From IMG/VR virus record IMGVR_UViG_3300047319_000838, positions 1 to 36,359 of that record: 36,359 nucleotides of DNA. One strand, given 5' to 3'. The stretch is from a virus. The notes below the pieces were generated by a model that worked only from the letters and a program-made list of their open reading frames with translations, did no database searches and had not been told where the DNA came from. Numbering within the stretch: the stretch's first letter is position 1; each line of letters starts with the position of its first letter. Both the position numbers and the translations under genes were made by a program. This document shows positions 1 to 36,359 of the stretch, piece by piece.

Positions 1-127
1 GGTTTTTGTAATGTCTTTAGGTTCTGAATCGTTGGGTCGTCAAGTGCCGTTTTAAAAACAAATCGTACAAACATATGATAACGCTTTGCGTTCTCTTCAA
101 AGTATCCGTGGGCATCTTCAACATTTT
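1..127. repeat. Left copy of the 127-bp terminal overlap
   Basis: Bases 1-127 are identical to 36233-36359. The repeat lies inside the portal reading frame, which continues through it, so this is best read as the overlap left when a circular or circularly permuted genome is linearised by an assembler. The length of 127 equals a commonly used assembly k-mer. It should be counted once. Confidence 0.95.
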
Positions 128-176
128 TTTTAATTGATTCTAACCTATCTGCTTGAACCTTTGAGACCTTATACAT
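1..176 (-). CDS. Portal protein, N-terminal part (continues from 36359)
   Basis: This is the 5' end of the portal gene whose bulk lies at 34297-36359. The ATG at 176-174 follows the terminase stop (180-178) by one base, with an AGGA Shine-Dalgarno about 9 nt upstream. From this start the frame reads MYKVSKVQADRLESIKKNVE, then a short charged stretch ending in AKRYH, and joins the methionine that would otherwise look like a start at 36306. It adds 34 residues, giving a 703-residue protein, close to the roughly 725 residues of the P22 portal. The tight spacing to the large terminase suggests coupled translation. Confidence 0.93.
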   Translation of the reverse strand, partial: MYKVSKVQADRLESIKKNVEDAHGYFEENAKRYHMFVRFVFKTALDDPTIQNLKTLQK

Positions 177-177
177 A

Positions 178-1728
178 TTAATATCCTAAATATCCTATCC
201 GTGCATTTAATTCGTCTGCAAAAGATTTCTGAAAAACTGGTTGAGTATTCTTAACTGCGAGGGCTGAAACAGGTAGCGCAAAGGTAAGGCAAAGTGCGTC
301 TGCTTCGTCTGAAGATCTAACACCTCTTTTCTTCATATCTTCTTTTCGTTCCATGACAAGTCGAGAGTTTGAATCAAAACTATATTTTATACCACATAGG
401 TCTGCGTGTAAAGAATCGACATCGGGAATACTGCATGGTTCCTCGAAAAGCCATTCCCTGCATAGTGCCCACATCTCAGCGCGCTTATTGACGTATTTCT
501 TGCCATCCAATGGCTTACAGCCGGCATTGACAGGAACCACAATGGACTTATAGCCCAATTCTATCAATCGGTCCACAATTCCAGCGCCTAAGCCGCCGAC
601 ATCCACGAACAGCTTAACGGGATTGTATTCAATGATAAGTTGCACGAGGATGCCGACTACTTCCATTGTATCCTTTTTAGTGTAGCTTTGGAGTCCAAAA
701 GCTACACGACCTTGTCGCAAAATGATTGATGTTCGGTCGTCTCCGAATCTGGCAGGATCACAGGCAAGTAGGATTGGTCCAAACTTTTCTGCCTCTTTAT
801 CTTTTCTTGCTTTCATAACCACACTAGAATCGATGAATGTGTTTTCGCCGGTTAATTGAAAGGCCTCATTTGCATTGCATGGGTATTCCTGACAAAAGCT
901 TTTCTCACCATCTTGACCGTTAACTGATAGGTCTACAACTTTGAAACGACGCCAGTTTAGCTGCTCGTCTGTAAGACCGTAATTATCTTTTAGAGATATC
1001 TCATATTCTGTTGGGGTGAATCCTGGGCATATTTCACGCACGTATTCCGGCTGCCAAAACCATGGCACAAAGATAGCTATAAAGTCGGATATTCCAGCTT
1101 CAGCTTTTTGCCACATTTGGTGGAAGTAATTACCAACTCCATTTGCTGTACTTTCGAGTATGATTTCCGTTCCAGGTGCATCTGGTACAGCCTGTAAAAT
1201 TCCCTTCGCATGCTCAGAGGCATTAGACCAAAATGCACATTCAGACCCATGAAACAATTGTATTGTAGAAGACCTACCAACTGATTTATTTTCTGCTGTT
1301 CCAATCTTATATCCAGAATCTAATCCTCCAAAAATGAGCTCCTTTGAGTTATTTGTTGAGACTTGAGGTTGCACAGGTTTTGGGGTATTTTCGTAAAATC
1401 TTTGCGCCATTTTGTATAAATTATTTGTAGCGTCCAATGCGTGAGTCAAGATAAAACACTGAGTTCCTCTGTTGTAGGTTGTACGATGATAGAACCTTCC
1501 ACCGACATATGTAGAACATCCCATTTGCCGGCCTTTAAGGATCAGCGCACGTACTTTCCCAGTCTGGCCTTTTTGAGCTTCTAAACGTTTGTGAATATAT
1601 TGCTGAGCGGTATTTAATTCAAAAGGTTTTATAACGCCTAACTTTGAGCGAATGCTTAAACATTTTAGAGCGTAGTGAACAAAGTTATCTTTGAGCTTTT
1701 GCCTAATAGCTATTTCTTCTTCGGTCAT
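178..1728 (-). CDS. terL: Terminase large subunit (packaging ATPase/nuclease)
   Basis: A 516-residue DNA-packaging motor. It hydrolyses ATP to pump DNA through the portal and cuts the concatemer. The N-terminal ATPase shows a Walker A-like KGRQMGCST at about 65-73, a Walker B-type LFHGSECAFW at about 158-167 with E163 as likely catalytic glutamate, and a coupling motif STANG at 193-197. The C-terminal RNase H-like nuclease shows its acidic residues in LACDPARFGDD (D324), LFVDVGG (D376) and SDEADAL (D474/D477). The ATG overlaps the small-terminase stop as ATGA, and the portal ATG follows one base after its stop. Length and motif order fit an intact gene of the Sf6/P22-like podovirus group. Confidence 0.96.
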   Translation of the reverse strand: MTEEEIAIRQKLKDNFVHYALKCLSIRSKLGVIKPFELNTAQQYIHKRLEAQKGQTGKVRALILKGRQMGCSTYVGGRFYHRTTYNRGTQCFILTHALDATNNLYKMAQRFYENTPKPVQPQVSTNNSKELIFGGLDSGYKIGTAENKSVGRSSTIQLFHGSECAFWSNASEHAKGILQAVPDAPGTEIILESTANGVGNYFHQMWQKAEAGISDFIAIFVPWFWQPEYVREICPGFTPTEYEISLKDNYGLTDEQLNWRRFKVVDLSVNGQDGEKSFCQEYPCNANEAFQLTGENTFIDSSVVMKARKDKEAEKFGPILLACDPARFGDDRTSIILRQGRVAFGLQSYTKKDTMEVVGILVQLIIEYNPVKLFVDVGGLGAGIVDRLIELGYKSIVVPVNAGCKPLDGKKYVNKRAEMWALCREWLFEEPCSIPDVDSLHADLCGIKYSFDSNSRLVMERKEDMKKRGVRSSDEADALCLTFALPVSALAVKNTQPVFQKSFADELNARIGYLGY

Positions 1729-2201
1729 TTAAGAAAATCTAGTGAGGATTCTTGATTGATGACAGTAACTTCTGTTTGCGTTTTGTCTCCAAACAAACGA
1801 GGGCACAATCTGGCAGCATACCAACGCTTATGGTCTATCTCAATTTTTAGTTTTGAGATATGAACAAATTCTGGCTCGCATTCTCGAATTGAATCTAATG
1901 TATCATCGACGTATACCGATACTTGTTTGCGTTTAGCGTCAAGGAACATGTCGGAAAACTTCCCAACTTTTCCAATGTGAGAATATAACACATCTCTATT
2001 CGGCCAATGTGGGTGTAGTTCACAACTTTGCTTAATCGTATGAGCATGAGTCGCTATGTATTCACAGATTTCTGATTCTAGCTCTTCTGTCCATTTGAAT
2101 TCAGGTTTACCACCACCAGCACCTTGACCGGCACCTGGGTTTTGTACTTTTTTTTTTACTTTCGCTTTAACTTTTTCAATCAGGGTTTTTTCCTTGGTCA
2201 T
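1725..2201 (-). CDS. terS: Terminase small subunit, Sf6-like
   Basis: A 158-residue protein expected to recognise the packaging site and load the large subunit. The N-terminus is lysine-rich with a glycine-rich linker (about residues 22-32). A helical DNA-binding region follows (FKWTEELESEICEYIATHAH, about 35-54). The C-terminal part holds the IDHKRWYAARLCPRLFGDK signature typical of Sf6-type small terminases. An AGGA Shine-Dalgarno lies 8 nt before the ATG, and the stop overlaps the start of the large terminase. Its position directly upstream of that gene supports the call. The packaging site is often within or near this gene, but I could not identify it. Confidence 0.88.
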   Translation of the reverse strand: MTKEKTLIEKVKAKVKKKVQNPGAGQGAGGGKPEFKWTEELESEICEYIATHAHTIKQSCELHPHWPNRDVLYSHIGKVGKFSDMFLDAKRKQVSVYVDDTLDSIRECEPEFVHISKLKIEIDHKRWYAARLCPRLFGDKTQTEVTVINQESSLDFLK

Positions 2202-2216
2202 AATTCCGTCCTAGAA

Positions 2217-2567
2217 TCATTTAGAAGATTTGGTGTATTTTCGTTTAAAGCGTTCTAATTTAGTTTCTTGTGGTTCTGTTTCTTTGCCTAAGTTAGCCAA
2301 TATAGATTCATGCGTTTCTATTGCGAGTTCCAAAGTTTCAGTTTTCTCAATGCCATCGCCTTGCATTATCAAGGCTGTATCACTCCAAGTATCACTTTGC
2401 TTAAATTCTAAAGTTTGGTTCATGGAAGAATCAGCCGGTCTTATTTCCAAAGTCTTAACCTCAATAGGCTCTAATCCAGTTCCCTTACATGTTTTGCAGT
2501 CGACTTCGCCCATGAAGCCCATCCCTTGAATCTTTTTTTGACCTCGACATGCTGGACATATTGGCAT
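2217..2567 (-). CDS. Small zinc-finger protein with two DnaJ-like CxxCxG motifs
   Basis: A 116-residue first gene of the late block. Residues 4-10 read CPACRGQ and about 24-29 read CKTCKG followed by TG, a pair of CxxCxG motifs like those in the cysteine-rich region of DnaJ, likely binding one zinc ion. The rest is acidic and probably disordered, with a basic tail (KLERFKRKYTKSSK). GGGAG lies 6 nt before the ATG. Similar short zinc-finger proteins are common in phages without an agreed function. It could assist assembly or regulate; nothing here decides it. Confidence 0.75.
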   Translation of the reverse strand: MPICPACRGQKKIQGMGFMGEVDCKTCKGTGLEPIEVKTLEIRPADSSMNQTLEFKQSDTWSDTALIMQGDGIEKTETLELAIETHESILANLGKETEPQETKLERFKRKYTKSSK

Positions 2568-2599
2568 TAGAAACTCCCTGTTTGAAAACCGTCTTCACC

Positions 2600-2629
2600 A
2601 TAGTAAGTGCAGATACTCATAAATGTCAA
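2600..2629 (-). promoter_or_regulatory. Candidate late promoter upstream of the terminase block
   Basis: On the minus strand an exact TTGACA (-35, bases 2629-2624) is followed after 18 bp by TACTAT (-10, bases 2605-2600). The first gene start is at 2567, about 30 nt downstream. It is the only good promoter match in the gap before the zinc-finger and terminase genes. Confidence 0.6.
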
Positions 2630-2642
2630 TGCAATCAAACAT

Positions 2643-2680
2643 TATGGCAAACCTATCCCTTTTCGGCCACTTTTGCCATA
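2643..2680. promoter_or_regulatory. Inverted repeat TATGGCAAA / TTTGCCATA upstream of the late promoter
   Basis: Two perfect 9-bp arms, 2643-2651 and 2672-2680, are separated by 20 bp, so their centres are 29 bp (nearly three helical turns) apart. They begin 14 bp upstream of the late -35 on the minus strand, the usual place for an activator. The protein that would bind is unknown. Confidence 0.4.
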
Positions 2681-2883
2681 TCCTGAATTTAAGCGATTAC
2701 AGACGCGATCTAAAGCACTGGCAAGAGTTATCTAGGTCAAGGTGAGATCGTCGAATGGCGGTATCTAGATTTCAATATTTCTGCCAAATAATGAGTTGTG
2801 ATTTGTCGAACAGGTTGAGAATCGGAAAGTAGAAACTAAGTAAGTCGTCCGAAGTTTGTTAATGGTATAATTAACTTCCCTTA

Positions 2884-2908
2884 AAACCCGGATGGTGAAT
2901 CCGGGTTT
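2884..2908 (-). terminator. Strong hairpin after the replication gene
   Basis: AAACCCGGAT (2884-2893) and ATCCGGGTTT (2899-2908) form a perfect 10-bp stem with a 5-nt loop. On the minus strand the 3' arm ends in TTTT, consistent with an intrinsic terminator about 50 nt after the stop of the replication gene at 2957. On the plus strand the tail is less U-rich. Confidence 0.7.
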
Positions 2909-2956
2909 CTTCGTGGAGAGACTTCACTAAGGTTATGAAGCAAGGGCTGAAACATT

Positions 2957-4315
2957 TTAAGCCTCAGAACTTGAGTTTAGATCAATAACATTGCGAGCGC
3001 CATGTCGAGTAGATTCAGGAACAGCGTTTGGAAGTTTCTGTCTAATCAAATTAATGTAATAACTTTCCACGTCATCTGATGACTTTCGAACCGAAGAAAT
3101 TGCTTGAAGAGCTAGTCGAGTATTTTCTTCAAGATAACGCCTATATGTTGAGTCTTCTGGCTTAATATGTCCAATCACTTTTGCACCCTCCGATTTTTTA
3201 GATGGCCACTTCCAGTTTTGATCCAGAGCGGCGCCTATCAACTTTTCACTTAATTTGTCATAATTCTCACTTAATTTAATGAGAACAAAATCAATTCGTT
3301 CTTGACCAAATTTATTAATCAAGTTACTTGCCTTTTCTTCTGAAATTTCAAAAGTCAATAATTTATTTTTTAAACAAACAAATTTATCTTTCATGGTTGG
3401 TATTGTACCACAATCTGGCTTTAGCCCCAAGATATTAGTATTGTTTTCTTTAAAGATCTTCTTAGATCTTTGATCTATAGAGTTGGGTGGCAGAAATGAT
3501 CTCAACTGGGTGGCAGAAATGATCTCAACTGGGTGGCAGAAATGATCAGAACTAATATTTTTATCCACAACGGTATTGGTTATAGGTATAGGTTTATCCA
3601 CAGATTTTTCAAATATATTATTGATAATAGGTACATTGTTATCCACAAATAGATTGGCGATAGGTTTTTCAAATTTCATTTTTACCTCCTGATGATTCAC
3701 GCTATAAAACTTTCCTGACCTATTGTTTTGAATATCAGATAACTTTGAAAGAATAAGATTATCTTTTTCAAATTTATAAAATATTTCTCTTAGCAAACGC
3801 TTGCAGATAAATGGAGCCCATGTATTAATTTCAGAATATGTTAGCCAAATACTTTCTTTTTCATAAATTATAATGTTAAAATTTAACTGTTGAATAATGC
3901 CTGCAGCTGTAATTCCAAATTCCTTGGCTATAGTTGGTAAAATTAAGAGCGGTTTCTCATGCTCATTAATTAGATTTATTATTGAACCATCATCAGTACA
4001 TTTAAACCCCCATTTTAGAAGTTTTTCATAATTAATAATTAACTTAGAACCTAACATTTGGTTTTTAGATTTAGTTAAATCAATAAGATTTATATTCACT
4101 AATTGAACAATAATTCTTTTTAATTGGGGGATGCTTATGAAAGGAATTCTTTCATGTAACTTCGGGTATGTAATTAAATATTCTTCTTGATTTGATTTTG
4201 ATTTCTCATAATGTATCTTTTGAAGAACAAGAGCTAAGGCTGGAGATTTGTTAATTTTCAAAGCTAAAGAAGCCAATAGTTTTAAAGGAGGCTCATCAAT
4301 TAAAAGTTTAGACAC
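2957..4315 (-). CDS. Replication initiator with two winged-helix-like domains and an internal origin
   Basis: A 452-residue protein read as the replication initiator. Start choice: the frame opens at TTG (about 4321), but GTG two codons on has GAGGG 8 nt upstream. Two similar helical segments follow each other: ALALVLQKIHY...LITYPKLHERIPFISIPQLK...VNINLI (about 28-80) and AAGIIQQLNF...IWLTYSEINTWAPFICKRLL...KDNLI (about 138-190). Both look like winged helices, the layout of iteron-binding plasmid initiators such as RepE/RepA. Residues about 220-280 are a linker encoded by the iterons and DnaA boxes. The C-terminal part ends in EKLIGAALDQNWKWP, like the end of helicase-loading or DnaD-like regions. 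No ATPase or polymerase motif is seen. I infer that it melts the origin with DnaA and recruits the host helicase. Confidence 0.7.
   Translation of the reverse strand: MSKLLIDEPPLKLLASLALKINKSPALALVLQKIHYEKSKSNQEEYLITYPKLHERIPFISIPQLKRIIVQLVNINLIDLTKSKNQMLGSKLIINYEKLLKWGFKCTDDGSIINLINEHEKPLLILPTIAKEFGITAAGIIQQLNFNIIIYEKESIWLTYSEINTWAPFICKRLLREIFYKFEKDNLILSKLSDIQNNRSGKFYSVNHQEVKMKFEKPIANLFVDNNVPIINNIFEKSVDKPIPITNTVVDKNISSDHFCHPVEIISATQLRSFLPPNSIDQRSKKIFKENNTNILGLKPDCGTIPTMKDKFVCLKNKLLTFEISEEKASNLINKFGQERIDFVLIKLSENYDKLSEKLIGAALDQNWKWPSKKSEGAKVIGHIKPEDSTYRRYLEENTRLALQAISSVRKSSDDVESYYINLIRQKLPNAVPESTRHGARNVIDLNSSSEA
3452..3471. repeat. 8-bp inverted repeat beside the iterons
   Basis: AAAGATCT (3452-3459) and AGATCTTT (3464-3471) are a perfect inverted repeat around TCTT. 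It lies 13 bp from the first iteron inside the initiator gene, and may be part of the origin architecture or chance. An AT-rich stretch follows at lower coordinate (about 3357-3395). Confidence 0.4.
3485..3553 (+). repeat. Three tandem 23-bp iterons (replication origin)
   Basis: Head-to-tail copies at 3485-3507, 3508-3530 and 3531-3553. The unit is GGGTGGCAGAAATGATC followed by TCAACT. Copies 1 and 2 are identical, and copy 3 has AGAACT at its end (2 mismatches). Twenty-three bp is close to two helical turns, as in plasmid iterons. Because 23 is not a multiple of 3, the initiator frame reads the unit in all three frames (HFCHP, IISAT, SFLPP). The amino-acid sequence is therefore not what is conserved; the DNA is. 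Confidence 0.88.
3561..3647 (+). other. Cluster of three consensus DnaA boxes (replication origin)
   Basis: TTATCCACA, the E. coli consensus DnaA box, occurs at 3561-3569, 3594-3602 and 3639-3647, all in the same orientation, starting 8 bp after the last iteron. Iterons next to DnaA boxes are the classic layout of P1, F and pSC101 type origins. Location inside the initiator gene resembles lambda ori within gene O. On the coding strand the boxes encode the repeated VDK/VDN residues of the linker. Confidence 0.88.
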
Positions 4316-4413
4316 GCGCAAATCCCTCGCAAGTGAATGAAGTTAGTTGAGTTAAATGATATTCGATAGAAAGAAACTGAAAATTACTATTGACTATTCT
4401 GTTGTATTTGTTA

Positions 4414-4428
4414 TCATATCGCATATGA
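4414..4428. promoter_or_regulatory. Palindrome TCATAT-CGC-ATATGA upstream of the replication gene
   Basis: A perfect 6-bp inverted repeat around CGC, about 100 bp before the replication start. On the minus strand it overlaps TATGAT, a possible -10, so it could be an autoregulatory operator for the initiator. This is an inference from position and symmetry only. Confidence 0.35.
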
Positions 4429-4567
4429 AAACACTCCCAAGATAAGGTTAAATTACGCTGTAAAATTGTCCCGATAGATTAGGTTACATTTTGATTCTCC
4501 TTTTTTTGGTAGTTGTTTTCATTTTGTTCTCCAGTTGTCTTTAGTTAAGTTTATTTGCTAAATTGAT

Positions 4568-4597
4568 CCCCCTCTTGATTTTTGTGGCAAGAGGGGG
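4568..4597 (-). terminator. GC-rich hairpin after the early operon
   Basis: CCCCCTCTTG (4568-4577) pairs perfectly with CAAGAGGGGG (4588-4597) around a 10-nt loop, about 52 nt past the stop of the gene ending at 4650. The stem is strong, but neither strand has a long U tract after it, so termination may be partial. Confidence 0.55.
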
Positions 4598-4649
4598 GGT
4601 CACTTAGAAATTCAAGTACAATAGTAATCTGATTTTTAATCGAAAGCCA

Positions 4650-4832
4650 TCACTTAAATATATCTGATAATTTTTTTTCTAGAACTTTTTCGAAGTCGGA
4701 GTCTTTGTCGTTTAGGTATTCACAGCAAACTTCAGCTATCTTAACTAGCGCATCGACCTTGTTAGTAAGTAACCTTAAATCATCCTTAAGTTCATTGACT
4801 TGGCTTGAGTCATCCATAATATCGCCGTCCAT
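4650..4832 (-). CDS. Small acidic coiled-coil protein, unknown function
   Basis: About 60 residues with no recognised family. Residues about 10-40 (VNELKDDLRLLTNKVDALVK) have heptad-like leucine/valine spacing consistent with a short coiled coil. There is a CC pair and an acidic and basic tail. No clear Shine-Dalgarno precedes the ATG at 4832, and the internal ATG at 4817 (MDDSSQ) is an alternative start. It is the last gene of the early block before the hairpin at 4568-4597. Treat as a probable but unproven gene. Confidence 0.5.
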   Translation of the reverse strand: MDGDIMDDSSQVNELKDDLRLLTNKVDALVKIAEVCCEYLNDKDSDFEKVLEKKLSDIFK

Positions 4833-4927
4833 ATTGAATTGGCTATAATTTATATCGCCGCTACAAAGAACAAGCTTACAGCAATTATAGAAGAAGTAAA
4901 AACAGCTAATCTAACACGTCCGCATCA

Positions 4928-5686
4928 CTAGAATGTGAAAATTAACCCTAGCCCGTATTGCATGCTGTTTCGAGGCGTACAAGTTCGAACTGCCCGGCTA
5001 TGCTTTGGAAAGCGCCTACGTATTGTATCTACTGTTTTAGCCTGAAGTCTATCTGTATTTTCCCATGAGACTAAAGCCCTTAGGCTAAGGCAATCTGTGA
5101 GAGCATATTGAGCCCCTCCAATTAACCGAAGTACAGCCTTTCTTTTTTTCATTGAAGTATAGATAGAGTTTGATACTACAAAAGTATCATCGGGATCTCG
5201 AACAAATGGGTCATTAAATTCAACTTCTGAACGAGTAAAGATATTTCTTACTTGTAACTTCAAGTTTGCCATACCAACAGAACCTATAAGCTTAAGCTTA
5301 CTATCTGTAATGACTGGAAAAGAAACTAAAAGATTTAAGTTCCATCCTGATATCTTAGATGAAGCTCTGTTTATGTCGACTGTATTGATGACAAATAATG
5401 ATTGAGTAATAGGATTATGTTTACCAAATACTACTTCATTAGATAAGTCGTTTCTTAAAGACTGTTGCTTTTTAGAAAACTCATAACCAATTTCTAACCC
5501 TAAGTTTTGGTTAAACATTACACCTGCAAAAGCATTTCCTTGTGGATAATGAGATTCAAGAATGTTTCCGCCAAAGTCTTTTCTGAAGGTTGTATGTCGT
5601 AATTGTGAATCGAAGCCAATATAAGGAGTAGCATAAGAAATTGATAGGAGAGAAAGAGAAATAACACCGATTAATACTTTAATCAT
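4928..5686 (-). CDS. Phage-encoded outer-membrane beta-barrel protein
   Basis: A 252-residue protein with a classic signal peptide: MIK, a hydrophobic core (VLIGVISLSLLSI) and cleavage predicted after SYA. The mature part alternates polar and hydrophobic residues in strand-like blocks (PYIGFDSQLRH, AFAGVMFNQNLGLEIGYEF, AVLRLIGGAQYAL, SLRALVSWE) and ends GLGLIFTF, with the terminal phenylalanine that directs barrel assembly. It resembles small OmpA/opacity-type barrels. GGAGG lies 7 nt before the ATG, and a separate promoter lies at 5721-5749. An independently transcribed barrel gene suggests a moron that alters the host surface, for example to block superinfection or modify a receptor; that role is inferred. 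Confidence 0.85.
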   Translation of the reverse strand: MIKVLIGVISLSLLSISYATPYIGFDSQLRHTTFRKDFGGNILESHYPQGNAFAGVMFNQNLGLEIGYEFSKKQQSLRNDLSNEVVFGKHNPITQSLFVINTVDINRASSKISGWNLNLLVSFPVITDSKLKLIGSVGMANLKLQVRNIFTRSEVEFNDPFVRDPDDTFVVSNSIYTSMKKRKAVLRLIGGAQYALTDCLSLRALVSWENTDRLQAKTVDTIRRRFPKHSRAVRTCTPRNSMQYGLGLIFTF

Positions 5687-5720
5687 GACAGCCTCCGTGC
5701 TAAAATTCCTGCTTATCTCC

Positions 5721-5749
5721 AGTATAGATTATTTAAAAGAGTCTGTCAT
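5721..5749 (-). promoter_or_regulatory. Dedicated promoter of the outer-membrane protein gene
   Basis: On the minus strand ATGACA (5749-5744) is followed after exactly 17 bp by TATACT (5726-5721); each hexamer matches sigma70 consensus at 5 of 6 positions. It overlaps the last codons of the gene ending at 5729 and lies about 30 bp before the barrel start. Confidence 0.65.
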
Positions 5750-5965
5750 TTTTGCATATGAATCTTTATAAGCATCGGGAATAGAATCTATAGCTACTGA
5801 GAACTTATGTATAACCGTTTTATTCATTTCATCAAGCTTGATAAAATCATCAACGCATTTAATATAAACATCAGGCGCGTCATCTCTCTCGACCAATCTC
5901 GCAAGGGGGTTGGCAAATTGCCCCCTCCTTTTGAAGCGGTTCCATAGATTAAGTATCCAGTTCAT
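5729..5965 (-). CDS. Small protein with duplicated N-terminal module (copy 2)
   Basis: A 78-residue protein. Its first 27 residues (MNWILNLWNRFKRRGQFANP, then LARLVERD) nearly match those of the gene just upstream (start 6459), after which the sequences are unrelated. The first ten residues could form an amphipathic, membrane-binding helix; the rest is short and helical. AGAGG lies 6 nt before the ATG, inside a DNA segment also duplicated from upstream. No known family. It looks like a module attached to a new C-terminal part by recombination. Confidence 0.7.
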   Translation of the reverse strand: MNWILNLWNRFKRRGQFANPLARLVERDDAPDVYIKCVDDFIKLDEMNKTVIHKFSVAIDSIPDAYKDSYAKMTDSFK

Positions 5966-6002
5966 TTTTTTCCTCTTCTAATTTTATGGAAAAATTCAAG
6001 GC
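5887..6002. repeat. 116-bp imperfect direct repeat, copy 1
   Basis: Aligns without net gap to 6381-6496 (offset 494). It contains, in minus-strand order, a piece of the upstream gene's 3' end, its Shine-Dalgarno, and the N-terminal module of the gene starting at 5965. It also carries a GGGGG...CCCCC hairpin near 5904-5925. Confidence 0.85.
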
Positions 6003-6003
6003 A

Positions 6004-6459
6004 TTATTTTCTAATGGTTAATAGAGGTATTGGACAGTCTGAACTATTATAGTACATAAGATACCACTTGCATGAATTTAAACTCAAATCATCAAATGCT
6101 TGAGAGGAAAAAACATTATGTCTTTTTAATAAAAAATTAACAAGATTATTAACGTTTTGTCCTTGCATCCAAGGAAATGCAATTTTAATTTTATTAAAAG
6201 TAATAGGAGCAAAAGAAAATCCCATTTTCGAAACAGGCTTAGAAGAATGCCACAAACAATTTAAATCATGTTTAATTTCACTATCTTCAACTATTTGTTT
6301 ACAATTACCTTCAGTAAAAATATAATAATAGTTACAATCACAAAATTTATCCGATAAATCCATTGTAGGAAAAAAATCTTTCTCAACCAACCTCGCAAGG
6401 GGGTTGGCAAATTGCCCCCTCCCTTTTAATCGGTTCCATAGGTTAAGAATCCAGCTCAT
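6004..6459 (-). CDS. Protein with duplicated N-terminal module (copy 1), unknown function
   Basis: A 151-residue protein opening with MSWILNLWNRLKGRGQFANP and LARLVEKD, shared with the next gene (start 5965). The C-terminal 120 residues are distinct, cysteine- and aromatic-rich (FCDCNYYYIF, CKWYLMYYNSSDC), and no family is recognised. The ATG sits within the last codons of the upstream gene (overlap 6443-6459) with AGAGG 6 nt upstream. It belongs to the RecT-led early operon and is probably cytoplasmic or membrane-associated. Confidence 0.75.
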   Translation of the reverse strand: MSWILNLWNRLKGRGQFANPLARLVEKDFFPTMDLSDKFCDCNYYYIFTEGNCKQIVEDSEIKHDLNCLWHSSKPVSKMGFSFAPITFNKIKIAFPWMQGQNVNNLVNFLLKRHNVFSSQAFDDLSLNSCKWYLMYYNSSDCPIPLLTIRK

Positions 6460-6496
6460 TTTTTTCCTCTTCTAATTTTATGGAAAAATTCAAGGC
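6381..6496. repeat. 116-bp imperfect direct repeat, copy 2
   Basis: Partner of 5887-6002. Here the repeat still has its full context: the complete 3' end of the gene at 6443-6685 (ALNFSIKLEEEKNELDS) overlaps the start of the gene at 6459. This suggests it is the parental copy and 5887-6002 the derived one. Confidence 0.85.
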
Positions 6497-6685
6497 CTTC
6501 TTATTTAGAGTGCCAAATAATTTATGCCATTGTAATGTGTTCACATCATTAATGTTTAAATCTAAAGATGGGTCCGAACAGTCACCTAAAATATCATGAA
6601 TAGAAATTGTTTCTACTTTTAACTGATTTATTATTCCTAAAATTTCAGTGATATCACGCAAAAGTTCATTTATTCTGTCACTCAT
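6443..6685 (-). CDS. Small helical protein of the recombination operon, unknown
   Basis: An 80-residue acidic protein starting MSDRINELLRDITEILGIIN, with leucine/isoleucine spacing suggesting an N-terminal helix bundle or coiled coil. A second helix is rich in E/K at the C-terminus. The ATG overlaps the stop of the preceding gene, with AAAGGAGAG 3-8 nt before it, indicating translational coupling. The MSD opening is shared with the gene at 6971. No known family. Confidence 0.72.
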   Translation of the reverse strand: MSDRINELLRDITEILGIINQLKVETISIHDILGDCSDPSLDLNINDVNTLQWHKLFGTLNKKALNFSIKLEEEKNELDS

Positions 6686-6971
6686 TTTTCTCTCCTTTCA
6701 AAACATCTTCAAACAAATCAGTATCAATTCTAGCCGCCTTTTCTTTAAAGCGCCCCATGGCTTCCCGCCATTTTAAGGCACTTACTTTCGCTCTCTTAAC
6801 CGTCGATTGGTTGAAATAACCAACAGAATATTTGAGGCTATCCCGAAGGTCATGAGACAGCCTAAGAAGCTCATGCAAGTCATCAAGAGTCTCGTTAAGG
6901 TCCTTGTGAAGCTCATTGATAAGCTTAAGTTCGTTTTTTAGCTTTTCTGCATCTTCTTTTGGGTCACTCAT
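6678..6971 (-). CDS. Coiled-coil protein following RecT, unknown
   Basis: 97 residues. A longer frame opens at 7001, but ATG 6971 (MSDPKEDAEKL) has GGAG 6 nt upstream within the end of recT and overlaps its stop, the same arrangement as the next gene. Residues about 8-55 are a long charged coiled coil (LKLINELHKDLNETLDDLHE). A basic patch (KRAKVSALKWREAMGRFKEK) follows. It might act with the RecT/RecE pair, but this is position-based only. Confidence 0.75.
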   Translation of the reverse strand: MSDPKEDAEKLKNELKLINELHKDLNETLDDLHELLRLSHDLRDSLKYSVGYFNQSTVKRAKVSALKWREAMGRFKEKAARIDTDLFEDVLKGEKNE

Positions 6972-7815
6972 TTTCATCTCCAAAAAATTCTTTCGCACCA
7001 TCAGTCATCGTTTCTTGCACATGCATATTGATTGGTAAGTTTTCTGCTTTCCTTTTCTGAATTAATTTTTTCTCAAATTGTCGCATTACTTCAGCCCATT
7101 GAGAATGGCTCATGTCTTCGATAGAATTAATGTTTAAATGTTCGCAAGTCTTGTTAAGATTAGCACCGAGTTCATGTGCTACATTCTTTAACTCATGTAC
7201 TTGATCATCATTAATTAGCTCAATGATATCTGGTTGGTTATCAATAGTTACACCAACAGCTCTACTATAATCGGTTCGTTGTCTTGGTGAATCCTCAGCT
7301 TCTTCTTTTATAATAATACCGCGCAGTAAATCTGGGAAACAATCTCTTAAAGCGAATCCACGAGCTCTCATCTGTAACATTCGCTTTGGATATTGAGTCC
7401 ACGGACCAGCTTTTCCCCATAGATTAGCGGTCTTAGCATCTGCTTGGCTAAACATGGAAACAAACTCTGGCTCATTCTTTCGCTTAACAGTACATTTTGC
7501 AGTCATGCTTTTTAAGTCTAAGTCTTCATTGATATACTCAAAGTCCGAAGATTGTCGACAAACAGCGAGCATAGCATCACCCCAAATACTTGGTCGACCA
7601 TTGATAACGGCAATATTTTGCATCGCCTGCATAGGCTTTAAACCAAGTTCTTGACCCATCTGAAGACAGACAAGAATATCACCCGGCTTTCCTTTTAAGC
7701 TTGTTGGACAAAAGTTACTAGCCGCTAACAATTCGCTAACCTTTATAGCTTGCTCTATGGTAGATACAACCATAAATCCTTGATTCTTGTCTGATGCAAT
7801 TATTTCGTTACTCAT
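6964..7815 (-). CDS. recT: RecT-family single-strand annealing protein
   Basis: 283 residues. The N-terminal half carries the RecT-type block LVCLQMGQELGLKPMQAMQN, then IAVINGRPSIWGDAMLAVCR (about residues 48-87), the family's most recognisable stretch. PKRMLQMRARGFALRDCFPD follows at about 150-170. The C-terminal tail is lysine-rich. RecT proteins coat single-stranded DNA and anneal it to complementary strands, working with a 5'-3' exonuclease such as the RecE-like protein encoded at 8557-9369. AGAGG lies about 9 nt before the ATG. In this phage the pair likely drives concatemer formation and mosaicism. Confidence 0.92.
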   Translation of the reverse strand: MSNEIIASDKNQGFMVVSTIEQAIKVSELLAASNFCPTSLKGKPGDILVCLQMGQELGLKPMQAMQNIAVINGRPSIWGDAMLAVCRQSSDFEYINEDLDLKSMTAKCTVKRKNEPEFVSMFSQADAKTANLWGKAGPWTQYPKRMLQMRARGFALRDCFPDLLRGIIIKEEAEDSPRQRTDYSRAVGVTIDNQPDIIELINDDQVHELKNVAHELGANLNKTCEHLNINSIEDMSHSQWAEVMRQFEKKLIQKRKAENLPINMHVQETMTDGAKEFFGDENE

Positions 7816-7829
7816 TCGCTAGCCCTCTC

Positions 7830-7922
7830 TTAATAAATGTTAGAATAAATTTCTTTTAAACGTTCCGCTTTATATTTCGCATATTTTTTTCTCATGTGTG
7901 CTGAAATTCTTGTCTTACTCAT
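7830..7922 (-). CDS. 30-residue basic peptide
   Basis: Reads MSKTRISAHMRKKYAKYKAE and ends RLKEIYSNIY. AGGAG is placed 6-7 nt before the ATG, one of the best ribosome sites in the operon, and the gene fills the gap before recT. The peptide is strongly basic and helical, compatible with nucleic-acid binding. No family is known. Confidence 0.6.
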   Translation of the reverse strand: MSKTRISAHMRKKYAKYKAERLKEIYSNIY

Positions 7923-7943
7923 TTTTAACTCCTATTTTAACTA

Positions 7944-8114
7944 TTATACCAAATCTTGACCGTTAATGAAACCATGGAATGGTTCGGGTATACTTGAATT
8001 CTCACTGTCATCTTTAATAACAGATTCCAGATTAAGAAGCAAAAATCCGACCTGTTCCATCTTACCCATGAATGCGCTAAAACTATTGGTTTTTGGTGTG
8101 ATTACATATTTCAT
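7944..8114 (-). CDS. 56-residue unknown protein
   Basis: Starts MKYVITPKTNSFSAFMGKME and ends in PEPFHGFINGQDLV. The ATG overlaps the preceding stop as ATGA (8114-8111), and the next small gene follows after about 20 bp, so it fits the tight operon. It is mixed in composition, with no signal peptide or membrane segment and no recognised domain. Confidence 0.65.
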   Translation of the reverse strand: MKYVITPKTNSFSAFMGKMEQVGFLLLNLESVIKDDSENSSIPEPFHGFINGQDLV

Positions 8115-8323
8115 ATTTGAAACCCTTTTTCATCAAAATTTAAATTTAAAAACTCTTTGGCGTCAATAACATGTTTTTCACATTGGCTGATATGATTACT
8201 CAAAGCTTTATATAAATAATTTTGTTTTTCAACGTCATTTAGTGAGTTAGTTATAAACTTACATGATTCCTCAAGAAACAAGATATCTAATTTAAAACCA
8301 TTAATGCATAACATTTCTTTCAT
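8111..8323 (-). CDS. 70-residue helical protein, unknown
   Basis: Starts MKEMLCINGFKLDILFLEES and continues as two predicted helices with an acidic end (AKEFLNLNFDEKGFQI). It overlaps both neighbours by ATGA junctions. No family is recognised; the place in the operon between the promoter at 8523 and recT suggests an early accessory role. Confidence 0.7.
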   Translation of the reverse strand: MKEMLCINGFKLDILFLEESCKFITNSLNDVEKQNYLYKALSNHISQCEKHVIDAKEFLNLNFDEKGFQI

Positions 8324-8487
8324 TTTGTCACCACCCTAATAATACCTTTCTTCAAATCTTCGACCAAAAGTCCGTCAAGCTTGCACCCTCTCGCTTTCAT
8401 CAATAAGAGCCCTTTAGCAACTCTTTTGCTTTGCGAGGCATTTTCCGAGAATAACTGCCAATTCCAATCTTCTATCATTTCGTACAT
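8320..8487 (-). CDS. 55-residue protein, first gene of the RecT operon
   Basis: Starts MYEMIEDWNWQLFSENASQS and continues KRVAKGLLLMKARGCKLDGL. A full AGGAGG lies 6 nt before the ATG, and the promoter at 8523-8551 is about 35 bp upstream, so this is the leader gene of the unit. The stop overlaps the next start as ATGA. It is basic and helical, with no known family. Confidence 0.7.
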   Translation of the reverse strand: MYEMIEDWNWQLFSENASQSKRVAKGLLLMKARGCKLDGLLVEDLKKGIIRVVTK

Positions 8488-8522
8488 CTTCTTCCTCCTA
8501 GTTACTACTGCCTATGTATGAC

Positions 8523-8551
8523 ATTATGCATACGTTTTCGATTTATGTCAA
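8523..8551 (-). promoter_or_regulatory. Early promoter/operator of the RecT operon
   Basis: On the minus strand TTGACA (8551-8546) is followed after 17 bp by CATAAT (8528-8523). The segment around the -10, 8514-8530, is a 16-of-17 match to the same place in the RecE promoter. It includes a GTATG...CATAC inverted repeat, a likely operator. Confidence 0.8.
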
Positions 8552-8556
8552 TCTTT

Positions 8557-9369
8557 TTATATAGACTCTTCTTCTTTAATTGCATATGCCGGTATCGATA
8601 TTTCTTGGAAACATTCCTCATAACCGGGCCATTCACCTGTGCTCATGCACTCATGGTATATAGCTGCAGCATCTAAATACTCTCTTCTACCCTGTCTAAT
8701 GGTCGGTTCATTTAACACGAAGCAAGCGGTCAGATATGGCGCCTTGTTCTCAACAACCATAAACCCGAAAAACCGGTCCTTTCCGTCATGGTGCTTCAAG
8801 CCGTCAATTTGCATAGCTGCCTGTCTGTGATAGCCGAAGTTATGAATAGACTTTGAAAAGCTCTTAATAGAGTCAGTCGTCTTTATATCGACAATCATGG
8901 TGTCATTATAAAAGTCAGGCCTAGCCCGAAGTCTAGTGTTATAAATACCCGCATCCCAAAGAACTGAATGCTCAACGTTTCCGGGAATTATTTTGTTCCA
9001 CGTGGCGCTGCCCTTGATAGAATCAGCCATATCAACTGCCTGTTCCCATGTTCCCTTCCGCATAATGGTTCTTCCGATAGCGTCTAGTTCTGCTTTAGCT
9101 AATGCTTCCTTGCCAGCTTTAGTTCTCAGGTCGCAAGACTCTCTCATAAGATAATAAGTCTTATTGAATAGCTCTGGCTCTAGGACCAGCATATGGACCG
9201 CGCTGCCAAGTTCCATAGCGGTTGTAGGTTCACTTGGAGCTTTTTCTACGTACTTGTGGAAATATCTTTTAGGACAGTCTATAAGTAGTGTAATGCCACT
9301 TGAACTAATGCCTTCAGATGAGTGATACTCAGTAATAGATAAGTCGGTGTAAATGCCTGCGTGTCTCAT
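8557..9369 (-). CDS. RecE-like PD-(D/E)XK exonuclease
   Basis: 270 residues from the ATG at 9369, which has AGGAGA 6 nt upstream; the longer frame to 9435 runs through the promoter and is rejected. It fits the exonuclease VIII-like PD-(D/E)XK group. Visible are SAVHMLVLEPE with H59, RPDF with D152, VDIKTT with D161 and K163, and YHRQAAM with Y180 and Q183: the metal-binding and catalytic set in order. The expected activity is 5'-3' resection of double-stranded ends, giving single strands for the RecT protein. The E. coli RecE protein is far longer, but this length matches its nuclease domain and phage homologues. Confidence 0.88.
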   Translation of the reverse strand: MRHAGIYTDLSITEYHSSEGISSSGITLLIDCPKRYFHKYVEKAPSEPTTAMELGSAVHMLVLEPELFNKTYYLMRESCDLRTKAGKEALAKAELDAIGRTIMRKGTWEQAVDMADSIKGSATWNKIIPGNVEHSVLWDAGIYNTRLRARPDFYNDTMIVDIKTTDSIKSFSKSIHNFGYHRQAAMQIDGLKHHDGKDRFFGFMVVENKAPYLTACFVLNEPTIRQGRREYLDAAAIYHECMSTGEWPGYEECFQEISIPAYAIKEEESI

Positions 9370-9403
9370 GATGTTCTCCTGGTTAATGTAGATGATGTAT
9401 GTC

Positions 9404-9432
9404 ATTATGCACACCTTTTGAAATCCTGTCAA
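9404..9432 (-). promoter_or_regulatory. Early promoter/operator of the RecE gene
   Basis: On the minus strand TTGACA (9432-9427), 17 bp, CATAAT (9409-9404). The gene start is 35 bp downstream. Bases 9395-9411 repeat the -10 region of the promoter at 8523, indicating shared control. It is divergent from the plus-strand cluster starting at 9542, which includes a ribbon-helix-helix protein. Confidence 0.82.
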
Positions 9433-9541
9433 CAATTATTTCCATTTAAAAGAAATCAAGCTAGCCCTTGCATGCCGTTACCGAATCCTGATAAGATATG
9501 CCAAAGGGATAACGATATATACACTCAATGAGGTAACTAAA

Positions 9542-9766
9542 ATGGCATATAAAGATACTCTGACACTATATGAAGAACTTGTGATTAGTGGAACTCCAGA
9601 AGCACAAGCAAAAATAATGGCACATCAACAAGGGGCTTTAGCCGATGAAATGGGAAGTATTGAGAAAACATTGAACCGAATAGAGAAAGATCTGTTTTGG
9701 ATGCGTATTATAGGCGCAGCAATGGTCGTTAGCTTTATGTCTAACATATTCTGGCTTGCAAGGTAG
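9542..9766 (+). CDS. Small coiled-coil/membrane-anchor family protein, member A
   Basis: 74 residues in three parts. The first is a conserved head, MAYKDTLTLYEELVISGTPE then AQA. The second is a helical middle with IEKTLNRIEKDLFWMR. The third is a C-terminal membrane segment, IIGAAMVVSFMSNIFWLA. GAGGT lies 7 nt before the ATG. At least six relatives lie in this genome (9778, 10822, 11058, 11257, 23060, 23474). The layout recalls bacterial CCDC90/DUF1640-type coiled-coil proteins but is shorter. Function unknown; a membrane-anchored oligomer is the simplest reading. Confidence 0.8.
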   Translation: MAYKDTLTLYEELVISGTPEAQAKIMAHQQGALADEMGSIEKTLNRIEKDLFWMRIIGAAMVVSFMSNIFWLAR

Positions 9767-9777
9767 GAGAATCAAAA

Positions 9778-9933
9778 ATGGCATATATAGACACTTTGAC
9801 AATGTATAACGAGTTGATTGCTTCTGGCTGTACAGAAAAAGTTGCTAGAACAATTGTTATGATAATAAATGAAGAACGTAGAGAATTTCAGTCTAAAATT
9901 GAGTCCTTAAATGATAAATTAAATAGGCGATAA
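9778..9933 (+). CDS. Coiled-coil family protein, member B, lacking the membrane segment
   Basis: 51 residues starting MAYIDTLTMYNELIASGCTE, matching the head of member A, then a charged helix (INEERREFQSKIESLNDKLN) and a stop. AGGAG lies 9 nt before the ATG, 11 bp after the stop of member A. The absence of the C-terminal membrane helix is unusual in the family. It might be a soluble partner in mixed oligomers or a truncated copy. Confidence 0.7.
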   Translation: MAYIDTLTMYNELIASGCTEKVARTIVMIINEERREFQSKIESLNDKLNRR

Positions 9934-9936
9934 CCC

Positions 9937-10158
9937 ATGAACGAAAAAGACCCAGACGAATGCCTTACAGCTCGCCTCAACGTAAAATGTCATCCAGACT
10001 TGTTGAAGTCTATTCGAAAGATTGCCAAGAAATCTGGAATCTATAAAACGTCTACAGTTGTCAGAATGTGGCTGACGGAATGCGTAGAAAGAGAACTGGC
10101 TAAGGATAAGCTGGATGATAAAGGACAAAAGCCTAGAAAAGGTTATGTAAACCATTGA
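9937..10158 (+). CDS. Ribbon-helix-helix DNA-binding protein (Arc-like)
   Basis: 73 residues. TARLNVKCHPDLLKSIRKIA is a strand followed by a helix, then KKSGIYKTSTVVRMWLTECV the turn and second helix: the ribbon-helix-helix pattern of Arc/CopG regulators. The tail is lysine-rich. It begins 3 bp after member B. Such proteins bind inverted or tandem operators as dimers. The twin operator at the divergent RecE and RecT promoters is the obvious candidate target, but binding is inferred. It is the only clear transcription-factor-like protein in the genome. Confidence 0.7.
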   Translation: MNEKDPDECLTARLNVKCHPDLLKSIRKIAKKSGIYKTSTVVRMWLTECVERELAKDKLDDKGQKPRKGYVNH

Positions 10159-10168
10159 GGGGTGAAGA

Positions 10169-10438
10169 ATGACCGACACTAAAAAACTAACAAAATGGCT
10201 AAACAATACTCAGGATGTAATAGACATGTATTATATCGGTGAGGAATTTTATAGCCCTGATGGGTCAATATGCCCTCAAGAAGTAATTAATATTAAAAAA
10301 TTAATTATAGAAGAGCTTTCTAAAATATATCCTATGATTTCTGACTCTTTATTAAACGAAATAAATGAACAGATAAGGATAGGGGTTTTTAATGCAAACG
10401 ATCTACAAAGGTTTTTTAATTTAGATCTTAATGGATAA
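10169..10438 (+). CDS. 89-residue unknown protein
   Basis: Starts MTDTKKLTKWLNNTQDVIDM and is mainly helical, ending in a hydrophobic and acidic stretch (DLQRFFNLDLNG). GGGGTGAAGA precedes the ATG. It shares the MTD..KL opening and leader with the gene at 10445 but little else. No family is recognised. It sits in the plus-strand cluster after the Arc-like gene. Confidence 0.65.
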   Translation: MTDTKKLTKWLNNTQDVIDMYYIGEEFYSPDGSICPQEVINIKKLIIEELSKIYPMISDSLLNEINEQIRIGVFNANDLQRFFNLDLNG

Positions 10439-10444
10439 AGAAGA

Positions 10445-10642
10445 ATGACCGACATTGAAAAGCTTAAGCTAGCTATTAAAGCGGTTGATATAATGCTTGC
10501 CATGGAAAAATTGAAAGAAAATAAAAAATTACTTAAAACTAGGAAGCTAATTTTAAAATCTCTTTCCCTTGATGAACCTATTATACCAATTTCACTTCCT
10601 GCACCAATAGACTACCTTGTAATGTATGCACAATTTTCATAA
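10445..10642 (+). CDS. 65-residue basic helical protein, unknown
   Basis: Starts MTDIEKLKLAIKAVDIMLAM; a lysine-rich helix (KLKENKKLLKTRKLILKSL) and a proline-rich end (EPIIPISLPAPIDYLVM) follow. The gene lies 6 bp after its neighbour, with AAAGAAGA before the ATG. The second half could be a peptide-binding or membrane-proximal tail. No known family. Confidence 0.6.
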   Translation: MTDIEKLKLAIKAVDIMLAMEKLKENKKLLKTRKLILKSLSLDEPIIPISLPAPIDYLVMYAQFS

Positions 10643-10658
10643 TTAGAATTATTTTTTC

Positions 10659-10697
10659 GTAATATAATACATATTATGTAATATTACGTAATATTAT
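10659..10697. repeat. AT-rich decamer repeats GTAATATWAT/C
   Basis: Copies start at 10659 (GTAATATAAT), 10678 (GTAATATTAC, itself palindromic) and 10688 (GTAATATTAT), spaced 19 and 10 bp, so all lie on one helical face. They are in the noncoding gap before family member C and may be protein-binding sites or a bent or easily melted region. Confidence 0.5.
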
Positions 10698-10735
10698 GAA
10701 ATAACGCTACCCGAAAAAATAACGATTATTACCAG

Positions 10736-10753
10736 CGATAATTGGGGTTATCG
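10736..10753. promoter_or_regulatory. Inverted repeat CGATAA / TTATCG
   Basis: A perfect 6-bp inverted repeat (10736-10741 and 10748-10753) around TTGGGG, 15 bp before a candidate promoter. A related ATAACGAT occurs nearby at about 10710 and before member A at about 9508. It could be an operator for the plus-strand cluster or a weak terminator of the gene ending at 10642. Confidence 0.35.
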
Positions 10754-10767
10754 TGAGTAAATGAATT

Positions 10768-10795
10768 TTGTGAAATCGAAGTAATGTAATATAGT
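10768..10795 (+). promoter_or_regulatory. Candidate promoter for family members C-E
   Basis: TTGTGA (10768-10773), 16 bp, TATAGT (10790-10795), followed by the gene start at 10822. The matches are 4 of 6 and 5 of 6 to sigma70 consensus. Confidence 0.45.
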
Positions 10796-10821
10796 ATGAA
10801 ACTGATAAATAAGAGAATCAA

Positions 10822-11043
10822 ATGGCTTACAAAGACTCGTTAACGTTATACAACGAACTCATAGCTACCGGAATATCTGAATCACAGGCACAAATACAAG
10901 CCCAACAATTGGGCGGTGTAACTGATTTGCTAGTGAAAATAGAAAAAGATTTAAGTTGGATGAGAATCATTGGGGCCGGAATGGTCGCCGCATATATTGC
11001 TAATCTGGGCGGAATTTTAGGATTAATTGTACTTATGAAGTAA
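10822..11043 (+). CDS. Coiled-coil/membrane-anchor family protein, member C
   Basis: 73 residues: head MAYKDSLTLYNELIATGISE with SQA, a helical linker ending VKIEKDLSWMR, and a long C-terminal membrane segment IIGAGMVAAYIANLGG followed by ILGLIVLM. It is nearly superimposable on member A, with an IEKDLxWMRIIGA core conserved. AAGAGAAT precedes the ATG. The C-terminus is longer and more hydrophobic than in A. It leads a run of three tandem copies, the other two broken. Confidence 0.8.
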   Translation: MAYKDSLTLYNELIATGISESQAQIQAQQLGGVTDLLVKIEKDLSWMRIIGAGMVAAYIANLGGILGLIVLMK

Positions 11044-11057
11044 CAGGAGAATTTAAA

Positions 11058-11252
11058 ATGGCTTACAAAGACTCATTAACATTATATGAAGAGCTTATCG
11101 CAACTGGCACACCGGAAGCATAAGCTAAAACAACAGCTCATCAATTGGGGGATGTAACTAATATTCTTGTGAAAATAGAAAAGGATTTAATGTGGATGCG
11201 AGTTATAGGTGCTGCGATGGTAGTGGCTTTCATGACTAATTTTTTTAGGTGA
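11058..11252 (+). pseudogene. Family member D, interrupted by a nonsense codon
   Basis: Reads MAYKDSLTLYEELIATGTPE, A, then TAA (11121-11123) exactly where members A and C have a glutamine codon. The frame then continues in register through VKIEKDLMWMRVIGAAMVVA to TGA at 11250. One C-to-T change explains the stop. AGGAGAA precedes the ATG, so the ribosome site is intact. The conserved frame after the stop suggests a recent loss, unless the stop is read through. Confidence 0.85.
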
Positions 11253-11256
11253 AAAA

Positions 11257-11352
11257 ATGGAATATAAGGAATCATTAAAACTATATCAAGAATTGCTTGA
11301 ATCAAATAAGAATGATGAACAATCTATTAGTGAACCTCTCGCCCATAAATGA
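11257..11352 (+). pseudogene. Family member E, 5' fragment
   Basis: ATG at 11257 opens MEYKESLKLYQELLESNKND, EQSI, a recognisable family head. After about 11330 it enters unrelated, GC-richer sequence and stops at 11350-11352. The matching 3' half of a family member resumes at about 11570. The stop overlaps the ATG of the ORF at 11349 as ATGA, so the fragment may now act as a translated leader. Confidence 0.7.
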
Positions 11353-11528
11353 GCAAGCTTCTAGGATCACTCCTAAAAGTTCCTGTTTCTCCGCTCGTTG
11401 CTTATCGAAATAAGTCTTACATAAGCTCCGCAGGCTTTGTACCACAGTTCGAGTGGTACGAAATCTTGGCAGCCGTCTTAATGTTGGTAAAGATCTTGCT
11501 TATTGCCATGTCTGATTATATCCGCTAA
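11349..11528 (+). CDS. 59-residue ORF inside the insert that splits family member E
   Basis: Starts MSKLLGSLLKVPVSPLVAYR and ends with a hydrophobic helix, WYEILAAVLMLVKILLIAMS then DYIR. There is no good Shine-Dalgarno; the start overlaps the preceding stop, so coupling is possible. Base composition is clearly richer in G+C than the flanks, and the DNA holds several hairpins (for example GTACCAC...GTGGTAC at about 11438-11458, CTTAT-CGAA-ATAAG near 11402-11415). The stretch could therefore be a structured RNA and the frame accidental. No family is recognised. Confidence 0.4.
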   Translation: MSKLLGSLLKVPVSPLVAYRNKSYISSAGFVPQFEWYEILAAVLMLVKILLIAMSDYIR

Positions 11529-11561
11529 CCCACCTGTAAACAAGTGGGATTGCGCGGATAT
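11518..11561 (+). terminator. Two-storey hairpin at the right end of the insert
   Basis: The outer stem ATATCCGC (11518-11525) with GCGGATAT (11554-11561) encloses an inner stem CCCAC (11529-11533) with GTGGG (11544-11548). TTTTG follows. It overlaps the stop of the 59-codon ORF and could be a terminator, or an end structure of a mobile element, since subterminal hairpins are typical of IS200/IS605-type elements. Confidence 0.6.
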
Positions 11562-11695
11562 TTTGTTCAAAGTTAATTGAAAAATTAGACAAACTTGAAA
11601 CTCAAATGGATAAGTTATATGTCATAGGAATCTGCATAATAATTAGCATTATTTTTCTTTCTGGGTTTTTAGTTCTTAGCTTTATATTTTATTAA
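11558..11695 (+). pseudogene. Family member E, 3' fragment
   Basis: Frame reading SKLIEKLDKLETQMDKLYVI then a membrane helix GICIIISIIFLSGFLVLSFI and stop at 11693-11695. This is the coiled coil plus C-terminal anchor expected for the head at 11257, but in a different frame relative to it, consistent with an insertion of about 240 bp between them. There is no start codon with a ribosome site. The last 27 bp overlap the end of the minus-strand gene at 11669. Confidence 0.65.
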
Positions 11696-11887
11696 CTCTT
11701 TTTCTGTTTCTTCATTAATTCGTTTAATCTCTTGATCACGTTTCGTTAGTATTTCTTGCATATCTTCGAAACTAAAAGCCATTAATATTTCTTCGGCTAC
11801 AATATCATATTCACGTTCTATCTTCAATGATTGTAATCTAAGAAGAGCTTGGATAATGTAATATACATCTGAGTCGTCATTCTCCAT
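11669..11887 (-). CDS. 72-residue charged helical protein, unknown
   Basis: Starts MENDDSDVYYIIQALLRLQS and ends in a highly charged helix (EIKRINEETEKELIKYKAKN). It is the last of five overlapping minus-strand genes downstream of the lysis region; its ATG overlaps the preceding stop as TAATG. Its 3' end overlaps convergent family fragment E by 27 bp. No known family. Confidence 0.65.
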   Translation of the reverse strand: MENDDSDVYYIIQALLRLQSLKIEREYDIVAEEILMAFSFEDMQEILTKRDQEIKRINEETEKELIKYKAKN

Positions 11888-12234
11888 TAAAACCCATCAT
11901 ATATTCCTGGCTTTATGCCTTTACTCTCGTAGTTATAAAACTTTTTCCAATTAGGGTCTTTCTCGCATTCTTCTAGTGTTTCACTATGGAATTCTTTTAG
12001 TTCTTTAAGCATTTTAAAAGTACAGGGATTTTCTCCGTTATTAAATTTAGAAATTATATCAATAAATTCTCTATATTCATTATGTTCAACCCAATTCTTC
12101 TCTATATATGATAAAGATTCCAAAACAATATCAAAGATATTAATGACTCCATCTTCATCTAATGAATCTTCATATGGTTGAGAACAAATAACATCTAATA
12201 TTGCAGAGCGGATGATTTCTAGATATTTACTCAT
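11887..12234 (-). CDS. Tandem small-gene family, M(N/S)KY(I/L)EI type, 115 residues
   Basis: Starts MSKYLEIIRSAILDVICSQP, matching the openings of the two genes upstream (MNKYIEII..., MNKYIEIL...). The rest is acidic, helical and divergent. ATGA and TAATG junctions with both neighbours mark a coupled operon. No conserved domain is recognised; cytoplasmic, by absence of signal or membrane segments. Confidence 0.7.
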   Translation of the reverse strand: MSKYLEIIRSAILDVICSQPYEDSLDEDGVINIFDIVLESLSYIEKNWVEHNEYREFIDIISKFNNGENPCTFKMLKELKEFHSETLEECEKDPNWKKFYNYESKGIKPGIYDGF

Positions 12235-12488
12235 TCCGAATCAACTGTTTCCTTTAGATTAACAAGCATATCCATAATGTCACTATTATTTCTAGATTCC
12301 TCCCTAATTGTATTTACAATCTCATGAAATCCTTTATTGTAATTGTATGCCAAATATTCCATTGCGACATCAACAGTAGCAATTAACTTTATAGTGGTTT
12401 TTTCGTTAATTGGCTCTGAATAATCCTGACTTGTTAGTGCATTCTGTAATGCAGATTGTATGATTTCGATGTATTTATTCATCTTCAT
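12231..12488 (-). CDS. Tandem small-gene family, 85 residues
   Basis: MKMNKYIEIIQSALQNALTS then an acidic helical body. The frame opens at 12506, but ATG 12488 has AGGA 5 nt upstream, and ATG 12482 aligns with the start of the paralogues; both are plausible. It overlaps the end of the preceding gene by 14 bp and the next by ATGA. Homologous in its head to the flanking genes at 12786 and 12234. Confidence 0.68.
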   Translation of the reverse strand: MKMNKYIEIIQSALQNALTSQDYSEPINEKTTIKLIATVDVAMEYLAYNYNKGFHEIVNTIREESRNNSDIMDMLVNLKETVDSE

Positions 12489-12786
12489 CTTCTTCCTCCA
12501 TCTCATCCAGATAGAGTTTAGTGGCTAATTTTTTAAGATTGGTAACTTTTCTTTGGTTAACTATTAACCTAGACTTTAATTGTTGCATAGCGATTAAATT
12601 ATAACTCGCTCTCTCCTTCATAGGATCAGAATCTAAGAAATCAATAAAACAAGATAAAATATTATTTGAAAATTCATTTATCTCTACTACCTGGTCTATA
12701 TTTTCAATAGTATTTAATTTTAAATCTTGAACTTCGAATTGAATATCATTTAATAAACCATTCAAGATTTCAATGTATTTATTCAT
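12475..12786 (-). CDS. Tandem small-gene family, 103 residues
   Basis: Starts MNKYIEILNGLLNDIQFEVQ. The centre is helical with a basic segment (KSRLIVNQRKVTNLKKLATK) and the end is very acidic (DEMEEEDEDE). The DNA of that acidic tail doubles as the purine-rich ribosome site for the next gene. It begins inside the preceding stop (TGATG). Unknown function. Confidence 0.7.
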   Translation of the reverse strand: MNKYIEILNGLLNDIQFEVQDLKLNTIENIDQVVEINEFSNNILSCFIDFLDSDPMKERASYNLIAMQQLKSRLIVNQRKVTNLKKLATKLYLDEMEEEDEDE

Positions 12787-13067
12787 CAGTTCACCGCCAC
12801 CGGTCTTTCATTGCTCTCTATCATATCGATAACATCTTTTAAAATCTTCTTGTGCTCGCGTAATCGTTCCATAGCTTCAATATTAGCCGCACTTCCACAA
12901 TCAGAAAATTTACCCAAATATAATAACAATTCATTTATAACTAATAATTCAAGTTTATATAAATGTAATCGAACTGTAATATCTATATCATCTAGCGATT
13001 CGATATTAGGCATATGGGCATCAATCAATTCAATTACCTGAAGACAAGCTGGCATGTACCTATGCAT
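12786..13067 (-). CDS. 93-residue helical protein, first of the five-gene array
   Basis: Starts MHRYMPACLQVIELIDAHMP. Several helices follow, with a basic stretch (AMERLREHKKILKDVIDMIE) near the end. AAGGTG lies 8 nt before the ATG. The head (M-x-x-Y-x-x-x-x-x-x-x-I) is loosely like its downstream neighbours, but the relationship is weak. A candidate promoter lies at 13109-13138. Confidence 0.68.
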   Translation of the reverse strand: MHRYMPACLQVIELIDAHMPNIESLDDIDITVRLHLYKLELLVINELLLYLGKFSDCGSAANIEAMERLREHKKILKDVIDMIESNERPVAVN

Positions 13068-13108
13068 AATTCATTCACCTTACTTTCTGTTAATAACCCC
13101 GAAAATCT

Positions 13109-13138
13109 ATTATACTAATTTTAGGTGACACAAACCAA
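13109..13138 (-). promoter_or_regulatory. Candidate promoter for the five-gene array
   Basis: On the minus strand TTGGTT (13138-13133), 18 bp, exact TATAAT (13114-13109), about 40 bp before the ATG at 13067. The same bases offer TATACT on the plus strand (13111-13116), so the region may be divergently active toward the gene at 13161. Confidence 0.45.
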
Positions 13139-13160
13139 ATCATCGGCAAAGGAGAGCGTA

Positions 13161-13367
13161 ATGGTAATGACTGAATCTGAAATATTATCTGATTTAGAGT
13201 TTGTTGTTGATAGACTGCTAGAGCTTAGAGAGTGGGATTGCTCTAAAAAGCTTGAACGAATTAAAAACTTTATCGTAGAGCAAAGCGAGGAACAGGCACC
13301 AATAACCATTAACCTTGAATATGAGTTTAATTCTTTAAGGCGGAGTCAGGCTGCTTGCCGCGCTTAA
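13161..13367 (+). CDS. 68-residue acidic helical protein on the plus strand, unknown
   Basis: The ATG at 13161 has GGAG 6 nt upstream, so it is preferred over the earlier in-frame start at 13125. It reads MVMTESEILSDLEFVVDRLL and is acidic with a mixed end. Its last 41 bp converge on and overlap the 3' end of the minus-strand membrane protein at 13327. No family is recognised. The opposite-strand frame (13121-13309) has no ribosome site and looks like a shadow. Confidence 0.6.
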   Translation: MVMTESEILSDLEFVVDRLLELREWDCSKKLERIKNFIVEQSEEQAPITINLEYEFNSLRRSQAACRA

Positions 13368-13644
13368 AATCCATTTCATAACTTGGATATCTAAACTCGA
13401 TGATTGCGGTATCAGGAGCTGGAACATCATCGGAAGAGTCATCGAAATCTATTGCGATTCCGGTTTCATGTTCTATTATGCGCTCTGCGTAATTTTCTAT
13501 TATTTGTGCATTCTTGTTTCCTTTGAAGAAATAAGAAGCGCTAAATCCTACACAAAGTGAGGTAATCAAAATAACAAAAAATATTATAAGATGATTACCT
13601 GGCGAAATAAGTTCTCTAAGAATTTTAGAGATAATTTTTACCAT
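13327..13644 (-). CDS. Single-span membrane protein of the lysis cassette
   Basis: 105 residues: basic N-terminus, one membrane segment HLIIFFVILITSLCVGFSAS (about 18-37), then a soluble acidic part with IENYAERIIEHETGIAIDFD. That kind of segment recurs in small phage membrane proteins near endolysins. It starts 7 bp inside the end of the endolysin gene. It may be a holin or the inner-membrane half of a spanin; one membrane span and a periplasmic-looking tail slightly favour a spanin or pinholin-like role, but neither is proven. Confidence 0.6.
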   Translation of the reverse strand: MVKIISKILRELISPGNHLIIFFVILITSLCVGFSASYFFKGNKNAQIIENYAERIIEHETGIAIDFDDSSDDVPAPDTAIIEFRYPSYEMDFKRGKQPDSALKN

Positions 13645-14111
13645 ATATGAGCAGCATATTTATTGTAGTTTTTTATATATTCCTCTGGAGTAGCTTTTCC
13701 CATAATAGTATTATAATATTTTTTATAATAGGCGGCCTGCCCTGGCAAATCTTCAGGAATTTCAGCTGGAAATCTATGATAATGTAATCTACAAACAAGG
13801 CACATTAACTTCATGTTCCATACAAGAGAATTAAATTCAGGGACAAGCTCAACCCCCAAAACCGCAAGAAACCTATGTTTCATATTGATATCGTACATAA
13901 ACGAATCCGTTATGATATTTCTGTAGGTATTATATTCACATTGGAAAAAACCCAAAGCGGGTCCGTTATTCTCTTGATGAATGAATTTAAACTGACTCTC
14001 TTGACATCCCGTTCCAATAATAAGCTGACATGCCTCTTTAGTATACATGCCAATTGCATTTAAAGTAGGAACAAGAATTAAATCATTAAACTGCTTAATA
14101 TCGATAGACAT
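13638..14111 (-). CDS. Endolysin, lysozyme-like muramidase
   Basis: 157 residues. IIGTGCQESQFKFIHQENNG followed by PALGFFQCEYNTYRNI (about 31-66) matches the lysozyme-fold arrangement where the glutamate in QES (E38) is catalytic and GPALGFFQ forms the substrate cleft, as in many podovirus endolysins. There is no signal peptide, so export would need a holin; the membrane protein overlapping its 3' end is the candidate. The Shine-Dalgarno is weak. It cleaves host peptidoglycan at the end of infection, by family knowledge. Confidence 0.8.
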   Translation of the reverse strand: MSIDIKQFNDLILVPTLNAIGMYTKEACQLIIGTGCQESQFKFIHQENNGPALGFFQCEYNTYRNIITDSFMYDINMKHRFLAVLGVELVPEFNSLVWNMKLMCLVCRLHYHRFPAEIPEDLPGQAAYYKKYYNTIMGKATPEEYIKNYNKYAAHIW

Positions 14112-14117
14112 AAGAAA

Positions 14118-14327
14118 TTATGATGCTATTTCTTCTACAACATTAATAACATCTCCGGCAATTCCAGAAATATTTTTGTCCTTAACATCTTGCTCAAACT
14201 TTTCCATTTGCTCAAGAATATACTTAGCTTCATTAAGTCTTCCAACTAATGCGTTATGTTGGGCCAATGAATTCTCGATAGCTTTCGCTATTTCTTCAAT
14301 TCTGGCAATTACTGCTTGTTTATCCAT
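14118..14327 (-). CDS. 69-residue coiled-coil protein beside the endolysin
   Basis: Starts MDKQAVIARIEEIAKAIENS, with leucine/isoleucine heptads through LNEAKYILEQMEKFEQ, and a small alanine/glycine-rich end. There is no membrane segment. It lies 6 bp upstream of the endolysin and after the fibre-region hairpin. It may be a lysis regulator or a small virion component; no family evidence. Confidence 0.65.
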   Translation of the reverse strand: MDKQAVIARIEEIAKAIENSLAQHNALVGRLNEAKYILEQMEKFEQDVKDKNISGIAGDVINVVEEIAS

Positions 14328-14349
14328 GTGTACTCCAATAATGAATTAA

Positions 14350-14367
14350 GGGGGAAATCAATCCCCC
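14350..14367 (-). terminator. Hairpin after the last fibre gene
   Basis: GGGGG (14350-14354) and CCCCC (14363-14367) around an 8-nt loop, about 17 nt past the fibre stop at 14384; TTAATT follows on the minus strand. Probably a partial terminator between fibre and lysis genes. Confidence 0.5.
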
Positions 14368-14383
14368 CGAGCTCGAGTTAAGA

Positions 14384-15697
14384 TTATACCATAGGAACAA
14401 TCATGTAGTTAACAGCCCATCTGATTGAACTTGTGCCACCATTAGCTGTAAATGCACCTGTTGCATTGGACAGGAACACGCCTAAGTTAGTAGTTGTAGA
14501 CGATGCTGTGGTTGCAATATTAGCGCCATTAGCTAAGGTAGTCCATTGATTTACCGCCGCGGTTGTCGCAAATGTCGCAGCTACTGTCAAAGTTCCACCA
14601 TTAGCAATAGTATTTACACCAGCACCGTGCACGGTATTTCCATATTGGAATATGATTGCACCACCATTTGCTGGAGCCGCTGTAGCAAATACAATTTCAA
14701 GGTAAGCGCTTAATACAAGAATTCCAAAACCTGCGCCTGGCGTAGGAATCAATTGTACTGGAGTTGCATACATCCCTTGGAAATTAACATCAGTAATTGT
14801 TCCAGAGGCATTCAATTGAAGTCCAGCAACCGATACTCCAGAATCTACAATTTGACCTGCAACTCCGGAAGCCTTAATGAAGTTATTAGCCACTGTAGCG
14901 CCAGTCGTCACAGCTATATTTGATGTAGCTGCACCTGCATCTGGAAGGGAATATACCGTGCTTTGTCCAATATTTGCATTGCTAAGAGTTGCAGTAAAAT
15001 TACCTGCAATATTAAGAGGTATAATTGAAAAGCTACCATTAGCTGCAGTAATTGGGAATATGGTCAATGATGATGCATGTCCGGATGAACCCAGAGTTAG
15101 AGTACCAACCGTTAATGCTAAGTTTCCAGTAGCGATTGTCTGAGTTCCACCACTGTTGGTTAGCAAGAAACTAGAGCTAGCCCCACCATCTGGAATAGTG
15201 TATGTGCGCGCAGCAGCTTGAGAAGCATTTGTGATAGTTGTGACGGTATCGCCAGCGCTATTAGCGCCAACAACTTGAAGTGACCCCCTAGCGGCAGTGG
15301 CGGGAAATGAAATTAAAGCGCCAGCAGTACCACTTAATCCAGCCTGAATATTTCCACCATTGATAGCTGTAGCTGCATTTTCGCTAATGGTTCCAATGGT
15401 ATTCGTAAAGGTCGCAATATGATTAGCTATCGTTGGCAGAATTACACTACTAGAATTAGCTGGTGACACCAAACTATGATTTGTTCCAACCAAAGAACAC
15501 TGTAGCCACAATGGACCCGTAGATGATAAGACAAGCGCCATAGCACCGTTAGTAAATTCCATACCATCTTCAACAGATTTGTTTAAGTAACCTGCAGCGG
15601 TAATAGTTGCGAATGTATCATTAGTATCAATATAAATTAGTTTTGGAATAATACCTTCAAAACCGGTTACTTCAGTGGTCCATGATAAAACAGCCAT
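14384..15697 (-). CDS. Tail fibre protein with shared attachment domain, 437 residues
   Basis: Residues about 12-60 (FEGIIPKLIYIDTNDT, then AGYLNKSVEDGMEF and GPLWLQ) align with the N-terminus of the fibre at 18431-20455 (AGILPTMVFINTDDT, TGYLSSWVQDGLVAL, GPSWYN), suggesting a common virion-attachment domain. The middle is rich in T/S/A/G with repeats of the TIT(N/A)(A)xxAARTYTIPDGGASS type, typical of trimeric fibre shafts. The C-terminal 110 residues (from about GFGILVLSAYLEIV) are distinct and likely form the receptor-binding tip. AGGAG precedes the ATG. Virion location is inferred. Confidence 0.75.
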   Translation of the reverse strand: MAVLSWTTEVTGFEGIIPKLIYIDTNDTFATITAAGYLNKSVEDGMEFTNGAMALVLSSTGPLWLQCSLVGTNHSLVSPANSSSVILPTIANHIATFTNTIGTISENAATAINGGNIQAGLSGTAGALISFPATAARGSLQVVGANSAGDTVTTITNASQAAARTYTIPDGGASSSFLLTNSGGTQTIATGNLALTVGTLTLGSSGHASSLTIFPITAANGSFSIIPLNIAGNFTATLSNANIGQSTVYSLPDAGAATSNIAVTTGATVANNFIKASGVAGQIVDSGVSVAGLQLNASGTITDVNFQGMYATPVQLIPTPGAGFGILVLSAYLEIVFATAAPANGGAIIFQYGNTVHGAGVNTIANGGTLTVAATFATTAAVNQWTTLANGANIATTASSTTTNLGVFLSNATGAFTANGGTSSIRWAVNYMIVPMV

Positions 15698-15721
15698 TTT
15701 CTATTCTCCTAAATTAAATCC

Positions 15722-15802
15722 TTAAAGTTGGTAACCCTTTTTTTCCTTTGTTTCCTTTTTCTTCATATCCTTTTTTTTGTCTCTCATTCTTTGTTCCTTC
15801 AT
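15722..15802 (-). CDS. 26-residue lysine-rich peptide
   Basis: Reads [20 protein letters not shown] and ends KKGYQL. Its ATG overlaps the preceding stop as ATGA; there is no independent strong ribosome site other than the purine-rich end of the upstream gene. It is very basic. It could be a real coupled peptide or an accidental frame after a lysine-rich gene end. Confidence 0.4.
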
Positions 15803-15948
15803 TTCTTTTTCCCCTTTGGTTTACGTTTAGATTTACCTGCTTCAGACATTGAAATTGCTATTGCTTGTTTTTCAGGATATCCCGAATTTCGCAGTTCTGC
15901 TATATTGGATGAAATTGCTTTTTTAGATTTACCTTTAACTAATGGCAT
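15799..15948 (-). CDS. 49-residue basic conserved phage protein
   Basis: Starts [20 protein letters not shown], then [20 protein letters not shown] and a lysine-rich tail. The [13 protein letters not shown]...KQAIAIA pattern is a familiar small protein in many podovirus and siphovirus genomes, of unknown function. The ATG follows directly on the preceding stop (TAAATG). It resembles its upstream neighbour (VKG...KQKAAIAIA), suggesting duplication. Confidence 0.75.
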
Positions 15949-16095
15949 TTACTTCCCCTTCTTCTTACGATTATTTGTACCCGAATTTTTAACAGCAATT
16001 GCTATTGCAGCTTTTTGTTTATCTCCAGAACCGCCTTTAACATTCTTGGAAAATCCTTTCTTGGTATTTTTCTTAGCACCTTTCACTAAAGTCAT
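15949..16095 (-). CDS. 48-residue basic protein related to the next gene
   Basis: Starts MTLVKGAKKNTKKGFSKNVK, then GGSGDKQKAAIAIAVKNSGT and a basic tail. It shares the LVKG...K...KQ.AIAIA framework with the protein at 15799-15948. The ATG overlaps the muramidase stop as ATGA. Small, basic and likely nucleic-acid or membrane binding; function unknown. Confidence 0.72.
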   Translation of the reverse strand: MTLVKGAKKNTKKGFSKNVKGGSGDKQKAAIAIAVKNSGTNNRKKKGK

Positions 16096-16820
16096 TTTGC
16101 ACCCCTTCCTAGATTATAGTACTCTCTTGCTCCCGTTCCATATGCATCACGTGGATTAGCGCCGCTAAACATCTTTTTAACTCCACCTGGACCTGCCAGA
16201 TGCGCTGCAGCAAGCATTCCATTAATAGCTTGTTGAGGTGTATTTGGATTAATCATACCCATTTTTTCTAATGTTTTTTTATTGGAAGCCATCAATCTGC
16301 GCATAGCCTCATCCTGGATAGCGGGGTTGGACATGTACTGTTTAAGGCCTCCGGGTATTGTCCAATTGTCAGGATTGCTTAAGGCTTTGTTTCCTTGCCT
16401 TCCAGTACCCTTCTTAAGATACCCTACCGTTTCAAGAGCTGGCGCCCCGAATTGATAGGCACCTGAATATCCAAGGCTATTTTTAGCGCCATAGTTTCCA
16501 CCGGACTCACGCTGACGTAATTTTGACATTAAGTCGCCAGTATCTTGTCCCTCAAATCCTGACATGGAATTCGGGAAAAGAGATGGTCTACGTTCTCTAG
16601 CTAACATTTGTTCTTGGCTTCCAAATGGCGCATAAGGCTCGTTTCCTTGCTCACCTTCTTGTGCCAATAGATATTGTAGATAATCTTCAGGAACTTGTTG
16701 TTGCGTATCCTGTATGCCTTGTTGATTTTTTTTCATGGAAAGCAAAGCCATTACCAATGGAGATAGTTGGTTTTTCGGGTCTTGATATTGTGGTTCCATG
16801 AAATTTATTGCTTTGAACAT
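16092..16820 (-). CDS. Virion-type muramidase/lytic transglycosylase
   Basis: 242 residues from ATG 16820, chosen because GGAGAG lies 5-8 nt upstream and the junction with the previous stop is TAATG; the frame opens earlier at 16853. The first 90 residues are Q/E-rich and probably disordered. The catalytic domain shows LMSKLRQRESGGNYGAK (E105) then GYSGAYQFGAPALETVGY (about 117-134), the ESGG...GAYQFG layout of lysozyme-like transglycosylases. It likely opens peptidoglycan at entry, since it lies among fibre genes rather than with the endolysin. Whether it is packaged in the virion is inferred. Confidence 0.82.
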   Translation of the reverse strand: MFKAINFMEPQYQDPKNQLSPLVMALLSMKKNQQGIQDTQQQVPEDYLQYLLAQEGEQGNEPYAPFGSQEQMLARERRPSLFPNSMSGFEGQDTGDLMSKLRQRESGGNYGAKNSLGYSGAYQFGAPALETVGYLKKGTGRQGNKALSNPDNWTIPGGLKQYMSNPAIQDEAMRRLMASNKKTLEKMGMINPNTPQQAINGMLAAAHLAGPGGVKKMFSGANPRDAYGTGAREYYNLGRGAK

Positions 16821-18421
16821 TATCGGACTCTCCGGGCATATATTCCGCCACATGCTTTATTTACGCCCGCAACAAATACTGCGTGTGCAGATAGATAATA
16901 TATAGTTGTTGAAGATATTGAAGCCCTTACAAAGGGTGCATTCATTCCACAATTTTGATAAGCTACATTATCATTCATCTCTGAAAAAAGAGATACGTTT
17001 GGTCTGGTTGCGCTTGTAGAGGAAATCCAAGCAGAAGGATCAAGCATATTTAGTCCATTGGAAAACAAAGCTACATTTCCCTGAATATCCCAATCTCCTG
17101 CTGTTAATGTAATAGATGTTACATCAGCATCTACTCCTGATGATAGGGTAATTCCACTGGCAGATGCAATTACACTTGAAATAAGTTCACCAACATAACC
17201 AGCAGCAGCATTTCCACCTGCTGTTGTTCCTTGAATGGAGCACCCAGAGTTTCCTTTACCGTTTAATGTCAATAAAACATTAGTGTCAGTACCAGTAGCT
17301 GCTATAGTTGGCGTATTTGTTGCTGAATTATTGGTAATGTTAATATAATTAACGGCCGATGCTGTAACGGTAAATAGCAACAAACTATTTCCGTTATTAT
17401 CCTGTATTCCTTTTGTTGTATTGAAGGGGATATTATTAGCAGCACCCACGGAAAGCTGGGAACTAGCAACAGCCAGACCTTGCCCAAAAGTTGTGGCTAT
17501 CGATGGAACACCTGCTCCACTCGTAACCAAAATACCATTATTTCCAGAAGTCAGACCACTTACGGAAGTTCCGCTTGTCGCATAATAGGCTAATTGGTTT
17601 GCTGTTCCGCTATTTACCGTTCCTGAACCACCAGCCGCAACCCAAGTTCCATCACCTCTCCAAAATGTAGAAGAAGAGGCACCAGTGCCTGAATTTAAAC
17701 TATTGACGCTAACCTGTACTGCTGAAGGTAGAGTTGTGGTTAATGAAGGAACTCCACCAGCGCTCGTAGCTAATACAGAGTTATTAGCAGTAGCCAATCC
17801 AACAATAACATTGTTACTACTAGAATAAAGCAATTGGTTTATTGTAGTAGTGGCGGGATATGTAGCAGTACTCCAAGCTGGTGCAGTATTAGAACCGCTA
17901 AGTAAAGCCTGATTAGCAGTTGCGGTACCAGCAAGAATAGCGCCGGCAGAAGCCGTGCTATAGAATATTCCACCGTTTGATGCGGTCAAATTAGCATTCG
18001 TACCACCATACGTAAGCCCGATAACTGACCCATTCCAAGTTCCACTAGTGATTGTACCGACGCTAGTAATATTTCCTTGAACTGCAGTAGGCAAGGTTTG
18101 GCTTAAGCTTGGAATGCCTCCGGCTGACGTAATTAATACAGACGAGTTAGCTGTAGCGAGCCCTACGACATTATTTGCAGCAGATGAATATAGTATCTGA
18201 TTAATAGTTGTTGTAGATGGATATACAGCCGTAGTCCAAGTAGGTAAAGAAGCAGCGCCTTGTGAGGTTAAAATAGTACCAGTAGCCCCTAGGCTTGCCA
18301 AAGTCTGTATGGGATTAATAACGGTTGTGCCGGCACAAAGTAGCCCATATGCAGTAGTCCAAGTTTTTACTTGAGTACCGCCTTCAATGACTGGAACTGG
18401 AGATATGCGTTTGTATGACAT
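16820..18421 (-). CDS. Tail fibre protein with long repeated shaft, 533 residues
   Basis: Starts MSYKRISPVPVIEGGTQVKT. A shaft of T/S/A/G-rich repeats follows, including two copies of a unit PxWxTAxYPxTTTINQxLYSS...VVGLATAN...GGxPSLxxTLP at about 55-115 and 165-230. The same unit occurs in the fibre at 18431-20455. The C-terminal region after about residue 400 (GYVGELISSVIASASGITLS, LTAGDWDIQGNVALFS) resembles tips of other phage fibres. AGGG precedes the ATG; the stop overlaps the muramidase start. Probably a second receptor-binding fibre or an extension of the first. Confidence 0.75.
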   Translation of the reverse strand: MSYKRISPVPVIEGGTQVKTWTTAYGLLCAGTTVINPIQTLASLGATGTILTSQGAASLPTWTTAVYPSTTTINQILYSSAANNVVGLATANSSVLITSAGGIPSLSQTLPTAVQGNITSVGTITSGTWNGSVIGLTYGGTNANLTASNGGIFYSTASAGAILAGTATANQALLSGSNTAPAWSTATYPATTTINQLLYSSSNNVIVGLATANNSVLATSAGGVPSLTTTLPSAVQVSVNSLNSGTGASSSTFWRGDGTWVAAGGSGTVNSGTANQLAYYATSGTSVSGLTSGNNGILVTSGAGVPSIATTFGQGLAVASSQLSVGAANNIPFNTTKGIQDNNGNSLLLFTVTASAVNYINITNNSATNTPTIAATGTDTNVLLTLNGKGNSGCSIQGTTAGGNAAAGYVGELISSVIASASGITLSSGVDADVTSITLTAGDWDIQGNVALFSNGLNMLDPSAWISSTSATRPNVSLFSEMNDNVAYQNCGMNAPFVRASISSTTIYYLSAHAVFVAGVNKACGGIYARRVR

Positions 18422-18430
18422 TATTTTTCC

Positions 18431-20455
18431 CTACCAAATTTCATAACTAGTTCCATTAAATACGATATTTGCCGCTTCGTACGCTGTGTTCATGACAAAC
18501 GTAGTTGCCCCATCAATCGTTACAGCACCACCTACAGTCGTAATAGTAATATTACTTGTTGCTGCTAATCCGACTTTGTCTTTAATAACAAATGTTCTAC
18601 CAGTTGTGGGGGCATTGGGCAATAAAACACTTATTACACCGGCAGTCACATCACAAGAAATATAATAATCAGTAGCTATTGCTGTGTAGGGCGTTGATGC
18701 ATTTGTAATGCCTGTATAAGACACAACATCTGAGCCAGAAAGAGCGGAAATAGTTATTGTATTATTTCCATTTACTATAGTAACGTTCGGTCCTGCAATA
18801 AGAGCTGCAGCAGCTGGAACACCTACGGAACTTCCTATAACAATTTGACCATCCGTCATTCCAGATGTCACTCCAATAGCACTTACGCCATTTCCATAGA
18901 GCATTCCTCGTGATGTAAAGCTTATAGCTCCGGTTCCACCGATAGGTACTGTCACAGGGGTAAATCCTGCAACTAAACTGCCTGCAGAAAGAGCACCTAC
19001 ACTTGTGATGTTCAATTGAACGGCAGAAGGTAATGTTTGGCTTATTGATGGAATTCCAGCAACATCCGTAACCAACGTCGCATTAACAGCTGTAGCAATT
19101 TGTCCTACAACATTAGTGCCACTTGAATACAAAATATCATATTGAGTAGTTGTTGCAGGCCAAATGGCAGTAGACCATGCGGGAGTAGCGGAAGCACCTG
19201 ATTGCAACATTTGTCTAGCTGTTGCAGTTCCAGCGAGTATTTGCATCTGTGTAGCATTTGACCATACTATTCCGCCATTAGATGCCGCTGCAGAAAGATT
19301 GGCACTTGTGCCACCAAATTGAAGAGAAATTACTGAAGCATCCCATGTTCCCGTGGTGATAACGCCCAAAGTGGTGATACTGGCCTGCCCAACGTACAGA
19401 GGGTCAATATCGATTACAGGGTTCATTCCGCCAGTACTGGTTATACGTCCTGCAGTTCCAGTTACGCTTTGTACGCCTAAAGTTCCAAACTGAGACCAAA
19501 CAACTGGGTCTGTACCTACAACCGTAACGGTAGCAGTTTCAATCCAAGCGCTATTAGCATTAACTGTTCCATTGTTAACGATAATGAAAGAACCTGGAAC
19601 CATTTTCGCTGGAGTATCAAAATCAGTAGAGCGAGTTAAAACCCAATTAGAAGCACCAGTTCCAACAGTAGTTAAGTCATATATACCGTTCTCAGCTGGT
19701 GAAGACTGGTTTTTAATTAAGATTCTAGAATTTATTGGAGGTGAAGTTCCATCAATAGAAAAAGCAGCTTGAACTCCGGCATTTGTTAATGTTGCGCCAA
19801 CTCCGGCAACACCATTATTGTATGTAGAATTAAGTGTACCTGTTGAGCCCGCATAAGCTGGAGATTTAAACGTAAACCCAGATGCAATACTATCAACATA
19901 TTGCTTAGTTGCCGCTTGTAATGGCAAGGTTGGGTTAGTGTTTAAAATCAAATTTCCGGTCATTGTTCCGCCAGCAATTGGCAGTGCGCCTAAATTCGTT
20001 AATGCATTTGGCGCTGTTGTTGCACCTGTACCGCCATGCAAGATTGCAACAGTTGTTCCAGACCATGTTCCAGTAGTCACTACTCCAAGAGTGGTGATGG
20101 ATGTCTGGCCGGGATACGTAGGAGAAATTGAAATCGTATATTGATTGGGAAGAGTTAGTGTCGCAACAATCTCATTAGGTGTTCCAAGAATTGAAGTAAC
20201 AGTTCCCGGAGAACTTAAGGTCAAAGAATAGAATTCATTTTGAATAACAATATTATACCAACTCGGACCTTTATCTGACGTATTTACTAATGCCAACTGA
20301 TAACTTGATAGGGCTACAAGCCCATCTTGTACCCAGCTACTTAGATATCCAGTCACTAATACTTGAGCTTGAGTATCATCCGTATTAATGAAAACCATGG
20401 TAGGCAATATTCCTGCCTGACCGATTGGATTAGTAAATATCGATTTAATTGGCAT
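18431..20455 (-). CDS. Large tail fibre protein, 674 residues
   Basis: ATG 20455 has AGGA 6 nt upstream (GTG one codon earlier is possible). Residues about 8-50 form the attachment-like domain shared with the fibre at 14384-15697. ALPIAGGTMTGNLILNTNPT then ATKQYVD at about 150-185 is a common fibre signature. A middle segment (GSTGTLNSTYNNGVAGVGAT, AENGIYDL, WVLTRSTDFDTP) resembles fibre modules of tailed phages. The repeated GTWDASVISLQFGGTSANLS block is shared with the 533-residue fibre. The end (SYTGITNASTPYTAIATDYY and on to FNGTSYEIW) is the probable tip. Expected trimeric, outside the virion. Confidence 0.78.
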   Translation of the reverse strand: MPIKSIFTNPIGQAGILPTMVFINTDDTQAQVLVTGYLSSWVQDGLVALSSYQLALVNTSDKGPSWYNIVIQNEFYSLTLSSPGTVTSILGTPNEIVATLTLPNQYTISISPTYPGQTSITTLGVVTTGTWSGTTVAILHGGTGATTAPNALTNLGALPIAGGTMTGNLILNTNPTLPLQAATKQYVDSIASGFTFKSPAYAGSTGTLNSTYNNGVAGVGATLTNAGVQAAFSIDGTSPPINSRILIKNQSSPAENGIYDLTTVGTGASNWVLTRSTDFDTPAKMVPGSFIIVNNGTVNANSAWIETATVTVVGTDPVVWSQFGTLGVQSVTGTAGRITSTGGMNPVIDIDPLYVGQASITTLGVITTGTWDASVISLQFGGTSANLSAAASNGGIVWSNATQMQILAGTATARQMLQSGASATPAWSTAIWPATTTQYDILYSSGTNVVGQIATAVNATLVTDVAGIPSISQTLPSAVQLNITSVGALSAGSLVAGFTPVTVPIGGTGAISFTSRGMLYGNGVSAIGVTSGMTDGQIVIGSSVGVPAAAALIAGPNVTIVNGNNTITISALSGSDVVSYTGITNASTPYTAIATDYYISCDVTAGVISVLLPNAPTTGRTFVIKDKVGLAATSNITITTVGGAVTIDGATTFVMNTAYEAANIVFNGTSYEIW

Positions 20456-20457
20456 CA

Positions 20458-20844
20458 CTATTCCTGTATTGCGTAGAATTCGATTGTTACATTAGGAGTT
20501 ACACCCGAAATAATATGGATAACATCTCCCGCTTGCACTACTCTTCCCCAAGGATTGTTGGCTGGAACCATTGCTGACGTTGTAGCTGCCAAAGTTCCAC
20601 CAACAGGCTTTGCAGCTGTTGCATTGATGCATGCAAATACGGTTGCATCAGTTGTAATAATAGCCATGAACTTATTATTTACGGTTGCACAAATATTACC
20701 CATAGCAGCAGTTAAAGGAACAGCTACTGTCGCTTCAGCATTAGCCGCTAAAGTTGTAGAAAATACATTTCCACAAAAATTTAACCCAAAACCATCCACG
20801 CCTTTGTGGAACTTATCCATATTGTATTCTGTAACTTTTGCCAT
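20458..20844 (-). CDS. 128-residue beta-rich virion-type protein
   Basis: Starts MAKVTEYNMDKFHKGVDGFG; strand-like hydrophobic blocks follow (ATVAVPLTAAMGNICATVNN, KFMAIITTDATVFACINA, GDVIHIISGVTPNVTIEFYA). AAGGAG precedes the ATG. It lies between two fibre genes and could be a fibre adaptor, head decoration or tip chaperone. No family can be named. Confidence 0.65.
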   Translation of the reverse strand: MAKVTEYNMDKFHKGVDGFGLNFCGNVFSTTLAANAEATVAVPLTAAMGNICATVNNKFMAIITTDATVFACINATAAKPVGGTLAATTSAMVPANNPWGRVVQAGDVIHIISGVTPNVTIEFYAIQE

Positions 20845-20861
20845 TTTTTAAACTCCTTTAT

Positions 20862-22967
20862 TTAAACACCAAGCCTTGCATCGGCGGTATAGTTAAAAAT
20901 TATTCCATCTCCCAAAGCAGAACCTACATTAGATGTTGCAGATACATTAAATTGCCTAGTAGTAGTTTGGTTAACGATTGTAGTGTTACAATCTGCCGTT
21001 ATTGTCTTATCCCACATTTCATTATTGTTATTAACCGGATTATATATAATAATTGCCGGAGGAGTTACTTTAGTTGTTATAAAAGTATGACTAGGCGCAT
21101 ATATAGTTGATGCTGCAACATTAGCTTGAGCAAATGAATTAACTCCAACCAAAATACCTGTAGCTGGAACGGTTCCCGGTTCAAAGGACATTTCATAGTA
21201 ATGCATACATCTTTGTTGGGCTATGCTTCCTGTTTCAGGAGCGGGTCTAGTTGGAACATTTCCTGGAACTAAAGAAATAGAATCTATATTTACAACATTG
21301 GCTGCCGTTAAGGATGCAGTGCCAACCACTATCGCAAAGAATGTCGCAGTATTGGTTGCTGCAATACCATTCAAATCCCAACCACTAAACCCATAGTTAT
21401 TGAAATTAGTGGTATTAGGGCTAGCCCCTATTGTAAATGTAGCATCTCCAAGACCACTTCTAGGAACTTCAGACCAGTTTCCATGGAATGTTGCCGGCTT
21501 TCCTGTTGCGTTTAAGGTAGCAACAATAGAGTTATTAGCGGCACAGCTAGGTAACGCAGCATCAGTTGTATACCAGAGCGAGATTTTAGCTTGAAGACCT
21601 GCGACTTGATTAGTAAATGCAGCTACATTAACAGAATTACGGTCATTCAAAATCATTCGAGCTACAGATTGCTCGAGATATTGAACTAAAGCAAACTGTG
21701 TCGTATTAGTTGCCGTTATGGTCAAGCATCCATTAGTTCCACGTGAAACCGCTGGTCCACTATTGGCAGTCTGGAATACGATTGTCTGGTCCCATACATA
21801 TCGAGATGTGTTAGCACCGGCAGCACTTGCAGCCAGAGTAGGGCCTAAGAATTGCGTAGGGTTTAAGGCAAAGTCCCATCCAACTAGATAGCTAGAGATA
21901 GGCTTATAGGCCAAATCTGGAACAATGATATCGATTAAATCGGATTGCTGGAATCTAACTGGTACTTGCTGATAAGGAACGTTTTGAATGTTCGTTTCAA
22001 TCCCTACAACCTGAATGCTTGTGATGCTAGATGGATTAACGGGAGATAAGACTACGTTAATATTCACATAACCATTAAGACCGGTATCCGTATTAGCAGC
22101 GGGCAACAGCTGTACAGTATTGGTATATTGTTGAGGACCGCCAGATAAATTGGTTCGGGATAAAAGTGTCTGTGGGTTTCCAGCGGTAGCTTGTGATGGC
22201 GCATAAGTAATAGTTGCTGTTGTATTGTTACCTAGCGTTATATTCGTTGCGACAAAGCCATTCGCCCCACCTGTTTTCGGACTCCAGATATCAGGCGTAT
22301 GATTTAAAGTCTGAGTAAGTGTAACTGCTGTAACATTGGATATGGGTGTAATATCCAGTGTGTAAGGAGGGTTAGTCGGCAATTGCGATGAGCCTGCTAC
22401 CGGCGTTTGAGCGACAGTTAAGGAACCCGCGGCACTAAAAGTTACTGACAAACTCCACTCTGGCGCAATAGGTGTAACCACTGTCCCGGCGCCCCCTGAT
22501 GATATCGTCAAGGGCGCGCCAGGCACAAAGGAAATAAACGCAAATTGAGGATTAGCGATTAAATTAGGTAGATATACACCAGATGCACCACCATTACCCT
22601 GCTCACCGAAATAGTTCGGCCAAGCTTCACGAGTAAACTGAGGTACGGCTAAGAAATTCTGAACAACCACATAATATTGTTCGAGCACTGCATCTGCAGC
22701 CGTTGAACTCCAGGGGAAGTAATACAACGCTACATTATCGCCATTATTATTCTGTATGGTTCCCAGAGCGCTTAGTACGATTGGATTAGGCAATGCCGTG
22801 TAGGTATAGTTTGGAGGCGAACCAGTAAGTTCGTAAATCGGTTTTAACGTATTGCGTGCAAGGTCTTGGTAAAAGTAAACGAAGCCTCCAGCAAGAGGGG
22901 CGCCAGTATCTTTGTCAACTAGTAAGGGCTCTAAATCACGAGAGACAACGTAGCGCGAATCAAGCAT
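20862..22967 (-). CDS. Tail spike/fibre protein, 701 residues
   Basis: Opens MLDSRYVVSRDLEPLLVDKD, TGAPLAGGFVYFYQDLARNT: an N-terminal domain found in podovirus spike or fibre proteins (GAPLAGGxVYFY... followed by NPIVLSALGTIQNNNGD). A long beta-rich body follows. The C-terminal third (GAANTSRYVWDQTIVFQTAN, RQFNVSATSNVGSALGDGII) has the look of a carbohydrate-binding or jelly-roll tip. GGAGT precedes the ATG. It heads the fibre group and probably attaches directly to the tail hub. No enzymatic motif is obvious. Confidence 0.75.
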   Translation of the reverse strand: MLDSRYVVSRDLEPLLVDKDTGAPLAGGFVYFYQDLARNTLKPIYELTGSPPNYTYTALPNPIVLSALGTIQNNNGDNVALYYFPWSSTAADAVLEQYYVVVQNFLAVPQFTREAWPNYFGEQGNGGASGVYLPNLIANPQFAFISFVPGAPLTISSGGAGTVVTPIAPEWSLSVTFSAAGSLTVAQTPVAGSSQLPTNPPYTLDITPISNVTAVTLTQTLNHTPDIWSPKTGGANGFVATNITLGNNTTATITYAPSQATAGNPQTLLSRTNLSGGPQQYTNTVQLLPAANTDTGLNGYVNINVVLSPVNPSSITSIQVVGIETNIQNVPYQQVPVRFQQSDLIDIIVPDLAYKPISSYLVGWDFALNPTQFLGPTLAASAAGANTSRYVWDQTIVFQTANSGPAVSRGTNGCLTITATNTTQFALVQYLEQSVARMILNDRNSVNVAAFTNQVAGLQAKISLWYTTDAALPSCAANNSIVATLNATGKPATFHGNWSEVPRSGLGDATFTIGASPNTTNFNNYGFSGWDLNGIAATNTATFFAIVVGTASLTAANVVNIDSISLVPGNVPTRPAPETGSIAQQRCMHYYEMSFEPGTVPATGILVGVNSFAQANVAASTIYAPSHTFITTKVTPPAIIIYNPVNNNNEMWDKTITADCNTTIVNQTTTRQFNVSATSNVGSALGDGIIFNYTADARLGV

Positions 22968-22990
22968 GGAGAGACTCCTTTAGAAATAGT

Positions 22991-23019
22991 TTGCAAAAGG
23001 TGACCAATGGTGATACTAT
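22991..23019 (+). promoter_or_regulatory. Candidate promoter for the antisense family genes at 23 kb
   Basis: TTGCAA (22991-22996), 17 bp, TACTAT (23014-23019), 41 bp before the ATG at 23060. The matches are 4 of 6 each. It provides a plus-strand start within the minus-strand late block. Confidence 0.45.
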
Positions 23020-23059
23020 GGTTGATAGATAATTCAATATTTTTAAAGGAGCACTGAAT

Positions 23060-23467
23060 ATGGTCAATACTGACATGATTAAGCGATACAATGAATTGCG
23101 AGCATCTGGCATATCAGATGAGCAAGCTTTAACAACAATAAGCACTTTAGAAACAATGATATCCGCTGTCGCTGATAAAATGGCAACAAAAGAAGAGCTA
23201 AGTCGTGTTAGGGAGGATATTAATCGGCTAGAAAAATCTTTAACTGATAAATTTAGCTCATTTGAAAAATCTTTAAATGATAAATTTAGTTCACAAGAAA
23301 AATATTTCGCTGATAAATTTATCTCATTTGAATCTTTGTTCACTAATAAACTTAACTCTTTAGAGTCTGTATTGTCGACAAAAGTTAATTTTATACTTTG
23401 GGTATTAGGTGCTTGTGCTTTATGTGTAATCGGAGCCTGCTTTAAACAATATTTTCCATGGGGGTAA
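23060..23467 (+). CDS. Coiled-coil/membrane-anchor family protein, member F (hendecad repeats)
   Basis: 135 residues. The head TDMIKRYNELRASGISDEQA matches members A-E. KMATKEELSRVREDINR follows, then five 11-residue repeats (LEKSLTDKFSS, FEKSLNDKFSS, QEKYFADKFIS, FESLFTNKLNS, LESVLSTKVNF), and a C-terminal membrane segment ILWVLGACALCVIGA. AGGAG lies 9 nt before the ATG. Hendecad coiled coils ending in a membrane anchor are typical of CCDC90/DUF1640-like proteins. It is transcribed opposite to the late genes around it, from its own candidate promoter, so it is likely made at another time. Confidence 0.8.
   Translation: MVNTDMIKRYNELRASGISDEQALTTISTLETMISAVADKMATKEELSRVREDINRLEKSLTDKFSSFEKSLNDKFSSQEKYFADKFISFESLFTNKLNSLESVLSTKVNFILWVLGACALCVIGACFKQYFPWG
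23228..23392 (+). repeat. Five tandem 33-bp imperfect repeats
   Basis: Each 33-bp unit encodes an 11-residue hendecad of member F. Units 1 and 2 are most alike (both run through AAATCTTTAA.TGATAAATTTAG), and the later ones have drifted. The stretch grew by tandem duplication, giving a coiled coil whose length can change in steps. Confidence 0.8.
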
Positions 23468-23473
23468 TATACT

Positions 23474-23668
23474 GTGACAAATTTTGACATATTTAAAAAA
23501 TACAGTGAGTTACGTGATTCTGGCATTCCAGATGAACAAGCTAGGGCATTCGTAAATTTTGTGTTGGAAATATTATATAGAGATATTACTAATATCAATG
23601 CTTCTTTTAATCGTGAAATAAATGTCATAAAAGAAGATATTAAGAGATTAGAAAAACTTTTAAAATAG
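23474..23668 (+). CDS. Coiled-coil family protein, member G
   Basis: 64 residues with a GTG start 6 bp after member F. The head TNFDIFKKYSELRDSGIPDE with QARAF matches the family, and a charged helix (INVIKEDIKRLEKLL) ends the protein. There is no membrane segment of its own. However, a 21-residue membrane peptide follows directly at 23680, so the anchor may have been split off by a frameshift or encoded separately. Confidence 0.7.
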   Translation: MTNFDIFKKYSELRDSGIPDEQARAFVNFVLEILYRDITNINASFNREINVIKEDIKRLEKLLK

Positions 23669-23679
23669 GAGTAGATACA

Positions 23680-23745
23680 ATGTTTTGGTGTATATTTTTG
23701 ATTATTCTTGGCGCATGGATATATGCAGTTGCTGATAATATGTGA
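23680..23745 (+). CDS. 21-residue membrane peptide
   Basis: Reads MFWCIFLIILGAWIYAVADN then M and stop. AGGAG lies 9 nt before the ATG. Nearly the whole peptide is one membrane helix. It follows member G by 11 bp and ends 7 bp before the convergent ejection-protein gene. It might replace the missing anchor of member G. Confidence 0.5.
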   Translation: MFWCIFLIILGAWIYAVADNM

Positions 23746-23752
23746 GAATATA

Positions 23753-25159
23753 TTAATCATGATTACCACCAAAGAAATGATTATATCCCAATGCGCCGCC
23801 CAAAGCTGTTCCTGCAATTCCAGTGCCTATTCCCAATCCTTTTCCAAATGTTGGTATATATTTCCTGGTTTCCAATGCGGGATGTTCTCTTCTACCAACT
23901 CTATGCATAAACTTTTCTTCATTGCCTAATGCATATAGGAAAGCTGGGTCTCCCATTTCATTTCGCCTATAAGCTGCAATTGTAGGGCTTGTATTATAAG
24001 GTACAACATCTCGTCTATATCCATTATTTAATGCTCTGTATCTTTGTGTAAATTCTGGTGATACCTCATTAAAAGCATCAGTTAAAGACCTAGAAACATG
24101 ACGTCTAGCATTTCTTAAGTCTCTTAAATTTCTCTTTTCAAGACTTGATAATCTTTGGGTTGCTGAACTTTTATATATATCATGAATCTCATTTCCTAAG
24201 TCACTTCTTAATCTACTAGCAACTTCAGGGGTGGGATTAGCTTGAAACTCTCTTAATACATGAGCCAAATCACCCGGATTTCTTTGTCTCAAACGATTAT
24301 AGTTAATATTTCTTGGGGGAGTAACAAAACCACCTCCAGCTTGAGCAAAATCTTGATAAAATTCAGGGAAAAGTTGATTTCTATATAGGTTACTATTAGC
24401 ATGACCCGTAGCATTTACAGTGTGAGCAAGATGTTGCGGGCGCAGTGCTTGAGTGGTATTTCTAATACCTCTCCCACCTGCCATAGTTGTATTATATAAA
24501 GCATTTCCTAATGGTGTTGCAAGTCCCGCAAGAAAACCTGTTGCAGCATTAGATGCTCTAGAGTCTCCAGGGTTAACATATTGTGATGCCCCACTAATAC
24601 CTCCTAATGATGCGCTTCCTGCCAATGTAGATAAATTTCTTCCCATAGGTAACAATCCAGTTCCACCGGCTGCGAATCCTGGTATTGTTTTAGCCACTTC
24701 GCCACCAGCATACCCACCCATTGCACTTAATGGATTTAGCTCTTTTTCGGCCTTATAATCAGCTTCCCTTCTATTAGCCACACTTCTAGAAGCTTCAGAA
24801 ATAGGCATGCCTTCATATTGTGGCTTAAGATTCTCTGGTAAATATTTTTTTAACATTGGTCTTAAAAAATTTGCTATTGGGTCTAAGTATTTACTTGAAA
24901 ATTCACTCTCAGCAAAAGGCTGAATAATTCCATGAGAAGTATTTGCAAATGATGTATTTCCACCGGTAACGCCAGACATAAGCTCGCTTACCAAAGCTTC
25001 TTGTGGGGTTAACTGTGCTTGTGCATCCCAAATCTGTTGTTGTCTAGATAGTTGTTTTTTAGGAAGAACAATTCCACGTTCAGCAAATAAATCACGAGTA
25101 GGAGACCCCGATTTTTTAGGTATAACAATTCCTCTTTCTGCGAACAAGTCTCTTGCCAT
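23753..25159 (-). CDS. Ejection-type virion protein, 468 residues, with duplicated N-terminal motif
   Basis: The position after two other ejection-type genes and the composition fit a DNA-ejection protein of the P22 gp16/gp20 class. The N-terminus has two copies of RDLFAERGIV(I/L)PKK (about 3-16 and 22-35). Residues about 145-230 are glycine/alanine-rich and partly hydrophobic (GGYAGGEVAKTIPGFAAGGT, ATGFLAGLATPLGNALY), as in proteins that insert into the host envelope. A charged helical part follows, then a C-terminal hydrophobic GKGLGIGTGIAGTALGGALG. No lytic motif is visible. It would help carry DNA through the envelope, by analogy. Confidence 0.65.
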   Translation of the reverse strand: MARDLFAERGIVIPKKSGSPTRDLFAERGIVLPKKQLSRQQQIWDAQAQLTPQEALVSELMSGVTGGNTSFANTSHGIIQPFAESEFSSKYLDPIANFLRPMLKKYLPENLKPQYEGMPISEASRSVANRREADYKAEKELNPLSAMGGYAGGEVAKTIPGFAAGGTGLLPMGRNLSTLAGSASLGGISGASQYVNPGDSRASNAATGFLAGLATPLGNALYNTTMAGGRGIRNTTQALRPQHLAHTVNATGHANSNLYRNQLFPEFYQDFAQAGGGFVTPPRNINYNRLRQRNPGDLAHVLREFQANPTPEVASRLRSDLGNEIHDIYKSSATQRLSSLEKRNLRDLRNARRHVSRSLTDAFNEVSPEFTQRYRALNNGYRRDVVPYNTSPTIAAYRRNEMGDPAFLYALGNEEKFMHRVGRREHPALETRKYIPTFGKGLGIGTGIAGTALGGALGYNHFFGGNHD

Positions 25160-25161
25160 AA

Positions 25162-26289
25162 TTATTTCCCTAACTTTTGCCTTACTTCTTGTGGAGTCAT
25201 ACCATATTCTCTAGCTGTATTTAATATGTCTTCTTCGCTATATTGTTCAGAATTCAATGGATGACCATTCGATGATCCAGATTTATTAATCGGCTGTTCA
25301 TTTTGTTGGCCTTTACTTAAAATTTCTCCAAATACTTCAGGGTCAAAGGGAACATAATAATTATCTTGAAGACCTAGTTTAGTCGCATCCTTTTGGGCTC
25401 GACCTTTTTTCTCATCAAATAGATGCCTCATATTTTCTATGACATATTGATTTGCCTCAAAAGTTAATCCCGAAGACGCCTTACTTTGTTCAATTAATCT
25501 TTGCCTAGTGTCAGTAAACGATCTACCACCAAATGTCATTGCCCCTTTTTGAACAAGTTCAGATGTTATTTTACGGAATTTTTCTAGAGCCGCTCTTTCT
25601 TTTTTGTCAGTAAATAACTTTTTAACAGATGCGAACATGCTTTCGTTTGGAGACTCCATAATCTTAGAAAAAGACTCGGAAAGATTTGGATATTCTCTGG
25701 TTAATTTGTCCAAATCATCAAGTAGCCTTGAGCCTTCAATCATGTTTTGAGCCTTGGGTATATCAGCCCTCATTTCGGCTTTAGTTTTATTTATTTCACC
25801 GGATGGCTGCCCTTTTAATGAATAACTTCCTGGTATTTCAGATAGCACTGGATGTTTGTCAGCAAATTCACCATATGTATTTTTATAGCCTTTAAGTGCC
25901 GATAATGCAAATTGAGCTTCAAAAGAATCTTTACCATATTTTTTAACGGCATCTTGATATTCATTCATATGCTTTTTTGCTTCAGTTGGCGAAAACTGCC
26001 TAGCGGCATGCTCTGGGGAGGCCTGAGCCTCATGATGAAGTGCCTGGGCATGCTTGAGCTCTAAGTCTTTTAATATCTGCTGTTCTTTATACTGAGCCTC
26101 TAATTGGTCCATAAAAGACTTCGACTGTGCTTGCGCATATTTCTGGGCTTCATTTCGGGGAGCATATTGAGCTTCAGCGCCCAGAATATCGTTCATATGT
26201 TCAGAGCGTTGTATTCCTTGTGACCTTTCAAAGTATGATGGCTCTTGTTGATTTATCTGAGATGGAAATTGTATGCCTTGAAAAGCCAT
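25162..26289 (-). CDS. Ejection-type coiled-coil virion protein, 375 residues
   Basis: Starts MAFQGIQFPSQINQQEPSYF. A glutamine- and alanine-rich helical stretch (KQYxxQILKDLELKHAQALH) and charged coiled coils fill the middle. The end (SEEDILNTAREYGMTPQEVR, QKLGK) is a small helical domain resembling a structure-recognition motif. The ATG overlaps the preceding stop as TAATG. It lies between two glycine-rich ejection-type proteins. No enzymatic motif. It is probably packaged and ejected with the DNA. Confidence 0.6.
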   Translation of the reverse strand: MAFQGIQFPSQINQQEPSYFERSQGIQRSEHMNDILGAEAQYAPRNEAQKYAQAQSKSFMDQLEAQYKEQQILKDLELKHAQALHHEAQASPEHAARQFSPTEAKKHMNEYQDAVKKYGKDSFEAQFALSALKGYKNTYGEFADKHPVLSEIPGSYSLKGQPSGEINKTKAEMRADIPKAQNMIEGSRLLDDLDKLTREYPNLSESFSKIMESPNESMFASVKKLFTDKKERAALEKFRKITSELVQKGAMTFGGRSFTDTRQRLIEQSKASSGLTFEANQYVIENMRHLFDEKKGRAQKDATKLGLQDNYYVPFDPEVFGEILSKGQQNEQPINKSGSSNGHPLNSEQYSEEDILNTAREYGMTPQEVRQKLGK

Positions 26290-27158
26290 TAGAAGTAACT
26301 CCCATTACCGCTGCCATAGCCACCACCAGTAGGAGGTGTAAAGCCTCGACTAGCGCCACCCCATCCACCATAGTTTCCGCCGCCTTGACCCATCATTGCG
26401 GGGCCAAACATATTCATAGAGCCTTGGAGCCTATTACCAAGACCTTCCCATCCTCGTATATTATTCTGAGCATCTTCACGACGTCTCATAGCGCCTTGAT
26501 ATTCATTGCTGGCTCTAGTTCCGGCAAGATTAGCCAGACTATTCGATAATTCCGTAGAGGCGTTATAACCTCGACCCATATGTCCTTCTTCACCGGATAA
26601 TGCAGCCTGAAGGGCTCTTTCACGACCAGCCAGTCTACCTTCCTTACCTAATAATCCTGCCTGAGTAATTCCTAGCGCATTCTGTAGATATTGCTGCATG
26701 TCACTGCCAAGTAATCCCTGAACCGTTTCTGCTTGTTGTTGTTGGTTAAAAGGAGTTCCTGCAAATCCTCCTGCTGATGCTGAATTTCTCATTGCATCTA
26801 GCATTTGCTGCTGTTTAAATCTATAGCCAACCGATGGGTTATATCTTTCCATCAGTGAGTTCATAAAATCTGTAGGATTATGAGCCATTCGTTCATATTG
26901 ATTGGGTAAAGCGTTCGGGTCTATTCCCGGACTGTCGTATAGATTGTTGTATTGTTGATTTAAATTTTGACTTCGACCATAGGCTTCGTTACCGCGCTGA
27001 ATGAAAGGGTCGTAGTATGGTCTAACTGCACCGGGAACAGCTGCTAGTTGAGCTTCAGCCGCTCTAGAAGGATTATTTCTGCTGCTTCTATTTGCGCGAT
27101 TGCTGGCTACCTGGCTACCGACTCCTAGAGCTAACTGTGCTAATGAACCAAATGGCAT
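26289..27158 (-). CDS. Ejection-type virion protein with glycine-rich tail, 289 residues
   Basis: Starts MPFGSLAQLALGVGSQVASN, then N/Q/R-rich helices (QQYNNLYDSPGIDPNALPNQ, QQQQAETVQGLLGSDMQQYL). A series of alanine/glycine-rich helices with GKEGRLAGRERALQAALSGE follows, and the tail is very glycine-rich (GQGGGNYGGWGGASRG, TGGGYGSGNGSYF). Composition and position just after the tail genes match P22 gp7-type DNA transfer proteins. Unordered in solution, it probably refolds in the envelope. Confidence 0.62.
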   Translation of the reverse strand: MPFGSLAQLALGVGSQVASNRANRSSRNNPSRAAEAQLAAVPGAVRPYYDPFIQRGNEAYGRSQNLNQQYNNLYDSPGIDPNALPNQYERMAHNPTDFMNSLMERYNPSVGYRFKQQQMLDAMRNSASAGGFAGTPFNQQQQAETVQGLLGSDMQQYLQNALGITQAGLLGKEGRLAGRERALQAALSGEEGHMGRGYNASTELSNSLANLAGTRASNEYQGAMRRREDAQNNIRGWEGLGNRLQGSMNMFGPAMMGQGGGNYGGWGGASRGFTPPTGGGYGSGNGSYF

Positions 27159-27168
27159 TTAAATCTCC

Positions 27169-27414
27169 CTACACACTTGTAATAGTTTCTACGACTCCGG
27201 GCGCCGTACAAACTTGCATCTTCGCTATAGTTATATTAAACCAAAAAGCGCCAGTTGGAAAACTTGCAGTTAACGTTGCGACTTGTGCATTCGTTAATCC
27301 TTGTGGCAGCCACCAATTATCGTTTAAAAATTCTCTCAAAGTTTCGTTGAGCTCGATTTTATAGTTTTCTTGGTCAGCATCTTGAATGTATGTTGGTAAT
27401 GTTAGATTTGTCAT
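27169..27414 (-). CDS. 81-residue conserved tail-region protein
   Basis: The ATG at 27414 overlaps the preceding stop as ATGA, so the longer frame to 27435 is rejected. It reads MTNLTLPTYIQDADQENYKI and contains FPTGAFWFNITIAKMQVCTA and VVETITSV. The PTG.FWFN....K.QV..A..VVETITS pattern is familiar from small proteins next to P22 gp10-like genes in other podoviruses. It may cap or complete the tail; function unproven. Confidence 0.68.
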   Translation of the reverse strand: MTNLTLPTYIQDADQENYKIELNETLREFLNDNWWLPQGLTNAQVATLTASFPTGAFWFNITIAKMQVCTAPGVVETITSV

Positions 27415-28928
27415 GAGTAAACATCCAATACACAACTGTTAACAATCACAGAATTTGTAGACCAGAATCTGAACTTAAATGTTAAAGAATTCGACTGACC
27501 CATCTTTTCCCATGTTAATTGATTACGCCTATATCCAATTGGGTTTAAATTTCTTCCAACATAATTACTCCAAGTTATCCCCTCATCTTGAGATATTGCT
27601 AAATCAACTCTAGGTATATATGCAGGAGGGGGAGATGGAGCGCTACTTACCGGTTCAGGTAACCCTACATAATTCGGGTCATTTCCCTGGTCAATCATTA
27701 AGACCAGCGAATTAGCAATAAAACGACTAGTATCAGGAAGCCTAACCGTATTAGTAACTCTTGTTCGTGGTATGACATAATTTAACAGTGGGTCCACAGC
27801 ACCTATACTTTCATTATAGGTTGTAAAATTAGTATTGCTCTCGTATATTGAACCATTATTTAACGATACAAAATATGTCTTCTTATTAAAGTAAACATAG
27901 TTTCTTGCTGGATGATAGTTTTCATAATGGTCAGTTAAATCGAAAAATTTCTGTGTAGTAAAGTCATAAGTTAAAGTTAGATTATCTAGCGGATTATAAA
28001 ATGTGAGCTGATAAAATAAATGACCTTCAGACCTTACAAACATTGCTGTTGACTGTGCCGGAAAGTTGATGTTGCTTAAAACGTGGTCTATGCCATCAGT
28101 AGAAATTGGCTGATATCCTTGACCCGTATAAACCAGAATGATAGGCGCATTATTTTCGTTTGATGCAAGCCATGCCACATACTTATCTGATGTTGCAATG
28201 GTCCTTATAGATACACAACCATAATCGATATTGATTGTATTGTTTCGTCTATAGTTCTGTAATCCACCAACATTGGTAAATACTTCGCAAACAGATGTTC
28301 CAAAAACCAACACATTAGCGGCCTGACCGGGGAGCCTTACTATGGCAATAGGATAGTCTGGCTTTGTCTGCAAAGCAAACGTATTAGACGCTGATGTAGA
28401 AATCGTAGTAGGTGTGGAAAAAGAGTAAGCGTACCAAGAAGCGCCTATCCCTGTGTTAATTCCATTTCCAAATAAGAAGAAAGTATTGTGATATACAACA
28501 TAGTTCGGAACAAGGGGTGTCGTTACCTGAACTGTAAGATTTGGAAAACCCAAAGAATAATTGTATATGTAAGCATTAACGCCGTCGACAATGCATATCT
28601 GAGCATTTAGGTTCTCATCTATAAAGACTTCACCGTTAGCGGTAGCAATATTTCCTATGAAAGTTGTACCAAGTACAGTACTAATGCTGTAGACGCTAGC
28701 ATTCACAACAACAAGCATGAAACCGCCACGAATAGAGTTGAATATCCCTCGACCTTCGCCCGTTGGGAATATCTCTAGTATCCTCTGGTATCCTGCAGTA
28801 TTGATTAACCATTCGTCACTTATATAGAGATTATAAGTACGCTCGATTGAAATTTTCGGGAAGCGACCGAAAATACTGCTGCCTGATACAGCAATGGGGA
28901 CTTGCGACGACCCGGGAGTTTCTCTCAT
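27411..28928 (-). CDS. Tail hub / DNA stabilisation protein, P22 gp10-like
   Basis: 505 residues. The start MRETPGSSQVPIAVSGSSIF, GRFPKISIERTYNLYISDE fits P22 gp10-type proteins, which join the portal-gp4 channel and hold packaged DNA (P22 gp10 is about 470 residues). The body is beta-rich with repeated strand-loop units (YVVYHNTFFLFGNG, YVYFNKKTYFVSLNNGSIYE). The C-terminal part (DLAISQDEGITWSNYVGRNL then KFRFWSTNS) looks like a sandwich domain. It is downstream of the gp4-like gene, as in P22. Its ribosome site is weak. Confidence 0.82.
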   Translation of the reverse strand: MRETPGSSQVPIAVSGSSIFGRFPKISIERTYNLYISDEWLINTAGYQRILEIFPTGEGRGIFNSIRGGFMLVVVNASVYSISTVLGTTFIGNIATANGEVFIDENLNAQICIVDGVNAYIYNYSLGFPNLTVQVTTPLVPNYVVYHNTFFLFGNGINTGIGASWYAYSFSTPTTISTSASNTFALQTKPDYPIAIVRLPGQAANVLVFGTSVCEVFTNVGGLQNYRRNNTINIDYGCVSIRTIATSDKYVAWLASNENNAPIILVYTGQGYQPISTDGIDHVLSNINFPAQSTAMFVRSEGHLFYQLTFYNPLDNLTLTYDFTTQKFFDLTDHYENYHPARNYVYFNKKTYFVSLNNGSIYESNTNFTTYNESIGAVDPLLNYVIPRTRVTNTVRLPDTSRFIANSLVLMIDQGNDPNYVGLPEPVSSAPSPPPAYIPRVDLAISQDEGITWSNYVGRNLNPIGYRRNQLTWEKMGQSNSLTFKFRFWSTNSVIVNSCVLDVYS

Positions 28929-28975
28929 TGTTTTGCTGCTTCTCTATACACTATTTTACCTTCAAAATAACTAAG

Positions 28976-30025
28976 TTAGTAACCTGCTGTAGTCCAGCCC
29001 CTTCCCAGGTTTACCTGTCCGTAAGATATGTATCCTGCTTCGTCAGTTAAGGTAGTGATTGTTGCATTAGTTAAATCCATCGGGGCTGAACGCTTTGTGA
29101 TTAACTCTTCATAAGCTAATAACTGTTTGTCTGCTCCTTCAGGAATAGTATAGTTAAATTCTTTACACAAACGAACAGCAAGTGCATATTTCAAATAGTT
29201 TATGTAGAACCGTTCCAATCCCTGGGGAAAAAAAGTAACATTATTTGGCCCAGTAGTAGTGCTGAAATTTGAAAAATTAACATTATTAACATTTCCTTCA
29301 GTTCCTAAAGTAGTGATGTTGATGTTATGGCTACCAATTGAAAATCTAGGAGCCGCTGCAATTAAATGAACCTCTGTTCCGACTAAGGCTGCCGATATAT
29401 TAGGAATAATACCAGTGTTTATAAAGGCAACCAAAGCCGCGACAGTTGCATATGTGCCTTGCAAATCTATTCCATTAATCACAAGTTGACCGGCACCGAA
29501 GTTTCCAGTGCCAGTCACAGTAGCTGTTCCAAGATTAGCGACAGTCTCTGTTAAATCTAACTGCTGATTCAGCGTTACATCATACAACCTAAATAAACCC
29601 GATATTTCCATCGTGTAGTTTTGCTGCGGAAAGAAATAGAGGAATATATTTACACCACCCAGCGTTCTTTCCTGATGCCATGTAAATGGGAGAGATTGAA
29701 TATTCTCTGCCCTTGCTGAGCCAAAATATCTATCTCGTGGAACTTCTGAAGTGTTATACCTAACGGTGTTTATAAAAAATACCAAGGTTTCGACCCTGAT
29801 AAGATTAGGTATGAAATACTTTTCTTGATTAACAGTTGCCGGAAATTGAAACTGAGTAGTCCAATAAGGAACCATATCCGTTTCAATAACTTTATCCGAC
29901 AAGATATCATTAAGAACTTCCAATCCGGTAGACAGTTGAGAGCCAGATAGCGTTTGAAAATCACGACCAACAATACTGGCAACATAATATGCATTGGTAA
30001 TAAGATTCAATACGCTATATGACAT
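28976..30025 (-). CDS. Head-to-tail adaptor, P22 gp4-like
   Basis: 349 residues, about twice the 166 of P22 gp4. The N-terminal 100 residues, with LITNAYYVASIVGRDFQTLS, GLEVLNDILSDK and FPATVNQEKYFIPNLIRVET, show the helix-and-loop pattern of gp4-type adaptors. A long inserted domain (about residues 140-260) is beta-rich and unusual; the C-terminal helix (FYINYLKYALAVRLCKEFNY) closes the fold. GGGGAAA precedes the ATG. It should sit between portal and tail hub. The insertion could be a lineage-specific decoration. Confidence 0.82.
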   Translation of the reverse strand: MSYSVLNLITNAYYVASIVGRDFQTLSGSQLSTGLEVLNDILSDKVIETDMVPYWTTQFQFPATVNQEKYFIPNLIRVETLVFFINTVRYNTSEVPRDRYFGSARAENIQSLPFTWHQERTLGGVNIFLYFFPQQNYTMEISGLFRLYDVTLNQQLDLTETVANLGTATVTGTGNFGAGQLVINGIDLQGTYATVAALVAFINTGIIPNISAALVGTEVHLIAAAPRFSIGSHNINITTLGTEGNVNNVNFSNFSTTTGPNNVTFFPQGLERFYINYLKYALAVRLCKEFNYTIPEGADKQLLAYEELITKRSAPMDLTNATITTLTDEAGYISYGQVNLGRGWTTAGY

Positions 30026-30036
30026 TCGGTTTCCCC

Positions 30037-30918
30037 TTACACTTCGTCAAAATAACTTTGTAGAACCAAAGTTACAGCATCGGTACCAGCAGTTAACTTA
30101 TAGTCAATGCTTGTGACACCAGCAACAGTAACGCCAGTTAAAACTTCCATCATGTCAACGTGAACAACAGCGGCCACATCACCACTCATTACAGCAGTAC
30201 CAATAGTTGTCTGAAGTCCTGCTAGAGCGTTAGTAGGTCTTAAAGTAACGCTATCACCTGCAGCATTAGGAGTAAGAGACGCCCTAAACACAACTGTAGT
30301 TGCCAAAGGAGGCAATAGACCCGTTAATACAACAGCTGCATATGCATTAGATGTTCCTGCATTCAATGCGATTAATGCTGCAATACCATCAGTACAATAA
30401 GTCATTAATCTTCGTGCGCTATTAGGCGAAACTTCTTGGAAAAATGGAATAATGTGACTGGGAGCTGCAGTGGTATCGGTGCGTACGCAGCCAATCCTAC
30501 GATACATATCATAGTTTTTTGGCAGTGTAGGAGCACTTGCGCTTAAAGACAACATAACGCTTGGCAAATTGCTTGGGTCAAACCCTGGCTGTGATGGGCT
30601 GTTATTGTTACTGTTACCAATTGCATAAACATAATACAAAGTACTAGCTGCAATTCCAGCAACAGGAAGTATATCTAATCCCAACGCACCGCTTTGAGCC
30701 GTATTAATGATATACGTAGGCGTAATCGTTGTTGGAGTAGCTGTAGGTCCATAAGTGATAGTAGCTGGTAGCTGAATATCATTTTGGTCTGTATGGTCTC
30801 TACATTGTCCTGGTGACACTTGTATTGTTGAAGTTGTTAACCAAGTTAAATTCAATCCACTTATATACAGATTGCCAAGGTTAACCATAGGGATATTTGG
30901 TCCTAAAGGTGCTGTCAT
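30037..30918 (-). CDS. Capsid-associated or minor structural protein, 293 residues
   Basis: Starts MTAPLGPNIPMVNLGNLYIS. The first half holds TLYYVYAIGNSNNNSPSQPG and LPKNYDMYRRIGCVRTD, a pattern I recognise only loosely from small structural proteins of other phages. The second half (TGLLPPLATTVVFRASLTPN, AVVHVDMMEVLTG, DAVTLVLQSYFDEV) is beta-sandwich-like. It lies between coat and adaptor, where head decoration or completion proteins are common. AGAGGA precedes the ATG. Function inferred from position. Confidence 0.6.
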   Translation of the reverse strand: MTAPLGPNIPMVNLGNLYISGLNLTWLTTSTIQVSPGQCRDHTDQNDIQLPATITYGPTATPTTITPTYIINTAQSGALGLDILPVAGIAASTLYYVYAIGNSNNNSPSQPGFDPSNLPSVMLSLSASAPTLPKNYDMYRRIGCVRTDTTAAPSHIIPFFQEVSPNSARRLMTYCTDGIAALIALNAGTSNAYAAVVLTGLLPPLATTVVFRASLTPNAAGDSVTLRPTNALAGLQTTIGTAVMSGDVAAVVHVDMMEVLTGVTVAGVTSIDYKLTAGTDAVTLVLQSYFDEV

Positions 30919-30968
30919 TGTTTCATTCCTCTAAAAAATTTGTTCATTAATCTTTCAATCCTTTTACC

Positions 30969-31009
30969 TCTCTCCACTCAGCAATCATGAATCTTGCCTA
31001 ATGGAGAGA
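30969..31009 (-). terminator. Stem-loop downstream of the coat gene
   Basis: TCTCTCCA (30969-30976) pairs with TGGAGAGA (31002-31009); an inner GCAA/TTGC stem adds to it. A small CGCTC/GAGCG hairpin lies directly at the coat stop (near 31025-31043). There is no U tract, so a partial terminator or an mRNA-stabilising structure that raises coat yield is more likely. Confidence 0.5.
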
Positions 31010-31040
31010 CTGCAATCACAGACAATTCTCGCTCGAATTT

Positions 31041-32279
31041 TTAGAGCGGGAAGATGACGGAGATAGCATATTCGTCCACTAAAGTGGATCCCCATATACA
31101 ATCATGGACCATTCCACGCTGATTTTGCCCGAAAAGACTTCCATAATACTGACGAATACTTACGCCGGTATCGGGGTCATGGTCACTGCTTGTTGGGAAT
31201 GGAACTTCTTCTGGTAACTTAGGCATCGCTAAGTAGAATGCATCTCCAGAATAAATCATTCCGGCTCTATGAGATGGAAGCGCTAGAACCTGCATACCGG
31301 GTTGGATTGCATTATTCAAGTTCTGGTCATTCGTAGGCGCAATTTGTAATGCTGGGAAGATATTGACCGTAACCTGACTACCACCAGTTGAACCAGCGTC
31401 AGCAGTTGCGCGGAACTGCACAGGGACCGCCGAAGTTTGGTGACCAACAAAGGTAAGGAAACGCATATTAGGCTGACCAGCAACTCCGTCTTGGAATTGG
31501 AACTTGTCATATTGCTTAACAGAGTTAGGGTCAAGAGCTGCGCTTGTACCACTAAATGTGATAGCAATGACTGCACCATTAGCGTCTAGAGTAGTAGAAA
31601 CTACTGTTAGAGTTGTTTGTGTTTGACCTTCGGTTCCTGCAATGTGAACAGGCAACAAGTTAGAAGTAAACCATTCGCAATTACTGAAATTGCCTAATTC
31701 CCAACTGTTAGCGGTTATATCATTTCGTTTTTCAGCGAACTGTGCCAAACCTGAATTGATGATGTTAGGAATTGCAGTATCTTGCAAGAAGCCTTTAGCC
31801 ATACCTTTAGCGGAACCGTAGTTACGTAATTGGGCAAGCGCTTGGGCTAGCTGCTGATAAGAGTTAATCGCTGTTAATCCGTTACCAAAGAATCTGTAAG
31901 TATTGGTTACACAATTCTGAGCAACATTAGCTTCTATTTTCGCACCTAACTCTTCAATTGCACTTTTGCCAAAACGGGACATATAGTCTTCGACATTAAA
32001 TATGAACTGTTGGGCAGTGAAGCTATAAGCTGTATTTGCAGCTTGAGAAACAGTTAAACTCTGTACTCTTTGGTCAGCGGATTGGAATGCTGCGACAAGA
32101 GTATTCGTTGTCGTGAAACGAGGAGGCAAATCAAAGGTAACAGTGTCACCTAAATTTGCGACTAAGTTTTCGAAGTTCTTAAACTTTGTATTAGCTTCAT
32201 GAACGAAACAATTCAAATTTTGTAGATATGCCAAACCAGACATTTGGTAGGTTTGGACTTGTTGTAAAATATTTGGCAC
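31041..32279 (-). CDS. Major capsid (coat) protein, P22 type
   Basis: 412 residues against 430 for P22 coat. The N-terminal arm (MPNILQQVQTYQMSGLAYLQ), GDTVTFDLPPRFTT and SVSQAA-like strands fit the P22-type HK97 fold. The middle insertion around VQFRATADAGSTGGSQVTVN fits a coat I-domain-like module. The C-terminal region ends VDEYAISVIFPL. The start codon is GTG with GAGG 8 nt upstream. It follows the scaffold gene and forms the icosahedral shell, by homology. Confidence 0.88.
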   Translation of the reverse strand: MPNILQQVQTYQMSGLAYLQNLNCFVHEANTKFKNFENLVANLGDTVTFDLPPRFTTTNTLVAAFQSADQRVQSLTVSQAANTAYSFTAQQFIFNVEDYMSRFGKSAIEELGAKIEANVAQNCVTNTYRFFGNGLTAINSYQQLAQALAQLRNYGSAKGMAKGFLQDTAIPNIINSGLAQFAEKRNDITANSWELGNFSNCEWFTSNLLPVHIAGTEGQTQTTLTVVSTTLDANGAVIAITFSGTSAALDPNSVKQYDKFQFQDGVAGQPNMRFLTFVGHQTSAVPVQFRATADAGSTGGSQVTVNIFPALQIAPTNDQNLNNAIQPGMQVLALPSHRAGMIYSGDAFYLAMPKLPEEVPFPTSSDHDPDTGVSIRQYYGSLFGQNQRGMVHDCIWGSTLVDEYAISVIFPL

Positions 32280-32342
32280 GATAAAAACCTCACACGCTAG
32301 AAAAAAATCCTAGACGCAGTAAAGATATTTATTGCTTTGAGA

Positions 32343-33170
32343 TTACCCTCGTAAGAGTGGAGACTTCTTTAAATCCCTAAGCGACTTGATACCTGTATCT
32401 GCGCCGACTGTAGAAGATTTAAGTCTGGATAAAGGCTCTTTAACGCCCGGATTTTGCTGCATTGCTTGCTTATTTTCTGAGATGGACTTAGATAGAGTCT
32501 GCATCATTTCCCGGGCCATATCGGGATCTGTTTTAGCCATCATATCTATTTGCGCCAATTTGTGCGGGTTCTTTCGAAGCTCGTACATAACTTCAGGTGT
32601 ATTATCCACTTCAGAGGCAAGAAACACAGTGTTAGCGAAATTTGCTGGTTTAAAGTCCTTCATTACTTCGTTAAAGTCATCAAAGAGTTCAGCGCCTTTT
32701 CCGACTTTTAAGAAATAATTCTGGGCAACCTGTTCCATAGCATTTTTATGTTCGGCATCCATTTGTGCTTGATACGCACGCTCTTGCTCTTCACGCATTT
32801 GTTGCATGATTTGATTCTTCATTTCCTCTGGGTTAACACCTTGTTGCGGCATGCCGCCTTGATGTAAAGGTTGACCTATAGGTTGTGATTCATCAACTGG
32901 GCTCATTCCACCCATTGCTTGCGCTTGTATCGCTGCTTCCATTTCCTGCCTTACTTTCTGCTCTGTTGCAAATTTAGCTTTCCGAATAAGTTCGTTGACT
33001 CGAGATTCTGGTAGCATCTTTTCTGATGCGACCTCGGCTTGAGGTTCTAAACTTTCCGTAACAACACCTTCTTCCATTCCTTTGTCTTCCCACGTTTGCC
33101 CCGTGACGGTGTTCACCTCTGTTACGCTGAGTTCATGCGACCATTTATACCCCATTGGCTGGGTGTTCAC
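32343..33170 (-). CDS. Scaffold protein
   Basis: 275 residues, highly charged and Q/E-rich with coiled-coil segments (EEMKNQIMQQMREEQERAYQ, AQMDAEHKNAMEQVAQNYFL) and a basic C-terminal end (GIKSLRDLKKSPLLRG) that would bind coat. The GTG start at 33170 lacks a good Shine-Dalgarno; ATG five codons later is an alternative. It lies upstream of coat as in P22, where gp8 directs procapsid assembly and is recycled. The sequence is too divergent to name a family. Confidence 0.78.
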   Translation of the reverse strand: MNTQPMGYKWSHELSVTEVNTVTGQTWEDKGMEEGVVTESLEPQAEVASEKMLPESRVNELIRKAKFATEQKVRQEMEAAIQAQAMGGMSPVDESQPIGQPLHQGGMPQQGVNPEEMKNQIMQQMREEQERAYQAQMDAEHKNAMEQVAQNYFLKVGKGAELFDDFNEVMKDFKPANFANTVFLASEVDNTPEVMYELRKNPHKLAQIDMMAKTDPDMAREMMQTLSKSISENKQAMQQNPGVKEPLSRLKSSTVGADTGIKSLRDLKKSPLLRG

Positions 33171-33337
33171 CGGGATTATTTAGGCCCGTCCTATGTAATG
33201 AGTGTACATATGCTTTTTAGTAAAAGCAAGTAAATGCACTAAAATATTTTATGATATGATTTTGGTTGTGGGTTTGCACATTAAGTAAAGGTTCTGTGTA
33301 AGTCCACAATATAGTTATTAGACTTAATGAGAAACTT

Positions 33338-33484
33338 ATGGACAAGTACGAATTTATGTTTAACTATTACGAGGAGACCGGAGAGTGGCTTTCTAAGTAT
33401 GATTTAGAGGAGGCTTACAAAGAATTTCTTAAAAAAGAGATTGAGTATATAGATTCAATGGTTGGGCAGTTAAAAGATAATTGA
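33338..33484 (+). CDS. 48-residue acidic protein on the plus strand, possibly the first half of a split gene
   Basis: Reads MDKYEFMFNYYEETGEWLSK and continues YDLEEAYKEFLKKEIEYIDS. It lies antisense to the late direction, in the gap between scaffold and the DUF6582-like gene. At its stop (33482-33484) an open frame in the +1 phase continues to 33779, so the two may once have been one gene. Weak ribosome site. No family. Confidence 0.5.
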   Translation: MDKYEFMFNYYEETGEWLSKYDLEEAYKEFLKKEIEYIDSMVGQLKDN

Positions 33485-33542
33485 TAAATCTGTCGATGAA
33501 AATGACTTAGAAATAAAAAGAAAACTATTCCATGAGAATTAT

Positions 33543-33779
33543 GTGAAAGAATTAAACGAGCAAAAGAAAAGACAAACGCTTGGTAAAAAAGAATTTAAGT
33601 TTTATATATTGAAAAATACTGGATGCATGCCTTACGGAGATTTTTTAGAATCATTATATGAAGATTATATTAAAAGAGTTGAACTCTATAGAAAAACTCA
33701 TAGCAACAATGCTAATTTATCAGAAGTTCCTTTGATTATGGTAATTCAATCAATCTCCACCATCGTAGACCAGCAATAG
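33543..33779 (+). CDS. 78-residue protein on the plus strand, possibly the second half of a split gene
   Basis: The GTG start at 33543 reads MKELNEQKKRQTLGKKEFKF. The same frame stays open upstream to at least 33480 (IDKSVDENDLEIKRKLFHEN), abutting the stop of the ORF at 33338, so a fusion of about 148 residues could be restored by one frameshift. Its 3' end overlaps a minus-strand membrane peptide (33750-33845) by 30 bp. No known domain. Confidence 0.5.
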   Translation: MKELNEQKKRQTLGKKEFKFYILKNTGCMPYGDFLESLYEDYIKRVELYRKTHSNNANLSEVPLIMVIQSISTIVDQQ

Positions 33780-33845
33780 CACACTGCCATAGACAACAAC
33801 AAATATTAAGAAACCATAGAGCATGAACTTTAACCTAAGGTCCAT
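33750..33845 (-). CDS. 31-residue membrane peptide
   Basis: Starts MDLRLKFMLYGFLIFVVVYG and continues SVLLLVYDGGD. One membrane helix covers most of it. AGGA lies about 12 nt before the ATG. It shares the basic start and single span of the peptide at 33876-33980 (34 residues). The pair might be small holins or accessory membrane factors. Confidence 0.45.
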   Translation of the reverse strand: MDLRLKFMLYGFLIFVVVYGSVLLLVYDGGD

Positions 33846-33875
33846 AATAGTTTCTTTTCCTATGTCCTGATTAAG

Positions 33876-33980
33876 TCATGCATTTAAAGGTAACTTAAGA
33901 TAAATCACCAGAAAGAAACATACCAACCACAAAGTAAATAAAAAAATTCCATATGTTGCTAATTTTAAATAATGTTTCAT
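33876..33980 (-). CDS. 34-residue membrane peptide
   Basis: Starts MKHYLKLATYGIFLFTLWLV and continues CFFLVIYLKLPLNA. The ATG follows the stop of the DUF6582-like gene by one base. A single membrane helix runs from about residue 9 to 30. The larger frame drawn through it (to 34148) is a shadow of the neighbouring gene. Function unknown. Confidence 0.5.
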   Translation of the reverse strand: MKHYLKLATYGIFLFTLWLVCFFLVIYLKLPLNA

Positions 33981-33981
33981 A

Positions 33982-34197
33982 TCACTTCGATTTCTTCTTT
34001 CCAAGTACCTTGCGAGCCTTCGCATCAATCTTAGCCTTGGTAGATTCTGATATCTTTCCTTTATGTTCCATCTCAGATGCGCGGGCAAGGGCATTTCGAG
34101 CGTGAGATTTGTCCTCAATTGGAAACTTACGCTCACCGGGCATTGCAAACATTTTCTTTGGTAACTTCTTTCTATCTTTTTCGGTCAATTTAGCCAT
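33982..34197 (-). CDS. DUF6582-like small basic protein
   Basis: 71 residues: MAKLTEKDRKKLPKKMFAMP, then GERKFPIEDKSHARNALARA and a lysine-rich end. The K-L-x-x-x-x-R-K-x-L-P...FP(I/V)EDKSHARNALAR pattern is the DUF6582 signature seen in many phages, often near portal or capsid genes. AGGAG lies 6 nt before the ATG. It is basic and likely binds nucleic acid or the portal region, but no role is established. Confidence 0.82.
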   Translation of the reverse strand: MAKLTEKDRKKLPKKMFAMPGERKFPIEDKSHARNALARASEMEHKGKISESTKAKIDAKARKVLGKKKSK

Positions 34198-34296
34198 TTC
34201 TATCTCCTATAAGGTGCCCAGCATATGGGGTAAGTTAAGATCAATTACCTAGCTATTAATACCGGTATTTGCTGTCCCCCATGCGCCAGACATAAA

Positions 34297-36359
34297 CTAC
34301 TCAATGATATCCACTTCCATATTCTGACCTTCTTGATGATGCTTTGCAATATCAAGCGCCACATCTATTGCCTCTCGTGCCATCTCGGCATCTACACGTT
34401 CTTGTTCGATGGCTTGCTTTACCTTTCCGCTTTCAATGTCAGACATGAGCTTAATAAATTGTAGCTGCACCTTTTCTTTCTCAACTGCAATTTTGGCGGC
34501 CTCTACAGACATCTTGCCCTGATCTGCCTCACGACGTTGTTCGGTCTGCATCTGGGTCTTTTCTAATTCCATCTTAGCGAACTGTTCAGCATCACTTGGA
34601 GGAGGAGGTTGTTGCTTCATCTCTTCTTGTTCTTTCATGAACTCTTCAGCCTGTACCTTAAGATGGTCAATGCCTCTGATATCCATGTTGTCAAGAAGAG
34701 TCTCAAGACCTTTCTCATTAATAAAGGCTGCAAACATTGGGCTAGCCTGCATCATTGCAGTTATTTCCTCAAGAGCCATTTGTTTTTGGATATTAGAGTT
34801 AACACCAGCTTCTACCTTAACGCATAAGTCATTCGGGTCATAGTTCATCATGATAGCATCACGCAAGGTTGCATCATTTATTAATTGATAAGAGCGTTTC
34901 CCATTAGATTTCATTATTGGAAGACTTCTGGGCGTCCTGTAATACTTTGGAATCAAGTCAAGCATCACCTGAGCAATTCTATTAAGACCCTTAATGTACC
35001 CCATGAGATAAGGCATTGCGGCACCATTTGATTGGAGTGCGCCCTGTTGTATGGCTTTGCCGCTTAGAGCATCCGAATTAACTGCAAGTGCCGTATCATA
35101 GCTGCCTAGAATCATTTGCGTAGTTTGGTCAGAGCCGTTGAATATCGCCTGTACAAGAGCTGGAGTTTCCGACCTTTGAATCTCTTGGGGCGGCGGTAAG
35201 GGGACGTCTGGATTCTTGTCGAAAAATGCGTTGTAGACCAGCACTGACATAACCTGTACATTCTTATACGCATCTTTATATTCCTCTGGTATTGACTCAA
35301 GAGCTACCTTGAACTTATGCATGACCATGTTCTGAATTTCAGCACCGATGGTTTGTCCGGCAAAGTTCTTGAGCTTTTGCATGCCCATAGCGTGAAAAAC
35401 GAAGGGTCGAGTCATCTGATAAGTAGCACCATTTTCCCCGTCACGCATATTGATAGAGTTACCGTCTATGAATATAATTGGCAAGAATTTGAAATCCGTT
35501 TCAACATAATCCAATATGCCAAGTTCACAGAATCGGTATCTACAAATAGTTTGAATGACGGTTCGTCTTTCTTCAATCACGATTGGACATTGCTCAATGA
35601 AGCCTGCATCAGCCCACATTGTTTGTAGAAGCTTATAATCATGCTTTGTAATAATATGACCATTAGATAACTTAACAATAGTTACCTTTTTATCTTTCTT
35701 CTCATAATAATCACAAACAAGAACAATCTCTTGTTCAGCATTCTTATAAGACCAGTTGAAGTTACTATCTAGGTTTCTTGAGAAGTTAAAGCCTTTAGTT
35801 TGGATGTCTGGAAATTCTGCGTTAAATTCTTCAACAGTCCATGGAACTATCTTGAAGCAATAGCGACCATCGCCCTTATGAGATTCTCGAGCTAATGGGT
35901 CAAATCCGGTTAAGGTTGGGTCGAATACGCGCTCTACTCTAATCTTTTGTTCAAATGACATTTCGTTTATATAATCTGTGTATACTTCCACAGCAGAATA
36001 ACCGCCTGCAAGTAAATCAGAATAAATATTATATTCAAGAGAATCATTAGTGGCATCAAAAAATACCTCACGAAGATGAGCCTCTAAGACTTCCATCGTT
36101 GCTATAAATTCTGGAGTTAAAGAATCAACTCGTATTCCATCAGCCGCTCTTACACTAACTGATGGCTCTTGTTTGGAAAACTCGCCTCGAAGTCTAGATA
36201 TAATTGCCTCTAAGATATTAAATTCAATTGGGGGTTTTTGTAATGTCTTTAGGTTCTGAATCGTTGGGTCGTCAAGTGCCGTTTTAAAAACAAATCGTAC
36301 AAACATATGATAACGCTTTGCGTTCTCTTCAAAGTATCCGTGGGCATCTTCAACATTTT
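34297..36359 (-). CDS. Portal protein, main part (N-terminus continues at 176-1)
   Basis: With the N-terminal 34 residues across the join the protein has 703 residues. It forms the dodecameric ring at the capsid vertex through which DNA enters and leaves, and is docked by the terminase. Visible are a clip/wing-type body (EVYTDYINEMSFEQKIRVER, YCFKIVPWTVEEFNAEFPDI), a stem region (GAEIQNMVMHKFKVALESIP), and a long C-terminal coiled coil (EEMKQQ...MELEKTQMQTEQRR...AAKIAVEKEKVQLQFIKLMS). The last part corresponds to the extended helical barrel of P22-type portals. The methionine at 36306 is internal, not the start. The stop is at 34297, 99 bp before the DUF6582-like gene. Confidence 0.92.
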   Translation of the reverse strand, partial: NVEDAHGYFEENAKRYHMFVRFVFKTALDDPTIQNLKTLQKPPIEFNILEAIISRLRGEFSKQEPSVSVRAADGIRVDSLTPEFIATMEVLEAHLREVFFDATNDSLEYNIYSDLLAGGYSAVEVYTDYINEMSFEQKIRVERVFDPTLTGFDPLARESHKGDGRYCFKIVPWTVEEFNAEFPDIQTKGFNFSRNLDSNFNWSYKNAEQEIVLVCDYYEKKDKKVTIVKLSNGHIITKHDYKLLQTMWADAGFIEQCPIVIEERRTVIQTICRYRFCELGILDYVETDFKFLPIIFIDGNSINMRDGENGATYQMTRPFVFHAMGMQKLKNFAGQTIGAEIQNMVMHKFKVALESIPEEYKDAYKNVQVMSVLVYNAFFDKNPDVPLPPPQEIQRSETPALVQAIFNGSDQTTQMILGSYDTALAVNSDALSGKAIQQGALQSNGAAMPYLMGYIKGLNRIAQVMLDLIPKYYRTPRSLPIMKSNGKRSYQLINDATLRDAIMMNYDPNDLCVKVEAGVNSNIQKQMALEEITAMMQASPMFAAFINEKGLETLLDNMDIRGIDHLKVQAEEFMKEQEEMKQQPPPPSDAEQFAKMELEKTQMQTEQRREADQGKMSVEAAKIAVEKEKVQLQFIKLMSDIESGKVKQAIEQERVDAEMAREAIDVALDIAKHHQEGQNMEVDIIE
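36233..36359. repeat. Right copy of the 127-bp terminal overlap
   Basis: Identical to bases 1-127. Joining the two copies restores the portal frame and closes a 36,232-bp circle. Confidence 0.95.

Follow-up and report, generated by a model that had tools for sequence, protein, structure and literature searches.

The segment at positions 3350-3650 of the virus sequence analysed here (36,359 nucleotides, hereafter the window) is probably a phage theta-type origin of replication; it lies within the initiator gene, where the encoded protein is predicted to form a disordered linker. DnaA boxes, tandem iterons and an AT-rich island are found side by side in this segment (Table 1). The boxes and the iterons are read on the plus strand and the gene on the minus strand, so that both are antisense to the gene. 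A preliminary description of the same DNA had proposed an origin of iterons and DnaA boxes inside the initiator gene. The comparisons given below support this proposal at the level of sequence, and the AT-rich, GATC-bearing flank at 3350-3483, which the description had missed, completes a canonical origin.

The window represents a complete circular virus genome because it carries a 127-base direct terminal repeat (1-127 is the same as 36233-36359) and because the order TerS-TerL-portal is consecutive across the join of its ends. The unique circle has 36232 bases. The sole hint of a host is a 13-kb contig (L087) with a 71% identical terminase in an uncultured Legionella bin. It could be a binning error, and a matching terminase was found in none of the 142 further genomes of the order of this bin (143 searched, the bin counted). 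No tRNA or Rfam matches were found.

The phage had been described as having no polymerase or helicase gene of its own, and none was detected, nor was a loader of the IstB/DnaC type. Profiles of DnaB_C, IstB/DnaC-type proteins and integrases gave no match in the window or in the records of three relatives (L008, L010 and L073), and PHROGs scans of the early-region ORFs and most structural ORFs returned no helicase, loader, integrase or polymerase family. No loader was seen by profile searches, but many small genes of the genome are unannotated, and a divergent phage loader is possible. Among the small genes are two paralogues at 9542-9766 and 10822-11043 (plus strand), whose products have the form MAYKDxLTLYxELxxxG... 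and a possible membrane segment; a similar small protein is encoded at 6466-6762 of the relative L013. Three consecutive small ORFs at 11887-12786 (minus strand), with the starts MSKYLEII, MNKYIEII and MNKYIEIL, are likely paralogues. A 33-bp tandem repeat of about three copies (23230-23354) lies antisense within the ORF 22960-23817 and is probably a protein repeat, since its period is a multiple of the codon length.

The initiator gene and the elements within it

Table 1. Positions of the initiator gene, its predicted protein domains and the elements of the candidate origin in the window
Feature	Position	Strand	Remarks
Replication initiator gene	2957..4321	-	454 aa, TTG start; whole origin within
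First winged-helix domain, residues 13-103	4013..4285	-	AlphaFold2, high pLDDT; family HMM
Second winged-helix domain, residues 114-210	3692..3982	-	Same HMM; AlphaFold2 model
Predicted disordered linker, residues 220-314	3380..3664	-	pLDDT below 50 (AlphaFold2)
C-terminal helical domain and long helix, residues 315-429	3035..3379	-	AlphaFold2
DnaA box 1	3639..3647	+	Exact TTATCCACA
DnaA box 2	3594..3602	+	Exact TTATCCACA
DnaA box 3	3561..3569	+	Exact TTATCCACA
Iteron copy adjoining boxes	3530..3552	+	Repeat family D1; 2 mismatches
Middle iteron copy	3507..3529	+	Repeat family D1; identical TGGGTGGCAGAAATGATCTCAAC
Iteron copy adjoining AT-rich island	3484..3506	+	Repeat family D1; TGGGTGGCAGAAATGATCTCAAC
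AT-rich island, candidate unwinding element	3350..3483		GATC at 3455, 3465, 3472

The product of the gene is a replisome-organizer-type initiator. Its residues 4-105 match phrog_6493, 'DnaD-like helicase loader' (E=1.2e-15), the protein also matches phrog_11233, 'replication initiation protein' (E=2e-4), and phage replication initiators and replisome organizers are among the viral proteins nearest to it in structure. By the tests made, its sequence places it with the phrog_6493 kind and not with RepA_N, Phage_rep_O or Rep_3: the RepA_N Pfam domain had no match in it at E<=1, Phage_rep_O had no Pfam match and the Rep_3 family no match. In the PDB, Foldseek found nothing at E<=0.001, and searching solved structures by sequence yielded no more than generic winged-helix or chance matches. 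The direct search with the protein found no relative in phages and one weak match in a plasmid.

A family HMM, built only from 26 distant relatives of the initiator, matches the protein twice, at residues 3-103 (i-E 7e-14) and 117-215 (i-E 4e-12), and the two winged-helix halves align with each other by BLASTP (E=3e-5). The winged helix is therefore duplicated. The first winged helix is the probable iteron reader, and the C-terminal helical part probably functions as a module for a host factor or for self-association. Mapping of the coordinates places in the linker-encoding DNA all the boxes, all the iterons and the greater part of the AT-rich island. In the stretch 4274-4423, which covers the start of the gene and its upstream side, the DNA identity to L008 and L010 is raised as well (0.73-0.95); this stretch is possibly a promoter or leader.

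The three 23-bp iterons are real, although the array had been placed one base off register (3485-3553 instead of 3484-3552). The tandem-repeat score is 41, against a best of 12 in 40 shuffles. The period of the iterons, 22-23 bp, is not a multiple of the codon length, and the three copies are translated in the minus-strand ORF as SSDHFCHP, VEIISATQ and LRSFLPPN, that is, in three frames, as had been pointed out. The few matches to a single repeat in plasmid and viral records have unrelated surroundings and seem to be due to chance.

The three exact DnaA boxes were found where they had been reported. They lie in one frame of the gene and are read as VDN, VDK and VDK. About 0.4 exact boxes are expected per genome by chance, and three on the same strand within 87 bp occurred in none of 2000 order-1 shuffles. 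GTG accounts for only 14% of the valine codons of the genome and, given the protein, codon choice alone would produce all three exact boxes with a probability of about 7e-5.

Exact boxes also occur elsewhere. A fourth one in the window (5541-5549, minus strand) lies outside the initiator gene, in a gene for an OmpA-like outer-membrane protein; L008 has one in its OmpA-like gene (4073-4081), offset from the ORF start by 137 bases as in the window. A convergent pair of exact boxes, 26 bases apart, is conserved outside the initiator gene in L013 (1384-1418) and L028 (847-881). When clusters of paired boxes were collected from viral contigs, a tandem repeat was found nearby in 6 of the 82 clusters listed and in 5 of 410 random stretches; most of those six were repeats of the box itself or lay outside initiators.

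Conservation in related phages

Relatives were found through the large terminase at 80 loci, many of which are fragments. Full-length homologues of the initiator are few (three). Clear homology to the initiator over its entire length was seen in L008 and L010. L008 has a 92% identical terminase and a 37% identical initiator, and the corresponding values for L010 are 90% and 34%; L002 and L005 are identical in DNA to the window. In the alignment of L008 and L010 to the window as the reference, the DNA identity is highest in the gene at the AT-rich island (82-88%), falls to 54-59% in the remainder of the gene past the island and to 50-53% in its N-terminal half, and is 30-34% at the boxes and linker and 21-29% at the iterons. 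The preliminary view that selection acts on the DNA of this segment thus holds, but not in the form proposed, namely that the iteron DNA would be conserved: the iterons are replaced wholesale, and the conserved DNA is the AT-rich flank.

The A+T content of the island is 60-82% in 40-bp windows. Identical residues of the window and L008 are encoded by the same codon at 27 of 28 positions in the island and at 67 of 123 elsewhere (Fisher P=7e-6). For L008 and L010 the counts are 27 of 29 and 117 of 179 (P=0.001), and for the window and L010 the island count of 16 of 19 is not significant (P=0.10). Synonymous changes in the island are therefore nearly nil in two of the three pairwise comparisons. 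Small insertions and deletions shift its reading frame, so that L010 reads RSLKKTILIPWG and the others KIFKENNTNILG or RSFKDNNTNIMG from nearly identical bases. The three GATC sites of the island are kept in the window, L008 and L010, and the stretch 3455-3547 holds 6 of the 30 GATC sites of the genome, three of them inside the iterons. An unwinding element under selection at the DNA level should have these features. If the iterons ended at a recombination boundary, the step in the identity profile on one side could be explained as well, but neither the drop on the opposite side nor the low synonymous change could.

At 3394-3420 of the island, L008 and L010 read TTGTGGTATAATACCAACC, which is extended -10-like and palindromic, and the window has TGGTACAAT. 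The motif of L008 and L010 may be a promoter that provides transcriptional activation; a promoter scan of the region found no more than is expected by chance.

The order of boxes, 22-24-bp iterons and AT-rich DNA is common to the terminase relatives, and their iteron sequences are entirely different. In L008 the iterons are 22-bp copies of AAAGTCGCAAAAGATCGGGACT, three of them in tandem and a fourth less exact, and there are two boxes; L010 has three 22-bp copies of AAAACCGAATTTCAGCGGGACT and two boxes. L013, L028 and L073, whose terminases are more distant and whose initiators are different, follow the scheme too. In L013 and a group nearly identical to it, an initiator of the HTH_36 type is accompanied by two 24-bp repeats and three boxes; L028, with an initiator of the same group, has two imperfect 24-bp repeats and two boxes. 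L073 has three 22-bp iterons and two boxes. Its reading frame stops immediately before the iterons, which shows that iterons need not code, and the iterons are followed by three AT-rich 13-mers, TAATAACATTACT, TAATAACATAACT and TAATAACAAAAG. A scan independent of the terminase detected L180, in which three boxes, AGTTACC/GGTAAC iterons and AT-rich DNA follow in this order inside another HTH initiator. The combination, which had been thought unusual, is therefore not unique to the window, as it is present in relatives whether their initiator is of the same kind or unrelated. The arrangement is looser in other relatives. L025, L058 and L076 have repeats and a single exact box of varying side or orientation (in L025 and L076 it is on the opposite side of the iterons), and L032 has repeats and no box. 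Many of the wider phrog_6493 relatives carry 21-25-bp repeats after the first domain and no exact DnaA box, so that the boxes are not universal.

The elements, their order, the constraint on the DNA of the boxes and the island and the exchange of iterons between relatives are thus established from the sequences compared. Near-identical terminases and islands, related initiators and three unrelated iteron sequences together provide a handle on the co-evolution of origin and initiator: with three such relatives, the protein changes responsible for a switch of specificity can be identified and put to the test.

A model of initiation and its alternatives

We infer the following course of initiation. 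The phage initiator would use its two winged helices in tandem to bind the 23-bp iterons, and host DnaA would occupy the adjacent boxes. Together they would bend the DNA and open the GATC-bearing AT-rich island beyond the iterons. Host DnaB would then be loaded through DnaA, the DnaD-like part of the initiator or both, given that the phage has no recognisable helicase or loader. The DNA of the segment would be an origin first and a spacer second, so that the protein tolerates any reading frame. If so, other loader-less phages are predicted to lean on DnaA boxes in a disordered linker. The GC skew, suggested earlier as a check, has no minimum at 3.5 kb and was counted against an origin there; the detrended minimum is at 9145, and the range is within that of block shuffles, which makes the skew uninformative.

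A broader generalization can be offered tentatively, at somewhat less than even chances. The origin would be one of a modular in-gene type of phage origin, in which the iterons and the DNA-binding half of the initiator are swapped or diverge fast among close relatives, the boxes and the frame-indifferent island are fixed, DnaA replaces the loader, and the layout has arisen in, or spread to, several unrelated families of initiators.

The dependence on DnaA is the point at which the closest alternative departs. The phage initiator could fire the origin unaided, as in lambda or pSK41, with the boxes having no role in DNA opening or helicase loading and only tuning timing, DnaA titration or transcription through the gene. 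Phage relatives of the N-terminal domain have linker iterons without exact boxes, the in-gene origin of staphylococcal RepA_N plasmids works with no known DnaA boxes (PMC5703833), and the description of the lambda origin names O iterons and an AT-rich tract (PMC5043065). We nevertheless consider this reading unlikely, because two or three boxes of the same orientation adjoin the iterons in four types of initiator, exact boxes have a cost in codon choice, and the profile searches show no P- or DnaC-like loader that would make DnaA dispensable.

An origin with DnaA participation is also preferred to two readings in which the repeats would not be part of an origin at all. Autorepression through iteron-like sites is common among plasmid initiators, and the repeats could accordingly be an autoregulatory operator or an incompatibility array that controls expression or copy number, with the origin elsewhere. 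This is very improbable: the array is in the middle of the gene, distant from its start and from the conserved upstream stretch at 4274-4423, and it adjoins a conserved AT-rich island and DnaA boxes, for which an operator has no need. The least probable reading is that the repeats are multiple terminal repeats of an IS21-like element, whose ends the repeat in the window may resemble in sequence, or a neutral expansion of coding repeats, which a disordered linker would tolerate. It is contradicted by the absence of a tandem pair of the window iteron from 84,980 species genomes. Nor does the window contain an IstB match, the single matches elsewhere are chance-like, unrelated repeats occupy the same site in relatives, and the repeats of L073 are non-coding.

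Comparison with known origins

In lambda, DnaB is brought by the P protein; PHROGs, PF03796 and PF01695 found no such loader in the window, where a divergent one is possible. The placement of the candidate origin is that of lambdoid phages. Lambda and the Stx phages 933W and P27 have the origin inside gene O, and the likeness extends to its mid-gene position and to the combination of iterons with an adjacent AT-rich tract (PMC7466680; PMC5043065). In lambda, however, O dimers bind iterons that are inverted repeats of 19 bp (PMC5043065), whereas the window has direct 23-bp repeats, DnaA boxes and an initiator of unrelated sequence.

In the RepA_N system of pSK41, the binding boxes of the initiator are central in rep and encode a deletable linker, and the N- and C-terminal domains of the protein resemble DnaD (PMC5703833). 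The location of the origin within the gene and the disordered linker predicted for the window initiator would fit a similar design. No DnaA boxes were detected in the staphylococcal plasmids (PMC5703833), in contrast to the window, which also has a duplicated winged helix and no RepA_N Pfam match. The repABC plasmid p42d has its origin inside repC, where silent mutations showed that an AT-rich stretch is needed, and both iterons and DnaA boxes are absent from this gene (PMC3155836). It is thus like the window in having the origin and an AT-rich stretch within the initiator gene, and differs in the absence of the other two elements.

P1, F, pSC101, R6K and RK2 are known to combine direct-repeat iterons with DnaA boxes and with AT-rich DNA that opens (PMC5043065), and the boxes are located beside the iterons in P1, pSC101, R6K and RK2 (PMC5043065; PMC3155836). 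In the window the three kinds of element, the iterons being direct repeats of about 20 bp, likewise adjoin one another. The DnaA-dependent iteron plasmids (P1, F, pSC101, R6K and RK2) have their origins outside the rep gene. The origin had been called plasmid-style, and this remains apt for its DnaA boxes, which are P1/pSC101-like, and not for its position and linker design, which resemble those of lambda O and pSK41. Rep_3 initiators have a pair of winged helices; with no Rep_3 match, the two winged helices of the window protein are a functional resemblance only. The replisome organizers of phrog_6493 share a homologous N-terminal domain with the initiator, and many have 21-25-bp repeats in the linker. 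These wider members differ from the window in being without exact boxes and in having one N-terminal domain in the best alignment.

No phage initiator gene with both iterons and DnaA boxes was found described in the open-access literature, the coverage of which was incomplete. The candidate origin is best read as intragenic, lambda-O- and pSK41-like in its placement and P1/RK2-like in its use of DnaA boxes. In-gene origins were known already, and so were iterons combined with DnaA boxes; what sets the present, apparently little-described variant apart is the presence of both in a phage initiator gene, with iterons that are exchanged between relatives and an island that is indifferent to the reading frame.

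Follow-up and report, generated by a model that had tools for sequence, protein, structure and literature searches.

Ends-only derivatives of IS605-type insertion sequences are known as PATEs and have been described in Haloquadratum (PMC3119063) and in Halanaerobium (PMC7290912). The PATEs of the archaeon Haloquadratum walsbyi are multi-copy and transposase-free, carry subterminal palindromes related to IS605-type ends, lack terminal inverted repeats and show no target duplication (PMC3119063). The PATE-like IS605 element of Halanaerobium hydrogeniformans, of about 271 nt, is composed of a left end (LE) with a hairpin, the end of tnpB and a right end (RE), without tnpA, and its parent IS is present in the same genome (PMC7290912). 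In the autonomous elements ISDra2 and IS608, which use TTGAT and TTAC as targets, a dimer of TnpA cuts the element out as a single-stranded circle, which is inserted 3' of the short target without duplication (PMC8612924).

Here we describe a 235-bp insert in a small gene (gene E) of a virus whose record contains tailed-phage genes, including those for the terminase large subunit and the major head protein (PHROGs). The insert is very probably a transposase-less, ends-only element of the IS200/IS605 type (PATE-like), located 3' of TTGAAC on the minus strand inside gene E, which is truncated by the insertion. This kind of element is already known, and the window (the whole 36,359-nt stretch of DNA analysed) adds a member carried by a phage. 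Subterminal hairpins are present and terminal inverted repeats absent, as in the PATEs of H. walsbyi, but the element is in a single copy. In size and layout, perhaps including the end of tnpB, it resembles the H. hydrogeniformans element, from which it differs in having no known parent and a phage as its carrier. With ISDra2 and IS608 it presumably shares the mechanism of single-strand excision and insertion, although it is transposase-less and its target is TTGAAC. The locus provides an IS605-type ends-only element in a phage gene for which both occupied and unoccupied alleles are available, and is thus a small, naturally occurring system in which to test whether single-strand transposases mobilise such elements in trans and whether the elements retain a TnpB guide RNA.

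Results

Gene E belongs to a family of small phage genes coding for a coiled coil and a membrane anchor. Its frame starts at 11257 and, in the window, reaches a stop codon at 11350-11352, after 31 codons. Head and tail of the gene are separated by the insert (11330-11564), which has a GC content of 44.3%, versus 23.9% in the joined flanks. A preliminary description of this DNA, made by reading the letters alone, had already proposed that E was split by GC-richer sequence of about 240 bp ending near 11570, close to the right edge placed here. Joining the flanks without the insert gave an in-frame product of 67 residues containing the coiled coil and the anchor, while the other two tail frames showed early stops. 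An in-frame outcome would be expected by chance in about one third of cases, and it is taken as support rather than as proof. The neighbouring family member D (11059-11253) contains an in-frame TAA at 11122 and is open in the closest relative found (L124, see below), so two adjoining members of the family are broken in the window genome. Coordinates of the features are collected in Table 1.

Table 1. Features of the interrupted gene E and of the insert (strand relative to the window).
Feature	Position	Strand	Basis
Gene E, 5' part	11257..11329	+	Near-identical to intact E of L124 as far as base 11329
Non-autonomous IS200/IS605-type element, very probable, 235 bp (LE at 11564, RE at 11330)	11330..11564	-	RE homology, LE homology, boundaries
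RE: hairpin CTTGCTC-ATTTAT-GGGCGAG, linker AGG, cleavage site TTCAC	11330..11357	-	Matches RE of IS605 elements L002, L003, L006, L007 and L123
59-codon frame, probably not a gene	11349..11528	+	105/2000 shuffles as long; no relative or family
Extra 9-bp hairpin CTTTTAGGA/TCCTAGAAG with GTGA loop, beside the RE hairpin	11358..11379	-	Hairpin seen; guide role inferred
Body: possible remnant of tnpB 3' tail/omega-RNA region	11380..11514	-	Weak similarity to L002 and L123; folding at chance level
LE two-storey hairpin, CCGCGCAATCCCAC core	11519..11560	-	Same core, position and target as L004/L005
Target site TTGAAC (GTTCAA on +)	11565..11570	-	Single copy kept, no duplication; same hexamer at LE flank of L004 and L005
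Gene E, 3' part (coiled coil and membrane anchor)	11565..11693	+	In frame with the head once the flanks are joined

The hairpins named in the preliminary description are all present in the insert: TAGGA/TCCTA (found at 11362-11375 instead of near 11373-11386), CTTAT-CGAA-ATAAG (11401-11414), GTACCAC/GTGGTAC (11439-11459) and the two-storey hairpin (11519-11560). With short flanks, the insert folded better than all of 200 shuffled sequences (z -4.6 as RNA and -3.4 as DNA). When the signal was divided by part, z was -6.9 for the two-storey hairpin, -2.7 for the hairpins of the left edge and -0.8 for the interior. The structure signal of the insert sits in its ends, and the folding of the body is ordinary.

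In a blastn search of phages, the left edge of the insert gave the sole clearly significant match, with 86.7% identity (E 4e-5) between positions 11330-11374 and Lactobacillus phage 521B, a single genome deposited under two accessions. The matching DNA lies roughly 80 bp downstream of a gene that carries the annotation IS605 transposase and is 78% identical to an annotated TnpB. The same RE match was found in phage Lb338-1 (L003) and in several Lactobacillus plasmids, and a pattern scan of viral contigs located a complete tnpA-tnpB element with this RE in a metagenome phage (L123). In element orientation the common RE reads AGAAGCT-hairpin-TTCAC. The 3' arm of the extra hairpin beside it presumably contains the right guide, GAAG. 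Two Lacticaseibacillus plasmids (L006:3001-3041 and L128:2001-2041) carry the same IS605 RE with no tnpB annotated beside it, and these copies are possibly further ends-only elements or remnants. In Lb338-1, a ROOL RNA (Rfam RF03087, 213 bits; L003:2385-2957) adjoins the IS605 element.

At the right edge, positions 11528-11576 matched the LE side of an IS200/IS605 element present in the Shewanella plasmid pNi1-3 (L004) and the Aeromonas plasmid pMCR5_045096 (L005), with E values of 0.8-3 that are weak when taken alone. TTGAAC followed by 11 nt, GCAATCCCAC and a hairpin is common to this element and to the window insert. The plasmid element is full-length (2.3 kb), with divergent tnpA and tnpB genes and a body unlike that of the insert; its RE ends in TTCAC and lies on the same side as in the window. 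Both ends of the insert therefore agree in placing the LE at the right and the RE at the left, with the element on the minus strand. Both are related to IS605-type ends in the correct relative orientation, the RE match being significant and the LE match weak by itself.

Over 2313 bp the two plasmid copies share 99% identity, and their surroundings differ; the block common to them starts with AGTGAAC and ends with GTTCAA. The window insert has the same edges, starting with GTGAAC at 11330 and being followed by GTTCAA at 11565. Since the plasmid copies are in different contexts, they fix the boundaries at GTGAAC on one side and just before GTTCAA on the other, as placed in the window. This holds to within one base, because a C at both junctions can be assigned to either side, and the empty site is the same in both cases. 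TTGAAC occurs once at the insert, as expected for an insertion without target duplication.

Copies of the locus without the insert had been proposed as a check, and a search for them returned an unbroken E at the same place in two relatives. The closest relative found, L124 (IMG/VR 3300046516_001101), shows 96% DNA identity to the window as far as 11329, and the identity resumes at 11566. Gene E is open there, with 128 codons from an upstream GTG (as given in the ORF list) or 112 if counted from the ATG corresponding to that of the window; the gene at the same place in G002 is likewise unbroken. The site in L124 is not simply empty: 27 nt (9 codons; reverse complement of 3617-3643) occupy the position of the element, and further differences from the window follow downstream in the E tail. 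These 27 nt are absent from the window exactly at 11329/11565 and similar codons occur in G002, which suggests a 27-nt deletion at the insertion point in the lineage of the window. This loss may have come with the insertion, or the window allele may be a mosaic. In L077 (10001-12280), the terminase large subunit gene contains an in-frame insertion with a homing-endonuclease motif (CFSPD...GWFAGIIDGEG...VVSHNS), which looks like an intein.

Searches of the window, of near relatives and of the sequence collections used turned up neither a second copy of the insert nor a cognate full-length element. E. coli genomes gave no match to the insert. Exact-pattern scans for the ends yielded few or no further copies, and most matches in one scan lacked the IS605 LE layout, with L115 as a possible exception; another scan gave two Bifidobacterium matches. 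No tnpA or other Y1 transposase gene was detected in the window and no tnpA remnant in the insert, which at 235 bp is too short for a transposase.

Discussion

The preliminary description had read the insert as one of three things: a very small mobile element that lacks a transposase but has ends like those of IS200/IS605, a structured RNA such as a small intron, or an inserted gene complete with terminator. The mobile element is the strongly favoured explanation, supported alike by the homology of the ends, the target site, the boundaries and the empty sites. The 59-codon frame on which the inserted gene was based does exist; it is open, becomes hydrophobic towards its end and has a strong hairpin after it, as expected of a small membrane-protein gene with its own terminator. 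When the insert was shuffled 2000 times, however, 105 of the shuffled sequences (5%) had a frame of at least 59 codons, no ribosome site is visible before the ATG, and searches with the product found no relative or family. The supposed terminator, moreover, has the position and the core of an IS605 LE hairpin. This reading is judged highly improbable. A self-splicing intron (group I or II) or another structured RNA able to reunite the two halves of E in the transcript would account for a structured insert whose exact removal puts E back in frame, but no Rfam covariance model matched at its gathering score, hits below it were at chance level, and the structure is limited to the transposon ends. 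It is likewise highly improbable, and the least probable of the readings considered. A tRNA scan was empty.

A further proposal adds to the ends-only explanation and does not compete with it: the element would keep a working omega-RNA with the flanking phage DNA as its guide, and a TnpB provided in trans would help the element to persist by cutting alleles that lack it. The RE homology covers the part that ends an omega-RNA, and a covariance model built from four Lactobacillus omega-RNA regions matched the minus strand over exactly 11330-11499 (E 0.0009). This match, however, rests on the RE hairpin, and leaves long unaligned insertions in the body. The body itself is weakly similar to the tnpB-tail/omega-RNA region of L002 and L123 (3 and 24 of 1000 shuffles, respectively, were as good, five comparisons having been made). 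Against this, it showed no similarity at the 5% level to L004, including its tail, L003 or L007 in the same shuffle test, and its z of -0.8 makes it no more folded than shuffled sequence. The presumed tnpB tail (29 aa) gave no match in a protein search, and no TnpB was found in 15 related phages. On these comparisons the body may derive from a tnpB tail and omega-RNA, and a working guide RNA in it is possible; its retention by the element is nevertheless judged unlikely. Slightly less likely again is the fullest form of the proposal, a 235-bp phage-borne guide-only element with neither transposase nor nuclease, whose omega-RNA would direct a TnpB of the host to empty copies of the phage gene.

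The ends-only element is a candidate for mobility, and since the window contains no Y1 transposase gene, its movement would need TnpA in trans. Its probable origin is a longer element that lost tnpA and tnpB through an internal deletion, perhaps with a piece of the tnpB tail left in place. By analogy with the known mechanism of IS608 and ISDra2, from which the following steps are inferred, a TnpA of the HUH/Y1 type supplied by the host or by another element would recognise both subterminal hairpins on single-stranded DNA and would cut after TTGAAC and TTCAC, using short guides beside each hairpin. At the LE, CAA (in GCAAT, 5' of the inner hairpin) would pair with TTG of TTGAAC; at the RE, GAA (5' of the hairpin) would pair with TTC of TTCAC. 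The element would then move as a single-stranded circle. The same arrangement of guides and targets is present in the full-length Shewanella and Aeromonas element.
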